Position numbers and translations under genes: made by a program
Assembly: GCA_019635795.1 (NCBI GenBank)
Contig: JAHBYV010000007.1
Location: forward strand, 98,723 to 162,722
Origin: Rhizobiaceae bacterium
GTDB lineage: Bacteria > Pseudomonadota > Alphaproteobacteria > Rhizobiales > Rhizobiaceae
DNA: 64,000 bases
Direction: 5' to 3'
Shown: positions 1 to 64,000 of the stretch, one piece after another
Layout of the letters: the number at the start of each line of letters is the position of its first letter
Position numbering within the stretch: position 1 is the stretch's first letter
The notes under the pieces: model-generated
What the model was told of the DNA's origin: nothing
What the model saw: the letters and a program-made list of their open reading frames with translations, nothing else
The model's database searches: none

Positions 1-707
1 TTTCCCTGACGACTGATGGCGAGATATTGCTTGGTTACGCGCGTCGTTTGTTGGCTATTAATCGGGAAGCTGTTTCCAAATTCGTGGTGCCGGAAATCGT
101 TGGAGTTGTGCGGCTGGGGTCGCCTGACGATTTCGGCGAACGTGTTTTGCCCCACGTCCTGCGGCGGTTTGCCCAGACACATCCGGCAATCGCTGTTGAT
201 GTCGTCATCGACCAAAGCGTCAACTTGCGGCGGCGCATGGATGATCGTGCGCTCGACATTACGTTGCTAACCAATTCGACTGGTGCTTCGAGTGGTGCTG
301 AAACTTTGCTGACAGAACCAATCGTGTGGGCGGGTGCGCGTGGCGGCTGTGCCCATTTGCGAGAGCCGCTACCGATTTCGGTTTGGGAGGAAGGGTGTTC
401 GTGGCGTGCGGGTGCGTTGGAAGCTCTGTCGCGCGAGGGCCGGAATTTCCGCATTGCCTATATGAGCGCCCACACTGCTGGCCAGAAGGCTGCGATACTG
501 TCTGACCTCGCCGTTGCACCTTTGCCAAAATCGTTCATCACGAGCGAAATGGTGGAGCTTGGAACAAAGGACGGAATGCCGCCTATCGGCCAATATACGC
601 TGGCAATGCTTGTGGGTGAGGATGCTACTGCGCCGGTTAAAGCTGCTGCTGACCATATCCGCGCTGCATTCGAGGCGTTCCGCGAAACGGGCAGGTTCGA
701 TTGCTGA
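1..707 (+). CDS. LysR-family transcriptional regulator (5' truncated)
   Basis: The reading frame is already open at the window edge (first full codon at base 3), and its first residues, LTTDGEILLGYARRLL, match the end of the HTH/linker region of LysR regulators, so the DNA-binding domain lies outside the window. The remainder is a LysR substrate-binding domain with the usual start 'VRLGSPDDF...LPHVLRRFAQTHPAI' and the late 'GQKAAILSDLAVAPLP' block that contacts effector. It ends at TGA 705-707, just before a strong hairpin. The target operon and effector cannot be told from this fragment. Confidence 0.9.
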   Translation, partial: SLTTDGEILLGYARRLLAINREAVSKFVVPEIVGVVRLGSPDDFGERVLPHVLRRFAQTHPAIAVDVVIDQSVNLRRRMDDRALDITLLTNSTGASSGAETLLTEPIVWAGARGGCAHLREPLPISVWEEGCSWRAGALEALSREGRNFRIAYMSAHTAGQKAAILSDLAVAPLPKSFITSEMVELGTKDGMPPIGQYTLAMLVGEDATAPVKAAADHIRAAFEAFRETGRFDC

Positions 708-713
708 TATATA

Positions 714-745
714 AAAGGCGCGCAATCCGGAGATTGCGCGCCTTT
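714..745. terminator. Bidirectional hairpin terminator between convergent genes
   Basis: A perfect 13-bp inverted repeat (AAAGGCGCGCAAT / ATTGCGCGCCTTT) with a 6-nt loop lies directly after the LysR stop codon and before the end of the convergent small gene. A and T runs are built into the stem ends, as expected for a terminator working in both directions. Confidence 0.85.
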
Positions 746-767
746 CTTGACTGCGAATTGTCCGGGA

Positions 768-950
768 TTAGAGAACTTCGAAACGAAGCCCTGGCTTGTT
801 GCCTTTCTCGCGACGGGTAGGCGTCCAGCGCCAACCGATGTCCTTCTGAATCTCTTCCGGCAGGGCGTTGATAATATCGGCAGTGCGGCGTTCTGCGCGC
901 GATTTCATGCGACCGCTGGCAATCCATGCCAGTGCTGTAGACATGCTCAT
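768..950 (-). CDS. Small conserved DUF1127-like protein
   Basis: A 60-residue basic protein. The segment around 'ALPEEIQKDIGWRW' resembles the short DUF1127 motif common in small rhizobial proteins, some of which affect stress, phosphate or RNA metabolism. The ATG at 950 is preceded by AAGGA at good spacing; a second in-frame ATG at 944 is possible. It converges on the LysR gene, with a hairpin between them. No function is assigned here; the DUF1127 likeness is by eye. Confidence 0.6.
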   Translation of the reverse strand: MSMSTALAWIASGRMKSRAERRTADIINALPEEIQKDIGWRWTPTRREKGNKPGLRFEVL

Positions 951-1194
951 TTCATTCTTTCCTTGACTGAAACGCGAAGCACATCACTGCCTCAAGCGTC
1001 GAATAACATGGCGTTGATATATGAATCTCGCGAGCAACTAGCAAGCCGATTTGCCTACCAAATTTGCACGAGTGCTATGAAAAAACGCAATTCTCGCCGC
1101 AAAAATCGGCAAAATACGAGCGTATCCGGGCGCAATTCGTGAGTTTTGCATCCAAAATCGGCAAAGTTGACATCTGTTTTTGGTAAATCGGAGC

Positions 1195-3264
1195 TTAAAA
1201 ATCACGACCTCTACGTGCGGCCCGTTCTTCTCGGGAGCGTCGGCGAGGGGTCGATGCTCCTGCCGTCGTCTCCGTATCCGATGCCTTTCGTAGCGGAAGC
1301 TTTACCTGCTCGGCGAGCCTCGGAAATGGATCGACCTTATTCGGAAGGGCCATTGCGTCGATGAACAATTGCTGGAAATTCGGCTCCAGTGCGGTTTCGA
1401 TTTTTTCGATCCGCGAAACCTCATTTTCAATCTCGCGACGATAGTCTCGATTGAGAAGGGCCATCAGCGCGCCGGTTCCGGCTGCGTTTCCAACGGCTTT
1501 GACCTCTGACAGATCGCAGTCGGGGATCAGCCCCAGAACCATCGCGTATTTGGGGTCGATAAACGAACCGAACGCCCCTGCGAAGCGAATGGAGTCAACA
1601 TGCTCAACGCCTTGTTTTTCCATCAATAATTTGACACCGGCGTAAAGAGCGGCCTTTGCAAGCTGGATTGCGCGCACATCGTTTTGCGTAACCATGATTT
1701 TAGGCTCGCCTTCGCGTCCCTCCCGTAGCAGATAGGAGAAAGTTCGACCGTTCTGCACAATGCGCGGCGATCTGCTGACAAGCGAGCCGTCTAGCACTCC
1801 GTCCTCCGATATAATGCCGGCAAGGTACATCTCGGCTACGACTTCGATAATCGCGGAGCCGCAAATGCCTGTGACGCCGGTCTGCCAGGATTCCTCCTCG
1901 AAACCGTCTTCATCCGACCATTTGTCCACACCGATTATGCGGTAGCGCGGCTCCAACGTATCCGGGTCGATCCGCACCCGCTCGATGGCGCCGGGCGCAG
2001 CGCGCTGGCCCGAAGAAATTTCAGCACCTTCAAAGGCAGGACCCGTTGGTGAGGATGCCGCAACTACGCGTTTTCGGTTGCCAAGAACGATTTCGGCATT
2101 GGTCCCAACATCAACCAGCAACATCATCTTGTCTTGCCGGTATGGGCCTTCCGAAAGCGTGGCGGCCGCAGCGTCCGCTCCGACGTGGCCCGCAATACAG
2201 GGCAGCATATAAAGCCGCGCACCCCGGTTCACTTCTATGTCGATTTCATGCGCCCAGTACTGAATTGCGCCGGAAACCGCCAGTGCAAATGGTGCCTGTC
2301 CAAGCTCGGTTGGATCGATGCCGAGGAACAGGTGGTGCATGATGGGGTTGGCGACAAATACGCAATCAAAAATGTCGTGCCGATCGACCTGCCCAATTTC
2401 GCAGACCTTATCAATCAGCGAATTTACGGCCTCGCGGACCGCCTTCGTCATCGCCTCGCGCCCATCCGGGTTCATCATCACATAGGAGACCCGGCTCATA
2501 AGGTCTTCGCCAAATCGTATTTGCGGGTTCGAAGTGCCGGAGGAGGCTGCTATTCTGCCTGAAAGCAGCGAGACAAGGTGCATTGCGATGGTTGTCGAAC
2601 CAATGTCACAAGCGATGCCATAGGCTTCATTCTTGAGCCCCGGAAACAAGCCAATGATGAACGGCCTTGCGGATTCCATGTCTCGATGGATGGCGGCTGT
2701 CACCCCCCAATTTCCCTTGCGCAATATCGATTGCACTTGAGGGATGATGTGCGGCGCAACCAGCAGGTCCTTCCAGCCCCAATCCTTTTCAAGAACGATT
2801 TTGAGGCGGTCCAGATCGCCAAGAGGCTTGTGCATGTCCGGTTCGTCAACTTCGACATAGCAAAGCTGGACAGGCGAATTTCGTTCAATCACGCGGTCTG
2901 TCGCCGCCTTGCGAACAACCTGCGCATTGATTACCGTATCCTGTGGAACATCGATGACCAGATCGCCTTGCACGGTCGCGGAGCAGGACAGGCGACGGCC
3001 TTCCGGCAGGCCGCGAATTTTCTCGTAGCGCTCCTCCTTTGGCCCCTTTGGCGAGATGTGGTCCAGCGAAGACACGATCTTGTGCTTGGCGAAATTGCCT
3101 TCCTGCACCTCGATCTGACAGCGCCCGCATGTTGCACGTCCGCCGCATACCGATTCCACATAGACGCCTAGCGAGCGCGCCGCATCGAGAATGGGCGTAC
3201 CCACCGGAAAGCGCCCGCGCTTCCCGGAAGGCATGAAGAGGACGAGTGGATCAGATTCAGACAT
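1195..3264 (-). CDS. 2Fe-2S/ASKHA-domain corrinoid activation protein (RamA/RACo-like, DUF4445)
   Basis: 689 residues. The N-terminal plant-type 2Fe-2S domain has Cys ligands at 40, 46, 49 and 94 (CGGRATCGRC and LSC). From about residue 215 ('ACDIGSTTIAMHL') to the end it has the ASKHA/DUF4445 ATPase fold with GCCG-free phosphate loops typical of RACo-type activators. Known relatives use ATP and a low-potential electron to return inactive Co(II) corrinoid to Co(I). It is the last gene of the minus-strand one-carbon run, 24 bp after the pterin-dependent methyltransferase, which fits repair of the corrinoid protein encoded at 8060-8752. The C-terminal tail is basic and Arg-rich. Confidence 0.85.
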   Translation of the reverse strand: MSESDPLVLFMPSGKRGRFPVGTPILDAARSLGVYVESVCGGRATCGRCQIEVQEGNFAKHKIVSSLDHISPKGPKEERYEKIRGLPEGRRLSCSATVQGDLVIDVPQDTVINAQVVRKAATDRVIERNSPVQLCYVEVDEPDMHKPLGDLDRLKIVLEKDWGWKDLLVAPHIIPQVQSILRKGNWGVTAAIHRDMESARPFIIGLFPGLKNEAYGIACDIGSTTIAMHLVSLLSGRIAASSGTSNPQIRFGEDLMSRVSYVMMNPDGREAMTKAVREAVNSLIDKVCEIGQVDRHDIFDCVFVANPIMHHLFLGIDPTELGQAPFALAVSGAIQYWAHEIDIEVNRGARLYMLPCIAGHVGADAAAATLSEGPYRQDKMMLLVDVGTNAEIVLGNRKRVVAASSPTGPAFEGAEISSGQRAAPGAIERVRIDPDTLEPRYRIIGVDKWSDEDGFEEESWQTGVTGICGSAIIEVVAEMYLAGIISEDGVLDGSLVSRSPRIVQNGRTFSYLLREGREGEPKIMVTQNDVRAIQLAKAALYAGVKLLMEKQGVEHVDSIRFAGAFGSFIDPKYAMVLGLIPDCDLSEVKAVGNAAGTGALMALLNRDYRREIENEVSRIEKIETALEPNFQQLFIDAMALPNKVDPFPRLAEQVKLPLRKASDTETTAGASTPRRRSREERAARRGRDF

Positions 3265-3288
3265 TTCGTATTCAACAATATCAACCAG

Positions 3289-4257
3289 TTACCCTTGAGC
3301 AGCCCGTCTGGCCTCACGCCCGCCACGCCTGCGGCCACCGGCAGCGCCATCACCGGGACTGGTGACCGGCACGGGAGCCGGGGCGGCGTGTTCGCCGGGC
3401 TTGTAGTCCTTGTATGTCCTGATCCACGTCATGCAGTCCTTGTCAGTTCCGTTGAGCACATTCGCGCCGCGAACGGCTTCCATCTCTTGCGGGCGGCATG
3501 GGTTCATGATGGCGGATGTCATACCTGCACCAATGACCATTGGAATGAATGCGGCGTTGATGCCATGACGGTGTGGCAAGCCGAACGAAATGTTGGACAG
3601 GCCGCAAGTCGTGTTGACCTTCAGTTCTTCGCGCAACCGCCTCAGCAGCGTGAATACCTGACGACCGGCATCACCCAGCGCGCCGATTGGCATCACCAGC
3701 GGATCGACAACAACGTCGTGTGGCTTGATGCCGTGATCCATTGCACGCTCAACGATCTTCTTTGCAACCGCAAAGCGAACATCCGGGTCCATGGAAATGC
3801 CGGTCTCGTCGTTGGATATGGCGACAACCGGCACATCATATTTTTTTACCAGAGGAAGAATGGCTTCAAGCTTCTCTTCCTCGCCGGTGACAGAATTGAC
3901 CAGCGGGCGGCCCTTGGCGATCTTCAATCCGGCTTCAATTGCGGCAGTCACCGAAGAGTCGATGGAGATTGGCAGGTCAACAAGGCCCTGCACGATTTCA
4001 ATGGTTTGAACCAATAGTCCAGGTTCCGTTGCATTCGGATCAACCGCCGTAACGCCAGCATTCACATCCAGCATCGTTGCGCCTGCGGCAGCCTGCTCCA
4101 GCGCATCCTTGATAACAGTCTCAAAGTTTCCGGCCTGCATTTCGGCGGCAAGCTTCTTGCGTCCCGTCGGGTTGATCCTTTCCCCGATCACGCAGAATGG
4201 TTGGTCGAAACCGATGACGATCTCGCGGGTTGCAGATGCAACGATTGTGCGGGTCAT
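3289..4257 (-). CDS. Methyltetrahydrofolate:corrinoid methyltransferase (DHPS-like)
   Basis: 322 residues with the pterin-binding TIM-barrel signature: 'VIGERINPTGRKKL' near the N-terminus, 'MLDVNAGV' and 'ISIDSS', and 'TTCGLSNISFGLP' late in the barrel. Family members (MeTr, CmuB, MtgA) move methyl groups between a corrinoid protein and tetrahydrofolate. The ATG at 4257 has AAAGGAG at ideal spacing; the frame runs 43 codons further upstream, but those overlap the preceding gene. The Ala/Pro/Gly/Arg-rich tail is an extra. Here it probably passes methyl groups from corrinoid to THF. Confidence 0.88.
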   Translation of the reverse strand: MTRTIVASATREIVIGFDQPFCVIGERINPTGRKKLAAEMQAGNFETVIKDALEQAAAGATMLDVNAGVTAVDPNATEPGLLVQTIEIVQGLVDLPISIDSSVTAAIEAGLKIAKGRPLVNSVTGEEEKLEAILPLVKKYDVPVVAISNDETGISMDPDVRFAVAKKIVERAMDHGIKPHDVVVDPLVMPIGALGDAGRQVFTLLRRLREELKVNTTCGLSNISFGLPHRHGINAAFIPMVIGAGMTSAIMNPCRPQEMEAVRGANVLNGTDKDCMTWIRTYKDYKPGEHAAPAPVPVTSPGDGAAGGRRRGGREARRAAQG

Positions 4258-4285
4258 TAAATTCTCCTTTGTGACCGCGATTTCA

Positions 4286-5392
4286 TCAGTCTTTGTGGGT
4301 TTGGGATCGGACCAGATCGACCTGGCTTTCAACGGGATTATCCCGCAGGAGGCTTTCCAGTCGTTCTGCAACGATATGGTCATCATGACGAGCCTCCCTG
4401 CGCCACGGGCGTCTGCCCTTCAGGACGCCGGACTCATCGACGATTTCCGCAACATATTCCTCTTGCCGGTAAGCCATGACATGAACGCCGGCCACGCCGG
4501 GTATTTCCTTAACTTCGTTGATGATGTCGATGCAAATGCGCTTTCCCTCGCGCTTCTGGTCTTGCGCACCTTCAAGTCGTTCAATGATGGCTTCGGGAAT
4601 ATGAATGCCGGGAACGTTGGAGCGAATCCATCTTGCTGTCTTCGCTGACGCAAGTGGACCAACCCCGCACAGCATAAACACCTTTTCCGTATGCCCCAAA
4701 TCCCGGACCTTTTGCATGAAAGCCTTGAACATGGGCACATCGAAACAATATTGTGTCTGAATGAATTGGGCACCCGCGGCAATTTTCTTTCCAAGGTGCA
4801 ATGGCCTGAATTCAAAAGGCGGGGCAAACGGGTTGACTGCCGCGCCAAGGAAGAGTTGCGGCGGGGTGGTGAGCTTGCGACCGGACAGGAATTTCCCATT
4901 GTCGCGCATGATCCTCACCGTTTCGAGCAAGGATATTGAGTCCAGATCGAAAACCGGTTTGGCTCCGGGCTGGTCGCCGGCCTGCACACCATCGCCTGTC
5001 AGGCAAAGTATATTGGCCACGCCCATTGCCGCAGCCCCGAGCACGTCGCCCTGTATTGCGATGCGGTTCTTGTCGCGGCACGCAATCTGCATGATCGGTG
5101 CATACCCCATGCGCGTCAGCAAGGCGCAGATGCCGACCGAGGACATGTGGCAGTTTGCGCCGGACGCATCGACGGCATTGATGCCATCAACCCAGCCATC
5201 GAAAATCTTTGCGCGGTTGTAGACGTCTTCGGGGTCTGCGCTGTCAGGTGGGTTAAGCTCGGTTGTTACCGCAAACTCGCCCCGGCGCAATACGCGCTCC
5301 AGACGCCCCCGGGAGGAATGGCCGGGCAAAGGGTCAAGGGGGAGGTGAGCGCCTTCCGGATTTTCATCTGGCTGAACCGGTCTTTTCGTCAA
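4286..5392 (-). CDS. Methylenetetrahydrofolate reductase (MetF-like)
   Basis: 368 residues. MTHFR TIM-barrel features are visible: 'FAVTTELNPPDSADPEDVYNRA' with the catalytic Glu, 'NILCLTGDGVQAGDQPGAK' (the flavin/folate TGD motif), and 'FIQTQYCFD'. It probably converts methyl-THF to methylene-THF, feeding the stripped methyl group into the oxidative THF pathway. The only plausible start is TTG at 5392, which overlaps the upstream stop (TTGA) and has GGGAG before it; the longer open frame upstream lies antisense-style inside the MetV gene and is not protein-like. Confidence 0.87.
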   Translation of the reverse strand: MTKRPVQPDENPEGAHLPLDPLPGHSSRGRLERVLRRGEFAVTTELNPPDSADPEDVYNRAKIFDGWVDGINAVDASGANCHMSSVGICALLTRMGYAPIMQIACRDKNRIAIQGDVLGAAAMGVANILCLTGDGVQAGDQPGAKPVFDLDSISLLETVRIMRDNGKFLSGRKLTTPPQLFLGAAVNPFAPPFEFRPLHLGKKIAAGAQFIQTQYCFDVPMFKAFMQKVRDLGHTEKVFMLCGVGPLASAKTARWIRSNVPGIHIPEAIIERLEGAQDQKREGKRICIDIINEVKEIPGVAGVHVMAYRQEEYVAEIVDESGVLKGRRPWRREARHDDHIVAERLESLLRDNPVESQVDLVRSQTHKD

Positions 5393-6027
5393 TGACCTGA
5401 CTCCCGCGCTGCAGCGGCTTGCGCTGTGACGCGCAACCAGGCCGAGGTTTCGCGCAGCGACTGATCGACCGGCTTTTGCACGTTCAGGATCGCATCTCCG
5501 TGCGCCATATTCTGCGAGCCTTCCCATGCCTTGACCCACACACAGGGCATATCCGGTTCTACCTCGCAATTTCCATTCGCGCGCACCCCTCCGCAAGGGC
5601 CATTGCGCAATTGCTTGGGGCAGTTCATCGGGCAAGACATGCCGGTTGAGGACAGAACGCATTGTCCACACATGCGACAATCGAACATGAAGCCTTTGAC
5701 GTGTCGTTCCACGAATTTCACAGGTGTTTCAACGCGCCCGTAGCCGATTGCTTTCCAGATAGGGTGAAGGTGCAGAAAGGCGCTGGCAAATTTCGCATAA
5801 AACCATTCCAGCGCGTGGGAATGGCGGATCGACCACAGCCGCACGGTATAGCTGCGCTGGACGCGCCGCTGAGGGGAAACATCGGCAGGTTTGTAATCGG
5901 ATTTCGGGGCAGATCTCTTTACGGCGCTGGCCTGCGTTTCGCCGCTTTTTGCCGCCGGAGGCAGCTTCTGTTCTGCCGAACCCGCCGGGCCGGCAGCGGT
6001 CGTGGATTCTTGCGCCTCTTCAGACAT
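5389..6027 (-). CDS. MetV-like Cys-rich MTHFR partner (methylenetetrahydrofolate reductase C-terminal domain)
   Basis: 212 residues. A disordered Ala/Pro-rich N-terminus (about 1-50) precedes a domain with the Cys pattern 'DCRMCGQC', 'GMSCPMNCPK' and 'GPCGG', then 'NCEVEP', as in the MetV/DUF5981 zinc or Fe-S protein that pairs with MetF in acetogens. ATG 6027 has GGTGGA in front; an in-frame GTG at 6039 is the alternative. It overlaps the MetF start by 4 bp, so the two are translationally coupled and likely form a complex. Confidence 0.85.
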   Translation of the reverse strand: MSEEAQESTTAAGPAGSAEQKLPPAAKSGETQASAVKRSAPKSDYKPADVSPQRRVQRSYTVRLWSIRHSHALEWFYAKFASAFLHLHPIWKAIGYGRVETPVKFVERHVKGFMFDCRMCGQCVLSSTGMSCPMNCPKQLRNGPCGGVRANGNCEVEPDMPCVWVKAWEGSQNMAHGDAILNVQKPVDQSLRETSAWLRVTAQAAAARESGH

Positions 6028-6322
6028 TATCTTTTCCACCCGCCTTTGCCAGCGCTACCAGTCGCTCGCGTGGGTATTCGGCATCAAGTGCTGCTGCTGC
6101 CTTGTCTGCCTCGGCTTCCAGATCGTCGCTAACGGGGACGGGGTCGGCTTTGCGCCACTCGGCAAGATATGCGTCTGTGTCGCTGTCGCCTGAGCGCATG
6201 GCCGCCATGTCGATTGCTTCAGCAAAACGCTGAGGCAACTCGCGCTTTGCGTTCTGTCGGCCCTTGCGCACGATTACCTGCGCAGGAATGTCACGCCAGA
6301 AAACGACCACCAGATCAGCCAT
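6020..6322 (-). CDS. 'Virulence factor'-domain small protein
   Basis: 100 residues matching by eye the short family labelled 'virulence factor' (beginning 'VVVFWRDIPAQVIVRKGR', then 'RFAEAIDMAAMRSG' and 'DAYLAEWRK'). That label is historical and says nothing about mechanism. It heads the five-gene minus-strand run, overlaps the MetV-like gene by 8 bp, and has GGGAGG 5 bp before the ATG. Its place at the head of a corrinoid/folate operon argues for a role in methyl transfer rather than virulence. Confidence 0.8.
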   Translation of the reverse strand: MADLVVVFWRDIPAQVIVRKGRQNAKRELPQRFAEAIDMAAMRSGDSDTDAYLAEWRKADPVPVSDDLEAEADKAAAALDAEYPRERLVALAKAGGKDNV

Positions 6323-6419
6323 GCCGCCTCCCTTTCATGCGAGGAGCATTGCCGAATGCGCCTGCGCACTGCTTGTTGCCGCACGACGCGCGCGCATTCA
6401 AAAACGACGCGGCTGCTGT

Positions 6420-7067
6420 CTACATCAACCACGCCAAGATTGCATGTCCTGCAAAGCCAGCGGCTGTAAAAATGCCCACGATTACTGTAATCGCAATCAC
6501 CCCGACAACGCTGCCAAGTGCAAACAAAATACCGTCGCGTTCAAGCAATGAAAGGCCGAGCAGGGTGGTGCAAAAGGCAGGCAGCCAATTGCCGCCCGGA
6601 ATGGGCAAAGTGACAACGATTGCCATGAAGAGCGAAATTCCGCCTACTACACGCTCGCCCTGTCTGCGCCAGAACGGCCAGTAACGCGGCTTGATGAGTT
6701 GTTCCATCTTCGCAAGCCGGGGAATTAGTGATCCCATCAGGTTGCGGAACTGATCCGCACTCAGCGAACGCTTGCCAATGATGCGGGGCAACCAGGTACG
6801 CCTGCGACCTGAGACCATTTGCGCGGCAATAAGGATAAGCGGAAACCCAAGGACGGCAGACGAACCGGGGGGCAGAGGTAGCAGATTCAGTCCTGCGAAA
6901 AGCACCAGCATTGGCGCAAAAGCGCGTGCACCGAGCGATTTGCAAATATGATCGAGCGTAACCGGACCTTCTGCGTCACGTGCGAGCTGTGCGAAAACCT
7001 CTGAAAGGCGGCGCGAGCGGCGCAATCTTGGCGCGGAGTCGTTCGGCCCCTCCTCAATTGGATTCAT
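6420..7067 (-). CDS. ExoD-family membrane protein
   Basis: 215 residues with several hydrophobic segments (about 50-85, 138-165, 168-215) and the ExoD blocks 'ITLDHICKSLG'-like, 'LNLLPLPPGSSAVLGFPL' and 'LPIPGGNWLPAF'. ExoD was first linked to exopolysaccharide production and alkali tolerance in Sinorhizobium; the molecular activity is unknown. It lies between the folate run and the DUF1638 gene on the same strand, with 97-128 bp gaps, and is probably separately transcribed. Confidence 0.85.
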   Translation of the reverse strand: MNPIEEGPNDSAPRLRRSRRLSEVFAQLARDAEGPVTLDHICKSLGARAFAPMLVLFAGLNLLPLPPGSSAVLGFPLILIAAQMVSGRRRTWLPRIIGKRSLSADQFRNLMGSLIPRLAKMEQLIKPRYWPFWRRQGERVVGGISLFMAIVVTLPIPGGNWLPAFCTTLLGLSLLERDGILFALGSVVGVIAITVIVGIFTAAGFAGHAILAWLM

Positions 7068-7195
7068 TCACTATGCCCCATACGCATTTTCCCGATGAAA
7101 GCAGGCCACCGGAACTTGTGGGCATGCCTTAAAGACTGGTGGTTGTGTTGTGAACCCAAAAATAGTCCGTGCATTGATGCAAATCAAACCCGGTC

Positions 7196-7813
7196 TTAAT
7201 TTGCATGCTTTTCTAATATAGGAACAAGATCACCATAACCGGTAAAGCGTCGCTCATATTTCAGGCCCAGCATTTCAGCCGCGTTTTCTGCTACGGCGTC
7301 GAGGGCAGGGTCGTTTGTTTGTGCCAGATAGATCAGCTTTTCATAATTGCCAAAATAGTCGGGAATAAGTTCGGGATGTTTGTCCAAACCGAGAGGTCGG
7401 ATGAAAAACGCATCAAACTGCCTGCACAGAAAATCCGTCATGTAGAATGCGAGCATGTCGGCCTCGCCTGAGGCAGCAAATGCCGCGTTACCTTGGTAAA
7501 AGGCAAAGCAGTGGGGGCCCTCCATGCGCTCCACCCCATGCTTCTGGCAAACAACATCCAGCAGCCCACCGGTGCCGCAATCCGCATAACCGACGAATAT
7601 ATGCTGATAGCCCTCGGCCTTGGCCCTGGTGATCGCAGCATCCATCGCCGGGGAAATACGATCTGGATAGAAATGAAATTCTGCCGGCAGGCAGGTCAGC
7701 TCCAGATGGTCCATTCCAAGCATGGCTTTAACCGCCAGCACCTCGCGGGCAATCATTCCGCACGCAATGACCAGCACGCGCTCGGCAGGCGGTGTGGTTG
7801 TATTCGGAACCAT
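7196..7813 (-). CDS. DUF1638 protein associated with corrinoid methyltransferases
   Basis: 205 residues. DUF1638 features are visible: 'VLVIACGMIAREV', 'HFYPDRI', and 'IFVGYADCGTGGLLD' with a conserved Cys. Known family members sit beside methylamine or glycine-betaine methyltransferase genes, but no reaction is established. The ATG at 7813 is preceded by CAGGGAG. Its position between the folate run and the corrinoid gene supports a service role in the same pathway. Confidence 0.85.
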   Translation of the reverse strand: MVPNTTTPPAERVLVIACGMIAREVLAVKAMLGMDHLELTCLPAEFHFYPDRISPAMDAAITRAKAEGYQHIFVGYADCGTGGLLDVVCQKHGVERMEGPHCFAFYQGNAAFAASGEADMLAFYMTDFLCRQFDAFFIRPLGLDKHPELIPDYFGNYEKLIYLAQTNDPALDAVAENAAEMLGLKYERRFTGYGDLVPILEKHAN

Positions 7814-7869
7814 TTGGGCTCCCTGGCGTTAAACTGTGCCAAACGTATCCAATGAGGGAGACATCGTCC

Positions 7870-8004
7870 ATGAAGCTGTCACGACTAGCCCCGGTTGCCA
7901 TTATCGCGGTTGCGCTTTTTGCTTCCGCCTGTGCCAATACAGTTCGGGGCGTCAGCAAGGATGTGAAAGAAACGGGTCAGGCGGTTGAACAAGCCGTTGA
8001 ATAA
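7870..8004 (+). CDS. Entericidin-like small lipoprotein
   Basis: 44 residues. A short signal peptide ends in a lipobox (LFASAC, Cys 21), followed by 'ANTVRGVSKDVKETGQAVEQ', the amphipathic entericidin A/B motif. It would be lipid-anchored in the envelope. The ATG at 7870 has GAGGGAG upstream. It is a single gene on the plus strand between minus-strand methyl-transfer genes and ends in a shared hairpin terminator. Confidence 0.85.
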   Translation: MKLSRLAPVAIIAVALFASACANTVRGVSKDVKETGQAVEQAVE

Positions 8005-8027
8005 CGGTCCTGTTTGAGCGTAAATCT

Positions 8028-8052
8028 GAAGGCCGGGCCTGGCGCGGCCTTC
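8028..8052. terminator. Hairpin terminator between entericidin and corrinoid-protein genes
   Basis: GAAGGCCG and CGGCCTTC form an 8-bp stem with a 9-nt loop, followed by CTTTT. It lies between two convergent stop codons (8004 and 8060) and can serve both. Confidence 0.8.
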
Positions 8053-8059
8053 TTTTCAT

Positions 8060-8752
8060 TTATGCTCGCACGTTATGCCTGCGTTTCATGAAATCCTTGG
8101 CGGTTTCAACAGCTACAGCCGCGTCGCGGCAATAACCATCCGCACCAACCGCTTTGCCGAACTCTTCATTCAGCGGCGCACCTCCGACAAGCACGACATA
8201 GTCGTCGCGGATGCCTTTTTCCTTCATCGTATCGATAACGACCTTCATATACGGCATGGTTGTGGTGAGCAGTGCCGACATGCCAATAATGTCAGGCTTG
8301 TGCTCATCAATTGCGGCCAGATAGTTCTCAACAGGGTTGTTGATGCCGAGATCTATGACATCGAAACCGGCGCCTTCCATCATCATGCCGACGAGATTTT
8401 TCCCGATATCATGAATGTCGCCCTTGACTGTTCCGATCACCAGCTTGCCCTGCTTGGGTGCGTTGGTCGCCGCAAGCAGAGGGCGCAGAATGGCCATGCC
8501 AGCCTTCATGGCGTTTGCGGATAAAAGCACTTCCGGCACGAAAAGGATGCCGTCGCGGAAATCTTCGCCAACGATGCGCATACCCTCAACCAGCGCTTCG
8601 GTGAGCACCGTATATGGCTCCCAGCCGCGTTCCAGCAGGATATTCGTGCCTTCCTCGATTTCCTCCTTCAGCCCGTCATAAAGATCGTCGTGCATTTGCT
8701 GCACGAGTTCCTCGTCGGAGAGTTCGGATAGGATGATTTCGTCGTCGGCCAT
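8060..8752 (-). CDS. Corrinoid (B12)-binding methyl carrier protein, MtgC/MtbC-like
   Basis: 230 residues: a helical N-terminal cap (about 10-95, with 'GMRIVGEDF' and 'FVPEVLLSANAM') and then a Rossmann-like B12 domain with the base-off motif G-D-I-H114-D-I-G, followed by 'SALLTTT' and 'VLVGGAPL'. The protein carries the methyl group on cobalt between an MttB-type methyltransferase and the pterin-binding methyltransferase. ATG 8752 follows CAGGAG; an upstream ATG would add 10 residues with no RBS. It is divergent from the MttB gene at 8983. Confidence 0.9.
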   Translation of the reverse strand: MADDEIILSELSDEELVQQMHDDLYDGLKEEIEEGTNILLERGWEPYTVLTEALVEGMRIVGEDFRDGILFVPEVLLSANAMKAGMAILRPLLAATNAPKQGKLVIGTVKGDIHDIGKNLVGMMMEGAGFDVIDLGINNPVENYLAAIDEHKPDIIGMSALLTTTMPYMKVVIDTMKEKGIRDDYVVLVGGAPLNEEFGKAVGADGYCRDAAVAVETAKDFMKRRHNVRA

Positions 8753-8982
8753 GATGGCTCCTGCGGCACGAGAGTTGTTCACGGCTGAAATTAGCGCGCG
8801 CCTGTCATTTTGCCATAGCCGATTTGCGACCTAACGCAAAAGGAAAGCGACTGCGTATTCCGCGTTTTACTTGTCGATTTTGAGACAGGGCTTGGCGCTG
8901 CCGGGCCGTTTCTGTAAGCGTTGAAATATACGATCTCCGCAAGCCGGAATCCGGCGAGATCAGCGTTGTGAGGAGCAATATC
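8753..8982. promoter_or_regulatory. Divergent promoter region, corrinoid protein / MttB homologue 1
   Basis: 230 bp separate the divergent starts of the corrinoid protein and the methyltransferase that should load it, so both are probably controlled from here. I see no convincing sigma-70 hexamers or operator palindrome by eye. Confidence 0.45.
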
Positions 8983-10563
8983 ATGGACGAAAATCTGCCG
9001 GTTGAACCGGATACGGCCCAGGGTGGTCGGCGGGGCAGGGCAGATCGCGGCGGCGGCGCTGCTGCGCGTCGTGCAGCGCGGGGCGGCAGTGGGCCGGGTA
9101 CGCAGCTCACCTATATCAAGCGCAGTATCCCCGTTTTTGAGGTGCTGAACGAAGAAGGTTTGGCGCTGATTGAAAAGAATGCCGATACGGTTCTTGAAGA
9201 GATCGGTATCGAATTTCGCGATGATGCGGAGGCGCTGAAACTCTGGAAGGACGCCGGGGCCGACATTAAGGGTGAGCGTGTGCATTTCCCCAAGGGCCTG
9301 CCGCGTTCCCTGCTCAAAACTGCGCCATCCACATACACTCAACACGCACGCAATCCGGCGCGTTCGGTTGAAATAGGTGGCAAGGGAACGGTTTTTGCGC
9401 CGGTTTACGGCCCACCGTTCGTGCGTGACCTTGATGGTAATCGTCGCTATGCCACGATCGAGGATTTCCGCAATTTCGTGAAGCTTGCCTATATGGCACC
9501 TTCCATCCACCATTCGGGTGGAACGGTGTGTGAGCCGGTGGACGTTCCGGTCAACAAGCGCCATCTCGATATGATCTATGCTCATATCCGATATTCGGAT
9601 AAGCCTTTCATGGGGTCGGTGACGGCGCCAGAACGCGCTGAAGACACGGTTGAGATGTGCAAGATCGTGTTCGGCGAAGAGTTCGTTCAGAACAATACGG
9701 TTCTGACCAGTCTCATCAACGCCAACTCGCCAATGGTGTTCGATGAAACCATGCTTGGCGCGCTGAAGGTCTACGCCCGAAACAATCAGGCCTGTATCGT
9801 CACGCCGTTCATTCTAGCCGGAGCCATGAGCCCGGTCACGGTCGCAGGAACATTGACGCAGGTGCTGGCAGAGGTGCTGGCAGGCGCGGCGCTGACGCAG
9901 CTTATCCGGCCCGGTGCACCGGTCATTTTTGGCACATTTGCTTCCTCCATCTCGATGCAATCCGGCGCGCCGACATTCGGAACGCCGGAACCTTCTCTTG
10001 TTTCTTACGGTGCAGCGCAGCTTGCGCGCAGGCTCGGACTTCCGTTCAGAACGGGTGGCTCCCTGTGCGCCTCGAAGGTGCCGGATGCGCAGGCCGCTTA
10101 TGAAAGCGCCAACACGCTGAATTCAACTATTTTGGCGGGCACGAATTTTGTGCTGCACGCGGCAGGTTGGCTGGAGGGCGGCCTTGCCTCCTGCTACGAA
10201 AAATTCATGATGGATGTCGATCAGCTTGGAATGCAGCAGAAGTTCTGCGAGGGCGTCGATCTTTCCGAGAACGGCCAGGCGATGGATGCTATTCGCGAAG
10301 TTGGTCCCGGCAGCCATTACCTTGGCTGCACACACACGCAGGCGAACTTCCAGACAGCCTTCTATCGCTCGACAGTGGCGGATAACAATTCATATGAACA
10401 GTGGCTGGCCGAAGGTCAAAAGACCGCGCCACAGCGCGCTAACGAACTCGCCCGCCGTTGGCTGGAAAGTTACGAAGCGCCACACATTGATGAGAGCATT
10501 GACGAGGCGCTGAAAGATTTCATTACGCGCAAGAAGAACTCGATGCCCGACGCGTTCACTTGA
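8983..10563 (+). CDS. Trimethylamine/glycine-betaine methyltransferase family protein (MttB homologue 1)
   Basis: 526 residues. After a basic, Gly/Arg-rich N-terminus (about 10-45) comes the MttB-family barrel, with 'VLEEIGIEFRDDAEAL', 'ANSPMVFDETMLGAL', 'TPFILAGAMSPVTVAG' and 'AGWLEGGLASCYEKFMMD'. No in-frame TAG is read through, so this is a non-pyrrolysine homologue. Characterised homologues of this type (MtgB and relatives) demethylate glycine betaine, carnitine or proline betaine onto a corrinoid protein. ATG 8983 follows GAGGAG; an upstream GTG overlaps that RBS. The substrate is inferred from the DMGDH and Bmt neighbours. Confidence 0.88.
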   Translation: MDENLPVEPDTAQGGRRGRADRGGGAAARRAARGGSGPGTQLTYIKRSIPVFEVLNEEGLALIEKNADTVLEEIGIEFRDDAEALKLWKDAGADIKGERVHFPKGLPRSLLKTAPSTYTQHARNPARSVEIGGKGTVFAPVYGPPFVRDLDGNRRYATIEDFRNFVKLAYMAPSIHHSGGTVCEPVDVPVNKRHLDMIYAHIRYSDKPFMGSVTAPERAEDTVEMCKIVFGEEFVQNNTVLTSLINANSPMVFDETMLGALKVYARNNQACIVTPFILAGAMSPVTVAGTLTQVLAEVLAGAALTQLIRPGAPVIFGTFASSISMQSGAPTFGTPEPSLVSYGAAQLARRLGLPFRTGGSLCASKVPDAQAAYESANTLNSTILAGTNFVLHAAGWLEGGLASCYEKFMMDVDQLGMQQKFCEGVDLSENGQAMDAIREVGPGSHYLGCTHTQANFQTAFYRSTVADNNSYEQWLAEGQKTAPQRANELARRWLESYEAPHIDESIDEALKDFITRKKNSMPDAFT

Positions 10564-10567
10564 AAAG

Positions 10568-10587
10568 AGCCCGTTTCAAGCCGGGCT
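10568..10587 (+). terminator. Stem-loop after MttB homologue 1
   Basis: AGCCCG/CGGGCT, 6-bp GC-rich stem with 8-nt loop, 5 bp after the stop codon. There is no U-run, so it may only weaken transcription into the next gene or protect the mRNA end. Confidence 0.4.
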
Positions 10588-10638
10588 AAAGTGGCTGAAA
10601 TCATTCACAAGGAAGTCTGGCGGAGCGCCTTCCGCTAG

Positions 10639-11316
10639 ATGGCAGAGGTATTGAAACGCCTCACCGATATGCTCGCGCGCAACGGATTGGCGTTGCGTGG
10701 CGGGTTCAACATTGATGAAAAGGAAAGCGCGCCGCAGACAGTTGATGGCCAGCCTGTGCTATCAATAGTGCTTGTAGGTAATGCTGGAGGGGCATTCTGG
10801 CCACATTTTCAACGCTGGTTCGAGGAAGGAAAATGCCAAAGTGCAAATCCTCTGGACGATTGGTCGCGAATGGTTCTGGAGGGGGCCGCGCAAGCGGTCA
10901 ATGCGCGGGTCATCCTGCCGAATGATCGTCCGTTCCATCCGTTTCAGCAATGGGCAATGCGCGCGGAAGGTTTGAGGCCTTCGCCGATTGGCGTGTTAAT
11001 GCACCCGGAATATGGCTTGTGGCACGCATATCGCGGCGCATTGCTGTTCAATGAGTTTATTGAGTTTGGGCAGAGTCGGGTTGTAGCCCATGTCTGCGAT
11101 GATTGTGCTGCGAAGCCGTGTCTTTCATCTTGTCCGGTAGCCGCGCATAGCCCGGAAGGCTTTGCCTACCAGCGGTGCCTTGATCATGTCCGGAGCGAAA
11201 AGGGTCAAGTCTGTATGTCAGGCGGATGTTTGGACCGAAATGCTTGCCCGGCAGGGAGCGCTTATAGATATCCCGCGCCGGTACAGCAATTTTTCATGCG
11301 GTCGTTTGCGCGCTGA
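10639..11316 (+). CDS. CblC-like/ferredoxin-like Fe-S protein
   Basis: 225 residues. Residues 115-137 contain 'GVLMHPEYGLWHAYRGALLF', closely matching the IHPxxGxWxxxRG segment of the B12-processing enzyme MMACHC (CblC) in the nitroreductase-like fold. The C-terminal third is Cys-rich: Cys 153, 156, 161, 165, 180, 192, 197 and 203, in a CxxC...CxxxCP pattern like the Fe-S part of epoxyqueuosine reductase. I infer a cobalamin-handling or reducing protein with Fe-S centres. It lies 75 bp downstream of the MttB homologue on the same strand, with a hairpin between. It could simply be a QueG-like ferredoxin. Confidence 0.6.
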   Translation: MAEVLKRLTDMLARNGLALRGGFNIDEKESAPQTVDGQPVLSIVLVGNAGGAFWPHFQRWFEEGKCQSANPLDDWSRMVLEGAAQAVNARVILPNDRPFHPFQQWAMRAEGLRPSPIGVLMHPEYGLWHAYRGALLFNEFIEFGQSRVVAHVCDDCAAKPCLSSCPVAAHSPEGFAYQRCLDHVRSEKGQVCMSGGCLDRNACPAGSAYRYPAPVQQFFMRSFAR

Positions 11317-11320
11317 ACGG

Positions 11321-12268
11321 TTAGCGCATCGAGGGTTCAGGCATAGCCTTTTTGGTGGCAGTTTCGTTGCTGGCCGTCTTATCGGTCTGGCTGGCTTTGC
11401 CAGCGCCGCTACCGGAATTCAGGAAATTGGAATCGCCATAAATGGCTTTGTCCAATGTTTCCGAACCGGTCGCATCAGCCTTTTGCTGAGGTTTTTCAGT
11501 GGCTCGACCGCTGCCGATAAAGTCCTTGTAAACAAAGCCGCGGCGACCGTTATAAGAGATTTCGCACCATTGTTCACAACCAGGCGCAATTGACACCCGC
11601 GCTCCTTCAGGAACAACGCCAAGAACGGAAGACCCGCTGCGCGCAGCAGCGCGCATGTTGGCCGCTGAGTTCAATGTTGCCGCGCCCGTCAGCGTGCGAC
11701 CGGTGCCCGCAGCTTTGGGGGAGGGCTCATCATCCTTGTCCCTGCTGGCGGATATGCGCTGGCGAGGGGCAGGAGTGGGAACGTCTGGCACAGTGGATGC
11801 CAGCTCGATTGTAGGGCCAACATCGTCTGCAGTGTTCACTATTTTCGCAAACGGGTCGTCTTGCGCGCCGTCTGCATTCAATGCCGCAGCAAGACCTTCT
11901 TCCTTTGCTCCTTCGGCGAAGGCTGCAACCAGCACCTTCTGGTGCAAGGAATTTGGAGCGGCGTCGCGAGCCCAACGGGGATTAGCCTTATGCAGGCCGC
12001 TGCGCTCGCTAATGGATGTGGATGGCTTGACCGAGGCTGTGGAGGTGCGATCAGCGGGCGTGATCGAACTGCCTTTTTCAGCAGGCTTGTCGACTATTGC
12101 TACTGTTTTTACCTTGCGAGGCGGCACCGCCACGGCAGACGCCTGTTGCGCGCTGACCGCAGGCAAGTCAGTGAAAAAGGAAGTCGCTGAAATAGCGGCA
12201 GCACCAAGACCAACCATTGCTGCACAACCGGCACCCAGCACCAGCAGTGTTGTTTTGGGGCCGCTCAT
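11321..12268 (-). CDS. Membrane-anchored SH3b-domain protein
   Basis: About 315 residues from ATG 12268. One N-terminal membrane segment ('LLVLGAGCAAMVGLGAAA') precedes a long low-complexity periplasmic stretch rich in Ala, Ser, Pro and Lys. A bacterial SH3 (SH3b) domain follows at about 192-252, with 'LNSAANMRAAARSGSSVLGVV' and 'WCEISYNGRRGFVYKDFI'. SH3b domains usually bind peptidoglycan. The frame extends upstream to a TTG at 12415, and no start has a clear RBS, so the N-terminus is uncertain. It converges on the CblC-like gene with a 4-bp gap. Confidence 0.75.
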   Translation of the reverse strand: MSGPKTTLLVLGAGCAAMVGLGAAAISATSFFTDLPAVSAQQASAVAVPPRKVKTVAIVDKPAEKGSSITPADRTSTASVKPSTSISERSGLHKANPRWARDAAPNSLHQKVLVAAFAEGAKEEGLAAALNADGAQDDPFAKIVNTADDVGPTIELASTVPDVPTPAPRQRISASRDKDDEPSPKAAGTGRTLTGAATLNSAANMRAAARSGSSVLGVVPEGARVSIAPGCEQWCEISYNGRRGFVYKDFIGSGRATEKPQQKADATGSETLDKAIYGDSNFLNSGSGAGKASQTDKTASNETATKKAMPEPSMR

Positions 12269-12629
12269 GACAAATGCGCCCAACCGGCGGAGCCGGTCAA
12301 TGTACTGAATCGAAACTGCATCGCGTCCTACGAACACAATTAAAAGATACGCGTATGGTGGCCCGATCAGACCGGACGGTTTTAATCCGAGTGAAATGTG
12401 GCTGAGATGTGGCAAAATGGAAATTGTTACCAGCTCGTTAACAAAATCCCGTCGTGATCTTCACATTATTAGCGCGGGGGAAAATTTGCTCAATACTTGC
12501 AGATAGATAGCTTTTATATACATCCTTATATTTTTCCGGGTGCCAGCCGAAGTGGAATCGGGTAGTGATCCAGAAGTTTAATTATATTGAATATCGAATT
12601 CGCGCCGCCCGGCGCGGCTTCAAGGGAAA

Positions 12630-13637
12630 TCAGGTTCTGCGCCGCCTGCGGGCGTCTGAGCCGCCGCTCTTGTCGGCGGTCTTGTTCCTCAACGGACCAA
12701 TGCGCTCAACTATCGTTTCAATCGTTGGGCGTGACTGTGGATCCTTGTGGCCATCAAGCGCGTGGCGCATAGCTGCGAGATGCTTGAAGGATGTGCCACA
12801 ACAACCGCCAATAATTTTCGCGCCGCTATCGACTGCCAGGCGCACATAATCGGCCATCAGTTCAGGTGTGCCGGAGTAATGAATTTCGCTGCCGTGAAAT
12901 TCAGGAATGCCGCAATTTCCCTTCACGATAATTGTCGCATCCGGCTTTGCAGCACTCATGTCCAGCAGCGAAGCGAGGATGTCAGAGGCACCCACGCCAC
13001 AGTTCGCACCGACGGCAACCGGTTGATCTGAAAGTCCTTCTGCGACGCCGTGAATATCTTTCGGAGCAAGGCCCATCATGGTGCGGCCCGCTGTGTCGAA
13101 CGAGCCGGTGTATGTGTAAGGCAGGCCAACCTTGATTGCTGCTTCTGCGGCAGCGCGAATTTCTTCAGGGGCCGACATTGTTTCGATCCAGGCGACTTCC
13201 GCGCCACCGGCCTTGAGCCCTTTTATCTGTTCGGCAAATGCTTCAACTGCCTCATCATAAGACAGCGCGCCGAGCGGTTGCAGCAATTCGCCAGTGGGGC
13301 CAACCGAGCCGGCCACGATCACTTTTCGTCCTGCCTTGTCAGCGACCGAGCGCGCGATTTCCGCAGCTTTTCTGTTTAGGTCAAAAACACGATCCTGCGC
13401 ATGGTGCAGCTTCAGGCGATGGCGCGTTCCGCCAAAGGAATTTGTGAGGATGATGTCGGCACCTGCATCAACGAACTGCTGATGCAGCGAGGCTACCTTT
13501 TCGGGCGCTGTTTCAAGCAACAATTCCGGCGCTTCGCCAGCTTCCAGGCCCATTGCAAAAAGGTTCGTACCCGTCGCGCCATCGGCAAGCAGTATGCCTT
13601 TTTCAGCAATAAGCGCGTCAATCGGGTTCGGCGTCAT
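12630..13637 (-). CDS. bmt: Betaine/homocysteine S-methyltransferase family protein
   Basis: 335 residues. The homocysteine S-methyltransferase barrel shows 'LLADGATGTNLF', the first zinc Cys in 'VGANCGVG', and the paired zinc Cys in 'IGGCCGTS'. It transfers a methyl group to homocysteine to make methionine; rhizobial Bmt proteins use glycine betaine as donor. It is 42 bp downstream of the XRE regulator, so likely co-transcribed. ATG 13637 follows CAGGA. The basic tail (RRRRRT) is unusual. The donor is inferred from neighbours, so other S-methyltransferase substrates remain possible. Confidence 0.82.
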   Translation of the reverse strand: MTPNPIDALIAEKGILLADGATGTNLFAMGLEAGEAPELLLETAPEKVASLHQQFVDAGADIILTNSFGGTRHRLKLHHAQDRVFDLNRKAAEIARSVADKAGRKVIVAGSVGPTGELLQPLGALSYDEAVEAFAEQIKGLKAGGAEVAWIETMSAPEEIRAAAEAAIKVGLPYTYTGSFDTAGRTMMGLAPKDIHGVAEGLSDQPVAVGANCGVGASDILASLLDMSAAKPDATIIVKGNCGIPEFHGSEIHYSGTPELMADYVRLAVDSGAKIIGGCCGTSFKHLAAMRHALDGHKDPQSRPTIETIVERIGPLRNKTADKSGGSDARRRRRT

Positions 13638-13667
13638 GGGATTGTTCCTGGAGATCGTAGAATTGAT

Positions 13668-13683
13668 ATAAAGATTTCTTTAT
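13668..13683. promoter_or_regulatory. AT-rich inverted repeat between XRE regulator and bmt
   Basis: ATAAAGA-TT-TCTTTAT, 7-bp arms with a 2-bp centre, overlaps the regulator stop codon 31 bp before the bmt start. Its size suits an operator for the adjacent XRE protein, but it may be incidental. Confidence 0.35.
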
Positions 13684-14531
13684 GTGTCGTCAATGATCGT
13701 GCTGGCGAGATTTCGCGTGAAGCTGGCGCTGTCGTGGGCGTGGACACGCGCGGCGCGGATCAGATTATCGAAATGCCGCGTGAGCAAGTTGATCGGGCTT
13801 GGCGCGTTCAAAACAAGGTACATATCGCCGACATAGATTGCTGCGCGCAAAGATCCGAAAATTGTGTAGGGGACGGAATAGCGCTGGCGCCCATCATAGA
13901 GGAACAGACGGAACGCTGGATAGAGTTCTTCCAGTAGGGCAGCCATATGCAGCAATTGACGACGCCGCGAGGTTGGCGGAAAGCCGCTCCAGATGCCCAT
14001 TCCGCGCGCGAAAATCTCCAGCGTGTGAAGCGGCATACAGGCTTCCATGTCGGTTTCCGGCCGGCGGTTATAGTCAATCTTGTCGCGCGCGCCGCTGGCT
14101 TGCGCTTCGGCGTCCCGATGCGTCAATCCAGCTTCATAATCCACCAGTTCTTGCGTTCGCAGGAGGTCCGGTATGCCCGCTGGAACATAGCGAACCTTCA
14201 TGCCCGCTGCGTCGGCGTACCAGCGGGCCATAAAGGATTCGCCATAGCCCGAAACGCCTTCTTCGATCTCCATCATATCCCGGATTTCGCCGGTAACGGA
14301 TTCGTCCTGAGACAAGCCCAACAGCCAGTCGAGAGACACTCCATGCTCATGCGCGATGGTCATAAGTGTTTCTGCGCGAGGCAAACGGGTGGTTGCGCCG
14401 GAGAGGATTTGCGAGAGCGCGGAGCGGTCTATTCCCAAGGTTCCGGCGAACGTTGATTGATTCATTCCCGAGCGGGCGAGCAGTGAACGCAAACGTTCGC
14501 GGAAGAGGGCCGATACGTCTCGTTTGTCCAT
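13680..14531 (-). CDS. XRE-family transcriptional regulator with C-terminal sensor-like domain
   Basis: 283 residues. The N-terminal HTH (about 10-75) reads 'LRSLLARSGMNQSTFAGTLGIDRSALSQILSG', followed by a 200-residue domain of unknown ligand. It precedes bmt on the same strand, and the desaturase gene diverges from it, so it may control methionine/betaine genes and possibly the desaturase. Start ATG 14531. Confidence 0.82.
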   Translation of the reverse strand: MDKRDVSALFRERLRSLLARSGMNQSTFAGTLGIDRSALSQILSGATTRLPRAETLMTIAHEHGVSLDWLLGLSQDESVTGEIRDMMEIEEGVSGYGESFMARWYADAAGMKVRYVPAGIPDLLRTQELVDYEAGLTHRDAEAQASGARDKIDYNRRPETDMEACMPLHTLEIFARGMGIWSGFPPTSRRRQLLHMAALLEELYPAFRLFLYDGRQRYSVPYTIFGSLRAAIYVGDMYLVLNAPSPINLLTRHFDNLIRAARVHAHDSASFTRNLASTIIDDT

Positions 14532-14677
14532 TTCCCTACCATCCTCGACAGATGTTTACTTTTTATAACATTTGTAGATCAATCTGCGCAATGTAATCAA
14601 ATTGTGTACATTGTCTCATTGAAGTGGGCCAAGTCTGGTGACAGCGTGGTGTCAGGAATGTTCAGGCTCGCTCATTG

Positions 14678-15688
14678 ATGTCAGACACCATACGCAAAGG
14701 CCGGTCTTTTAAGGTCGAATGGCCAACCGTCGCGCTTATCGCTTTTTGCTACGGCCTTTGGGCTTTTGCGGGACTTTTTCTCTGGCCGACTTTGCCGCTG
14801 ATAGCATTGCTCATTATGGCGGTGGCGATATCGCTGCATTCCTCGCTCACGCATGAGGTTCTTCACGGCCACCCGACGCGCAACGCGCATATCAATGAGG
14901 CGTTCGTGTTTTTGCCTATCGGACTGGTGTGGCCATACAGACGATTCAAGACCCTGCACTTGCGCCACCATGCAGATGAACGGCTGACCGACCCGATGGA
15001 TGACCCGGAAAGCTATTACCAGGCGCTCTGGAAGCATGAGACTATGCCGCGCTGGTTGAGGACGTTGCTGCGGGCAAACAATACGATGGTCGGCCGGTTT
15101 ATCCTGGGGCCGTGGCTTTCCAGCATTGGCTTTATCATTGGCGATGCAAAGCTGGTGCTTTCAGGGGACAGGTCGGTTCGACGGGCTTGGACATTGCACA
15201 TTGCGGGTTTGGCTGTCGTGATGCCGCTCGCGATATATGGATTCGGGATTCCGTTTTGGCTTTATGTGCTGGTTCCGGTTTGGCTAGGGCAGTCCATGAT
15301 TGCTATTCGCACCTTCGCGGAGCACCAATGGGATGAAAACCCGGAGGGCCGCACGGTTATCGTAGAGCGGACACCGCTGGCATTCCTGTTCCTCAACAAC
15401 AATCTGCACTTTGTCCATCACGCCAGCCCGACGGTCGCGTGGTACCGATTGCCGCGCATGTTCAGGGAAAGGCGAGATGAATGGGTGCGGCTTAACAAGG
15501 GTTACGTGTTTCCGAACTATTTCGCCATGCTGAAAGCCTATGCCTTCAGGGCGAAAGAGCCTGTTGTTCATCCTGTTCTTCGCGCAACGCCTCAGTGCGG
15601 CGGTGCGCAGATGTGGTCGCAAAGCCGTGGTCAGACTGAAACCTTACCTAGGGACGAAGCCGCTCAGCGTATGGCCCACAGCCCATAA
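14678..15688 (+). CDS. Fatty acid desaturase family membrane protein
   Basis: 336 residues with about four hydrophobic segments and three histidine boxes: HEVLHGH, HLRHHADE and HFVHHASP, the di-iron ligands of membrane desaturases/hydroxylases. The substrate is unknown. Proteins of this type often lie near betaine-metabolism genes and could act on lipids or on a small amine. The ATG at 14678 is immediately preceded by an in-frame TTG. Its 3' end overlaps the convergent lipoprotein gene by 41 bp. Confidence 0.85.
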   Translation: MSDTIRKGRSFKVEWPTVALIAFCYGLWAFAGLFLWPTLPLIALLIMAVAISLHSSLTHEVLHGHPTRNAHINEAFVFLPIGLVWPYRRFKTLHLRHHADERLTDPMDDPESYYQALWKHETMPRWLRTLLRANNTMVGRFILGPWLSSIGFIIGDAKLVLSGDRSVRRAWTLHIAGLAVVMPLAIYGFGIPFWLYVLVPVWLGQSMIAIRTFAEHQWDENPEGRTVIVERTPLAFLFLNNNLHFVHHASPTVAWYRLPRMFRERRDEWVRLNKGYVFPNYFAMLKAYAFRAKEPVVHPVLRATPQCGGAQMWSQSRGQTETLPRDEAAQRMAHSP

Positions 15689-16061
15689 GCGTGCCGTCAA
15701 ACCGTGTATGCTCGATCAAGCCAGAGCGTCCGACAATTGCCTCAATGTGGCACTCATCTTCGTAGGGGCTGACTTCGATATGCTGCGTTTCAAGATAAAG
15801 GCCGTTGTCTAACATGATGCCCGAGCTCGTCGTGGTCGCCATGGTGTTCGCAAAGCCGTGACGCCGCGGCCCCCAATAGAAGACCCGCTTGCCGTCGATT
15901 TCCCGTTCTCCATCTGGAAAGCCGAGCGCATAGAACGCTTCCTTGTATGGGCGCCCTTCAAGCGACATCAAACCAAGTTCGAAATCCTGTGAGGTGGTGC
16001 AGCCTGCTGCCGCAAGCAATGCAGTCGCCAATAATGCTTGTTTTAAATGCGCTATTGCCAT
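15648..16061 (-). CDS. Small lipoprotein of unknown function
   Basis: 137 residues. The signal peptide ends in LLAAAGC (Cys 21, lipobox). The mature part, with 'SLEGRPYKEAFYALGFPDGE' and 'VFYWGPRRHG', resembles small SmpA/BamE-like proteins that track a 'G.P' turn, but I do not recognise a family. An ATG at 16076 would add five residues. The open frame continues far upstream without protein-like sequence. It overlaps the desaturase 3' end. Confidence 0.75.
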   Translation of the reverse strand: MAIAHLKQALLATALLAAAGCTTSQDFELGLMSLEGRPYKEAFYALGFPDGEREIDGKRVFYWGPRRHGFANTMATTTSSGIMLDNGLYLETQHIEVSPYEDECHIEAIVGRSGLIEHTRFDGTLMGCGPYAERLRP

Positions 16062-16235
16062 TGTCTCAAATCTCATATTTGCCCGTTCGGGTATGGCGCA
16101 AAGAAGGTACGAAACCTGCGTCAAAAATATGTTTGAGTATACTAAATTATATTCACTTAATGAAACGATCTGTAACGATCTTGCATCAGTTCGCCATCGG
16201 GAGAATAGTAATGCTGTTCGGGGCGGGAGGATGGA

Positions 16236-16976
16236 ATGATTGAAAATGGCGGCACGATAGCCGCGCTGCCAATGTATGATTGGCCGGAGCGCCACGCCGA
16301 AGTCGACGCGCAGTGGGCGACTATAAGCGACGTTTTGCGCCAGCACGGCATTGCGGCGCCAGTCCATTTGGCGCGCGGCGTCGGGGATTTGCTCGATTTC
16401 TGGAAAATACCTGACTTGCTTTTTTCCCAGACGTGCTGGGGGCCGATGGAGCAGGGGCTCGACCAATATGTTCAGGTGGTAGGGCAGCAAAATTATGATG
16501 GCATAGAGGGCGGCGCAGGAGCGTTCTACTCAAGCGCAATTGTGATGCGGCGCAAAGATGCTGGTGGCTTTCAGGCAGTGAAAGCACCTGAAGGAGATGA
16601 AGCGGTGTTGCCGATTGAAGCCATGCGCGGCCTGCGGCTGGCTTACAACGTTCCCGATTCAATGTCTGGCATTATTGGTTTGAGCCGTGATCTGGAGGCG
16701 GCCGGAGCAGGGGCGGATATATTCGATGCTCTGGTTGAAACTGGTGGCCATCGCGGGTCGATACGAGCGGTTGCGGGCGACCGGGCTGATCTTGCTGCGA
16801 TCGATTGCATGAGCTGGGCGCTCGCGCAGCTTTATGAACCTGCCGCGCATCAACTGGTCGTTGTCGGCTGGACGGCAAAGCGCAAGGGCCTGCCATTCAT
16901 TACCAGCAACGGCAGTTCCGGGCTGATAGTCTCTGCCTTGCGGTCTGCCCTGCAAGCGGCGCGCCTCAGTGCCTGA
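16236..16976 (+). CDS. PhnD-like phosphonate/phosphate-binding-type protein without signal peptide
   Basis: 246 residues resembling periplasmic PhnD-type binding proteins ('AALPMYDWPE', 'DLLFSQTCWGP', 'YSSAIVMRR', 'RGLRLAYNVPDSMSGIIGL', 'DRADLAAIDCMSWAL'). It has no signal peptide, and no ABC permease or ATPase is nearby, so it is probably cytoplasmic and not a transport component in the usual sense. ATG 16236 follows GGGAGGATGGA. Such stand-alone genes are common in Rhizobiales; the ligand is unknown. Confidence 0.75.
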   Translation: MIENGGTIAALPMYDWPERHAEVDAQWATISDVLRQHGIAAPVHLARGVGDLLDFWKIPDLLFSQTCWGPMEQGLDQYVQVVGQQNYDGIEGGAGAFYSSAIVMRRKDAGGFQAVKAPEGDEAVLPIEAMRGLRLAYNVPDSMSGIIGLSRDLEAAGAGADIFDALVETGGHRGSIRAVAGDRADLAAIDCMSWALAQLYEPAAHQLVVVGWTAKRKGLPFITSNGSSGLIVSALRSALQAARLSA

Positions 16977-16981
16977 ATTGG

Positions 16982-19558
16982 CTAGGCACGCATTTTTTCG
17001 CCGCTCGGGTCGAATGGTGGCTGGAGGTTGATACGGGCTGCGCGGCGGTGGCCAAGTATCTCGATCTCAAACAGGCCGTCGCTTTCGTTGGTGGAAAGCT
17101 CTGCGGGCACATAACCCTGCGCCATCGACTTTTGCACGTAATGCGCGTAGCCGCCGGACGTTACCCAGCCAACGACGCGCCATTCGCCATCAATCGCGCC
17201 GAGCACGCCCGAGCCATCAGTTCCATTTCGCTTGCCGTCGCCTTTGGCGGGCTTGCCATCTGCACCGAAACGCTGCGCGCCATATCCGTGTGACGGTGCA
17301 ACCGTTCCGTAGTCCTTGCTGACCTTCGCCCATATAGGTTCGTCGCCCATCACGTCCGCGTCGGCCGCATCGACAATAAATGAGACACGCCGCAACTTCG
17401 GCCCTTGTGCATGTTCCTTTGCGGCTGCCTCGCGGCCAATGAAATCGTTCTTTTCCAGCTTGATGAAGCGCTCCATCCCGCCCTCAAACGGCCCGTATAT
17501 CGGGCGCAGTTCGCGGAACCACGTCGGGAAGTTCTTCTCCAGACGCATGGAAAGCAGGGCGCGCATTCCAAAATCGACGATGCCGAATTGCGCGCCAACT
17601 TCCTTGATTGCCGCGTATACCTTGCGCTGGTAGGCCGGCTCCATCCAGATTTCGTAGCCGAGATCCCCTGTATAGGTCACGCGATTGACCATGCAGGGCG
17701 CGCCGCCAACAGCCATGGAGCGGTGATCCATAAATTTGAAGGACGCCGTGGATACGTCCACATCGACCAGTTGCTGCAAGAGCGCCTGTGAGTTCGGTCC
17801 GGCGATCGAGAGTCCAACAAGGGTCTGGTCGAAACGATGAATGCGAACAGAACCGTCTTTCGGCAAATGCGCTTCGAACCAGCGCATGTGATATTGCTGC
17901 GCTGCTGAAGAGCCCCAGATCACGAAGGATTCGTCGGAAGTCTTTGCGATGGTGAAGTCGCCGATCAGCTTGCCGCCTTCGTTCAGCATTGGCGTTAGAA
18001 CGATGCGGCCTTTTTTCGGCATTCTGTTGGTCATGAGCCGGTTGAGGTAGTCTTCTGCACCGGACCCGGAAACTTCATACTTTGCAAAGTTCGCAATTTC
18101 GGTGACGCCGACGCTATTGCGCGTTGCGCGGACTTCATTGCCGACATGCTCGAAATCATTTGAACGGTGGAACGAAACTATGTCTTTCGGTTCGGTGCCG
18201 GCAGGTGCGAACCACAGTGGTGTTTCGAGGCCCCAGCTATCACCCATGACAGCGTTCTGGGTCACCATTGTATCGTATAGCGGTGTTGTCTGACTGGGGC
18301 GTCCAGCAGGCAATTCCTCATTCGGAAAGCGGATTGAGAAGCGGCGTGAGTAGTTCTCGCGTACTTTGGCGTTGGTGTAGCGAAGCGTTGCCCATTCGCC
18401 CCAGCGCGTAACGTCCATGCCCCACACATCGAAGCCGGGGTCGCCGTGGACCATCCAGTTCGAAAGTGCCAGTCCGACCCCGCCGCCCTGGCTGAATCCG
18501 GCCATGACTCCGCAAGCTACCCAGAAATTCGTCAATCCCTGAACCGGCCCCACCAGCGGATTGCCGTCTGGCGCGAAGGTGAAAGGCCCGTTGATGATCT
18601 GCTTTATGCCCGCCTTTTCAATGGCAGGGAAATGCCGGAACCCGACTTCGAGTGAAGGAGCGATGCGGTCGATATCCGGCTGCAATAGCTCGTGCCCGAA
18701 ATCCCAGGGCGTGTTTACCGGCGACCACGGCTTGCACGCTTTTTCATAGGTGCCGAGCAACATGCCCTGACGTTCCTGCCGGGTGTAAATCTCGCCCTTG
18801 AAGTCAATGACATGGCAAATTTCGCGGCCATGTGTCTTGTTGAACTCGATGACCTCCGGCATGTCCTCAGTCAGAAGATACATGTGCTCCATGGCCAGCA
18901 CCGGCAGTTCAAGGCCGACCATGCGGCCAATCTCGCGCGCCCACAGGCCACCGCAATTGACGACGTGTTCGGCCTTGATAGTGCCTTGCTCGGTCACAAC
19001 GTTCCATGTGCCGTCCGCATCCTGCGTCAACTCCCTGACAGGATTGCGCAACACGATTTCCGCACCCAGATTGCGTGCGGCCTTGGCATATGCGTGGGTC
19101 GTTCCAGAGGGGTCGAGATGCCCTTCGACCGGGTCCCAGAGCGCGCCGACGAAATTCTTCTCGTCCATCAACGGAAACATTGCTTTGGCTTCAGATGGCG
19201 TCACAAGCTCGGTGTCCATGCCAAGATAGCGGCCCTTGGCGTGCGCGAGGCGCAGGAAGTCCATGCGCTCAGGCGTGTCGGCCATCATGAACCCGCCAAC
19301 CAGATGCAGGCCGCAAGACTGGCCGGAAACCTCTTCCAGCTCCTTGTAAAGGCCGATTGTATAGGCTTGCAGTTTGGCAACGTTTGGATCGCCATTCAGC
19401 GTGTGAAAGCCGCCGGCCGCGTGCCATGTCGAGCCAGAAGTAAGCTCCGAACGCTCGATCAGCGTGATGTCAGTCCAACCGGCTTTGGCCAAGTGGTAAA
19501 GGACCGAACAGCCCACAACGCCGCCGCCGATGACTGCAACTTTCGTGTGTGATTTCAT
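16982..19558 (-). CDS. Dimethylglycine/sarcosine dehydrogenase-like flavoprotein with GcvT-type domain
   Basis: 858 residues. N-terminal FAD-binding DAO domain with 'VAVIGGGVVGCSVLYHLAKAG' (7-27) and 'SGSTWHAAGG', where His 46 matches the residue that covalently binds FAD in dimethylglycine dehydrogenase. The C-terminal half is the folate-binding GcvT/aminomethyltransferase part ('GIVDFGMRALLSMRLEKNF', 'DLGYEIWM'). It oxidatively demethylates an N-methylglycine and passes the one-carbon unit to THF. It lies 30 bp downstream of the second MttB homologue, so it likely oxidises that enzyme's product. Confidence 0.85.
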   Translation of the reverse strand: MKSHTKVAVIGGGVVGCSVLYHLAKAGWTDITLIERSELTSGSTWHAAGGFHTLNGDPNVAKLQAYTIGLYKELEEVSGQSCGLHLVGGFMMADTPERMDFLRLAHAKGRYLGMDTELVTPSEAKAMFPLMDEKNFVGALWDPVEGHLDPSGTTHAYAKAARNLGAEIVLRNPVRELTQDADGTWNVVTEQGTIKAEHVVNCGGLWAREIGRMVGLELPVLAMEHMYLLTEDMPEVIEFNKTHGREICHVIDFKGEIYTRQERQGMLLGTYEKACKPWSPVNTPWDFGHELLQPDIDRIAPSLEVGFRHFPAIEKAGIKQIINGPFTFAPDGNPLVGPVQGLTNFWVACGVMAGFSQGGGVGLALSNWMVHGDPGFDVWGMDVTRWGEWATLRYTNAKVRENYSRRFSIRFPNEELPAGRPSQTTPLYDTMVTQNAVMGDSWGLETPLWFAPAGTEPKDIVSFHRSNDFEHVGNEVRATRNSVGVTEIANFAKYEVSGSGAEDYLNRLMTNRMPKKGRIVLTPMLNEGGKLIGDFTIAKTSDESFVIWGSSAAQQYHMRWFEAHLPKDGSVRIHRFDQTLVGLSIAGPNSQALLQQLVDVDVSTASFKFMDHRSMAVGGAPCMVNRVTYTGDLGYEIWMEPAYQRKVYAAIKEVGAQFGIVDFGMRALLSMRLEKNFPTWFRELRPIYGPFEGGMERFIKLEKNDFIGREAAAKEHAQGPKLRRVSFIVDAADADVMGDEPIWAKVSKDYGTVAPSHGYGAQRFGADGKPAKGDGKRNGTDGSGVLGAIDGEWRVVGWVTSGGYAHYVQKSMAQGYVPAELSTNESDGLFEIEILGHRRAARINLQPPFDPSGEKMRA

Positions 19559-19588
19559 TCGGATAAACCCAATATTGAAGAGATTGAT

Positions 19589-21145
19589 TCAAAAGTCGGT
19601 AGGGGCGCCGCCTTCCGCCTTGCGGCGTGTCACAAAGGCTTCCAGTTCTTCGCGGATGGCGGGATCGAGCGGTGGCGGCTCATACATGGCAAGTCGTTCC
19701 TTCCAGATGCGGTTAGCCTTCTGGATTGCGGTCGGGCTTCCTGCTTCTGCCCACGTTTCATAATTTCGCCAGTCAGACAGAACGGGCTGGTAAAAGGCTG
19801 TCTTGTATCGGGCTTGCGTATGCGGCGTACCGAAGAAGTGCCCACCGGGACCGACATCGCGAATTGCATCGATTGCAAGCGCCTCCTCGGAAAGATCGAG
19901 CGGCGTGAGGAACTCAGTCACCATCTGCAACAAATCAATGTCGAGTATGGTCTTTTCGTAAGAGCAGGTGAGCCCGCCTTCCAGCCAACCAGCAGCGTGC
20001 TTGATGAAATTGCCTCCACCCTGGACGCAGCCCCAAAGCGAAAATACGCTTTCATATGCCGCCTGCGCATCAACAGTGTTGGCCGCACACACATTCGACG
20101 TGCGGTAGGGAATGTTGTAGCGGCGTGCCAACTGCCCGCCGACAAGCTGGGCTTTCATATATTCCGGCGTGCCGAAAGCGGGCGCGCCCGACTTCATGTC
20201 AACGTTTGATGTGAATCCGCCATAACCCACCGGCGCGCCCTTGCGAACCATTTGAGCGAAAGCCAAACCCGCCAGCGCTTCCGCATTTTGCTGGACGAGT
20301 GCGCCGGCAATGGTAACAGGCGCCATCGCGCCGGACAGCGTAAAAGGCGTTACGATTACCAATTGCCCATGCGAGGCCATCTGGATGATGCCTTCCATCA
20401 TGGGAATATCCAGCTTCAACGGTGAATTGGTGTTTATGATCGTCAGCAGCGACGGTTCATTGACAAATTGCTCCATCGGCACTCCGCGTGCAATTCGCGC
20501 GATCTCTATGCCATCGAGATTGCGTTCTCTGCCGAGCGAGTAGCAGTGAAACGCCTTGTCGGTGAGCGTGGCAAAGTCGAACAGGCAGTCGAGGTGGCGG
20601 ATCGACGGATGTATGTCCACCGGCTCGACAGGGTAGCCGCCGGACAGGTGCAGAATATTGTGCATCTGCCCCAGCTTTATGAGGTCGCGGAAATCCTGCT
20701 GGTTTCCCGCCCTGCGCCCGCGGTCCGTATCCGAACAATTCGGGGCGGAAGCCATTTGCGCGAACACAATATTGTCGCCGCCTATACGAACATTGTGTTC
20801 GGGATTGCGCGCGTGCACCGTCACTTCCGGCGGGCAAAAAGCCATGTATTCCATAATAAGAGCTGGATCGAAACGCACCCGCTGGGACCCGGCTTCGACG
20901 TGTGCGCCAGCCTTGCGCATGGTGTCGCGTGCGCCGTCATGCAGCACCTCAACGCCAATTTCCTTAAGAACCCGCAGCGATGCGTTGTGGATTGATTCCA
21001 GTTCATCGTCCGAAATAAGCCGGGTGGGGGGGAAGGGCAGGCGCAACTGACGAAATGGTGGCTGCTCAAATCCACCAGCGCCAGCGCGCTTTCCTGCACG
21101 CCCTCCGCGCCGTGCGCGATCCGGTGCTTCGACTGATGCATTCAT
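19589..21145 (-). CDS. Trimethylamine/glycine-betaine methyltransferase family protein (MttB homologue 2)
   Basis: 518 residues, a paralogue of the protein at 8983-10563: same basic N-terminus, then 'VLKEIGVEVLHDGARD', 'NTNSPLKLDIPMMEG', 'TPFTLSGAMAPVTIAGALVQ' and 'AGWLEGGLTCSYEKTILD'. It is also a non-pyrrolysine type. The start at 21145 gives the conserved beginning; the frame is open for a further 68 codons of non-conserved sequence. It is first in a two-gene operon with the dimethylglycine dehydrogenase-like gene. A corrinoid partner is not encoded next to it. Confidence 0.87.
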   Translation of the reverse strand: MNASVEAPDRARRGGRAGKRAGAGGFEQPPFRQLRLPFPPTRLISDDELESIHNASLRVLKEIGVEVLHDGARDTMRKAGAHVEAGSQRVRFDPALIMEYMAFCPPEVTVHARNPEHNVRIGGDNIVFAQMASAPNCSDTDRGRRAGNQQDFRDLIKLGQMHNILHLSGGYPVEPVDIHPSIRHLDCLFDFATLTDKAFHCYSLGRERNLDGIEIARIARGVPMEQFVNEPSLLTIINTNSPLKLDIPMMEGIIQMASHGQLVIVTPFTLSGAMAPVTIAGALVQQNAEALAGLAFAQMVRKGAPVGYGGFTSNVDMKSGAPAFGTPEYMKAQLVGGQLARRYNIPYRTSNVCAANTVDAQAAYESVFSLWGCVQGGGNFIKHAAGWLEGGLTCSYEKTILDIDLLQMVTEFLTPLDLSEEALAIDAIRDVGPGGHFFGTPHTQARYKTAFYQPVLSDWRNYETWAEAGSPTAIQKANRIWKERLAMYEPPPLDPAIREELEAFVTRRKAEGGAPTDF

Positions 21146-21449
21146 CTCAATGCTCGCAAGCTGCAAAATCTCGCAGCATCTTGCAGCGCCGCGAATTTGC
21201 CGGTTGCGGGTGCGGCGACGCAAAGCATGAAGGAAGCGACATGCCGATGGCGCTTGCGGCCCGGTGTTCGGGTCGGCTATGTTCAGCGGATGAAAGGTCG
21301 TTTTGCAGAATTGGCCATTGCCGTTAAGCCGTCGAGTTTGACGCGCCATGCCGAATTGCTGCTTTTATGCGCGCGCATCGGGTACTCGCCGCCTCGTGAT
21401 TGAATTCACGCCGGTTTACCGGATTGATTCAACAAGCGAGGATAAACAT

Positions 21450-22832
21450 ATGACTTATCAGAACTATTCGCTGGAACAGCTTCAGCAGATTGACGCAGCG
21501 CATCACCTTCATCCCTTTACAGATCACAAAGAACTGCGTGCTGCCGGAACGCGCATGATAACCGGCGCGAAGGGCCCATTTATCTACGATATCGAGGGCA
21601 ACGAAATCCTCGATGGAATGGCGGGTTTGTGGTGCGTGAACGTCGGCTATGGGCGCGATGAGTTGGCAGATGTGGCCGCGGCGCAGATGAAGGAATTGCC
21701 GTATTACAATTCATTCTTCAAATGCACCGTGCCTGCGGCGACTTTGCTTGCCCGCAAGATTGCGAGCCTTGCGCCTAAGCATATGAACCAGGTGTTCTTC
21801 GGGTCTTCGGGTTCTGAATCGAATGACACGGCGCTTCGCATCGTGCGGCATTACTGGGCACTTGAGGGCAGGCCGGAAAAGAACCGGATCATATCGCGCA
21901 AGAACGCTTATCACGGCTCAACAGTTGCAGGAACGTCGCTCGGCGGTATGGAGGCCATGCACGGCCAGCTTGGCGGGGCGGTTCCAAACATTGTGCATGT
22001 CATGATGCCATACGCCTTTGAACTGGCACTGCCGGGGGAGAGCGATCATGACTTCGGATTGCGCGCGGCGAAGGCTGTTGAGGACGCGATACTTGAAGCT
22101 GGACCGGAGACTGTTGCGGCGTTCATCGGCGAACCGATCATGGGTGCGGGTGGCGTGAAAATTCCACCTGCGAGCTATTGGCCAGAGATTCAGCGCATTT
22201 GCCGCAAGTACGATGTCCTGTTGATGCTTGATGAGGTGATCACCGGATATGGCCGCACCGGCAACTGGTTTGCTGCTGAAACATTCGGAATCGAGCCTGA
22301 TACGATTACCACCGCCAAAGCCCTCACCTCCGGTTACCAGCCCCTTTCGGCGCTACTGGTCAGTGACCGCATTGCGTCAACGCTGGAGCAAAAGGGCGGT
22401 GAGTTCTACCATGGGTACACTTATTCAGGACATCCGGTTGCCTGTGCGGTGGGCCTGCGCAATCTTGAGATAATCGAGCGGGAAGGGCTGGTCGAGCGCG
22501 TGCGCGATGACACCGGGCCTTATTTTGCACAGGCGTTGCGAGAGAGGATTGCGCCTCATCCGCTGGTTGGCGAAACGCGCTCAGCTGGATTGATGGGCGC
22601 AATCGAGATTGTCAGCGACAAGGCAACGCGCAAGCGGTTCCAGCCGGAAGGCAGCGCTGCGGTCGTCGTTCGTGATCACGCCATTGCAAATGGAATGATG
22701 CTACGTGCCACCGGCGATTCGATGATCCTTTCGCCACCGCTGATCTGGACGCGCGATACAATTGATCTGGCGTGCGAGCGCATTGCCAAGGCGCTTGATC
22801 TGGCGCTTGCCGAATTGAAGCCGGCAGGATGA
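21450..22832 (+). CDS. Class III omega-aminotransferase (pyruvate-type)
   Basis: 460 residues. Class III PLP transaminase: 'GMAGLWCVNVGYG', 'FFGSSGSESNDTALR', 'MLDEVITGYGRTG', and PLP-binding Lys 290 in 'TTAKALTSGYQPLSA'. It resembles bacterial putrescine/beta-alanine/taurine:pyruvate aminotransferases of the SpuC type, moving an amino group from an omega-amine to pyruvate. ATG 21450 follows GAGG. It is divergent from MttB homologue 2 with about 300 bp between. The substrate cannot be fixed from sequence. Confidence 0.85.
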   Translation: MTYQNYSLEQLQQIDAAHHLHPFTDHKELRAAGTRMITGAKGPFIYDIEGNEILDGMAGLWCVNVGYGRDELADVAAAQMKELPYYNSFFKCTVPAATLLARKIASLAPKHMNQVFFGSSGSESNDTALRIVRHYWALEGRPEKNRIISRKNAYHGSTVAGTSLGGMEAMHGQLGGAVPNIVHVMMPYAFELALPGESDHDFGLRAAKAVEDAILEAGPETVAAFIGEPIMGAGGVKIPPASYWPEIQRICRKYDVLLMLDEVITGYGRTGNWFAAETFGIEPDTITTAKALTSGYQPLSALLVSDRIASTLEQKGGEFYHGYTYSGHPVACAVGLRNLEIIEREGLVERVRDDTGPYFAQALRERIAPHPLVGETRSAGLMGAIEIVSDKATRKRFQPEGSAAVVVRDHAIANGMMLRATGDSMILSPPLIWTRDTIDLACERIAKALDLALAELKPAG

Positions 22833-22900
22833 CCAAACACGGGCCTGCGGCGCGGGAACGTCTTGCTCGCGGGCGGTGATTGGCTCCCCGAAAAGCAAAA

Positions 22901-22921
22901 ACCGCGCCCAAGGAGCGCGGT
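22901..22921 (-). terminator. Hairpin terminator (best for the minus strand)
   Basis: ACCGCGC/GCGCGGT, 7-bp stem with 7-nt loop. Read on the minus strand it is followed by TTTTTGCTTTT, a good terminator for the mmsB transcript; it could also end the aminotransferase mRNA. Confidence 0.7.
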
Positions 22922-23118
22922 CTTGCCAAAAAACGCATGGCTGACGCAAACTGAAACGCGGCGAAGCTTTTGGCTCCGGTACGCAGTACCTGATCCGGAG
23001 CGCTGGACGGATGCGATGACCGCCTCGCGCTCCTTTCTAGGGAAACATCGTTACCACACGGTTATTAAGTGCTTAAGCAAAGCTTAATTCCGTAAAATTG
23101 TTGGCTTTTTGCTGCGGA

Positions 23119-24003
23119 TCAGCTCACGTCTCCGCGCAGGAAACGGATGATGCCGGAAAAGTCCGTGCCGCCGTGACCAAGCGCATTAAACAGCCCGTAA
23201 AGCTGGGTCGCCTCAGCACCTAGCGGAGTAATAGCCCCAGCAGATTGCGCGGCTTCTTGTGCCAGCTTCAGGTCTTTGAGCATCAACGCAGCGGCAAAGC
23301 CTGGCTGATAGTCGCGGTTAGCGGGCGACGTTGGAACTGGGCCGGGTACGGGGCAGTAAGTGTCCAGCGACCAGCAACGCCCCGACGAGGTTGATGCGAC
23401 ATCGAACAGCGCTTGATGAGAAAGCCCCAGCTTTTCAGCCAGAACGAATGCTTCCCCGACAGCAATCATGGAAATGCCAAGGATCATGTTGTTGCAAATC
23501 TTTGCCGCCTGACCCGCACCGGCATCACCGCAATAAACAATACGGCCCGCCATGGGCTTCAGGATGGGCTCGGCTTTCTCAAAAGCTTCTTTGGCCCCGC
23601 CGGCCATAAAGGTCAGCGTGCCAGCCGCAGCACCGCCGGTGCCTCCCGATACGGGTGCGTCAACGCTCTGATGACCAGCCGCGCTGACAATCGCGTGGGC
23701 GCGACGCGCCGAGTCGACATCAATGGTTGAGGAGTCGATGAACAGTGTGCCGCTTTTCGCATTGGCCGCCAGGTCTTGATAGACCGAAATGACATGCTTT
23801 CCGGCTGGCAGCATGGTTATGACAACATCGGCGTCCTTAACTGCGGCCACCGCACTTGCCATGACCACGACGCCATTATCGCCCGCAGTTTTGAGATTTT
23901 CGGGCGCAAGGTCAAAGCCGTGAACAGTGTGGCCGGCCTTCACCAGATTGGCAGCCATAGGGTTGCCCATATTGCCGAGCCCGATAAATGCGATAGTGGT
24001 CAT
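23119..24003 (-). CDS. mmsB: 3-hydroxyisobutyrate dehydrogenase
   Basis: 294 residues. N-terminal NAD(P) fold 'IAFIGLGNMGNPMAANLVKAGH', then the beta-hydroxyacid dehydrogenase signature around 'DAPVSGGTGGAAAGTLTFMAGG' and catalytic Lys in 'GAGQAAKICNNMIL'. It oxidises 3-hydroxyisobutyrate to methylmalonate semialdehyde in valine breakdown. ATG 24003 follows AAGGA. It is 23 bp downstream of the acyl-CoA dehydrogenase gene, so the pair is an operon. Confidence 0.9.
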   Translation of the reverse strand: MTTIAFIGLGNMGNPMAANLVKAGHTVHGFDLAPENLKTAGDNGVVVMASAVAAVKDADVVITMLPAGKHVISVYQDLAANAKSGTLFIDSSTIDVDSARRAHAIVSAAGHQSVDAPVSGGTGGAAAGTLTFMAGGAKEAFEKAEPILKPMAGRIVYCGDAGAGQAAKICNNMILGISMIAVGEAFVLAEKLGLSHQALFDVASTSSGRCWSLDTYCPVPGPVPTSPANRDYQPGFAAALMLKDLKLAQEAAQSAGAITPLGAEATQLYGLFNALGHGGTDFSGIIRFLRGDVS

Positions 24004-24026
24004 GACTGTAGTTCCTTCGGTTTCGC

Positions 24027-25193
24027 TCAACGTCCGATGATGTGGCGAGCCACGATCACACGCATGATCTCGTTCGTTCCTTCAAGGATTTGATGAACGC
24101 GCAAATCGCGAACGAGCTTTTCAATTCCATAGTCGTGCAGGTAGCCATAGCCGCCAAGCAATTGCAGGGCGTCGTTCGCGACCTTGAAACCCGTGTCAGT
24201 CACAAAGCGCTTTGCCATTGCTGACCATTTCGAGGCGTCAGGTGCCTTGCGGTCAAGCTTGGATGCCGCCGTGTAAAGGAAGACGCGGGCGGCCTGCAAT
24301 TCGGTTTCCATGTCTGCCAGACGGAATTGCAGAGCCTGGAACTGATTGATTGATTGACCGAAAGCCTTACGCTCCGCTGTATAGGCAAGCGCCTTGTCCA
24401 GCGCAGCCTGTGCGCCGCCAAGCGAACAGGCGGCAATGTTGAGCCGTCCACCATCAAGACCGGACATTGCAATGCCAAATCCAGCGCCTTCTTCAGACAG
24501 GCGGTTGGTTTGTGGGACGGCGCAATCCTGGAAATTCACCGTTCGGGTGGATTGCATGTGCCAACCCATCTTGTGCTCATTTGCACCAAAGGAAAGGCCC
24601 GGCGTATCCTTCTCCACTACCACCGTGGAGATGCCCTTGGGGCCATCCTGTCCGGTGCGCACCATGCTCACATAAATGTCGCTGTCGCCCGCGCCGGAAA
24701 TGAACTGCTTTGCGCCATTAAGAATATAGTTATCGCCATCGCCCACAGCGCGTGTCTTGAGGGCGGCGGCATCAGAGCCGGAGCCCGGTTCGGTCAGGCA
24801 ATAGCTTGCCAGCCATTCCATTGAAGTCAGTTTCGGCAAGATGCGCTGGCGCTGCTCTTCATTGCCATAGCGGTCGATCATAGAAGCCGCCATATTGTGA
24901 ATCGAGATGAAAGAGGAGAACGCAGGGCACGCATGTGCCAGCGCTTCAAATATCAGCACCGCATCCAGACGACCCAGCGCCGAGCCACCGACATCCTCAC
25001 GGACATAAATGCCGCCGAAGCCAAGCGGCCCGGTTTCACGAATCACATCTGCCGGGAAATGCTTGTTCCGGTCCCATTCCAACGCATAAGGGGCGACCTG
25101 TTCTGCCGCGAAAGACTGGGCCAATTCCTGAATGGCGCGTTGGTCTTCGTTGAGTTCGTATTGGTGTGCTTGGGCATCGATGGCAGCGTCCAT
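24027..25193 (-). CDS. Acyl-CoA dehydrogenase (probably isobutyryl-CoA dehydrogenase)
   Basis: 388 residues, normal for the family. It has 'YCLTEPGSGSDAAALKTRA' (FAD/substrate loop), 'RKAFGQSINQFQALQFRLADM', and the C-terminal 'QLLGGYGYLHDYGIEKLVRDLRVHQILEGTNEIMR' region with the catalytic Glu area. Pairing with mmsB points to isobutyryl-CoA of valine catabolism. ATG 25193 follows GGGAGG. Other branched or short-chain acyl-CoAs are possible. Confidence 0.87.
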   Translation of the reverse strand: MDAAIDAQAHQYELNEDQRAIQELAQSFAAEQVAPYALEWDRNKHFPADVIRETGPLGFGGIYVREDVGGSALGRLDAVLIFEALAHACPAFSSFISIHNMAASMIDRYGNEEQRQRILPKLTSMEWLASYCLTEPGSGSDAAALKTRAVGDGDNYILNGAKQFISGAGDSDIYVSMVRTGQDGPKGISTVVVEKDTPGLSFGANEHKMGWHMQSTRTVNFQDCAVPQTNRLSEEGAGFGIAMSGLDGGRLNIAACSLGGAQAALDKALAYTAERKAFGQSINQFQALQFRLADMETELQAARVFLYTAASKLDRKAPDASKWSAMAKRFVTDTGFKVANDALQLLGGYGYLHDYGIEKLVRDLRVHQILEGTNEIMRVIVARHIIGR

Positions 25194-25380
25194 CGTATCC
25201 TCCCGGAATTTTTGTTTGCTTGCCGCCAGTCTATTCCAATGGTCCGCCCAAGCAATCCAAACCACCGCACGTTTGTTGTGCAAAATTTGTATATCAAATC
25301 CGGTCAACGTGCGACTGTTCGACAACGAAGGATTGAGGTTGTTGCTTTGTTGTAATCTGAGAGAGTAACGAGTGTGCGGC

Positions 25381-26166
25381 TCAAAAGCCGATCATTGCGC
25401 GCAGGGGATTTGACGGGTCCAGCAAGAGTTTCACGGCTAGTGCGAGACAGGCTGTTATGAGTAGCGGTTTGATCAGTCCGGAGCCAACACGCATAGCGAC
25501 AGTTGCGCCAAGACGGGCACCGACAAATTGAGCTGCGCCCATCAAAAGTCCGATCTTCCAGAACACAGCGCCTGCGAAAATGAAAACGGCAAAGCTTCCT
25601 ATATTTGAAGCAAAGTTCAGCAGCTTTGTGTGGGCGGTAGCTTTCAGCAAGCCGAAGCCGAGCAGGGCCACCAAAGACAGCATGAAGAATGAGCCGGTTC
25701 CAGGGCCGAATATCCCGTCATAAAAGCCGATTGCGGGCACAATCGTTGCGCCAAACAGGGCAGGCGTCATGCGCTGGAGACGGTCAACGTCATTGAAGTT
25801 TGGCTTGAGCGCAAAATAAAGCGCAATTGCAATCAGCAGAATGGGCAGGAAAAGCTGGAGCCATTCTAGCGGCAGGAGTGTAGTGACGTATGCTCCGATT
25901 GCCCCACCAAGGGCGGACAGTAGCGCGAAGGGGAGTTGGGCGCGAAGATCTACATAGCCTTTCGAAGCATAGGTTATCGTAGCTGAACCAGAACCCCACA
26001 GCGATTGCCACTTGTTCGTTGCAAGCGCCTCGATGGGAGACAGACCCGCCAGGAGAAGGGCGGGTACGCTGATAAGTCCGCCGCCGCCTGCTATTGAATC
26101 GATGAAGCCGGCGCAAAACGCGGCCAAGCCGAGCAGAAGAGCCGTGTCTGTCGCAATTTCAAACAT
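25381..26166 (-). CDS. TSUP/TauE-SafE family membrane permease
   Basis: 261 residues with seven to eight hydrophobic segments and the repeated TSUP motif ('GFIDSIAGGGGLISVPALLLAGLSP', then 'GFYDGIFGPGTGSFFMLSLV'). The family moves sulfite, sulfonates and other small anions across the inner membrane. It stands alone; the nearest gene upstream is divergent TerB. The substrate is unknown. Confidence 0.87.
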   Translation of the reverse strand: MFEIATDTALLLGLAAFCAGFIDSIAGGGGLISVPALLLAGLSPIEALATNKWQSLWGSGSATITYASKGYVDLRAQLPFALLSALGGAIGAYVTTLLPLEWLQLFLPILLIAIALYFALKPNFNDVDRLQRMTPALFGATIVPAIGFYDGIFGPGTGSFFMLSLVALLGFGLLKATAHTKLLNFASNIGSFAVFIFAGAVFWKIGLLMGAAQFVGARLGATVAMRVGSGLIKPLLITACLALAVKLLLDPSNPLRAMIGF

Positions 26167-26269
26167 TTCAGGGGGTCGCCGCAGTTGGAAAGCTGTTTGC
26201 TACACAACCAACGCATTTGCGCAAGGGCCAAATAGCTATAGCTTGTCGCACTGAGTCGAGGGAGTTCAT

Positions 26270-26698
26270 ATGCCACTCAATTTGCTGGAACAGATCAGGT
26301 CGGTGTTCGAAGGTGATCCGGGGGTGCGCAAAGTCGCAGACGACCCGGTGCTGACGGCAGAACTTTTGCTGCTGTTTCGAATGATTCTGGCAGATGGCGT
26401 TGTGACTGAGGGTGAAATGGCAACCTTGAGGCGCATTTGCCGCGACTCCTTCGGCATACCAGAAGAAAGCATGGACGGCGTTATCGAGTACCTCAACGAT
26501 TTTGGTTATGAGACCAATGGCGAACAGGCGATCCAGATGTTTCTGGATCTTGATCTGGAGCGTCGAAGGGCGCTGGCCAGACATATGGCCGAGATCGCCA
26601 AATCCGATGCGCAGCTCGCCGAAGGAGAGTTGAAGCTGATGAAGCGCTCCCTTGACTTGCTGCGGCTGGAGCCTGCTGATTTAGCTAGGTCGTCATAG
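26270..26698 (+). CDS. TerB-family (tellurite resistance-like) protein
   Basis: 142 residues, all helical: 'LFRMILADGVVTEGEMATLRRICRDSFG' and 'LARHMAEIAKSDAQLAEGELKLM', matching the paired acidic motifs of TerB, which bind metal ions. ATG 26270 follows GAGGGAG. The 3' end overlaps the convergent DUF924 gene by 14 bp. No other ter genes are present, so a tellurite role is not implied. Confidence 0.82.
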   Translation: MPLNLLEQIRSVFEGDPGVRKVADDPVLTAELLLLFRMILADGVVTEGEMATLRRICRDSFGIPEESMDGVIEYLNDFGYETNGEQAIQMFLDLDLERRRALARHMAEIAKSDAQLAEGELKLMKRSLDLLRLEPADLARSS

Positions 26699-27290
26699 TC
26701 GATGGGTCCGGGCCGTTCTGGAGGAATGTCACTTCCTCTTGTGTGCTTGCCCTACCGAGCATTTCGTTGCGGTGGGGAAAGCGTCCGAAACGGCGAATAA
26801 TTTCCATATGATCAATGGCCTGTTTAGACCATGGATTGCCGAGCAAGGACGTGAATTCCACCGAAATCCGGTGATCGTCGAGGTCTTCTGAGTGGCAAAA
26901 CGGGAGGAAGAAGAATAGCCGCAAACGCTCTTCCACCTGATAGGGATAACCAGTCTTGAGGCACAGCCGCGCGAACTGGATGGCAAGCGCATCGCCCGAA
27001 TACATGCCAACCGTGCCGCGAAAGGCAAAGCGCGGATATTGATCAGTCATAAGTAGCAGCGCTAGGGCGGCATATGGGTCTGCGAGCCAGGATTTATGTT
27101 CTCCGCTCATAACCTGATCGTGTAGCTCAGAGAAGTGAGTGCCAAAATACGCATCAAACCCTGGGTTCTTTTCAAACCAGAAGCGCGAAGAGTGGCGCCA
27201 GAATGATATTATTTCAGCCGCCGGATCAGGTAGCGCGCTGAAGGATGCCAGTCCAAGAGATGCCGACAAATAATGTTGACCCACTCGCAT
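26685..27290 (-). CDS. DUF924 family protein
   Basis: 201 residues. DUF924 marks: 'IISFWRHSSRFWFEKNPGFD', 'LLLMTDQYPRFAFRGT', 'YPYQVEERLRLFFFLPFCHSEDL' and 'FGRFPHRNEMLGRAST'. It is a tetratricopeptide-like helical fold of unknown function found widely in proteobacteria. The usual 'DQFPRN' is 'DQYPRF' here. The N-terminus ('GQHYLSASLGLAS') is longer than usual, and a start a few codons later is possible. Confidence 0.82.
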   Translation of the reverse strand: MRVGQHYLSASLGLASFSALPDPAAEIISFWRHSSRFWFEKNPGFDAYFGTHFSELHDQVMSGEHKSWLADPYAALALLLMTDQYPRFAFRGTVGMYSGDALAIQFARLCLKTGYPYQVEERLRLFFFLPFCHSEDLDDHRISVEFTSLLGNPWSKQAIDHMEIIRRFGRFPHRNEMLGRASTQEEVTFLQNGPDPSTMTT

Positions 27291-27509
27291 GCCCCGTGTA
27301 TCGCCTGATCGTGCAATGACGACCGAAGCGATTGGCCGGTTGCATTAACCAAGTCTGATGTTCGATTTTCAGTTCACGAAAATTTGACCATTGGGTCTAA
27401 AATAGCGAACCCAATGGCTGCGGCTAGTGTGACAGTTTGTCATAAATTAGGCAATTCTTTAGTATGAATATCTAAATATACTTTCTTGAATATGGCGCGT
27501 CAAAGGTTG

Positions 27510-29147
27510 TTAGCCTTGTTCTTGCATTCGCCGTTTGAGTGCTCGGTGAAGACTCGGTGAGGCGTGAACGAGATCTTTTGCCTCATCTGACGTAGGCTGA
27601 TCCAGAACAGAACTCGTGTCGCCGGTTTCCACAATTCGGCCTTCATGCATTACGAGAATTCGGTCAGTAATCGCTCTGGCCACGCTTAGATCGTGCGTGA
27701 TGAACAGAAATGCCACGCCCTGGCGGTTGTTCAGAAAAGCAAGCAAATCAAGAATTTGTGCACGGATGGAAACATCGAGCGCTGACACAGGTTCATCTGC
27801 GACGATAAGCTTTGGCCGGGTTATGAGCGCGCGGGCGATGGATATGCGCTGGCGTTGCCCGCCCGAAAATTCATGCGGATATTTGTCCAGATCGGCGCCC
27901 GAAAGGCCGACTTCAGACAAGGCTTCGGCGACGCGATCCCGGCGCTCTTGCACGGTCAGTTTTTCGTCCAGAAGGTGCAGCGGCTCAGCAACCACACGTG
28001 CGACAGTCTGTCGCGGGTCGAATGAGCCGTACGGGTCCTGGAATACAACCTGCATGTGACGTCTCAACGGCCTTAGCTCTTGTTCGGATTTGCCGACAAG
28101 ATTGACGCCTTCAAACTCAATGGTGCCGGAGGTTGGCTTGTCCAGAGCCAGGATCATGCGAGCAAGTGTGGATTTGCCACAGCCTGAACGGCCCACAAGA
28201 GCAATAGACTGACGCTCATGCATTGAGAACGACACACCATTGACTGCGCGGGTTGAAGGCGCACGCCCGAACAGGCCGATCCGTGCGCCTGGATATTCCC
28301 GCACGACATTTGTGACGGATAACAGCGGCTTCTCGCAATTTGCCGAGGCAATAGTGCTGGCGGGAGGTTTACGGATTTCTGGTACGTGCGTTGAAGCAAG
28401 CGCCAATTGGCGTGTGTACGGGTGGAGTTGTTCGGAGAGAACGCGAACCGTTTCGCCGTCTTCGACAACTGTGCCTGCACGAAGGATTGTAATCTGGTCC
28501 GCCATGTCGGCGACAACCGCCAGATCATGCGAAATAAGGAGCAGGCCCATCCTGCTTTCGTGAACGAGGTCACGCAGCAGGTCGAGGATTTGAGCCTGAA
28601 GCACCACATCCAGCGCGGTTGTGGGCTCATCGGCAATCAGCAGCCGAGGCTTCAATGCGGTTGCCATTGCAATCACCACCCGCTGGCGTTGCCCGCCTGA
28701 AAGCTGGTGTGGGTATCTCGTCAGCGGAAATCTGGATTCGGGCAGGCCAACCCGATCCAGAATGTGGCGCGCCCGTTCTTCAGCTACCGCGCGACCGACT
28801 TTTGCGTGAAGCCTTATTCCTTCAGCAACCTGCTCGCCAATCGTTTTGACGGGGTTCAAGGCGGTCATCGGCTCCTGGAACACCATGCCAATGTCGTCAC
28901 CGCGCAGCGCGCACATCTCATCTTCGCTTGCGTGAAGCAGGTCGCGACCGTCGAAGCGGATGTTGCCGGTCGTCATCGCGCCGTATGGCAGAAGCTGCAT
29001 GACGGCCAGCGCCGTCATGGACTTGCCGGAACCGCTTTCGCCAACCAGCGCCCGGACTTCACCTTGATTGAGGGATAGGTCAATCCGGTCCAGAATGGTC
29101 TTTCCATGTATGCTCAGGCAGAGCTTTTCAATCTCAAGCAGGCTCAT
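27510..29147 (-). CDS. Dipeptide/oligopeptide ABC transporter, fused dual ATPase (DppD-DppF type)
   Basis: 545 residues with two ABC ATPase domains. Domain 1 (about 1-255): Walker A 'GESGSGKS', signature 'LSGGQRQR', Walker B '[12 protein letters not shown]'. Domain 2 (about 270-545): 'GRSGCGKS', 'FSGGQRQR', '[12 protein letters not shown]'. Each is followed by the peptide-transporter C-terminal extension. It powers the importer encoded just upstream. ATG 29147 overlaps the permease stop by 4 bp. The same fused layout occurs in GsiA and YejF. Confidence 0.92.
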
Positions 29148-30010
29148 TTCTGGCGTCTCAGCTTGGGATCGAGAAGGTCGGACAGCCCATCGCCCAGCAG
29201 GTTGAGTCCAAGCACGGTCATTACAATCGCGAGGCCCGGAAAAATCGCCATGTGCGGCGCGATGGCAATCATCGTTTGGGCTTCGAAAAGCATCCGGCCC
29301 CAACTTGGCATTGGCGGTTGGGCACCCAAACCTACGTAAGAAAGGCTGGCTTCAGCAAGAATTCCAAGCGCAAACTGGATGGTGCCTTGCACCAGCAGCA
29401 GGTTGGCGATGTTGGGCAATATGTGCTCGGCCGTAATCATCAGCTTGCCTTTGCCGGATGCGCGCGCGGCGAGGATGAATTCGCGCGGCCATAATGCCAG
29501 CGCCCCGGCGCGTGAGACCCGCGCAAACACGGGAATATTGAATATACCTATTGCGATTATGGCGTTTACCGCGCCGGGGCCGAAGATTGCCGTGATCATG
29601 ATGGCGGAAAGCAGGGCAGGGAAGGCGAACACGACGTCGTTGAGCCGCATCAGTGCTTCATCCAGCCAACCGCCGCGCGCTGCTGCCCAGCAGCCAAGCG
29701 GTACGCCAAGGCCCATGCCTATGCCAACGGCAACAAGCGCGACAGCAATGGAGTTACGCGCGCCGACCATGATCATTGAAAGTATGTCCCGCCCGAAGTG
29801 ATCGGTTCCAAACCAATGCTCAAGTGAGGGGGGCTTGAGCTTGTCTCCTATACTGATCTGCGTGACGTCATACGGCGTCCAAACGAAAGATAGAGCGGCT
29901 GCTGCGGCTATGATTGCTGTGATGGCAAGGCCGATCATGAAGGATTTGCTGCCGCGCGCACGCCGCATAACGCTTTGTGTTTCGGGAATTGTGGGTTGAG
30001 GGGCCATCAC
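29144..30010 (-). CDS. Peptide ABC transporter permease (DppC-like)
   Basis: 288 residues, about six membrane segments, with the DppC-type EAA loop 'SREFILAARASGKGKLMITAEHILPN'-like region and the N-terminal 'HWFGTDHFGRDILSMIMVGARNSI' typical of OppC/DppC. GTG 30010 overlaps the preceding stop (GTGA); the next codon, ATG at 30007, is an equally good start. Works with the DppB-like partner. Confidence 0.92.
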   Translation of the reverse strand: MMAPQPTIPETQSVMRRARGSKSFMIGLAITAIIAAAAALSFVWTPYDVTQISIGDKLKPPSLEHWFGTDHFGRDILSMIMVGARNSIAVALVAVGIGMGLGVPLGCWAAARGGWLDEALMRLNDVVFAFPALLSAIMITAIFGPGAVNAIIAIGIFNIPVFARVSRAGALALWPREFILAARASGKGKLMITAEHILPNIANLLLVQGTIQFALGILAEASLSYVGLGAQPPMPSWGRMLFEAQTMIAIAPHMAIFPGLAIVMTVLGLNLLGDGLSDLLDPKLRRQK

Positions 30011-30951
30011 GTCCCCCTCAGGCGAGGGTCAATGGCCGCGTAAGAAAGATCGACCAGCAGATTCACGACGATCACCGTCGCGACGAGCAGCATCACGACG
30101 CTTTCAACAACTATCAGGTCGCGTTGGGTGATGGCCTGAAAGATCAGCCGGCCAAGCCCCGGCAGGTAAAACACGTTCTCGATTATGATCGTTCCGGCGA
30201 GCAGAAAAGAGAACTGGAGACCCAGAATGGTGAACACTGGAATGAGCGCGTTTCTCAAGGCGTGACGCCACAACACCGTGTTGCGGGAAAGACCTTTGGC
30301 GCGCGCTGTGCGCACGAAATCCTCGCCAAGCACATCGAGCAGCGCAGACCGCGTGACGCGTGCAAGTATTGCGGCCTGTGGCAGGGCCAGTGCGATGGCT
30401 GGCAGAAAGAGCGCTTTGAGCGCTGGCCATGTTCCGGCGGTCCAACCGGGAAAGCCGCCCGCTGGCAGGAGGCGCAGTGCAATTGCAAAAACATAAACCA
30501 GTAGCAACGCGAACCAGAAGTTGGGAATGGCGACGCCAAGCTGGCTGGCCCCCATCGCAATAGTGTCAGCCGCCTTTCCGCGATGGGAGGCAGAATACAG
30601 GCCGACAGGAATGGCAATCGCTGTTGAGAGGAACAGGGCCAAAAGGGCGAGGGGCAGAGACACAACGGCACGCTCCGCAACCAATTGCGAAACGGGAACC
30701 GAGTAGGTGTAGGAACGTCCAAGATCGCCGACAAGAAAACCGCCGAGCCAAGACATATAGCGCATTATCAACGGTTGATTGAGGCCCATTTGCTCGCGCA
30801 ATGCCTGCACGGCATCTTCGGTCGCATTCATCCCCAGCATCATGCGGGCCGGGTCGCCCGGCACCACATCCAGCATCGCAAAAACGACGATGGAGGCAAG
30901 GAGCAGGGTGATGGCGCCCGTCCCGATGCGTTTGAGCAGGAAAGGCATCAT
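30007..30951 (-). CDS. Peptide ABC transporter permease (DppB-like)
   Basis: 314 residues, about six membrane segments. N-terminal 'LLKRIGTGAITLLLASIVVFAMLDVVPGDPA' and the EAA loop 'DFVRTARAKGLSRNTVLWRHALRNALIPV' are hallmarks of DppB/OppB. It forms the channel with the DppC-like protein, 36 bp after the binding-protein gene. Confidence 0.92.
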   Translation of the reverse strand: MMPFLLKRIGTGAITLLLASIVVFAMLDVVPGDPARMMLGMNATEDAVQALREQMGLNQPLIMRYMSWLGGFLVGDLGRSYTYSVPVSQLVAERAVVSLPLALLALFLSTAIAIPVGLYSASHRGKAADTIAMGASQLGVAIPNFWFALLLVYVFAIALRLLPAGGFPGWTAGTWPALKALFLPAIALALPQAAILARVTRSALLDVLGEDFVRTARAKGLSRNTVLWRHALRNALIPVFTILGLQFSFLLAGTIIIENVFYLPGLGRLIFQAITQRDLIVVESVVMLLVATVIVVNLLVDLSYAAIDPRLRGT

Positions 30952-30987
30952 TGCAATGTGCCCCTCAATCTCGCGGGAGCATCAGGG

Positions 30988-32469
30988 TTACTGTTTCCAG
31001 CGAACCTTTGTCAGGTCATTGGCCTGAATTGGCGCATTGACCCAATAGCCCTCAATATTCGCATCCCACACGTTCATGCGCGCCAGCTCGAACAGGAAGC
31101 CAACAACGGCATCGTCGGACAGGATTTTCTGGGCTTTCCCGTAAAGGTCTTTCCGGGCCGCTTCATCGCTGGTGATATTCAGTTCCTCAATCAGCTTGTC
31201 GAAGTTCGGATTGTCGTAGCCGAAATAATAATCCTTGCGGGAATAGATATCGATATCGTTCGGCTCCGTGTGCGAGACGATTGTCAGGTCAAAGTTCTTG
31301 TCCTTGAACACCTGCTGAAGCCAATCAGCCCATTCCACGGGGACGATTTCGCAATCAATGCCAATCTTGCGCAGTTGTGCAGCGATGATTTCGCCACCAC
31401 GGCGTGCGTATTGTGGAGGCGGCAGTTTGAGCGTGACCTTGATGCCGTCCTGCAACCCTGCCTCGTGCATCAGCGCCTTTGCCTTCTCGACATCGTGCGG
31501 ATAGGCACCTGTCATATCAACATAGGCGGGATTGTGTGGGGCAAAATGCGATCCAATTGGCGTACCCAACCCAAACATTGCGCCATCAATCACCGCCTGC
31601 CGGTCAATCGCATAGGATATTGCCTGCCTCACCTTCACATTGTTGAAGGGCGGCTTTTTGTTGTTTATCGAAAGAATGGTCTCTCCCTCAGTCGTGCCGA
31701 TCGTGACCTTGAACCGGGGGTCGGCTTCAAGCTGCGCGCGCGCCTCGGGAGCCGGGAAGAATGGAAACGCCTGCACATCACCCGAAAGAACGGCGGCTGT
31801 AGCAGCTGCAGGGTCAGGAATAATGCGGAACTCAGCCTTATCCAGCGCGACCGGCGTTCCCCAATATTCAGGGTTCCTGGTGATCGTGATGGATGATCCC
31901 CGCGCCCAATCGGCGAACCTGAACGGTCCTGTGCCGACTGGCTTTTCTTTGTTTGTCTCAGCGCTTTCAGGTGCAACGATTACAGCATCGCCCCAGCCCA
32001 TATTGTACAGGAAGGCACCTTGCGGCTGCTTGAGCGTCACTTTTACTGTGGCTGGATCGACGAGCTCAACGTTCTCTATTGCAGAAAACAGGGCCTTTTG
32101 AGCATTCGTTGAATTTTCCGCACGCGCCCGATCCAGAGAGAACTTGACGTCCTCAGCGTCGAAGGTCGTTCCGTCGTGAAATTTAACGCCGCCATGCAGC
32201 TTGAACGTATAAACTTTCTCATCGTCAGAAATTGTCCAGCTTTCGGCCAGCGCCGGTTGAACGGTTCCTGTTTCGTCGATGCGGGTCAGCCCTTCAAACA
32301 CGTTAGAATAAACAATCTCGTCGATTGCGGCGGCAGCCCCGGCGGTCGGGTCCAGATGCGGGGGTTCCAGAACCACGCCCAACACCAGATCAGTGCGCGC
32401 TGCCATTGCGGCGCTGCTCGTAGCCAGCAACAGCGCGCCGACTGCCAGTAGTGTCTTGACTCCGCTCAT
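30988..32469 (-). CDS. Peptide ABC transporter substrate-binding protein (DppA/OppA-like)
   Basis: 493 residues. Signal peptide 'VKTLLAVGALLLATSSAAMA' cleaved after AMA, then the family 5 solute-binding fold ('EPPHLDPTAGAAAAIDEIVYSNVFEGLTR', 'WTISDDEKVYTFKLHGGVKFHDG'). ATG 32469 follows GGGAGA; a TTG two codons earlier is less likely. Linked M20 deacylase suggests the ligand is a peptide or N-acyl amino acid. Confidence 0.9.
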   Translation of the reverse strand: MSGVKTLLAVGALLLATSSAAMAARTDLVLGVVLEPPHLDPTAGAAAAIDEIVYSNVFEGLTRIDETGTVQPALAESWTISDDEKVYTFKLHGGVKFHDGTTFDAEDVKFSLDRARAENSTNAQKALFSAIENVELVDPATVKVTLKQPQGAFLYNMGWGDAVIVAPESAETNKEKPVGTGPFRFADWARGSSITITRNPEYWGTPVALDKAEFRIIPDPAAATAAVLSGDVQAFPFFPAPEARAQLEADPRFKVTIGTTEGETILSINNKKPPFNNVKVRQAISYAIDRQAVIDGAMFGLGTPIGSHFAPHNPAYVDMTGAYPHDVEKAKALMHEAGLQDGIKVTLKLPPPQYARRGGEIIAAQLRKIGIDCEIVPVEWADWLQQVFKDKNFDLTIVSHTEPNDIDIYSRKDYYFGYDNPNFDKLIEELNITSDEAARKDLYGKAQKILSDDAVVGFLFELARMNVWDANIEGYWVNAPIQANDLTKVRWKQ

Positions 32470-32550
32470 TCCCAATCTCTCCCAGGATAGGTATTGCCCG
32501 GATTGAACGCCGATTCATGCTCCGGGTAAATGTTTAGAATCAGGTTTGGG

Positions 32551-33828
32551 TCACTTCCCATTGTTTCGCAACAACATATTCAGTCCCAGCGCCATTACTT
32601 GTGCAGATTGGACCATATCCTCAATGCCTACCCATTCGTCCGGGCGGTGTGCGAGGTCGAGTATGCCCGGTCCGTAGGCAATACAGTCATAGATATGGCC
32701 GATACGGGCGATGTGCTTCTGGTCGTACGTGCCGGGCGAAATGACATATTCCGGCTCGCGGTCAAATATCTCGCGGATTGCCTGCGAAACGGCTTTCACA
32801 ACCGGAGCTTCCTTGTCTGTCATGGTCGGCTGTACTTCCATGACATCGGAAATCGAGTAGTCAAAGCGGGGCCGCTCGCGCTTCAAGCGTTCAAGAATTG
32901 ATACAACTTCACCTTTCACGTCATCGATTCTTTCTTCCAGCAGAAACCGCCGATCGATCGTCATACGGCAGCGGTCCGGCACATTGGGAGATGGCAGGCC
33001 AGGGCGAAAATCATCCGTTTGCCCGCCGTGTATGGCATTTATGTTCATAGTCGAGCGCCGTGCGCCTTCCGGCACAACCGGCATCGTGGTGCGCTTCGCA
33101 TCCAGTGCCGGATAAAGCTCTTTCTCGAATGCTTCGAGCACCGCTCCCATGTGGCGCACGGCACAATCGCCCAGAAATGGCATGGACCCGTGTGCGATCT
33201 GGCCCTTTGTCTCAATCTCGGCCCACCACACGCCGCGATGGCCAAGGCACACACGATCCTTGTTCAGCGGTTCGGGAATTATCACATGATCGACGCGCGG
33301 CTTTGAGAAATATCCGAGTTTGGCGAGATGCGCCACGCCGCCGAAGCCGCCGGACTCTTCGTCTGCAGTGCCTGAAATCTCAATGGCCCCGGCAAAATCC
33401 GGATATCGCTCGATGAACGCCTCAACTGCAATAATCGAAGCAGCCAGACCACCTTTCATGTCACATGCTCCGCGTCCGTAAACGCGATCGTCGCGAATGA
33501 CGCCCGCAAAGGGGTCCAGCGTCCAGCCTTCGCCAGCTTCGACGACATCAATGTGTGAATTGAAATGAACAGTTGGGCCGCCTTTAGCACCCTCGTAGCG
33601 CGCCACAACGTTCACACGCGGATAGCGGTCGCTGTCTCCCGGCGTGCCTTCGGCGCGGATATATTCGACGGCGAAACCGCGTCGCTCAAGGCGAGACCCG
33701 ATATATTCCGCACAGGGACCATAAGCATCACCGGGCGGATTTACCGTGGGAAAGCGGATCAGTGCGGCAGTCAGTTCCGCCAGTTCGGCGCTGCGCGATG
33801 CAATCGAATCTAAGAGCTTTTCGTCCAT
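32551..33828 (-). CDS. M20 family deacylase/peptidase (ArgE/DapE-like)
   Basis: About 425 residues from ATG 33828. Zinc ligands and catalytic residues are visible: 'HFNSHIDVV', 'GRGACDMKGGLAA' and 'GTADEESGG', with the dimerisation lid region 'GQIAHGSMP'. It hydrolyses an N-acyl or peptide bond, releasing an amino acid. As first gene of the unit M20-DppA-DppB-DppC-DppDF it probably processes what the importer brings in. The RBS touches the ATG, so the start is not certain. Confidence 0.85.
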   Translation of the reverse strand: MDEKLLDSIASRSAELAELTAALIRFPTVNPPGDAYGPCAEYIGSRLERRGFAVEYIRAEGTPGDSDRYPRVNVVARYEGAKGGPTVHFNSHIDVVEAGEGWTLDPFAGVIRDDRVYGRGACDMKGGLAASIIAVEAFIERYPDFAGAIEISGTADEESGGFGGVAHLAKLGYFSKPRVDHVIIPEPLNKDRVCLGHRGVWWAEIETKGQIAHGSMPFLGDCAVRHMGAVLEAFEKELYPALDAKRTTMPVVPEGARRSTMNINAIHGGQTDDFRPGLPSPNVPDRCRMTIDRRFLLEERIDDVKGEVVSILERLKRERPRFDYSISDVMEVQPTMTDKEAPVVKAVSQAIREIFDREPEYVISPGTYDQKHIARIGHIYDCIAYGPGILDLAHRPDEWVGIEDMVQSAQVMALGLNMLLRNNGK

Positions 33829-34010
33829 TCCCCTATTGATGCTTGGTTGGTGCATTTGTGCAAGATGTTGACGAAATTGCACCAGGATGTGCGGCATCGC
33901 GCAGAAGCTCTTGCGAGATTGTTTAGCTTTTTGCGTTCAAATCCAACGCTGTAAGGAGATTGGCAAACCGGCGCGCGGCGTGAGCCAGAAGCCGGAGAGG
34001 GGTAAGGCAG

Positions 34011-34442
34011 ATGAAAAGCATTCTTGCAGCAATGGCTGCCGGCGCAGTGGTTTTCCTGACTTCAACGGCATCCGGCACAGCATCTAATCTGGTCGCGCAC
34101 ATCGATATTGCGGCCCAAACCATGACGGTGACAGACAATGGCCGCGTCCTTCACAGGTGGCCTGTTTCAACTGCACGCAGGGGGTTCACAACACCTCGGG
34201 GAACATATCGTCCCACGCGGATGCACAAAATGTGGCATTCGCGCAAATATGACATGACGCCAATGCCATATTCAATTTTCTTCAGAGGCGGCTACGCTAT
34301 TCACGGTACGACGCAGGTCAAGCGATTGGGTACGCCTGCCTCTCATGGTTGCGTTCGGCTTGCGACCAGCAATGCGAAGCGGTTTTATGAGCTTGTCAAA
34401 TTTCGCGGAGCGAAGAACACCCGCATCGTTCTTACAAACTGA
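34011..34442 (+). CDS. L,D-transpeptidase (YkuD domain)
   Basis: 143 residues. Signal peptide (about 1-25), then a YkuD/ErfK domain with 'YAIHGTTQVKRLGTPASHGCVRLATSNAKRFYELV'; the catalytic Cys is in SHGCVRL. Exported enzymes of this type cross-link peptidoglycan or attach outer-membrane proteins to it, a major activity in Rhizobiales. It is shorter than average and has no LysM or SPOR domain. Preceded by AGGGGTAAGG. Confidence 0.88.
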   Translation: MKSILAAMAAGAVVFLTSTASGTASNLVAHIDIAAQTMTVTDNGRVLHRWPVSTARRGFTTPRGTYRPTRMHKMWHSRKYDMTPMPYSIFFRGGYAIHGTTQVKRLGTPASHGCVRLATSNAKRFYELVKFRGAKNTRIVLTN

Positions 34443-34445
34443 AAC

Positions 34446-34643
34446 TCAAGGTTCGTAAGCGCACTCAGGCTTTGCATAGTGCAGGTCGCGGACCTGCTTG
34501 CGCACCTTTGGAGCCGTCAATTTGTGAAGGGTTCGGCGCAGGGATGTGCGTTGTGGCTTTCCCTCGGTCGCACTCTGCGGGCCCCATGGAGTCCACAGCA
34601 CGCAACCACTGCCTGAAGTCGTATTGGTTGTGGTAACAGCCAT
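34446..34643 (-). CDS. Small conserved-looking hypothetical protein
   Basis: 65 residues with no recognised domain: Thr/Ser-rich start ('AVTTTNTTSGSGCVLWTPWGPQS') and a basic second half ('LRRTLHKLTAPKVRKQVRDLHY'). ATG 34643 has GGAG seven bases upstream, which supports real translation. It converges on the L,D-transpeptidase with a 3-bp gap. Soluble, probably nucleic-acid or membrane-surface binding on charge alone; function unknown. Confidence 0.5.
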   Translation of the reverse strand: MAVTTTNTTSGSGCVLWTPWGPQSATEGKPQRTSLRRTLHKLTAPKVRKQVRDLHYAKPECAYEP

Positions 34644-34730
34644 GTTCATTCTCCGTTACCATAAAGTTAACTGGTAACGCGATTATTTCAAGCTGTAAAA
34701 AAGATGTAGCCGGTCACATTAAAGCGAGCT

Positions 34731-35681
34731 TCAGCGGGTGCGCCGTCTCGCGTTCAGCGAAAGCTTCCAGCGCTTGTGAAACCACATCCACTGACCTGGA
34801 TTTTCCCTGACCCAGCCCTCCACCACTTCGTTCATCAGTTGCGCGGTGGCGGAAACGTCGATGGTGCCCGACGCGGTTCGCGGCAGCTCCAGCCGTTCCT
34901 CAATGATAAGCCTGTACCGATTGTTCGGAAGGCGAATACATCGTGCGGGATAAACATCGCACTCAAAATGGCGAACGAGTTTGGGCAACAGAGGGCTTGT
35001 CTCGCACGTGCGCCCGAAAAATGTCCCGCGTACGCCGTTGGTGAATTTCTGGTCTACCAGTACACCAATATTGCCGCCTCGCTCCAGAATGCGCGACAGC
35101 GCGAACGCTGCTCCTTGCCGGGAGGCCAGAAGATCACCCATGGACGCATTGCGGCGATTGTGAATGAAATCAGCGATATATGGGTTGTTGGGGGGACGAA
35201 AGAGAGCCGTGACCTTCACGCCAAGTGCAGCGCCTGCAACTGGCAAGAGCTCGAAATTTCCGATATGCCCCGTAAACACAATATGGGGCTTATCTTCCCC
35301 CGCAATGCGCAAGAATACGTCCTTGCCATCAACCTCTATACGGTCGCCGCTCTCTGTTGCCTTGTCGAAATCGAACAGGTCATCGAGATAAATATACTCA
35401 GCAGCCAGCCGCCCCATGTTTTCCCACATGTCTTGGGCGATTGCCTCAATCTCGGCGTCAGATTTTTCCGGGTAAGCGTGACGAAGATTGTCGAGCGCAA
35501 CCCGGTGGCGTCCGAAATAGGGGCCGAAGCGACGCGCGAACCGGCCAGCAAAGTTAATTGCGCCATCAGCGGGAAAAAGCCGCAGCAGAGAAATGACGCC
35601 GAGCGCCGACCTGCCAATAATAAAATCCTTGATGCCCATAAGGGCCTGCCGGATTTTCGCGGCAATGCGGCGTGACAGCAT
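34731..35681 (-). CDS. lpxXL: Lipid A very-long-chain acyltransferase
   Basis: 316 residues. LpxL/HtrB-type acyltransferase with the HX4E catalytic motif at His139-Glu144 ('GHIGNFE') and 'LVDQKFTNGVRGTFFG'. Its position at the end of the acpXL-fabF-fabF-adh run identifies it as LpxXL, which adds the 27-hydroxy-C28-type chain to lipid A at the inner membrane. ATG 35681 lies 3 bp after the dehydrogenase stop, so translation is coupled. Confidence 0.9.
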   Translation of the reverse strand: MLSRRIAAKIRQALMGIKDFIIGRSALGVISLLRLFPADGAINFAGRFARRFGPYFGRHRVALDNLRHAYPEKSDAEIEAIAQDMWENMGRLAAEYIYLDDLFDFDKATESGDRIEVDGKDVFLRIAGEDKPHIVFTGHIGNFELLPVAGAALGVKVTALFRPPNNPYIADFIHNRRNASMGDLLASRQGAAFALSRILERGGNIGVLVDQKFTNGVRGTFFGRTCETSPLLPKLVRHFECDVYPARCIRLPNNRYRLIIEERLELPRTASGTIDVSATAQLMNEVVEGWVRENPGQWMWFHKRWKLSLNARRRTR

Positions 35682-35684
35682 GGA

Positions 35685-36713
35685 TCACCCGACGCGCAAA
35701 ATGATCTTGCCGAATACGTCGCGGCCTTCCATGCGCTTGAGGGCGGTGTCTATGCCGTTAAAGTCGACTTCCGTGTCAATTACGGGCTGAACCTGTCCTG
35801 CCGCCATTTTCTGCATGGCATTGGCCATGTTTTCCATGCGACAGCCGAATGAACCGAGCAGTTTCAGTTGCTGTTGAAAGAGCTGCATCAAGTTCATCTG
35901 GGTTGAAACACCGGAAGTTGAGCCACAGGTCACGAGCCTTCCGCCGCGCCGCAGGCAGAGCATCGAGCCTGCCCAGGTATCAGCGCCGACATGTTCAAAC
36001 ACTACGTCAACACCGCGCTTGCGGGTAATCTTGCGTACCACGCCTTCGAAACGATCTTCCCTGTAATTAATGACGTGATCGGCACCGAGGGCCTTTGCTT
36101 TATCGATCTTGTCGTTCGAGCCAACAGTCGTGATGACTGTGCAGCCCATGCGCTTTGCAAGCTGAATTGCGGCTGAGCCAATGCCGGATCCTCCGGCGTG
36201 GATCAAAATCGTTTCGCCGGGTTCAAGTTTCGCGTTGTCGAACAGCATATGTTCAACAGTGCCGAAGGTGACGGGTGCGACTGCCGCACCAATCGCATCC
36301 ACTCCGGGCGGGGCGGGGACCAGAAGCCGAGCGGGCAGGTTGATCTTTTCCTGTGCGAACCCGTCAAGGTGAAACCCGTGAACGCCGGAGACATGCTCGC
36401 ATAGATTGTCGCGTCCCTCTTTGCATGGGCGGCATAGGCCACAGGTCCGCGCACCGTATATGGAAACAAGCTGGCCGGGAGACAGGTTGGAGACGCCGGA
36501 GCCGATAGCATCGACCTCACCGGAGGCTTCAGCGCCGATCGTGAGTGGCAGTTTGCGCTTGGCAAACGCCATTCCGCGCCAGCCCCACACGTCGATATGG
36601 TTCAAAGCAACCGCCTTGATGCGCAGTGTAACTTCGCCATGGGCTGGCGGCGGGGGAGGTGGTAATTCCACCTGTTCGAGACGGCGATCCTCAATGAGTT
36701 GCAGTGCGCGCAT
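35685..36713 (-). CDS. Zinc-type alcohol dehydrogenase of the lipid A VLCFA cluster
   Basis: 342 residues, MDR fold. The structural-zinc Cys group is in 'CGLCRPCKEGRDNLC'; the cofactor loop is 'LIHAGGSGIGSAAIQLAKRMG'. Its start overlaps the fabF1 stop (TAATG). In Rhizobium the equivalent gene (adh2XL) is needed for normal C28 acyl formation, perhaps as an enoyl reductase. The N-terminal Pro run (six Pro in a row) is distinctive. Confidence 0.88.
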   Translation of the reverse strand: MRALQLIEDRRLEQVELPPPPPPAHGEVTLRIKAVALNHIDVWGWRGMAFAKRKLPLTIGAEASGEVDAIGSGVSNLSPGQLVSIYGARTCGLCRPCKEGRDNLCEHVSGVHGFHLDGFAQEKINLPARLLVPAPPGVDAIGAAVAPVTFGTVEHMLFDNAKLEPGETILIHAGGSGIGSAAIQLAKRMGCTVITTVGSNDKIDKAKALGADHVINYREDRFEGVVRKITRKRGVDVVFEHVGADTWAGSMLCLRRGGRLVTCGSTSGVSTQMNLMQLFQQQLKLLGSFGCRMENMANAMQKMAAGQVQPVIDTEVDFNGIDTALKRMEGRDVFGKIILRVG

Positions 36714-37981
36714 TATTGCGGCTCCCTTGCCATAACCAGGCAGGTATTCTGGCCACCAAAGCCGAACGAATTTGAAAGCACGGTTGCAACATCTGCCTCG
36801 CGCTTCACATTCGGCACAACATCCAGTTCGATTGCGGGGTCTGGATGGTCATAATTGATGGTTGGAGGGATTACCCCTTCGCGCATGGTGAGCAGAGAAA
36901 ATGCTGCTTCAATCGCGCCAGCCGCTGATAGCGTGTGGCCGATCATGGACTTGTTCGAAGAAACGGGAATATTGCGAATGCGCTCGCCAAAGACTGTTGA
37001 TAGGGACAAATGCTCCATTTTGTCGTTCTCAGGCGTCGAGGTGCCGTGCGCATTGACATATGCAATGCCGGTTTCGCCCAGACCTGCGTCGGCAATAGCC
37101 GCGCGCACTGCCGCAATTGCGGGCGATCCGTCCGGCTTGGAACGCGTGCGGTGGAAATCGTCGGCGCGCTCTCCGCACCCTGTAACCAGGCCAATGATCG
37201 TTGCACCGCGCGCAATAGCGGCATCAAGCGACTCAAGGACGAGAGCAGCAGAACCTTCAGCCAGAACAAAGCCGTCGCGGTCTTTGGAAAATGGCTTTGA
37301 TGCCTTTTCAGGGTTATCGTTGGTCGAAAGGGCAGAGAGCAAGGAAAAGCGGATCAATGCTTCCGCTGTTGCGGAACCGTCGGCCCCAATAGATAGCGCG
37401 CGGTCGCATTCACCTCGACGGATTGCTTCAACGCCAAGCTGGATTGCCGTCGCACCGGATGCGCAAGCCGTTGAAAGCGTAATTGGCAGTCCGCGCGTAC
37501 CGAACTTATCGGCGAGACGGTCAGCAATAGAGCCGAACTGGGCCGATTCAAACATTTCCAGAGTCTGCAACTCGGATGCCGCCTGCGCTATCCGTTGTGC
37601 AGCGGTTTCGCCTTTGCCGACTTTGTAAAGATCGAAGCGGTCGCGCCAATCGAGTTCCACCGGGGGTGAGGCGAGGAAGAGGGGGCCGCCAAAATCGTCG
37701 ATGCTAAGCCCGGATTCGCCAATCGCTTCCTCGGCGGCGGTCGCTGCAAGCTCAAAGGTTAGCGGGCTGGCGCCTTTGGTGCTTGATGGAAGGAAATCCA
37801 CCATTCCCGAAATCTTTGTGTTGAGGTGTTCAACCGGAAACCGCGTGATGCGATGTATACCCGACCTGCCGGACGTGAGCGCCGCCCAGTTGTCCTGCTT
37901 GCCGACACCGAGAGAGGTGACAATTCCGATTCCCGTGACGGCAACCAGCGGCCTGCCGAGATGATCTGTGGTTCTGGCCAT
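36713..37981 (-). CDS. fabF1XL: Beta-ketoacyl-ACP synthase, active (FabF1XL)
   Basis: 422 residues. KAS II fold with an intact triad: Cys173 in 'STACASGA', His in 'VNAHGTSTPEND', and 'SSNKSMIGHTLSAAGAIEA'. It extends the acyl chain carried on AcpXL. It lies 7 bp after the FabF2 stop and overlaps the dehydrogenase start by one base. Probably forms a pair with the Cys-less FabF2. Confidence 0.9.
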   Translation of the reverse strand: MARTTDHLGRPLVAVTGIGIVTSLGVGKQDNWAALTSGRSGIHRITRFPVEHLNTKISGMVDFLPSSTKGASPLTFELAATAAEEAIGESGLSIDDFGGPLFLASPPVELDWRDRFDLYKVGKGETAAQRIAQAASELQTLEMFESAQFGSIADRLADKFGTRGLPITLSTACASGATAIQLGVEAIRRGECDRALSIGADGSATAEALIRFSLLSALSTNDNPEKASKPFSKDRDGFVLAEGSAALVLESLDAAIARGATIIGLVTGCGERADDFHRTRSKPDGSPAIAAVRAAIADAGLGETGIAYVNAHGTSTPENDKMEHLSLSTVFGERIRNIPVSSNKSMIGHTLSAAGAIEAAFSLLTMREGVIPPTINYDHPDPAIELDVVPNVKREADVATVLSNSFGFGGQNTCLVMAREPQ

Positions 37982-37988
37982 GTTTCAC

Positions 37989-39176
37989 CTATGCCTTGCC
38001 GAGGAGGGCCATGCCTTCGAACACGTGATAGCCGACGGTCGTTGCCAGCACGCTTTCAGGAGCGCCGTCCACTGGTCGTTCCGCCTGCGGATCGAAGGGC
38101 GGGTATGCAGCGCCATTATGAATGGCAAGCGCTGCCAGAGCCACTGCAAAGGGAAACTGGGCTTCTTTCAGGTGGCCGGTGCGCGTGGCAAATGCTCGTG
38201 GGGCAAGTGCTCGATCCCGATCGTAGAGGCCATGTTCGGCGCCTGTCGCAACATGCGCGCCAGATGCACCGGAGAGGACAAGGGTCTCCGCCGCCGGGCG
38301 CTGAACCTTCTCTGCCATGCGTTCAAGCTCTGCCTCAAACGCACCGTCACGTCGCTTGATGCGGTCTGAGACAATGGCGTCGATCTTCGCGTAGGCCTTG
38401 CGTCCGCGCTTCTCAGCATGATCGCGAGATTCCAGAACCAGGAATGCGCCGCCGGAGCCGGAGACCAGTCCGCCGCCATCCGCGCCTTGCCTTTGCCAGA
38501 GAGGTTGCCACGCGCCGCGATGCAGAAAGGCACCGAGTTCATAACCAAGCAGCATGTCGGGGTGTTCGGTTTCAAAGGCTCCGCCAACGAGAATATGCTC
38601 GGACTGGCCAGAGCGGATACGCGCCGCGGCAGTTTCGATAGCGGCTATGCCCGCACCTTCCTCACCCATAAATGTTCGCGATGAGCCGGTGACCTTGTGA
38701 ACGATCGAGATGTTGCCAGCCAAAAGATTGGAGAGCTGCGCGAGAAACAGGGTTGGGCGCAAATCTGTTGTCAGTTTCTCATTCAGGAGAATTTCGCGGT
38801 CGTTGCGGCTGAGCGATGCTTCGAGGATGCCGGCGTCGACCGCTTCGTCGCGTTCGCCCCCGCCAGCAGCTATGACCATATCCATTGAGGCGCAAAGGGC
38901 CTCATCGTTCCTTATTCCGGCATCATCAAGCGCAAGACCGGCAGTATATGTGCCAAGCCGCTGCCACAACTCCATCTGCCGTTGGTCGCCGCGCTTTGGA
39001 ATTTGCAGGTTCCAATCGATTTCCGGCAGTGGATGGATCGTGTAGGGCGCGAAACGCTCCGAATCAATTCGGGGCGCTGCTGCGGCGTCGCTGAGCGCAC
39101 GCCAATGGGCGTCCGGGCCTTCGCCCAGACAGGAAACAAGGCCGATTCCGGTTATCAGTACGTCACGATTGCTCAT
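37989..39176 (-). CDS. fabF2XL: Ketosynthase-like protein lacking the active Cys (FabF2XL)
   Basis: 395 residues with a KAS fold ('NRDVLITGIGLVSCLGEGP', 'RTGHLKEAQFPFAVALAALAI'). Aligned with FabF1 around the active site, the Cys position is Glu173 ('GEEGAG'), and the NAHGTST His motif is not recognisable. Chain-length-factor proteins of polyketide systems show a similar loss (usually to Gln). I infer a non-condensing partner that sets chain length or decarboxylates malonyl-AcpXL. ATG 39176 is the natural start; the open frame extends nine codons upstream. Confidence 0.85.
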   Translation of the reverse strand: MSNRDVLITGIGLVSCLGEGPDAHWRALSDAAAAPRIDSERFAPYTIHPLPEIDWNLQIPKRGDQRQMELWQRLGTYTAGLALDDAGIRNDEALCASMDMVIAAGGGERDEAVDAGILEASLSRNDREILLNEKLTTDLRPTLFLAQLSNLLAGNISIVHKVTGSSRTFMGEEGAGIAAIETAAARIRSGQSEHILVGGAFETEHPDMLLGYELGAFLHRGAWQPLWQRQGADGGGLVSGSGGAFLVLESRDHAEKRGRKAYAKIDAIVSDRIKRRDGAFEAELERMAEKVQRPAAETLVLSGASGAHVATGAEHGLYDRDRALAPRAFATRTGHLKEAQFPFAVALAALAIHNGAAYPPFDPQAERPVDGAPESVLATTVGYHVFEGMALLGKA

Positions 39177-39226
39177 AGCTGGCCGTTTTGAGCGGCGTTG
39201 CACTGCGCGTCAAGCGGCAGATGCAA

Positions 39227-39511
39227 TTACGCAGCGTTCTTCGCGGCAACGAGACCGTCGATCTTGGCGCAGAGGTTCTTCATCACGAAGTAATCTTCGG
39301 TTGAAGCCTTGCCGTCATTGACGTCCTGCGTCCACTTTTCCAACGGCACCTTGATGCCGAATTCCTTGTCGATTGCGAACACAATATCGAGAAAGTCCAG
39401 GCTGTCGATGCCCAGGTCGTCGATCGTGTGCGATTCGGGCGTGATCTTCTCGATGTCGATTTCTGACGTGTCGGCGATGATCTTCGCCACTTTCTCAAAT
39501 GTCGTAGCCAC
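39227..39511 (-). CDS. acpXL: Acyl carrier protein for very-long-chain acyl group
   Basis: 94 residues, the length and sequence of AcpXL: phosphopantetheine Ser37 in '[12 protein letters not shown]', and the C-terminal extension '[17 protein letters not shown]' not found in ordinary ACPs. It carries the growing C28 chain that LpxXL transfers to lipid A. Start codon is GTG 39511 with AAGGA eight bases upstream. First gene of the cluster; the 183-bp gap to the divergent transporter should hold the promoter. Confidence 0.95.
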
Positions 39512-39694
39512 TGCGCAATCCTTGTTTTGATGGGGCCATTCGATACAGGCGCATACGCCCGAGTCTTATATTTGATGGGCTGTCTAGTCGCTTTTGCCGT
39601 GGAAAAAAAGGGGGGAGGGGCGAACCCGTTTCACCGCGCAGCGGCCGGACTACCACTGATTGCGCAAATCGCGGTCGGCCCCTATCAATCGAGC

Positions 39695-40642
39695 ATGACT
39701 GCACTTGTCGAAACAATCCTGTTTGTTTTCAGCCTCGTTGCTCTTGGTTATGCCTGCGGGCGCAGCGGCTATCTGAAACCCGACATAGGTGAGGGGGTAT
39801 CCGCATTCGCTGTAAATGTGGCGATGCCATTGCTGCTTTTTCGAACCATGATCGGAGCAGATTTCAATGGAGCAGCGCCATGGCGTTTTTGGGGCGTCTA
39901 TTTCGCTTCCGTGATCGTTGCGTGGACGGCTGGCCATCTCATAACCACCCGGATATTCGGCCGTGACTCGCAGGCCGGTGTTGTCGGGGGTGTGTCTTCC
40001 GCCTTCTCAAATCTCGTACTGCTCGGAATACCATTCATATTGGGTGTGCTTGGCCAGCCGGGTTTTGAGGTGTTGTCTCTTCTCATTTCGATTCATCTGC
40101 CAATCATGATCATGGCTTCTATCATCATGTTTGAAGTCTTTGGCGGGTCGGATGAAGCCGTTCAACCATTGCGCATAGTGCGTACCTTCCTTCTCAAAAT
40201 GGCCGTAAATCCGCTGATTGTTGCGATTATTTTCGGTCAGATCTGGCGGGCGACCGGTTTTGCGATGCCTGCGCTTCCAATGCGGCTGGTTGATGCCCTG
40301 GCAAATACGGCAGGCCCGGTGGCACTTTTCGCAATGGGCCTCAGTCTTTGCAGATTTGGCATATCCGGTAATGTGCGGCCGGCGCTGGTCCTATCTGGCG
40401 TTAAGCTTCTGCTCATGCCTGCAGTGGCTTTATGTCTGGCGTGGCTTGTTGGTTTGTCGCCGCTGACTGCAAAGGTTGCAGTGGCTGCTGCGGCGTTACC
40501 TTCGGGCGTCAATTCTTATCTGATTGCCATTCAGTTCGGGACCGGGCAGGCTTTGGCTTCCAATCAGATGACGATCGCCACGGCGCTGGCGGCGCTGTCC
40601 ACGGCATTCTGGCTTTTGCTGGCTCAGTTCATCTTTGGTTGA
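39695..40642 (+). CDS. AEC (auxin efflux carrier) family transporter
   Basis: 315 residues, about ten membrane segments in two halves ('TILFVFSLVALGYACGRSGYL' at the start; 'ALPSGVNSYLIAIQFG' near the end, the family's conserved late motif). Members export or import malonate, other carboxylates or indole acids. ATG 39695 gives the usual N-terminus; the frame upstream is not membrane-like. It is divergent from acpXL. Substrate unknown. Confidence 0.83.
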   Translation: MTALVETILFVFSLVALGYACGRSGYLKPDIGEGVSAFAVNVAMPLLLFRTMIGADFNGAAPWRFWGVYFASVIVAWTAGHLITTRIFGRDSQAGVVGGVSSAFSNLVLLGIPFILGVLGQPGFEVLSLLISIHLPIMIMASIIMFEVFGGSDEAVQPLRIVRTFLLKMAVNPLIVAIIFGQIWRATGFAMPALPMRLVDALANTAGPVALFAMGLSLCRFGISGNVRPALVLSGVKLLLMPAVALCLAWLVGLSPLTAKVAVAAAALPSGVNSYLIAIQFGTGQALASNQMTIATALAALSTAFWLLLAQFIFG

Positions 40643-40820
40643 ATCTGCGCCAGATTATGCAACGATAGGTCCAGAGCCAATTTGCCAAGCTTCTTGATTG
40701 ATGCGTTCGGCCCCCTGCTGTAAGAGCTGCCGAGCGGAAATTCAGGGTTGTGCGGACTAAGAAGTTGTTTGCGCGCCCACGAATAGCAAGACGCCCGGCG
40801 AGGTGTGAAAGGTTTACATT

Positions 40821-42278
40821 ATGCTTCAGAAATTCAGCCAGTTTATGCGCGAGGCGAACCTTATTGGTGGCGAGTGGGTTCAGGCCGATAGCGGCGCGAC
40901 GATTGACGTGACCAACCCTGCAAATGGGCTGAAACTGGGTACAGTTCCTGCCAGTGGTGCTGCTGAAACGCGCCGGGCTATCAACGCTGCTCAGGAAGCC
41001 TTTTTAAGTTGGCGCAAGACTTCTGCGCTAGAGCGCTCAAAACTTCTGCGCAAGCTGCATGACGCAATCATGGACAATCAGGAAGCGTTGGCGCAACTCT
41101 TGACCACAGAACAGGGCAAGTCGCTGTTCGAAGCACGTGGCGAGATCGGAAGCTCGGCGGCTTATATATTGTGGTTTGCCGAAGAGGGACGTCGCACCTA
41201 TGGGGACGTTGTTCCATCACCCTGGGCAGACCGTCGCATTCTCGTGACGAAAGAACCGGTCGGTGTAATCGCTGCGATTACGCCGTGGAATTTCCCGTCC
41301 TCCATGCTTGCTCGTAAACTTGGCCCAGCTTTGGCGGCAGGATGTACGGCAGTTGTAAAGCCCGCCACCCAGACGCCATATTCTGCTCTGGCCTGGGGAG
41401 TGCTGGCAGAAGAAGTCGGTATCCCGAAAGGTGTGGTCAATATTGTCACCGGCCCTGCGGGACCAATCGGCGACGAGATTTGCTCCAATCCGCTGATAAG
41501 GAAGATTACTTTCACCGGATCCACGCCGGTGGGCAAACTGCTGATCGAAAAGTCTGCCAGCACGGTGAAGAAAGTTTCGATGGAACTAGGCGGAAACGCA
41601 CCGTTCATTATTTTTGACGATGCCGATCTTGATCGCGCGGTTGAAGGTGCAGTCACGGCGAAATTCCGCAATTCTGGCCAGACCTGCGTCTGCACAAACC
41701 GCTTTTTTGCGCAGGCAGGCATTTACGATGAGTTCGTTGCTCGCCTTGCCGAGGCAACAAAGAAGCTGAAGGTCGGGCCCGGTCTGGAAGAAGGTGTTCA
41801 GCAAGGGCCTTTGATCGACGAAAAGGCTGCCGCCAAAACCGAGGAATTTGTGGCTGACGCGAAAGCCAAGGGTGCGCGCGTGGTTACGGGCGGGAAGCGT
41901 CACGCGCTTGGCGGTTCGTTCTTTGAGCCGACTGTGATTGCCGATGCCAAGCCCGACATGATGTTCATGAAGGAAGAAATTTTTGGCCCGGTCGCGCCGG
42001 TATTCCGTTTCGAGACCGAAGAGGAAGTCGTGCGCCTGGCAAACGACACGGATTTTGGCCTTGCTTGTTACTTCTACACCGGAGACCTGGGGCGCGCTTT
42101 CCGCGTCATGGAAGGTCTGAAATATGGCATGGTTGGCGTCAATGAGGGGCTGATCACCACTCCGGAAGCTCCGTTTGGCGGGGTCAAGGAATCCGGCCTT
42201 GGCAAGGAAGGTGGACATCAGGGAATCGAGGACTATCTCGATACCAAATATGTCTGCCTCGGCGGCCTTGGCTTTTAA
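40821..42278 (+). CDS. gabD: NAD(P)-dependent succinate-semialdehyde dehydrogenase
   Basis: 485 residues. ALDH fold with 'ITPWNFPSSMLARKLGPALAAGCT', catalytic Glu in 'MELGGNAPFI', catalytic Cys in 'NSGQTCVCTNR', and the GabD-like end 'ESGLGKEGGHQGIEDYLDTKYVC'. It oxidises succinate semialdehyde to succinate, finishing GABA/putrescine catabolism; the SpuC-like aminotransferase at 21450 could feed it. The two adjacent Cys (CxC) match GabD redox regulation. Confidence 0.9.
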   Translation: MLQKFSQFMREANLIGGEWVQADSGATIDVTNPANGLKLGTVPASGAAETRRAINAAQEAFLSWRKTSALERSKLLRKLHDAIMDNQEALAQLLTTEQGKSLFEARGEIGSSAAYILWFAEEGRRTYGDVVPSPWADRRILVTKEPVGVIAAITPWNFPSSMLARKLGPALAAGCTAVVKPATQTPYSALAWGVLAEEVGIPKGVVNIVTGPAGPIGDEICSNPLIRKITFTGSTPVGKLLIEKSASTVKKVSMELGGNAPFIIFDDADLDRAVEGAVTAKFRNSGQTCVCTNRFFAQAGIYDEFVARLAEATKKLKVGPGLEEGVQQGPLIDEKAAAKTEEFVADAKAKGARVVTGGKRHALGGSFFEPTVIADAKPDMMFMKEEIFGPVAPVFRFETEEEVVRLANDTDFGLACYFYTGDLGRAFRVMEGLKYGMVGVNEGLITTPEAPFGGVKESGLGKEGGHQGIEDYLDTKYVCLGGLGF

Positions 42279-42291
42279 CCGCCGCAGGGAA

Positions 42292-43332
42292 ATGGGACGA
42301 GGACGCGGAACTGTGATTTCTGGAGAACAGTTCGGCGTCACTTCCGATGGGGAAGCTGTCCAGCGCTTTCCCATTTCCGGCGGCGGACTGTCAGCCAAAA
42401 TTTTGACCTGGGGCGCGGTCGTTCAGGATTTGCGCCTTTCAGGACACGAACCCCCACTGGTGCTGGGGTTTGTCCGGTTCGAGGATTACCCTCAACATTC
42501 TCCTTATTTCGGCGCTGTTCCGGGACGCTATGCCAACCGGATTGGAAATGCCCGGTTCGTGATAGACGGCAAGACGCATCACACCGACCCCAATTTTCTC
42601 GGTAAGCATTCACTCCACGGCGGTCGTAATGGATTTGGAACGCGCAATTGGTCAGTGGCCTTGCATGGTCCGGATTTTGTGACACTCACACATCATTCCG
42701 CCGACGGCGATATGGGTTTTCCCGGCGCGCTGGATGCGAGCTGCACTTATCGGCTTAAAAACCCCGGCACGCTATCAATTGAGTTGAACGCGACCTGTAG
42801 CGAACCAACTATTTGCAACTTGACCAACCATTCCTACTTCAACCTTGACGATGGCGGGACGGGGGATACGCTCGACCATCAACTGCAGATTGGCGCAGCG
42901 GCATATCTTCCGGTCGATGATGAATTGATACCCACCGGCGTTGTGCAGCCGGTTGATGGTACGCCGTTTGATTTTACGAGAGCACGCGCCATCCGTCATA
43001 AGAATGGCGGCGCGCAGTTCGTCTATGACCACAATTTTTGCCTCGCTTCGACGCATGGCAGAATGAGACGCGCTGCAACAGCGCGCGGGGCGATCTCCGG
43101 TGTCGAGATGGAAATGTGGACTACTGAACCCGGTGTTCAATTCTATGGCGGCCACAAAATTCCGGAAATTGCGGGCCTTGGCGGGCGAGAATATGGCCCA
43201 TATTCAGGCTTTTGCCTTGAGGCGCAGGTTTGGCCAGACGCACCTAACCGCCCCTATTTTCCGAGTGCACTGCTTCGCCCCGGTGAAACATATCACCACG
43301 TGACTGAGTATAGATTTCGGATCGGAGCCTAG
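42292..43332 (+). CDS. galM: Aldose 1-epimerase
   Basis: 346 residues. Galactose mutarotase fold: 'RYANRIGNARF', 'NFLGKHSLHGG', 'LTNHSYFNL' with the catalytic His, and C-terminal 'FCLEAQVWPDAPNRP' with the catalytic Glu. It interconverts alpha and beta anomers of hexoses. ATG 42292 is 13 bp after gabD; GTG 42313 is an alternative start. Convergent with kdgK, overlapping by 4 bp. Confidence 0.87.
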   Translation: MGRGRGTVISGEQFGVTSDGEAVQRFPISGGGLSAKILTWGAVVQDLRLSGHEPPLVLGFVRFEDYPQHSPYFGAVPGRYANRIGNARFVIDGKTHHTDPNFLGKHSLHGGRNGFGTRNWSVALHGPDFVTLTHHSADGDMGFPGALDASCTYRLKNPGTLSIELNATCSEPTICNLTNHSYFNLDDGGTGDTLDHQLQIGAAAYLPVDDELIPTGVVQPVDGTPFDFTRARAIRHKNGGAQFVYDHNFCLASTHGRMRRAATARGAISGVEMEMWTTEPGVQFYGGHKIPEIAGLGGREYGPYSGFCLEAQVWPDAPNRPYFPSALLRPGETYHHVTEYRFRIGA

Positions 43333-44246
43333 CTTTCGAAAGCTGTGCGCAATGCCTCAAACGGTGCCAGCGCACCATATGTTTGAACAACCCGTGCGGC
43401 GACACGGTGAGCTCTGCGCGCTGACACCGCAGGGTCTAACCCATGAAGCCGCGCGGCGAGATATGCGCCGTTGAACGCATCGCCTGCGCCGGTCGTATCA
43501 ACAGCGCTGACGCTGATCGCGTCGATGGATGTGGTTTCCCCGTAGTGGCTCAACAGGCAAGGTTCTGCGCCGTTCTTAACGATGATTTCTGGAATGCCGA
43601 CCTGCGCAAAACGTTCTATGGTCGCCTCTTGGGAATTGTCGTCAAAAAGGTCCCGCTCGTCTGGAAAAGTTGGCAGCGCGACGTCGGTAACAGCCAGGGC
43701 CTCGCCTATGGCGTTTCGGGCGGTAAATCTGTCAGGCCAAAGGCGCTGACGATAGTTGGGGTCAAAGGCGATTCGACTACCTGAAAGGCGTGCAGTGGCA
43801 ATTGCTTCCAAAAGGGTGCGGCGATTCTGTTCATCAAGAACCGCTAGCGTGATTCCAGAAAAATAAATCATTGAGCGGTTGCGCAAGCTCTTTCCGAGGT
43901 CGTCAGGATTGTCTGCAAGCCTGCGCGCCGCGGAGTGGGAACGCCAGTATGTGAAGGAGCGCTCCGCACCTGTCAGCGTGATTGCATAGAGACCTGGGCG
44001 CGCGCCCGGTAAAATCGGACTGCTTGCTGTGCCAATTCCGGCTTCGCGCATGAAGGAAATCTGCTGCTCGGAGAATGTGTCGTCGCCAAAGGCTGTCACA
44101 AAGTCGGTTGTGGCTGTCGGATCGAGCAGGGCACGCAATGCCCAGATTGCGTTAAATGTATCGCCTGCAAATCCGAGCTTCCAATTGTCGCCAACTGTGG
44201 CAGACAATTCGATCATGCATTCGCCGATACACGCCACTGATGTCAT
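43329..44246 (-). CDS. kdgK: 2-keto-3-deoxygluconate kinase-like PfkB sugar kinase
   Basis: 305 residues. PfkB signatures: 'GFAGDTFNAIWALRAL' near the N-terminus and the catalytic 'DTTGAGDAFNGAYLAARL' (Asp base). The order and spacing resemble KdgK, which phosphorylates 2-keto-3-deoxygluconate in uronate/Entner-Doudoroff metabolism. ATG 44246 follows GGAGG. Another keto-sugar substrate cannot be excluded. Confidence 0.85.
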   Translation of the reverse strand: MTSVACIGECMIELSATVGDNWKLGFAGDTFNAIWALRALLDPTATTDFVTAFGDDTFSEQQISFMREAGIGTASSPILPGARPGLYAITLTGAERSFTYWRSHSAARRLADNPDDLGKSLRNRSMIYFSGITLAVLDEQNRRTLLEAIATARLSGSRIAFDPNYRQRLWPDRFTARNAIGEALAVTDVALPTFPDERDLFDDNSQEATIERFAQVGIPEIIVKNGAEPCLLSHYGETTSIDAISVSAVDTTGAGDAFNGAYLAARLHGLDPAVSARRAHRVAARVVQTYGALAPFEALRTAFES

Positions 44247-44264
44247 AGTTTCCTCCGCGAGCGT

Positions 44265-44711
44265 CTAGCGGTCCTTTACGGTTTCCATCGCGACGAAGGT
44301 GGAGGTCTGCGCGAGACAGGGCAAAGTGGAAATCCGTTCACCAAGCACCCTGCGATAAGATGCAATATCGCGAGTTCGCACTTTGAGAAGATAGTCGAAG
44401 CTGCCAGCAATCATATGGCACTCCTCAATTTCTGGAACAGCCTGAACTGCACGATTGAAGGCGTCCAGAGCGTCGGACCGAGTATCGGACAATTTGGCAT
44501 GAACGAACGCTATGTGACCCTCGCCGATGCGCTCCGCATCAACCACGGCTGAGTAACCACGGATGATGCCGCCCGCCTCCAGCCTCTTGACCCTCGCCTG
44601 CACGGGCGTCTTGGAGAGGCCAACCTTGGCGGACAGCTCTGCCATTGAAAGGCGCGCATTTTGCGAAAGTGCGGCAAGGATATTTCGATCGATGCGGTCC
44701 AGTTGATCCAT
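44265..44711 (-). CDS. putR: Lrp/AsnC-family regulator of proline use
   Basis: 148 residues. HTH (about 6-55: 'DRNILAALSQNARLSMAELSAKVGLSKTPVQARVKRL') plus the RAM effector domain ('ECHMIAGSFDYLLKVRTRDIASY'). Lrp-type PutR activators that respond to proline are normally divergent from putA in alphaproteobacteria, as here. The start is 144 bp from putA. Confidence 0.9.
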   Translation of the reverse strand: MDQLDRIDRNILAALSQNARLSMAELSAKVGLSKTPVQARVKRLEAGGIIRGYSAVVDAERIGEGHIAFVHAKLSDTRSDALDAFNRAVQAVPEIEECHMIAGSFDYLLKVRTRDIASYRRVLGERISTLPCLAQTSTFVAMETVKDR

Positions 44712-44855
44712 TTGGTCTGTCTGTCCAGATGATTAGGTGTATTTTGACGATATAACTTAGGTCAAATGGACTGAAGAATCTACATATTTGGAACAGCTAA
44801 AAAGCTGACCGTATGGTACAGAATGCAAAAATCAGCTTCACTAGGGAGCGAGTAT
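44712..44855. promoter_or_regulatory. Divergent putR-putA control region
   Basis: This 144-bp AT-rich gap separates the two divergent starts and must hold both promoters and the Lrp-type binding sites. No site is unambiguous by eye. Confidence 0.5.
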
Positions 44856-47800
44856 ATGCCCAGGCTCGACGCAGTTCGGAAGGAAATCCGCGCTAATTAT
44901 CTGCCGGATGAGGATGCCGCGCTCGCCCGACTCATAAAGCTGGCAGACTTATCGGAAAAGGATCGGGCCGAAATTTCCAGCCGTGCCGCCGGACTGGTGC
45001 GCGAGGTGCGTGCTTCATCTGACCCTCGGTTGATGGAGGTTTTCCTTTCGGCCTACGGGCTGTCGACGAAAGAGGGTGTGGCATTGATGTGCCTCGCCGA
45101 AGCGCTGCTTCGTGTTCCCGATACCGAGACAATGGATGACCTGATCCGTGACAAGATCGCACCACACGACTGGTCGGCGCATTCCGGTTCCTCCTCCTCT
45201 ATTTTCGTCAATGCGTCCACCTGGGCATTGATGTTGACAGGCCGGGTGCTAGACGAGGGCGAAGGCTCGATCGAGCGAACACTGAGAAGCATGGTGCGCC
45301 GACTTGGTGAGCCCGTCATTCGCACTGCCGTCGCCGCTGCGATGCGCGAAATGGGCGAGCAGTTCGTGCTGGGTCGTACCATTGCTGAGGCGGTAAAGCG
45401 CGGCAAGTCGATGCTCGAAAAGGGATACCTTTACTCATATGACATGCTTGGCGAAGCTGCTCGCACTGAAGAAGACGCCCTGCGCTATCTGAAAGCCTAT
45501 TCAGATGCGATTGCGTCGCTCAAGGCGCATTCCAAGGGCGATGATATTCGCCGAAATCCCGGTATTTCCGTCAAGCTTTCCGCGATTCATCCGCGTTACG
45601 AAATCAGCAAGCGCGAAACGATGCTTCCTGTTATGGCCGAGCGGCTGCTGTCGCTCGCGCTGGCGGCCAAAGAAGCTCGCATGGGGCTCAATATTGACGC
45701 CGAGGAGGCTGACCGGCTCGACCTCTCACTCGACGTTATCGAGCGCGTGCTTTCAGATGATCGTCTTGTTGGTTGGGATGGGTTTGGCGTGGTGGTGCAG
45801 TCCTATGGTCCGCGCTGCGCTTTTGCAATTGATTGGCTCTATGCGCTGGCCGAAAAACTCGACCGCCGCATTATGGTACGCTTGGTAAAGGGCGCTTATT
45901 GGGACACCGAAGTGAAGCGTGCGCAGACGCTCGGTTTGCCGGGCTATCCGGTATTCACGCGGAAGGTGAATACAGATGTCTCCTATATCGCGTGCGCTCG
46001 AAAATTGCTCGGATATACAGACCGCATCTATCCCCAGTTTGCGACACATAACGCGCATACTGTGGCTGCGGTGCTGTCTATGGCACCTGATCGGGATTGC
46101 TTCGAACTGCAGCGCCTGCACGGAATGGGGGAGCAGCTCCATGAGGCTGTGCGAAAAGTGGAGGGGACTCGCACCCGCATTTATGCACCTGTCGGAGCTC
46201 ATTCGGATCTGCTAGCATATCTGGTGCGGCGCCTCCTCGAAAATGGCGCGAATTCTTCCTTCGTGCACCAGCTTACAGACGAAGATGTCGCACCTGAGGT
46301 CATTGCTCGCGATCCGTTTGGTGTTGTTGCCTCGCAAGGAAAAGCAGCTAATCCAAACATCGCGAAGCCATCGGACATTTTTGGCAAAGACCGGCAGAAT
46401 TCCAAAGGCTGGGATATCAATGATGTAACTATGCTCGAAGCGTTGGAAGGGGGGCGAGCGCAATTCAGTGCCGCAAAAAAGTGGGAGGCGGCTCCCATGT
46501 GTCCCGCGAAGGCGGAAGGCATGGCGAGGCCGATCCTTAATCCTGCGCTACCCTCGGATGTCGTCGGCATGGTTGTTGAGGCGGGGCCAAAAGAGGTTGA
46601 AAGGGCTGTCGGAGCGGCGATTGATGCACAGCCAGCATGGGCAAAATTGCCGGTCAAGAAGCGCGGTGAAATCCTGCTCAAGGCCGCGGAGCTTTATGAA
46701 GACAACGCGGTCGAATTTCTGGCGCTTGCCACTCGCGAAGCAGGAAAGACGCTGGCAGATGGCATCGCGGAGGTTCGTGAGGCCGTTGATTTTCTACGCT
46801 ATTATGCTCACGAAGCATCAAAGGCTGAAAACGGTACGGAAGCGCGCGGAGTAATTGCGTGTATTTCGCCCTGGAATTTTCCTCTGGCAATTTTCACGGG
46901 GCAGATTGCAGCAGCGTTGGCCACTGGAAATGCGGTGGTTGCCAAGCCGGCAGAGCAAACGCCTTTGATCGCGGCGCGGGCTGTTGAACTGTTGCGGAAG
47001 GCCGGTGTGCCTGATGCGGTATTGCAGTTCTTGCCGGGGGATGGCCCCGGTGTGGGCGCACCGCTCACTGCGGATCCGCGCATTGCGGGTGTGTGCTTTA
47101 CGGGTTCTACGGAAGTCGCGAAGCTGATCGAAAAGCAGCTTTCGAGGACTGCCGCACCCGATGCGATGTTGATTGCCGAAACCGGTGGCTTGAACGCGAT
47201 GGTCGTCGATTCAACTGCGCTGCCCGAACAGGCCGTGCGCGACATCCTGGCCTCTGCGTTCCAAAGTGCCGGGCAGCGATGCTCAGCTCTTCGTATCCTC
47301 TACGTTCAGGAGGACGTCGAGGCGAAGGTACTGGAGATGCTCAAAGGCGCAATGCTTGAGCTAAAGGTTGGTGATCCTTGGGACACCGCCACTGACGTTG
47401 GGCCGGTGATCGACGAAGAGGCGCAGGCTTCCATTCTGGACTATTGCTCGAAGATGGAACGCGAAGGGCGCCTGCTGGCCCGCATCGATGCGCCTGGTGA
47501 GGGTCACTTCGTTGCTCCGCAAGTGTTCCGCGTGAGTGGAATAAAGGATATGGAGCGGGAAATTTTTGGTCCGGTGCTGCATGTTGCGACCTTCAAGGCG
47601 GAGCAGATTGAGAACGTAATATCGGAAGTAAATATAAAGGGTTATGGATTGACGTTCGGCCTTCACACGAGGATCGAGGGCCGTGTGCAACATTTCGTTG
47701 ACGGCGTTCACGCCGGAAATATCTACGTCAATCGCAATCAGATCGGTGCAGTCGTGGGTTCCCAGCCATTCGGAGGCGAAGGGCTATCAGGAACAGGACC

Positions 47801-48470
47801 CAAGGCAGGGGGGCCGCACTATCTTCGGCGTTTCAGGAAAGCTAGGGGGGCGGCTGTTGGGGCGGCTGTTTCTACGACGTCTGTCGCGTTGAAGACGATC
47901 GAGGATCACCTGGACCATCCGGCTTATGTCAGATGGTCCAGGAGTCCCGACCGAATTTCTGTTCTGCGCAAACACCTGCGTGGCAAAGCTGCGGTAGCGA
48001 TTGCCGCTGCCGCATCAGTTGATTTTGGGCCTGTTGATCTGCCCGGGCCAACAGGTGAAGCAAACACGCTGATGTTGCATCCGCGTGGACTGGCAGTGTG
48101 TCTTGGTCCGGATAACGAGACTTTGCTTGCTCAGGCGGTGCAGGCCCTCGCGGCAGGCTGCCCGGTGCTGGCGGTTGCGCCTGAAGCTTCACATGCGCTC
48201 AACGCTTTGACAGGCAAAGGCCTCCCTATATCGGCGATCAACGGGTCGATTAACCCGGCCTGCTTGTCTGAAATCGGGATTGACCTTGTGGCTTTTGCGG
48301 GTGACGAAGGTACGATGCGCGCAATACGGAAAGCGCTTGCGGACCGTGCCGGTCCAATTGTGCCGGTAGTCACCGAAGCGATCTACCCGGAGGCTTATAT
48401 CCATGAACGTGCGGTCTGTGTGGACACGACTGCGGCTGGCGGAAATGCAAGCCTTCTTGCTTCGGCATAG
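44856..48470 (+). CDS. putA: Bifunctional proline dehydrogenase / pyrroline-5-carboxylate dehydrogenase
   Basis: About 1204 residues. The proline dehydrogenase barrel ('GVVVQSYGPRCAFAIDWLYALAEKLDRRIMVRLVKGAYWDTE', 'FATHNAHT') comes first, then the P5C dehydrogenase ALDH domain ('CISPWNFPLAIFTGQIAAALATGNAV', 'ETGGLNAM', catalytic Cys in 'AGQRCSALR', 'QPFGGEGLSGTGPKAGGPHYL') and a C-terminal ALDH-superfamily tail. It converts proline to glutamate at the membrane. There is no N-terminal RHH domain, so it is not its own repressor. ATG 44856 has GGGAG; ATG 44823 lacks an RBS. Confidence 0.94.
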   Translation: MPRLDAVRKEIRANYLPDEDAALARLIKLADLSEKDRAEISSRAAGLVREVRASSDPRLMEVFLSAYGLSTKEGVALMCLAEALLRVPDTETMDDLIRDKIAPHDWSAHSGSSSSIFVNASTWALMLTGRVLDEGEGSIERTLRSMVRRLGEPVIRTAVAAAMREMGEQFVLGRTIAEAVKRGKSMLEKGYLYSYDMLGEAARTEEDALRYLKAYSDAIASLKAHSKGDDIRRNPGISVKLSAIHPRYEISKRETMLPVMAERLLSLALAAKEARMGLNIDAEEADRLDLSLDVIERVLSDDRLVGWDGFGVVVQSYGPRCAFAIDWLYALAEKLDRRIMVRLVKGAYWDTEVKRAQTLGLPGYPVFTRKVNTDVSYIACARKLLGYTDRIYPQFATHNAHTVAAVLSMAPDRDCFELQRLHGMGEQLHEAVRKVEGTRTRIYAPVGAHSDLLAYLVRRLLENGANSSFVHQLTDEDVAPEVIARDPFGVVASQGKAANPNIAKPSDIFGKDRQNSKGWDINDVTMLEALEGGRAQFSAAKKWEAAPMCPAKAEGMARPILNPALPSDVVGMVVEAGPKEVERAVGAAIDAQPAWAKLPVKKRGEILLKAAELYEDNAVEFLALATREAGKTLADGIAEVREAVDFLRYYAHEASKAENGTEARGVIACISPWNFPLAIFTGQIAAALATGNAVVAKPAEQTPLIAARAVELLRKAGVPDAVLQFLPGDGPGVGAPLTADPRIAGVCFTGSTEVAKLIEKQLSRTAAPDAMLIAETGGLNAMVVDSTALPEQAVRDILASAFQSAGQRCSALRILYVQEDVEAKVLEMLKGAMLELKVGDPWDTATDVGPVIDEEAQASILDYCSKMEREGRLLARIDAPGEGHFVAPQVFRVSGIKDMEREIFGPVLHVATFKAEQIENVISEVNIKGYGLTFGLHTRIEGRVQHFVDGVHAGNIYVNRNQIGAVVGSQPFGGEGLSGTGPKAGGPHYLRRFRKARGAAVGAAVSTTSVALKTIEDHLDHPAYVRWSRSPDRISVLRKHLRGKAAVAIAAAASVDFGPVDLPGPTGEANTLMLHPRGLAVCLGPDNETLLAQAVQALAAGCPVLAVAPEASHALNALTGKGLPISAINGSINPACLSEIGIDLVAFAGDEGTMRAIRKALADRAGPIVPVVTEAIYPEAYIHERAVCVDTTAAGGNASLLASA

Positions 48471-48487
48471 CGGACGCTCTCGCTAAG

Positions 48488-48509
48488 GCAGCCAGCTACC
48501 GCTGGCTGC
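48488..48509 (+). terminator. Hairpin after putA
   Basis: GCAGCCAGC / GCTGGCTGC forms a perfect 9-bp stem with a 4-nt loop 17 bp after the putA stop. The U-run is absent, so it may act as an mRNA 3' stabiliser or a Rho-assisted stop. Confidence 0.55.
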
Positions 48510-48606
48510 TCATAACAACAGCCGCTTCGTGTTTGCGCTTTCATAACCTTCAAACGCCATAGTTCTCGCCAGATCTCAGTGAGATGAATTCACCGCGCGA
48601 GGGCAC

Positions 48607-49536
48607 ATGCAGGATGGCAGCTTGTGGGGGCAGGGGTTCCTGCTGATTGCGCTATTGGTTATTATTGGCGGATCGCTACTTATAGTCTCCGTCATCTTTA
48701 ATTTGCATGTCGCCGACAGTGTTAGAAATGATGCGAGACACCGCGAAAAACTGCTGGAATACTATCGCAATATGGTTTCGCAACTCGGAGTCATATTGAT
48801 TGGTATCGGCGTTTCGCTGTTCATCTTTTACTTTCAGCAAGGCTATCAGGAAAACAAGCGACGTCATGCAGAACTACAGGCTGCAGTGGCAAAGCTTTCA
48901 GTTCGGGTCTCGCGTGCTGCGGCAATCATGGAAGGTCTGAACGAGTTTGACGCTATACTGGACCAAGGTGGACCCTACGTAGATCCGGAGAATGGCGGCA
49001 ACAATCTTGCAGTCAAGGCAACCGGTGATGCCTTGGTAAGGCAGGTTGAGCAGATTTACCTGGTTGAGAGGGACGTTGACCAACGGGGTTTCGAAATTCT
49101 CTTCGCTTCGCGCGATATGGATAATTCGTTTCTGGCTAGCGAACTCAACCCGGTGATCTGGTTCAACATGGTGCGCGACGAGGCTGATCTGGCCTATGCT
49201 ATCGAACAACTCGGCCAAGACTACGGAGATTTGCACAAGGCGATGGGTGACACTGCCTCGCAACCTCTCGATGCTAAAAAGACAATGGCAGTTAAGAAGG
49301 AAGTGCTTGACGTATTCTATGACGCAGACCTGTTGCGCCAGCGCAGCCGCAGGCTCCTTGCGCGCGCCTGTTGGCTTTTGAGCAAAGGGCAGGAATTTAC
49401 CTCAGCAACGCCCGAGCCAGCGATCGAAACCGATGCAGCGAGCCAGGACGAATGGTTGCAACGCGCGAGGCCTGCACTCAACAACATCACAATTGGCCAG
49501 AAGAGTTGCTTTGAACTACTGGCTGCGCCGGCGTGA
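48607..49536 (+). CDS. Membrane protein of unknown function
   Basis: 309 residues; I do not recognise a family. Two membrane segments lie at about 9-31 and 58-76, with a short basic loop between ('NDARHREKLLEYYRN'). A long soluble C-terminal part (about 80-309) is mostly helical and may start as a coiled coil ('QENKRRHAELQAAVAKLSVRVSRAAAI'). The length and layout suit an envelope sensor or scaffold. Single gene between putA and a convergent SulP transporter. Confidence 0.7.
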   Translation: MQDGSLWGQGFLLIALLVIIGGSLLIVSVIFNLHVADSVRNDARHREKLLEYYRNMVSQLGVILIGIGVSLFIFYFQQGYQENKRRHAELQAAVAKLSVRVSRAAAIMEGLNEFDAILDQGGPYVDPENGGNNLAVKATGDALVRQVEQIYLVERDVDQRGFEILFASRDMDNSFLASELNPVIWFNMVRDEADLAYAIEQLGQDYGDLHKAMGDTASQPLDAKKTMAVKKEVLDVFYDADLLRQRSRRLLARACWLLSKGQEFTSATPEPAIETDAASQDEWLQRARPALNNITIGQKSCFELLAAPA

Positions 49537-49549
49537 AATTTAAATGGCG

Positions 49550-51262
49550 CTACTCCGCCACTTCCATTGCCCGGCGCTTGTTTCGAATGGCTTGAAGCGC
49601 GTCATTGATTGAACTGCGATACCGGACATGCGGCGGTTTTAAACCTTGCATCAACAGGCTGCGCCGGACGGTTGGAACTGCGCCGCAAATGTATGTACGT
49701 GCGCCGCGATTAGTTGCCTTTCGCACAAAGGTTTCAACGGTTGCAGCGCCAGTCGAATCCAGTATCGATACCGCGGAAAGATCGATCACGAAGGCCTTAG
49801 GGTGATCACCAATGCGGTCCAGCGCTGCCGCAACTGCAGCTGCCGCGCCAAAGAAGAAAGCACCAGTAATACGGATTACTGCCGTATCCGGATCTGTGGC
49901 GTTCGAGACGTCATAGGGCGTCCGATCAACGTTGCCTGTATCGGGCTGATCGTCCTCTACCAACGGAATTTTGCTTTCGACAGCAATCGATTGGCCGACT
50001 CTGTGCAGAAAAAGCAATGCGCTTATTGCAAAGCCGATGACGATACCTTCGGTCAGATCGCGGAATATCACCAGAGCCAATGTTACCAGCAGCACAACTG
50101 CGTCGCCTCGCGAGATGCGCATTAGCAGGGCAAATTCGCGCTTTTCGGCCATGTTCCAAGCAACGACGACCAGAACGCCCGCCAGTGCCGCCAATGGTAT
50201 GTACGAAGCAAGTGGTGCGGCGACCAACATGAAAGCGAGCAAAAACGCTGAGTGCATCATGCCCGCGACCGGCCCGCGCGCACCTGCTCGAACGTTGGTT
50301 GCTGTGCGGGCTATGTTGCCCGTTACGCAAAACCCTCCAAACATAGGGGATGCAATATTTGCGAGGCCCTGCGCCACAAGCTCGCAGTTTGAGCGATGCC
50401 GTCGCCCGGTCATCGAATCCGCGACTACTGCGGAGAGCAAACTTTCAATGCAACCCAGCAATGTAAATGAAACTGCGGCTGGCAGGACCGCATTGATCTT
50501 TTCAAAGCTGATCGGGGGCAGGTGCGGCATGGGCAGCGCATTCGGAATCCCACCGAACTTTGTGCCTATGGTCTCGACTGGCAGGCCTGCAATTGCGGCC
50601 AACGCGGAAGCTGCTCCCACCGCGATTATGAAGCCGGGCAAATTCGGACGATAATGTCTTAGAACCAGAATTACGCCGATCGTGACGGCTGCCACCATCA
50701 CAGCAGCTACGCTGATTGTTGGCAGGGCCTGCACCAAAGCCATAAGTTTTGGCAATAAAGGCGCAGGCTCGCTTTCAAGATTTAATCCTAGTAAGTCTTT
50801 GATTTGACTTGCAAAAATTATAACGGCGATACCTGCGGTAAACCCCACCGTCACAGGGTAGGGGATGTACTTGATGAATGTTCCGAGACGTAAAACGCCT
50901 ATTGCCGCAAGCATGATGCCGGATAGGAAGGTTGCTAACAAAAGCCCTTCCACGCCGTGTTGAGCTACGGTTGCTGAGACGAGCACGATGAACGCGCCGG
51001 CTGGCCCACCGATTTGAAACCGGCTTCCACCAAATGCTGAAACGATGAAACCACCGACAATGGACGTGTATAGGCCGCGATCGGGCGTAACACCCGAAGC
51101 AATCGCGATAGCCATTGAAAGAGGTAGCGCGACAATGGCGACAGTCAGGCCTGCAATTGTATCGTCTTTGAATTTGGCAAGGTTATACCCTTCTCTCATC
51201 ACCGTAACAAGTTTCGGCGTGAAGAGCTCGGCAAAATCCGGTCGAACCGTTCCGGTCCTCAT
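49550..51262 (-). CDS. SulP-family inorganic anion transporter with STAS domain
   Basis: 570 residues. Eleven or so membrane segments with SLC26/SulP blocks 'DTIAGLTVAIVALPLSMAIAIASG' and 'GLYTSIVGGFI', then a cytoplasmic STAS domain (about 455-560) with 'AFVIDLSAVSILDSTGAATVETFV'. It imports sulfate, bicarbonate or dicarboxylates. ATG 51262 has a near-perfect AAGGAGG. The HTH gene 90 bp upstream likely belongs to the same transcript. Confidence 0.88.
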   Translation of the reverse strand: MRTGTVRPDFAELFTPKLVTVMREGYNLAKFKDDTIAGLTVAIVALPLSMAIAIASGVTPDRGLYTSIVGGFIVSAFGGSRFQIGGPAGAFIVLVSATVAQHGVEGLLLATFLSGIMLAAIGVLRLGTFIKYIPYPVTVGFTAGIAVIIFASQIKDLLGLNLESEPAPLLPKLMALVQALPTISVAAVMVAAVTIGVILVLRHYRPNLPGFIIAVGAASALAAIAGLPVETIGTKFGGIPNALPMPHLPPISFEKINAVLPAAVSFTLLGCIESLLSAVVADSMTGRRHRSNCELVAQGLANIASPMFGGFCVTGNIARTATNVRAGARGPVAGMMHSAFLLAFMLVAAPLASYIPLAALAGVLVVVAWNMAEKREFALLMRISRGDAVVLLVTLALVIFRDLTEGIVIGFAISALLFLHRVGQSIAVESKIPLVEDDQPDTGNVDRTPYDVSNATDPDTAVIRITGAFFFGAAAAVAAALDRIGDHPKAFVIDLSAVSILDSTGAATVETFVRKATNRGARTYICGAVPTVRRSLLMQGLKPPHVRYRSSINDALQAIRNKRRAMEVAE

Positions 51263-51352
51263 AACGATCCTCCTTGCAGTGCCATTTTGGCAGGATCGTC
51301 GGCCTTTTTGGGGTCGGCGCCGCGCGGTCAGACGGCTGCAAATCGACAATAT

Positions 51353-51604
51353 TCACGACGGGTTTTTCAGGCGCACCCCTCTTCCGCCGCCAGAACTCAC
51401 AGCATTGTCGCCGATCAGCTCTATTCCAGCGCGGTCAAGCGCGTCGATGAGCTTCGTAAGCGAGTCAATGACGCCACGAACATTGCCTTCACTTGCTTCC
51501 ATCCGCTGGATGGTTGGCAAAGACACGCCTGCCATTTCGGCAAGCTGGCGCTGGTCTATGCCTAGCAGTGCTCGCGCAGCGCGCATTTGGGCGGCAGTTA
51601 TCAT
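51353..51604 (-). CDS. Small XRE/HTH DNA-binding protein
   Basis: 83 residues. A single HTH_3 domain covers most of it ('MRAARALLGIDQRQLAEMAGVSLPTIQRMEASEG'). The start at ATG 51604 gives the usual 'MITAAQMRAARALLG' N-terminus; the frame extends ten codons upstream. It precedes the SulP gene on the same strand and may control it. Confidence 0.8.
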   Translation of the reverse strand: MITAAQMRAARALLGIDQRQLAEMAGVSLPTIQRMEASEGNVRGVIDSLTKLIDALDRAGIELIGDNAVSSGGGRGVRLKNPS

Positions 51605-51685
51605 GCGAAAATCCTGACGGAACTTATATAACAATTATGCTTTGTCATGTCTAGAACATCAACAGTGATATCAAATACCCTAATA

Positions 51686-52621
51686 CTAACGTGCTGGCCG
51701 GCTCTCTTTCGAGACTGCTATTGCAATGCGTGCTGCCAATCGCGCGTTGTTCTCCACAAGTGCGATGTTTGTCTTTAAACTCAATCCGTCAGTGAGCTTC
51801 AAAATTTCAGCGAGCAAATATGGTGTAACTGACTTGCCGGAAATGCCATCGCCCATAGCTTTGTCGTGCGCTGCTTTGATGTGGACGGCCATTTGCAGGG
51901 CAGGGATTTCATGGGCTTCTGGAACCGGATTCGCAATCAACATCCCGCCGCGAAGTCCTAGTTTGGCTCTTGTGCTGAAAAAATTGGCAATATCTTCTGG
52001 TTCATCGAGACGCAGAGGGGCGCGATATGGCGATTCTCGCGACCAGAATGCGGGCATTATGTCGGTGCCAAATCCAACAACAGGCACGCCTTTCGTTTCT
52101 AGCACCTCCAGAGTCTTTTCAATGTCGAGGATTGCTTTGGCCCCCGCCGAAACGACGATGACCGGAGTTTGAGACAGTTCTTCCAGATCCGCAGAGATAT
52201 CGAAAGTCTCCTCGGCGCCTTTATGGACCCCGCCGATCCCACCCGTCGCGAAAACCGTGATGCCGGTCAGGTCAGCAGCAATCATTGTTGCCGCCACGGT
52301 TGTTCCGCCCGTGCAGCCTTGCGAGAGAGCAAAGCCAAAATCGGCGCGTGATAGTTTCATTGCGCCTTGTGCTTGCGCAAGGCGCTCGCGCTCATCGCGC
52401 GTAATGCCGATCTTCAGCCGACCGTCCATGACTGCGATCGTCGCGGGTGTGGCTCCTTCTTGTGCAATGATGCTTTCGACATTCGCGGCCATTTCCGCGT
52501 TTTGCGGGTAGGGCATTCCGTGCGTTATGATTGTGCTTTCAAGAGCAACTATGGGCTTATTTGACCGCAGGGCTTCCGCTACCTGCTCATTTACGTCAAC
52601 GAATTGAGGAAGATTTTTCAT
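51686..52621 (-). CDS. psuG: Pseudouridine-5'-phosphate glycosidase
   Basis: 311 residues. PsuG signatures: 'VALESTIITHGMPYPQN', 'SQGCTGGTTVAATMI', 'VFATGGIGGVHKGAEETFDISADL' and 'SAGAKAILDIEKTLE' with the catalytic Lys. It cleaves pseudouridine 5'-phosphate to uracil and ribose 5-phosphate. Its ATG overlaps the kinase stop (ATGA). Confidence 0.93.
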   Translation of the reverse strand: MKNLPQFVDVNEQVAEALRSNKPIVALESTIITHGMPYPQNAEMAANVESIIAQEGATPATIAVMDGRLKIGITRDERERLAQAQGAMKLSRADFGFALSQGCTGGTTVAATMIAADLTGITVFATGGIGGVHKGAEETFDISADLEELSQTPVIVVSAGAKAILDIEKTLEVLETKGVPVVGFGTDIMPAFWSRESPYRAPLRLDEPEDIANFFSTRAKLGLRGGMLIANPVPEAHEIPALQMAVHIKAAHDKAMGDGISGKSVTPYLLAEILKLTDGLSLKTNIALVENNARLAARIAIAVSKESRPAR

Positions 52622-53547
52622 AAGGATTTCCGAGGTCCGATTTGCGGCACTGTGGCGAGCTTCCTGTTAATGGCATCGGCGCTCAAAAGGGCCACTGTTT
52701 GCGCGCATTCCAAGGTCAACAATGCAGCAGCTACGCCGTAGCGTACAGCTTCCGTCAAGGATTGTCCCTTCAACAGGGCGGAAACCGTCGCGCCCGCCAG
52801 CGCATCACCGGCACCTGTGACGTCGACTGTTGATTGGGAAGCTGGTGGCCGAAGTTGCCATTCATCACTTCCATCAAAAACCGTGATAACGTCGTCGCCA
52901 TTCGTAACGACGCCAGTTCCAAGCCCAGAATCGCGCAGACGTGCTGCGAGATTATTTGCGTCCTGCGCACCAGTAAGGGCTTGGGCCTCACGAACATTCA
53001 TAAAGAGGCACTTTAACTTCGTCAGGCAGCTTCGAAACCTGACTATTTTTGCAGGCGAGACAGCGATTGCATACAGAGGATTTGCTTGGGCCAAATTCGT
53101 GATCCGCTCCAAACCGCTTTGCGGAACGTTACCATCGCACAGAATTGCGTCATGTGCGGCAATCGCTGTGCGCGCGCCGCTGCGCGTGATCTGTTTAGGA
53201 AAGGCGATGTCGTAGAGCGACATATCCGCCAGACCAGCGATTAAATCGCCATTCGGATCCAGCAACGCTGTATAACTTGGTGTAGCGCGATCCAGAAACG
53301 TCACAGACATGTCGATAATGCCCGCCTCAGTGATTGCTTGCGCTACGCTTTCACCTTGAGAATCTCCTCCTCGAACCGAGAGCATCGTGCAATCGATCCC
53401 CAGTTGCACTGCTCCGCGCAGCGCGTTTAGTGCGCCGCCGCCAATATCTTCTCGCATTACACCTGGGTTTGATGCACCCGGAATGTATGTGCCTTTGACG
53501 TATCCCCGCCTATCCACATGCGCGCCTCCAATACCCAGAAGCCTCAT
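52618..53547 (-). CDS. psuK: Pseudouridine kinase (PfkB family)
   Basis: 309 residues. PfkB fold with 'GGGALNALRGAVQLG' and the catalytic 'DVTGAGDALAGATVSALL'. Translational coupling to psuG identifies it as pseudouridine kinase, giving a complete two-step pseudouridine salvage route. Start ATG 53547. No transporter for pseudouridine is adjacent. Confidence 0.9.
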   Translation of the reverse strand: MRLLGIGGAHVDRRGYVKGTYIPGASNPGVMREDIGGGALNALRGAVQLGIDCTMLSVRGGDSQGESVAQAITEAGIIDMSVTFLDRATPSYTALLDPNGDLIAGLADMSLYDIAFPKQITRSGARTAIAAHDAILCDGNVPQSGLERITNLAQANPLYAIAVSPAKIVRFRSCLTKLKCLFMNVREAQALTGAQDANNLAARLRDSGLGTGVVTNGDDVITVFDGSDEWQLRPPASQSTVDVTGAGDALAGATVSALLKGQSLTEAVRYGVAAALLTLECAQTVALLSADAINRKLATVPQIGPRKSL

Positions 53548-53640
53548 GTCAGCCCTGTGCTGCCGCCGGTAGAATCATTTGCCCGAATTCTCCATCTAGA
53601 ATCATCGATACCACCTACTGCATGTCGATTGAAATATACA

Positions 53641-53722
53641 GAACAAAATAAAAACACGATACAGAAATTATAATAATTACAACGCGTTGAAGGGTCTTGT
53701 AAAATAAGAACAAATCACGTAC
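53641..53722 (+). promoter_or_regulatory. recA upstream region with LexA-like half-sites
   Basis: The AT-rich 232-bp gap before recA contains GAAC-N7-AAAC (53641-53655) and GAAC-N7-GTAC (53708-53722). Both are one or two bases from the alphaproteobacterial SOS box GAAC-N7-GAAC. Neither is perfect, so LexA control is only suggested. Confidence 0.4.
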
Positions 53723-53779
53723 AAAATACATATGAATGAGTGCTGATCCGCCTTCATTGGCGTCCATAGGAAATGTATC

Positions 53780-54862
53780 ATGGTACAGAATGTTTTGCGG
53801 CTGGTAGAGGATATCAAGGCAGTGGACAAATCGAAGGCGCTGGACGCAGCACTATCACAGATCGAACGGGCGTTCGGCAAAGGTTCGATCATGCGACTCG
53901 GCGCGAATGAACAGGTTGTGGAAATCGAAACAGTTTCGACCGGTTCATTGGGGCTTGATATCGCGCTCGGCGTAGGTGGATTGCCGCGTGGGCGTATCAT
54001 CGAAATTTACGGGCCGGAAAGCTCGGGCAAAACCACACTCGCACTTCATACGATTGCTGAATCGCAACGAAAGGGCGGTATTTGTGCTTTTGTTGATGCG
54101 GAACATGCGCTTGATCCAGTCTACGCGCGCAAGCTCGGCGTTGATCTGGAAAACCTGCTGATTTCACAGCCGGACACCGGTGAGCAGGCATTGGAGATTT
54201 GCGATACGCTCGTGCGGTCTGGTGCAATCGACGTTTTGGTTGTGGATTCTGTGGCGGCGTTGACGCCGCGCGCGGAAATTGAAGGTGAAATGGGCGAGTC
54301 TTTGCCGGGGCTTCAGGCGCGATTGATGAGCCAGGCCTTGCGCAAGCTGACAGGTTCGATTTCCCGCTCCAACACAATGGTGATCTTTATCAATCAGATA
54401 CGAATGAAGATCGGGGTGATGTATGGTTCGCCGGAAACGACCACCGGTGGCAATGCGCTGAAGTTCTATGCTTCCGTCCGCCTCGATATAAGGCGCATCG
54501 GATCCGTAAAGGACCGTGAGGAAGTTGTCGGAAACCAGACGCGCGTTAAGGTAGTAAAGAACAAGCTCGCGCCTCCGTTCAAGCAAGTAGAGTTCGACAT
54601 CATGTACGGCGAGGGGGTCTCGAAAATGGGAGAGCTTATCGACCTTGGCGTAAAAGCGGGAGTTGTCGAGAAGTCAGGGGCGTGGTTCTCATACAATTCC
54701 CAACGGCTAGGGCAGGGGCGCGAGAATGCGAAGGGATTCTTGCGGGAGAACCCGGCTGTGGCACAGGAAATAGAGCTGACTCTTCGACAGAACGCAGGTT
54801 TGATTGCTGAAAAGTTCCTTGAGAATGGTGGTCCGGGCGATCAGGATGCAGTGGAAGCCTGA
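53780..54862 (+). CDS. recA: Recombinase RecA
   Basis: 360 residues. Walker A 'GPESSGKT' (78-85), 'VDAEHALDP', Walker B '[10 protein letters not shown]', and '[35 protein letters not shown]'. It forms ATP-dependent filaments on single-stranded DNA for strand exchange and triggers LexA cleavage. It looks complete and canonical for Rhizobiales, with an acidic C-terminus. A hairpin terminator follows. The downstream neighbour is a lysozyme-like gene rather than alaS. Confidence 0.97.
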
Positions 54863-54889
54863 TCTCGAAGGTTTTTGAATATTATGGTT

Positions 54890-54915
54890 AAGCCGTGAGC
54901 TGTCAGCCGCGGCTT
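54890..54915 (+). terminator. recA terminator
   Basis: AAGCCGTG pairs with CGCGGCTT (one G-T pair) around a 10-nt loop, followed by TTCCATTTTTC, 27 bp after the recA stop. Confidence 0.7.
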
Positions 54916-55073
54916 TTCCATTTTTCAATCATGATCTAAAACTTTACAATGTTATCAGCGGCTTGCGGGTTTTCGGCCTTTAGGCGCTTTAACAATATAT
55001 ATGAATCTATGGTCACCGCTGCGTGATCTGCTGGATTTTGTATGCTCTACCGCCTGAATTTGATTCAAACTTT

Positions 55074-55090
55074 ATTGAGAAAATCTCAAT
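55074..55090. promoter_or_regulatory. Palindrome upstream of GH25 lipoprotein gene
   Basis: ATTGAGA-AAA-TCTCAAT, perfect 7-bp arms with a 3-bp centre, 56 bp before the start codon. Candidate operator or small hairpin. Confidence 0.35.
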
Positions 55091-55145
55091 AGGCGTTTGC
55101 TTCGGGGGTTCATTTGAAACCTGAAGTCGTTGCTGAAGTGTGTCT

Positions 55146-56210
55146 ATGAGTTTCGGTTCTTCTGGAAAAATTCTGTTGTTTGTCTCCTGCCTGGCGATAG
55201 CGGGCTGCACGAGTGCCGGGATTGAGGATTTAGTTCCCACTTCGTCCGAGACGACAAGCTCAATCATGCGCCCAAAGGTGGCGGTTACCGAGGTTGGGTC
55301 ACCTTATACTACGGCGAACTCTGAGGCTTTGGTTTCGGCTGTACGTGCCCCCGAGGCGGCGGACAGTGCGCCGGCTTTAAAAGCTGTGTACGAAGCAACG
55401 AGCAGTCCGGTTTCCTACCCTGTATCTGATGGGGCGGTGCTTGCGGCTGCTCCTTTGGTAACTATTCCTCGCCCCATGGAAAGGCCTGCGGTAACGCAGG
55501 CTGTGCTGAAGCCGGACGTGATACACAGGCGTCGGTTCAGGGACGCCAAGCCTATCAACTTCGGAAGCATGACGCCAAAGAACCTGGCAGTTCATGGCGT
55601 GGACGTTTCGCGCTGGCAGGGAGATATCGACTGGGTCAAACTGCGGTCTCAGGGCGCAAATTTTGCATATATAAAAGCAACGGATGGAGGTGACCACCTT
55701 GATCCCATGTTCAGGACCAATTGGCGAAAATCTCATGAGGCCGGGCTGAGGCGTGGCGCGTACCACTTCTTTTATTGGTGCAGGCGCGCGTCCGAACAGG
55801 CCGACTGGTTCATTCGAAATGTTCCGAAGGCACGCGGCGCGCTCCCGCCGGTCATAGATGTCGAGTGGAACGGTGATTCCAATTGCAAGAGACGTCCGTC
55901 ACCGGAACAGGTTCGGGAGAAAATGCAGGTCTTCATGGATCGTCTGGAGCAGCATTATGGCCAGCGTCCGATTATCTATACCGCACCAGATTTCTATGAT
56001 GACAATCTGCGCGGAGCATTTCCTAACCACCAGTTTTGGCTGAGGGCCGTCGCGCAGCATCCCTCCAAGGTTTATGGCAAGCGGAAGTGGGTGTTCTGGC
56101 AATATTCGGGTTCGGGTTTATCTCAGGGTGTCAGCGGACGCATTGACCTTAATGCGTTTCACGGCTCAGAGGCCGAGTGGCATCGGTGGCTCTCCAAGCA
56201 TTCTTTGTAG
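55146..56210 (+). CDS. GH25 lysozyme-family lipoprotein
   Basis: 354 residues from ATG 55146 (GTG two codons earlier possible). Lipobox 'CLAIAGC' at the N-terminus, a variable Ser/Ala/Pro-rich linker (about 25-145), then a GH25 muramidase domain: 'VHGVDVSRWQGDIDWVKLRSQG', 'FAYIKATDGGDHLDPMF', catalytic acids in 'DVSRW' and 'VIDVEWNG'. It would be anchored in the envelope facing peptidoglycan. Brucellaceae often carry such a gene. Confidence 0.87.
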   Translation: MSFGSSGKILLFVSCLAIAGCTSAGIEDLVPTSSETTSSIMRPKVAVTEVGSPYTTANSEALVSAVRAPEAADSAPALKAVYEATSSPVSYPVSDGAVLAAAPLVTIPRPMERPAVTQAVLKPDVIHRRRFRDAKPINFGSMTPKNLAVHGVDVSRWQGDIDWVKLRSQGANFAYIKATDGGDHLDPMFRTNWRKSHEAGLRRGAYHFFYWCRRASEQADWFIRNVPKARGALPPVIDVEWNGDSNCKRRPSPEQVREKMQVFMDRLEQHYGQRPIIYTAPDFYDDNLRGAFPNHQFWLRAVAQHPSKVYGKRKWVFWQYSGSGLSQGVSGRIDLNAFHGSEAEWHRWLSKHSL

Positions 56211-56224
56211 ATTGAGGTGCCGCT

Positions 56225-56470
56225 TTAGCGGCACCTTGCTGTGTAGATTCGACCATGGCGATCGCGATATTGGCAATATCCGTTGCGCAGGTTTCGTACG
56301 AGCAGGCCTCCCAGTGCGCCAGCACCAGCTCCAACCAAGGCTCCTGAACCGCCATCCACAATACCGCCGATAATCGCACCCGCGGCAGCGCCCGTGGTGA
56401 CGTCGCGCTCAGTCGTGGTGCACCCGGCGAGGGAGACCGCAGCAAGAATTGAGATCGCTAACTTTCTCAT
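56225..56470 (-). CDS. Glycine-zipper lipoprotein
   Basis: 81 residues. Signal peptide with lipobox 'VSLAGC', then a glycine zipper ('GAAAGAIIGGIVDGGSGALVGAGAGALGG') and a short basic tail. Related small Rhizobiales proteins sit in the outer membrane. ATG 56470 follows GGAG; the frame runs ten codons further upstream. Convergent with the lysozyme gene, 14 bp apart. Confidence 0.83.
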   Translation of the reverse strand: MRKLAISILAAVSLAGCTTTERDVTTGAAAGAIIGGIVDGGSGALVGAGAGALGGLLVRNLRNGYCQYRDRHGRIYTARCR

Positions 56471-56733
56471 ATTTTTTCTCCGCCAAGCATATAATTTCAA
56501 ATGCTCTCACCTATTGCGTCGATTGTGAAGGGGCAGCGGTCATTCGGCCTGCTAACAAATGGAATTTGAAGCCAAATTCCTTGTAGTGTCGGGAATATCG
56601 AATTGATGAAAAATGACGGACTACTGCACTTGATCGAGTTCGAATATGTGCTAAAAGGCCGGCCACAGCGAAGCGGTATGCTAGTTGTATATGGGTCGAG
56701 TTGCTATCTGGTTGAACGCACCGACATCCATGT

Positions 56734-56807
56734 TGGGGAATAGGTTAACGGTAGACCAGCGGACTCTGACTCCGTTAGTCCTGGTTCGAATCCAGGTTCC
56801 CCAGCCA
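56734..56807 (+). tRNA. tRNA-Gln (CTG anticodon)
   Basis: A complete cloverleaf can be drawn: acceptor TGGGGAA/TTCCCCA with encoded CCA, D-arm with GGTTAACGG, anticodon stem GCGGA/TCCGT with loop CTCTGAC (anticodon CTG), and T-arm CCTGG-TTCGAAT-CCAGG. It reads CAG glutamine codons. It borders the DNA-modification operon and could be its insertion site. Confidence 0.95.
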
Positions 56808-57269
56808 GTTTTTCCCATAAGCGCTTATTCCTCGATTTTTCAGTCTTGCCGCGTTTCTGTGTGTTTTTTGAACTGCACACAGGGCAATCGCCCAGTAGCG
56901 GTGTGCCAGGACAACCAAGCCGAACGACGGTACGCGCAATTCTTGCGGTTCTATCGTCAATTCGCGTTCAGGGGCTGAGACAACGGATGTGACCTCCATA
57001 GCGGCGGCTTGCGGGCGATATATCCATGCTAAAACCTCAATCTACCTTGCAATCAATTGATGAGTCAGGAATGTAATTCCCTGACCGGGAGGTTACGCAT
57101 GACCAAAATCGCGGGTGGTTCGCGTTGAGCGCAACGGTCATTTTGCTTGAGCACGACGATATATACATGGTTGAAACACAGCAGCTCATTTCACTGAAAC
57201 GCATTTCATTCCGGCCTGGTCCTGAAAGGACCGTCTGCCTATTCCGATTATTAAGAAGCGCGCCCCGTC
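56808..57269. other. Gene-free stretch between tRNA-Gln and the methyltransferase operon
   Basis: 462 bp with no convincing gene. It holds an inverted repeat with one bulge (57064-57085), a 9-codon mini-ORF with a strong RBS (57099-57128) and a GGTCCT-gaa-AGGACC hairpin (57218-57232). No integrase and no copy of the tRNA 3' end are visible. It should contain the promoter of the operon starting at 57270. Confidence 0.6.
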
Positions 57270-59945
57270 ATGATGAACCCCACCGAAATAGCAGATGCCC
57301 TTGATGCCATTGCCAAGGCGGAGTTTGATCCCGCTGAGTTCGGCTATGCCTTTGCTCAGGCGACGGACAATGCGCAGGCAACCGTCGCCAAGTTGAGGGC
57401 GGGCACGACAAACAAGTCGGATATTCCGGGTGGCGTCCTGCTTAATGCCAAATTCCATTATGTGCCGGCCCCCGCAGGCATGGCGGCTGAAATGCTGGAT
57501 GCGCTGCGTATGTCGAAGCGCACGGCGAAGGCAAAGCCTGCGATCCTGATCGCCACCGACGGGGAGACAATCGCCGCCGAACATCCGAAGTCCGGGGAAA
57601 CGCTGCATTGCCGCTTCGAAGATCTTGGCACGCATTTTTCCTTCTTCCTGCCTGCCGCTGGCAAGGAGCGCTACAAGGCGGCAGAAGAAAATCCGGTCGA
57701 TATCAAGGCCACCGGCAAGTTGGCGAAGCTTTACGATGCCTTGCTGAAGGCGAATCCGGATTGGGCCGTGCCAGAGCGTCGCCATGCCATGAACCTGTTC
57801 ATGACGCGGCTGATCTTCTGCCTGTTTTCCGAAGACGTCGGCGTCTTTAAGGATGCCCAATTCTCCTTCGCCGTCTTCTCCTATGGTGGCAACAAGGGGG
57901 AACACGCGCGCCATGTTCTGGTGCAGGCGTTCAGCGCCATGAACCTGCCGGAAGGACTTCGCCCAAACCTGCCCGCATGGACGGAGAAGTTCAAATACGT
58001 CAATGGCGGGCTGTTTGCCGATGCCATAGAGGCGCCGGATTTCGACCCCATATCCTTCCGCTATCTGCGCGACGCCGCAGAGCTGGACTGGAAGCTGATC
58101 AACCCGGATATTTTCGGCTCGATGATCCAGTCGATTGCCGATCCCAAGGCCCGCGCCGAACTGGGCATGCACTACACTTCGGTGCCGAATATCATGAAGG
58201 TGCTGGGGCCGCTGTTTCTGGATGATCTGGATGAGGCGCTGGACAAGGCATGGGACAAGCCAGCAGCCCTGAAGGCCCAGCTTCATCGGCTGTCAAAAAT
58301 TCGTGTGTTCGATCCCGCTTGCGGCTCTGGCAATTTTCTTGTCGTCGCCTATCGGCAGATGCGCGAGCGCGAAATCCGCATTTTGAAGCGGCTGGGCGAG
58401 CTGGAGGATAATCCGCAGAACGTCATGTTCTCCGCCGTCAACCTCAACCAGTTCTATGGCATCGAATTGACGGACTTTGCGGCGGAAACGGCCAAGCTCG
58501 CGCTGTTTATTGCCGAATATCAGGCCAATGCCCGCTTTGCCGATGTATTCGGGCGGATGCCCCCGCTGCTGCCGTTGAAGGGTGGTGGGCAGATCAGATG
58601 CGGCAATGCTCTGCGGGTAAATTGGGACGAGGTTTGCCCGCCGCCGGTTGGGGATGAAGAGGTTTACATTGCGGGCAACCCGCCTTTTTTGGGATCGCGC
58701 AATCAAGAGGACACGCAGAAAGCCGACATGGACTTGGTTTTTTCCGGTCAGCTCCAAGCCTATCGATCACTCGATTTGGTTTCAGCTTGGTATTTCAAGG
58801 CCTCCAAATACATCAGAGAGCGTGCTGCTAGAGCGTCGCTCGTTTCAACAAACTCTATCTGTCAAGGAGCGGCTGTCTCTACGTTGTGGCCGCACATATT
58901 GAACGACAATATCGAAATTTACTTTTGCCACACATCATTCAAATGGCAAAACAATGCCGCAAAAAATGCAGCTGTCATGTGCGTCATAATTGGCATTCGA
59001 AATATTTGCAGCGGTGAAAAGAAGATATTTTCATCTGAAAATTACACTCGCGTGCGTCACATAAATTCATATCTAATAAATTCAAATGAGCAGATTATTC
59101 ATTCAAGTCGCAAATCGTTATTTGATATACCGCAAATGTTCTATGGAAACTATCCGGCTGATGGCAATCATCTGACATTAAATAGGGAGGAAAAGGTTCG
59201 CTTGTTGATGGATTGCCCTTCAGCAGAAAAGTTTATCCGCCCGCTTTATGGCGCTCAAGAGTTTTTAAAAGGAATAGAAAGGTACTGCCTTTGGATACCG
59301 GAAAACGCCTTAAAGGAGGCGCAGGAAATTCCCTATATTAACAGTAGGTTAGATGCCGTTCGCTTGACCCGCTTGAGTAGCAGAGACCCTGGGTATAATA
59401 AATTAGCAGCATCTCCGCATCGTTACCGAGACACTCGAACATCTACCAATCATACAATAGTTATTCCAACAGTTTCGTCGGAGAGGCGAGATTATATTCC
59501 AAGCGGTCTACTGGATGCCTCAGCGGTAACAACTAATCAATGCTTCGCCATATTTGATGGTCCCGAATGGGTTATAAGTATAATTAGTTCGCGCCTGCAC
59601 CTAGTCTGGATCGCCACCGTTTGCGGCAAGCTGAAATCTGACTTCCGCTATTCCAATACGTTGGGTTGGAACACCTTTCCGGTACCCAAATTTACCTCGG
59701 AACAATTGGATCAACTTTCGGCCTCGGCACGCCGCATTCTGAAAACGCGCTATCAGCATTACCCCAAGACCATTGCCGACCTCTACGACCCGGACAAGAT
59801 GCCGGATGATTTGCGGGCGGTACATCGGGAAAATGATGAACTGCTGGAGAGCATGTATATTGGCCGCCCCTTCCGCAATGACACGGAGCGGCTGGAAAAG
59901 CTGTTCAAGCTTTATGCGGCGCGGGTGAAGCAGGGGGCGAAGTAA
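57270..59945 (+). CDS. MmeI-like adenine-specific DNA methyltransferase
   Basis: 891 residues in the MmeI/type IIL layout: N-terminal domain (about 1-150), helical spacer (about 150-330), gamma-class N6-adenine methyltransferase with motif I 'DPACGSGNF' (348-356) and motif IV 'NPPF' (470-473), target-recognition domain (about 580-830) and C-terminal helices ('LYDPDKMPDDLRAVHRENDELLE'). The part that holds the PD-ExK nuclease in MmeI reads L-L-N59-A-K, without the catalytic Glu, so I infer methylation only. The recognition domain is AT-rich relative to the rest. It abuts the helicase gene (0 bp). Confidence 0.88.
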   Translation: MMNPTEIADALDAIAKAEFDPAEFGYAFAQATDNAQATVAKLRAGTTNKSDIPGGVLLNAKFHYVPAPAGMAAEMLDALRMSKRTAKAKPAILIATDGETIAAEHPKSGETLHCRFEDLGTHFSFFLPAAGKERYKAAEENPVDIKATGKLAKLYDALLKANPDWAVPERRHAMNLFMTRLIFCLFSEDVGVFKDAQFSFAVFSYGGNKGEHARHVLVQAFSAMNLPEGLRPNLPAWTEKFKYVNGGLFADAIEAPDFDPISFRYLRDAAELDWKLINPDIFGSMIQSIADPKARAELGMHYTSVPNIMKVLGPLFLDDLDEALDKAWDKPAALKAQLHRLSKIRVFDPACGSGNFLVVAYRQMREREIRILKRLGELEDNPQNVMFSAVNLNQFYGIELTDFAAETAKLALFIAEYQANARFADVFGRMPPLLPLKGGGQIRCGNALRVNWDEVCPPPVGDEEVYIAGNPPFLGSRNQEDTQKADMDLVFSGQLQAYRSLDLVSAWYFKASKYIRERAARASLVSTNSICQGAAVSTLWPHILNDNIEIYFCHTSFKWQNNAAKNAAVMCVIIGIRNICSGEKKIFSSENYTRVRHINSYLINSNEQIIHSSRKSLFDIPQMFYGNYPADGNHLTLNREEKVRLLMDCPSAEKFIRPLYGAQEFLKGIERYCLWIPENALKEAQEIPYINSRLDAVRLTRLSSRDPGYNKLAASPHRYRDTRTSTNHTIVIPTVSSERRDYIPSGLLDASAVTTNQCFAIFDGPEWVISIISSRLHLVWIATVCGKLKSDFRYSNTLGWNTFPVPKFTSEQLDQLSASARRILKTRYQHYPKTIADLYDPDKMPDDLRAVHRENDELLESMYIGRPFRNDTERLEKLFKLYAARVKQGAK

Positions 59946-62090
59946 ATGGTTGAGATGGTCAATGTGCACTACAATGGCACCGGGCAATCCAAGGCCACCA
60001 ATGCGCTCGGTCAGCGGCCCATGCAGGCCCGCGCCTATGCCGCCCGCAGCGCGCAGTTTCTTCTGCTGAAAGCGCCGCCTGCCGCAGGCAAAAGCCGCGC
60101 GCTGATGTTTGTGGCGCTCGACAAGCTGAACCATCAGGGGTTGGCCAAGACCATCGTTTGCGTGCCGGAAACCTCAATAGGGGGCTCGTTTCGCTCGACC
60201 GATCTGAAAAGCTATGGCTTCGATGCTGATTGGCAGGTGGAAGACCGCTGGAACCTCTGCCTTTCCGGCACGGAGGAGGGCTCAACAGCGCAAAAGGTGA
60301 AGGCGTTTTCGGAATTCATGCAGTCTGACGCTCGTGTGCTGGTCTGCACCCATGCCACTTTCCGCTTCGGTTTTGAGGCCGTGGAGCGGGCGCACGGAAT
60401 CGAAGCGTTCGACAATGTCTTTCTCGCTATTGATGAGTTCCACCACGTCTCGGCAGCAGACAACAATCGCCTGGGTGAAATCCTGCGGCAGATCATTGCG
60501 CGCGGCCAGAGCCATGTGATGGCCATGACTGGCTCTTACTTCCGGGGAGATGCCGTGCCCGTGTTGAGGCCGGAGGAAGAGGCGCGCTTCACCGCAATCA
60601 CCTATTCCTATTATGAACAGCTTGAGGGCTACGAATATCTGAAGGCGCTCGGCGTCAATTACAGCTTCTATCGCGGCAAATACATTAATGGCCTGCCGGA
60701 TGTGCTCGATACCACGCTGAAGACGATCATTCACATTCCCCATCGCGGCTCAGCGGAGGCCTTTGGCGAGAAGAATGATGAAGTCGGTCGCATTCTCGAT
60801 CTCATCGGCAAACATATCGGCGTGGAAGAGGGCACTGGCTTCGATCTGATCCGAACTTCGGATGGTCGCGTGCTGAAAGTGGCCGATCTCGTCAATGACG
60901 GGCCGGAGCGGGAGGGAGTGAAGGCCGCGCTTTCCCGCGAGATAAAGGGGCCGGACGGCAAGCGGGACGATGTTGCCGACCGCGCCAAGGTGGATATCAT
61001 CATCGCGCTCGGCATGGCCAAGGAGGGTTTCGACTGGGTGTGGTGCGAGCACGCGCTGACCATCGGCTACCGCGCGTCGCTCACCGAAATCGTGCAGATC
61101 ATCGGGCGCGCCACGCGCGATGCACCGGGCAAGCGGAAAGCTATCTTTACCAATCTGGTTGCGGAACCCGGCGTGGAAACGACGGCAGTGAAAGATGCCG
61201 TCAACGACATGCTGAAGGCTATTTCCGGTTCGCTGTTGATGGAGCAGGTGCTGGCCCCCAACTTCAAGTTCTATCGCCGGGAAGACGGCGATATCCGGGA
61301 GCCGATCAGCGATGATGGTCAGGGTACGATCACCATCGGCATCAAAGGCCTGATGGAGCCGCCGACCGACCGGGCGCGCGAAATCTGCGAGAACGACATG
61401 GCCGATCTGATGGCAACCGCCTGTCAGGCCGTCGATGCACGGATCGTTTCACCGGATACAGCGCCGGAAGTGGCCACGCAGATGCTGCTGACGGACATTA
61501 TCGAGCATCGCTATGAAAACCTGAGCGACGACGAAACCGAGTCCATCCGCCAGAACCTCGCCGCCCGAATGAACCTTTTGACGCTGGCGCGCCAGGAAGC
61601 CGAGCGCGGATTTCAGGAAGCGGGAACGCCATTCATCGGGGCCGATCAGGCTGAAGGTGATGCGCCCGGAACGGGCAGCGGCACGGGGCAAGCCGATGCG
61701 CAAAGTGCGGAAGACGATATGAGGGCAGCACCCAACACGCTGCTGGCCATGGTGCGTCGATTCATTAATGTCCGCGAGTTGGATATCGACCTGATCGATG
61801 GCGTAAATGCCTTTCAGGAATGTTTTGAAGTTGCGTCACGTAACTTCGATGCGCCACTTCTGTCTCAGGTGCAGTCCGCCATGGTGGCCATGCGCGTTCA
61901 GATGAGCGAGGATGAAGCTCGCACGCTTTGGCCCCGAATCAAGCGTTTCCGGGCGCAGGAAGGCCGCGAGCCGAATGTGCATGCCGCCGACCCGCTGGAG
62001 AAGCGCATGGCGGAGGCTCTGGCGTGGCTCAAGAACCGAAAAGCGCAAAGCATGCGGGAGGCAGAAGCTGATGCCGCGCCCCACGCTTGA
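59946..62090 (+). CDS. SF2 DEAD/DEAH-type helicase or translocase
   Basis: 714 residues. Walker A 'APPAAGKS' (43-50), Walker B 'DEFH' (163-166), motif III 'MTGSY' (194-198), 'AKEGFDW' (358-364) and motif VI 'QIIGRATRD' (384-392). The C-terminal third is unrecognised apart from an acidic low-complexity stretch (about 555-595) and a short helicase-associated-like motif (665-699). It begins directly after the methyltransferase stop and overlaps the nuclease gene by 20 bp, so the three are co-translated. Likely a DNA translocase serving the system. Confidence 0.87.
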   Translation: MVEMVNVHYNGTGQSKATNALGQRPMQARAYAARSAQFLLLKAPPAAGKSRALMFVALDKLNHQGLAKTIVCVPETSIGGSFRSTDLKSYGFDADWQVEDRWNLCLSGTEEGSTAQKVKAFSEFMQSDARVLVCTHATFRFGFEAVERAHGIEAFDNVFLAIDEFHHVSAADNNRLGEILRQIIARGQSHVMAMTGSYFRGDAVPVLRPEEEARFTAITYSYYEQLEGYEYLKALGVNYSFYRGKYINGLPDVLDTTLKTIIHIPHRGSAEAFGEKNDEVGRILDLIGKHIGVEEGTGFDLIRTSDGRVLKVADLVNDGPEREGVKAALSREIKGPDGKRDDVADRAKVDIIIALGMAKEGFDWVWCEHALTIGYRASLTEIVQIIGRATRDAPGKRKAIFTNLVAEPGVETTAVKDAVNDMLKAISGSLLMEQVLAPNFKFYRREDGDIREPISDDGQGTITIGIKGLMEPPTDRAREICENDMADLMATACQAVDARIVSPDTAPEVATQMLLTDIIEHRYENLSDDETESIRQNLAARMNLLTLARQEAERGFQEAGTPFIGADQAEGDAPGTGSGTGQADAQSAEDDMRAAPNTLLAMVRRFINVRELDIDLIDGVNAFQECFEVASRNFDAPLLSQVQSAMVAMRVQMSEDEARTLWPRIKRFRAQEGREPNVHAADPLEKRMAEALAWLKNRKAQSMREAEADAAPHA

Positions 62091-63273
62091 GCAGATATTT
62101 GCGGAGCCGGATGAATTCGGCCTGCTTGCCGTCAAGATGAAGCCGAGGCCAGCCTCAACCGGCAATAATGGCGTAGCAATTATGAGCGACGTTACGCGCT
62201 TTTATGAAACGCATGGACGTTTGCCACGCGCCAATTCACCCAATCACGAAGAAATGCGGCTTGGCACAATCTGGGAGAGTCTTGTCAAGGACCCCAGCGA
62301 AGAGCTTCGCCGTGCTGACAGGCTTGGGTTATTGGGTCTCGAAGAGACAGCAGCCGAAATTTCATGGAGGGATGAGGTTGAGGCGGAGAGTATTCCGGAC
62401 ACGCTGGACGACATTTTCGCCGAAGATGGTCTCGATGTTCAGCCGGAACTCGTTCAGCTCAGGCACGTGACACCGGCGGCGGAGCGCCAGGTGCCGGATC
62501 ACCGCGCGGATTTTGTTCCGTGCAAGGACTTCGATCAATTCGCCAGCCTGTTCGAGACAATGCAACAGGCGCTCGATAGTGGCGCGCGAGAGGCGACGTT
62601 GGTCGAGAAATGGGCCGTTATTGAGCCTTTGGAAGGCGACTTCTTCATTCGCAACGGCCTTCTGGCCTATATCGCGGAAAAGAGCGAGGGCGCGCAGCGC
62701 AGCGGAGCGCGGGATCATCGACTTCGGGTCATTTTCTCGAATGGCACGGAGAGCGACCCGTTGATGTCGTCGTTTCGCAAGTCGCTTAGTGACGACAAGA
62801 CGGCGCGTGTCGTTCAGCGTTTGGGCCTTGGCCCTCTGGACCCCGATTGGGAAACCGACAAGATTTCGTTGTCAGGCACGATTTACGTCGCGCGTAGCCT
62901 CTCTGAGGATCCGGCTATCAGGCCGCAGCGTGACATTCTCTACAAGGTTGGCGTGACGTCGCAGGATGTCCGTCGTCGCGTGGCCGATGCGCGGAATGAT
63001 CCAACCTTCCTTCTGGCGCCCGTCGAAATCGTGGCAACCTACAGCCTGCAGAATCTATCCCGTTCCAAGGTCGAGAACTTGCTTCACCGATTCTTTGATC
63101 CTGCCCGACCAGGCGAGCTCTTCATCATCGATCGCTTCGGCAAGAAGATCAGGCCGCGTGAGTGGTTCTATGTTCTGCCGGAGCACGTCGGGCAGGCCGC
63201 CCAACTCATCAAGGACGGGCAGCTCCATCTGTACCGGTATGATCGCCAGACGCAGAAGATTGTTAAGAGATAG
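62071..63273 (+). CDS. GIY-YIG nuclease-domain protein (T5orf172-like)
   Basis: 400 residues. N-terminal part: unknown, except for a helicase-associated-like motif (about 43-71) shared with the upstream helicase. C-terminal GIY-YIG domain at about 268-370: 'GTIYVARS' (GIY), 'LYKVGVTS' (YIG), Arg 301-303, catalytic Glu335 in 'KVENLLHRFF', and 'REWFYV'. Probably the DNA-cutting subunit of the operon. ATG 62071 has GGGAGG upstream; the frame is open earlier inside the helicase gene but those codons are not conserved-looking. Confidence 0.82.
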   Translation: MPRPTLEQIFAEPDEFGLLAVKMKPRPASTGNNGVAIMSDVTRFYETHGRLPRANSPNHEEMRLGTIWESLVKDPSEELRRADRLGLLGLEETAAEISWRDEVEAESIPDTLDDIFAEDGLDVQPELVQLRHVTPAAERQVPDHRADFVPCKDFDQFASLFETMQQALDSGAREATLVEKWAVIEPLEGDFFIRNGLLAYIAEKSEGAQRSGARDHRLRVIFSNGTESDPLMSSFRKSLSDDKTARVVQRLGLGPLDPDWETDKISLSGTIYVARSLSEDPAIRPQRDILYKVGVTSQDVRRRVADARNDPTFLLAPVEIVATYSLQNLSRSKVENLLHRFFDPARPGELFIIDRFGKKIRPREWFYVLPEHVGQAAQLIKDGQLHLYRYDRQTQKIVKR

Positions 63274-63357
63274 GCGCTTTGCGCAAACAATTTCCGTGGA
63301 GGGCGGTCACTGAATGGGTACAGCGATTGATAATCGCGTTGGCGAAATTTATTGAGA

Positions 63358-63401
63358 CCTCCGACTGCCAATTCTCGAATGCTAAATTGTACAGTCGGAG
63401 G
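63358..63401. repeat. 10-bp perfect inverted repeat downstream of the nuclease gene
   Basis: CCTCCGACTG (63358-63367) and CAGTCGGAGG (63392-63401) with a 24-nt AT-rich loop, 84 bp after the stop codon. No U-run follows, so it could be a weak terminator or a recombination/protein-binding site. Confidence 0.6.
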
Positions 63402-63901
63402 CACGGTTAGCTGCAAACTTACCGCACCAAAAGCATACTTAGACGTCTGATATTATTAAATACACAATATTCAAAATCGCCTATTGAGAATGGTTTGCGT
63501 TGATTGGATTCATCAACAGAATTCCTGCAATGAATTCAAGTGTATGCAGTATATCTATATCATTTTATATCGTATCAGAGCGCGCCTGTGCTTGGAGAAT
63601 CCAATTCTATGCTCTGCTATCGCGGGCTATATTGCATCCTGATTTCAAATGGTCAGGCTGCCCCTTATCGACTGTCAGGTGCTACCGGATTTAAATTAGA
63701 AGTGTGTAAATTAAATCGGTTTAGTGTGTTATTTTTATCACATCGATTTTTTGCAATTCAAAAACGGTAATATCCATTAATTTAAAATGTTGATCCAGAC
63801 TTACCAATGGTGATTGTTGCCACTGGAAGAGGGCAGATTATTGCCTTTTTCGGAGACGGAGGAGGCGGCGTTTTGCTGGCCTTCAGCCATAGTTAAAAAC
63901 T

Positions 63902-63920
63902 GAAATGACTATATCATTTC
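63902..63920 (+). promoter_or_regulatory. Inverted repeat in porin 5' leader
   Basis: GAAATGA-CTATA-TCATTTC sits three to four bases before the porin Shine-Dalgarno (GGAGG, 63926-63930). It could be a stabilising mRNA hairpin or an operator. Confidence 0.45.
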
Positions 63921-63937
63921 TCTTTGGAGGTCAGAAA

Positions 63938-64000
63938 ATGAACATCAAGAGCCTTCTTCTCGGCTCAGCTGCAGCTCTGGTTGCAGTTTCCGGTGCTCGC
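63938..64000 (+). CDS. Omp2-type outer membrane porin (3' end outside window)
   Basis: Only 21 codons are present: MNIKSLLLGSAAALVAVSGA then R, a signal peptide nearly identical to that of Brucella Omp2a/Omp2b porins. ATG 63938 follows GGAGG at ideal spacing. Assignment rests on the signal peptide alone, but that sequence is very characteristic of the Rhizobiales porin family. Confidence 0.85.
   Translation, partial: MNIKSLLLGSAAALVAVSGAR

Follow-up and report, generated by a model that had tools for sequence, protein, structure and literature searches.

A DnmA-YeeB-YeeC-type gene trio in a Rhizobiaceae bacterium as a putative methyltransferase-guided restriction-modification cassette

The window, a stretch of 64,000 nucleotides of contig JAHBYV010000007.1 from a Rhizobiaceae bacterium, carries three coupled genes encoding an MmeI-type adenine methyltransferase, an SF2 ATPase and a T5orf172/GIY-YIG protein (Table 1). 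The tight arrangement described in an earlier sequence-only reading, a 0-bp junction followed by a 20-bp overlap, was confirmed. Synteny with two relatives of the same genus ends at most 6 bp from the end of the tRNA-Gln gene, and the trio thus occupies a variable spot behind it.

Table 1. Features of the trio and its surroundings, in window positions
Feature	Position	Strand	Remarks
tRNA-Gln	56734..56807	+	
MmeI/DnmA-type N6-adenine DNA methyltransferase	57270..59945	+	891 aa
Methyltransferase domain order			MmeI_N without D/E/K nuclease triad, helical spacer, MTase core, TRD, C-terminal helices
Exchanged target-recognition cassette	58694..59588	+	no DNA-level alignment with nearest relative L035; flanks align at about 83-84%
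SF2 ATPase/helicase, YeeB-like	59946..62090	+	714 aa, motifs intact
Helicase C-terminal module	61908..62054	+	about aa 655-703; homologous to nuclease N-terminal module
T5orf172/MUG113 (GIY-YIG superfamily) protein, YeeC-like, probable nuclease	62071..63273	+	400 aa from ATG at 62071
Nuclease N-terminal helical module	62161..62349	+	about aa 31-93; common to helicase C-terminus
GIY-YIG/T5orf172 domain of nuclease	62875..63207	+	aa 269-379

The five-domain architecture of MmeI is present in the window methyltransferase, and the family profile matched MmeI 5hr4 with an E value of 8.6e-270. The window nuclease passed the curated domain models MUG113 (40.9 bits, cut-off 22.3) and T5orf172 (32.5, cut-off 20). 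Catalytic residues, among them Asn470 of the methyltransferase NPPF motif and the helicase Walker A Lys49 in the window copy, were near-invariant in all three protein families; in counts that left out split and partial rows, the key residues were invariant in 77/77 full-length nucleases, all of which kept Y272, R303 and E335, and in 81/81 helicases. The helicase model was similar to many SF2 enzymes, and thus does not single out a translocase.

MmeI cuts DNA alone via the residues D70/E80/K82 (PMC4833311). These were aligned to G/V/A in the window methyltransferase, and the PD-(D/E)XK triad of type IIL/IIG enzymes was absent from the N-terminal domain of the chain. The full triad was found in none of 71 full-length family members; in a class sample it was kept in 0/15 readable methyltransferases of trio genomes and in 13/13 methyltransferases from genomes without this helicase. 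The window methyltransferase matches the split DnmA-type cassette in this loss as well as in gene order, the MmeI endonuclease motif being likewise missing there. The triad-less MmeI_N domain has probably been retained as a docking surface. The PADLOC model REase_MTase_IIG does match the methyltransferase (E 9.5e-270), as would be expected of a single-protein type IIG/IIL enzyme with two unrelated neighbours; however, the missing triad, together with the linkage of helicase and nuclease to the methyltransferase reported below, renders that explanation very improbable.

The co-occurrence of the three genes, which the sequence-only reading had taken for an operon, was surveyed: of the 80 best-scoring loci, 76 carried all three together, in the same order and on the same strand. 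The contig of L053 stops 19 bases past the helicase match. For L068, L080 and L083, the 1.3-2.0 kb of upstream sequence up to the contig end contained no methyltransferase, so that helicase-nuclease pairs lacking a methyltransferase may exist. Scanning a set of 84,980 species genomes confirmed at least 523 relatives, and the 79 placed loci span 12 phyla. Matches were present in 263 of 72,556 plasmid records, and the copy in E. coli AW1.7 adjoins an integrase and tRNA-Sec. The trio is mobile. Three loci (L070, L111 and G034) combine a split methyltransferase frame with a full-length helicase and nuclease, in keeping with a nuclease that cannot act without the methyltransferase; the split frames could also be sequencing errors.

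According to the available text of PMC9973331 and PMC7261158, B. subtilis carries DnmA (YeeA)-YeeB-YeeC in the same gene order, comprising an MmeI-like N6-adenine methyltransferase without the endonuclease motif, an SF2 helicase and a T5orf172 protein. The arrangement was noted in 2009, as reported in PMC7261158, and the cluster was surveyed in PMC9973331; both sources describe it as a conserved putative restriction-modification system. The window trio was likened to it via these published descriptions, with the window copy full length against the family profiles; the B. subtilis control genome matched T5orf172 and MmeI_Mtase. Thus, as judged from its genes, the window trio is a copy of a putative restriction-modification cassette that is widespread and has been described before, and the statement of the sequence-only reading that such a split of modification and cleavage could not be named does not hold.

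The DNA-reading part of the methyltransferase appears to have been swapped. Compared with the nearest relative, identity was 93% in the helicase and 95% in the methyltransferase core but 47% in the TRD, and the exchanged cassette includes the latter half of the MTase domain; G+C was lower there, at 0.46 in both 1-kb windows over it (58500-59499 and 59000-59999). TRD exchange was not confined to the window but recurred in many close pairs; L093 and L098, for example, are nearly identical except in the TRD. The other two genes are under purifying selection, with dN/dS of 0.034-0.100 for the helicase in 6/7 pairs (the remaining pair being saturated) and 0.031-0.135 for the nuclease in 5/7 pairs (the remaining pairs being saturated). 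Were the nuclease to have an unchanging specificity of its own, each swap on the methyltransferase side would leave host DNA open to attack; cleavage is therefore expected to follow the methyltransferase.

These observations bear on the reading given for B. subtilis, in which the methyltransferase is an orphan epigenetic regulator and the helicase and nuclease are inactive passengers. As described in the available text of PMC9973331 and PMC7261158, deletions there left efficiency of plating and killing unchanged for three phages and left plasmid uptake unchanged, and the GACGAG motif was not avoided in phages (O/E 0.97), from which its authors drew their relic verdict. Decayed copies also occur in our set: the nuclease is recognisable only at its start in G045, where methyltransferase and helicase remain, and is split in L074. 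Against this stand the invariant key residues and low dN/dS of helicase and nuclease, the carriage of the trio on plasmids, and the exchange of TRDs, which would scramble an epigenetic regulon. The partition of the triad and the exchange of TRDs speak against the window lineage carrying a dead relic, and we consider this explanation unlikely. That the B. subtilis dnmA deletion strain grows without a defect, as given in the portion of PMC7261158 available, also fits a nuclease dependent on the methyltransferase.

Deleting the dnmA or yeeB homologues of V. crassostreae raised phage sensitivity, and the protection was phage-clade-specific, as told in the available text of PMC9973331. This specificity, with no motif avoidance by phages, would suit an abortive or modification-sensing defence, in which the methyltransferase senses phage DNA and the helicase and nuclease hit phage replication intermediates or the host, rather than classical restriction at unmodified sites. 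Other genes lie between methyltransferase and helicase in 33/77 loci; many belong to toxin or defence families, and the toxin and abortive-infection families among them point the same way. However, in 44/77 loci the gap is below 60 bp and accessory genes are missing, which places them outside the core, and TRD exchange favours motif-dependent action. We therefore regard such a defence as slightly less probable even than the relic.

Our preferred reading, held with fair though not high confidence, is that the trio would form a DnmA-YeeB-YeeC-type restriction-modification system with three subunits, methyltransferase-guided and ATP-dependent, working like a dissected type ISP/III enzyme. The MmeI-like subunit would both modify DNA and confer specificity: the TRD would read a short asymmetric motif, and the MTase domain would presumably place m6A on one strand. 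At unmodified sites it may recruit the YeeB-like SF2 motor, which would use ATP to move or signal along DNA, and the YeeC-like T5orf172/GIY-YIG nuclease, tethered via the module common to it and the motor, is predicted to cut. Because methylation of one strand of an asymmetric site always leaves unmodified sites in newly replicated host DNA, cutting would most likely need two unmodified sites face to face, in the manner of type III and type ISP enzymes. Self-methylation with ATP-dependent cleavage in trans, as the sequence-only reading had put it, thus survives as the best reading, supported by triad partition, TRD exchange and selection; its novelty is lost, and translocation and cutting are predictions.

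A fuller version is offered tentatively, at somewhat below even chances: the trio may be an evolutionarily dissected type ISP-like machine, in which a nuclease-dead MmeI scaffold with an exchangeable cassette commands a separate SF2 motor and T5orf172/GIY-YIG nuclease held by the module duplicated between them, the methyltransferase-motor junction being a site where accessory toxin and defence genes settle. Cassette exchange would then shift specificity with the cutting subunits unchanged, and this would account for the absence of any one motif that phages avoid.

New in this analysis are the triad partition, the 76/80 linkage, TRD exchange with purifying selection, the common helicase-nuclease module and the accessory genes at the methyltransferase-helicase junction. 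The family is widespread, yet its two tested members, from B. subtilis and V. crassostreae, disagree on activity, as told in the available text of PMC9973331. If the proposed reading is true, T5orf172 proteins gain a defined restriction pathway, natural trios whose main difference is the TRD are predicted to differ in the motifs that they methylate and attack, and many loci could be correctly annotated; one defence library, PADLOC-DB, labels the methyltransferase type IIG despite the lost cutting triad.

In PADLOC-DB 2.0.0, helicase and nuclease matched no single named multi-gene system; the best matches, both partial, were PbeA for the helicase (E 2.1e-5) and PDC-S57 for the nuclease (E 1.2e-5). 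In a comparison covering the three proteins, DISARM class 1 and BREX resemble the trio in a distantly related methyltransferase (DrmMI, E 3.9e-32; PglX, E 1.2e-6), while the four PADLOC families listed for the helicase included no DISARM or BREX model. Type III enzymes such as EcoP15I recognise an asymmetric site, methylate one strand, use an SF2 motor and require the methyltransferase for cutting; their Mod is of the beta class and their PD-(D/E)XK nuclease is fused to the Res motor, whereas the window has an MmeI-type methyltransferase and a separate T5orf172 protein. MmeI itself (type IIL/IIG) shares the five-domain methyltransferase, with one-strand methylation expected by homology, and differs in that the window lacks the triad and adds helicase and nuclease genes; a head-to-head logic has been argued for MmeI-type enzymes in the available text of PMC3874165. 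Type ISP enzymes (LlaGI, LlaBIII), as described there, combine nuclease, ATP-dependent translocase, gamma-MTase and TRD on asymmetric sites, a set of functions also predicted for the trio. Their parts, including a nuclease domain that is Mrr-like and typically PD-QXK, are joined in a single polypeptide, a layout not found in the window; the trio consists of three separate ORFs for three polypeptides, one of them a T5orf172/GIY-YIG protein.

The three coupled genes proposed by the sequence-only reading were confirmed at their place (see table), with a 0-bp junction between the methyltransferase (MTase) and the SF2 ATPase and a 20-bp overlap between the ATPase and the nuclease, whose ORF as listed begins at 61912 rather than at the start consistent with the family. 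The plain GIY-YIG Pfam model gave no match to the window nuclease at E<=1.

Genes of the trio and their Pfam domains
Gene	Coordinates	Strand	Length	Pfam domains
Methyltransferase	57270-59945	same as other two	891 aa	all five MmeI domains
SF2 ATPase	59946-62090	same	714 aa	DEAD, ResIII and Helicase_C, only DEAD above cut-off
Nuclease	62071 (family-consistent start)	same	400 aa	MUG113 and T5orf172, above cut-off

The supposed novelty of the trio did not survive, since PMC9973331 and PMC7261158 already describe dnmA(yeeA)-yeeB-yeeC of B. subtilis as an MmeI-like m6A MTase with a putative helicase and a T5orf172 protein encoded behind it. According to these papers, DnmA recognises the asymmetric site GACGAG and lacks the endonuclease motif, Morgan et al. 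2009 are credited with spotting this group of MmeI homologues and the conserved genes that flank them, and an earlier suggestion had been a type I-like restriction-modification (RM) system. Deletions in B. subtilis left three phages and plasmid uptake unaffected and motif avoidance was absent, the authors terming the cluster a relic; in V. crassostreae, as told there, deletion of the dnmA or yeeB homologue raised sensitivity to some phages (PMC9973331, PMC7261158). A literature search by titles and abstracts, with most subscription journals outside its coverage, found no later mechanistic work on the trio.

A helicase profile scan of 84,980 species genomes gave at least 523 confirmed relatives among at least 590 pattern matches, and the best 80 were kept, so that synteny counts concern the closest relatives only. 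The MTase lay upstream in 77 and the nuclease downstream in 79 of these 80, on the same strand, and all three genes stood together in 76/80. At the locus without a nuclease (L053) the contig stops 19 bases past the helicase match. The MTase was not found at L068, L080 and L083 within the 1.3, 2.0 and 1.9 kb available before the contig end; MTase-helicase gaps as large or larger occur at other loci, and a true absence in these three is conceivable. Within the 385 alphaproteobacterial genomes of the class sample, 18 had a match, one of them weak and partial (G102), leaving 17/385 carriers with the window's genome counted. The 79 placeable helicase loci span 12 phyla, and the helicase tree shows 18 changes of phylum label (minimum 11; mean over shuffles 26.3; 0/200 shuffles as low), a count made on a FastTree tree only and of a kind that does not prove transfer. 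Among plasmids, 263/72,556 records matched, and in 153 of these the match took in 80% or more of the helicase. Several records on Acinetobacter baumannii and Pseudosulfitobacter plasmids (among H98-H122) match about the first 165 helicase residues only, or the later part only, and are possibly decayed copies. In a near-identity search with a Klebsiella plasmid trio, 4/5,426 complete E. coli genomes matched. The match reached at least 80% in three, and strain AW1.7 accounts for two of the three as separate assemblies; in AW1.7 the trio adjoins an integrase and tRNA-Sec. By annotation, the trio on Klebsiella pneumoniae pMET-1 directly adjoins a beta-lactamase gene, next to which lie other resistance genes.

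The cleavage residues of MmeI are D70, E80 and K82, according to PMC4833311. The aligned residues of the window MTase are G, V and A, and among 71 full-length family MTases (the window and 70 of the 77 loci, seven partial or split rows being left out) D was found at 70 in five, E/D at 80 in none and K at 82 in one, with a complete triad in 0/71, in an alignment that is uncertain around this region. In 13/71 the N-terminal 150 residues contain a loose D-x(8-14)-[DE]-x-K pattern at another place. A search of the class sample with the MmeI MTase domain yielded 30 loci from the best-scoring matches, to which the following counts refer. The triad was present in 0/15 readable loci from helicase-carrying genomes (17 loci including the window; L141 is a fragment and L143 gave no ORF), whereas D-E-K was found in 13/13 loci from genomes lacking a helicase match, a status taken from a genome-wide search of the same 385 genomes and not from the neighbourhood. 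This is as expected if the task of cutting was transferred.

The recognition domain (TRD) of the MTase is exchanged between close relatives. The window and its nearest relative, L035 from an uncultured Rhizobium, share 93% identity in the helicase, 84% in the nuclease, 95% in the MTase core and 97% in its C-terminal domain, and only 47% in the TRD. Their DNA aligns at 83-84% over 57173-58693 and 59589-63266 with the intervening stretch unalignable, and two 1-kb windows there have a G+C of 0.46, against 0.545-0.606 in the other operon windows (57500-62999). Sliding identity drops after the MTase core and rises again before the C-terminal domain. Across 48 pairs whose helicases are at least 80% identical, pairs that are not independent as members recur between them, mean TRD identity was 48% (median of all pairs, 39%) and mean core identity 84%; 26 combined core and C-domain identity of at least 75% with a TRD of at most 55%, and the TRD exceeded 75% in two. 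L093 and L098 share 96% in the helicase and 40% in the TRD; L042 and L043 (98% and 99%) have not exchanged it, and L088 and L079 show the converse case (TRD 75%, core 59%).

For seven close pairs dN/dS was calculated by the Nei-Gojobori method, values with saturated dS not being computable; it was 0.034-0.100 for the helicase (six pairs) and 0.031-0.135 for the nuclease (five pairs), some being rough as computed dS exceeded 1. These values speak against decay of helicase and nuclease in the sampled lineages, including those where the TRD was exchanged. At three loci (G034:C13, L070 and L111) the MTase frame is interrupted or split with helicase and nuclease at full length, which fits cutting dependent on the MTase, or sequencing errors. 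The MTase and helicase are present at L074, where the nuclease is split, and at G045:C278, from one of the 17 class carriers, where it is truncated and only its N-terminal module is recognisable.

That module is shared with the helicase. The profile of the helicase C-terminus (595-708), compared with that of the nuclease N-terminus (25-110), gave a probability of 95.7 (E 9.7e-9, 46 columns); a segment overlapping the nuclease module again gave 95.7, ten other nuclease or helicase segments at most 1.7, and nine MTase segments at best 1.9. A G-R-x-P-like signature stands at the module position in 65/81 helicases and 71/77 nucleases. The pseudomurein-binding repeat model matches the helicase C-terminus in 5/28 members, which may explain the odd plasmid label 'pseudomurein-binding repeat-containing protein' on some helicases.

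The MTase-helicase junction often holds other genes and is an insertion-prone place, as is known from type I RM loci. The MTase-helicase spacing was below 60 bp in 44/77 loci and above 350 bp in 33/77, the window's own junction being free of an insert. From 32 of the 33 wide junctions (none from L082), 54 ORFs were chosen by eye, with at most four per locus. The first 25 of 39 Pfam families, tallied by protein, included Abi_2 (5), Fic (4), RecG-C-like ATPase (4), RhuM (3), YafQ (3) and ParE (3), with PIN, DUF1016/YhcG, AbiEii, HepT, BrnT, CcdB, GmrSD, KilA-N and others in pairs or singly, tallies drawn from this junction alone. Further labels here were toxin-antitoxin, AbiE and HepT/MNT families, and PADLOC models, many for candidate systems, also match inserted proteins.

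Within the window's last 16 kb, L035 matches 57173 to 63266 only, and the common stretch is the cassette itself. The family was absent from both same-genus genomes (0/2) and present in 4/34 same-family and 2/24 same-order genomes at 51-55% identity, against 93% for L035. Both same-genus relatives keep the neighbourhood of recA, a lysozyme-like gene and tRNA-Gln; their homology breaks off no more than 6 bp from where the tRNA ends (at 56813 or 56807), and farther on they match neither the window nor one another. The stretch 56734-57270, made up of the tRNA-Gln and the differing sequence behind it, is a variable spot. The contig stops at the window's end, and the right border may lie beyond the available sequence; the contig end also cuts off an ORF of which only the start is present (63938-64000), opening with a signal-peptide-like sequence (MNIKSLLLGSAAALVAVSGAR...).

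The simplest account is an RM system in which the TRD of the MTase is the sole specificity element, with motor and nuclease acting in trans, since exchange of the TRD while helicase and nuclease are conserved implies that the partners need no specificity of their own. The motor would translocate along DNA and the nuclease supplied in trans would cleave it. As methylation would fall on one strand, newly made host DNA must be spared by some means; head-to-head site pairs have been argued for MmeI-type enzymes (PMC3874165), and a motor protein would provide the means for such pairing, a two-site rule then governing cutting. The overall mechanism is plausible, and the triad partition, cassette exchange, shared module and gene insertions, as additions to a known trio, make its function testable. 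The window trio resembles dnmA-yeeB-yeeC of B. subtilis in gene order, and its MTase keeps the complete domain set of MmeI but differs from it by G/V/A at the cleavage triad.
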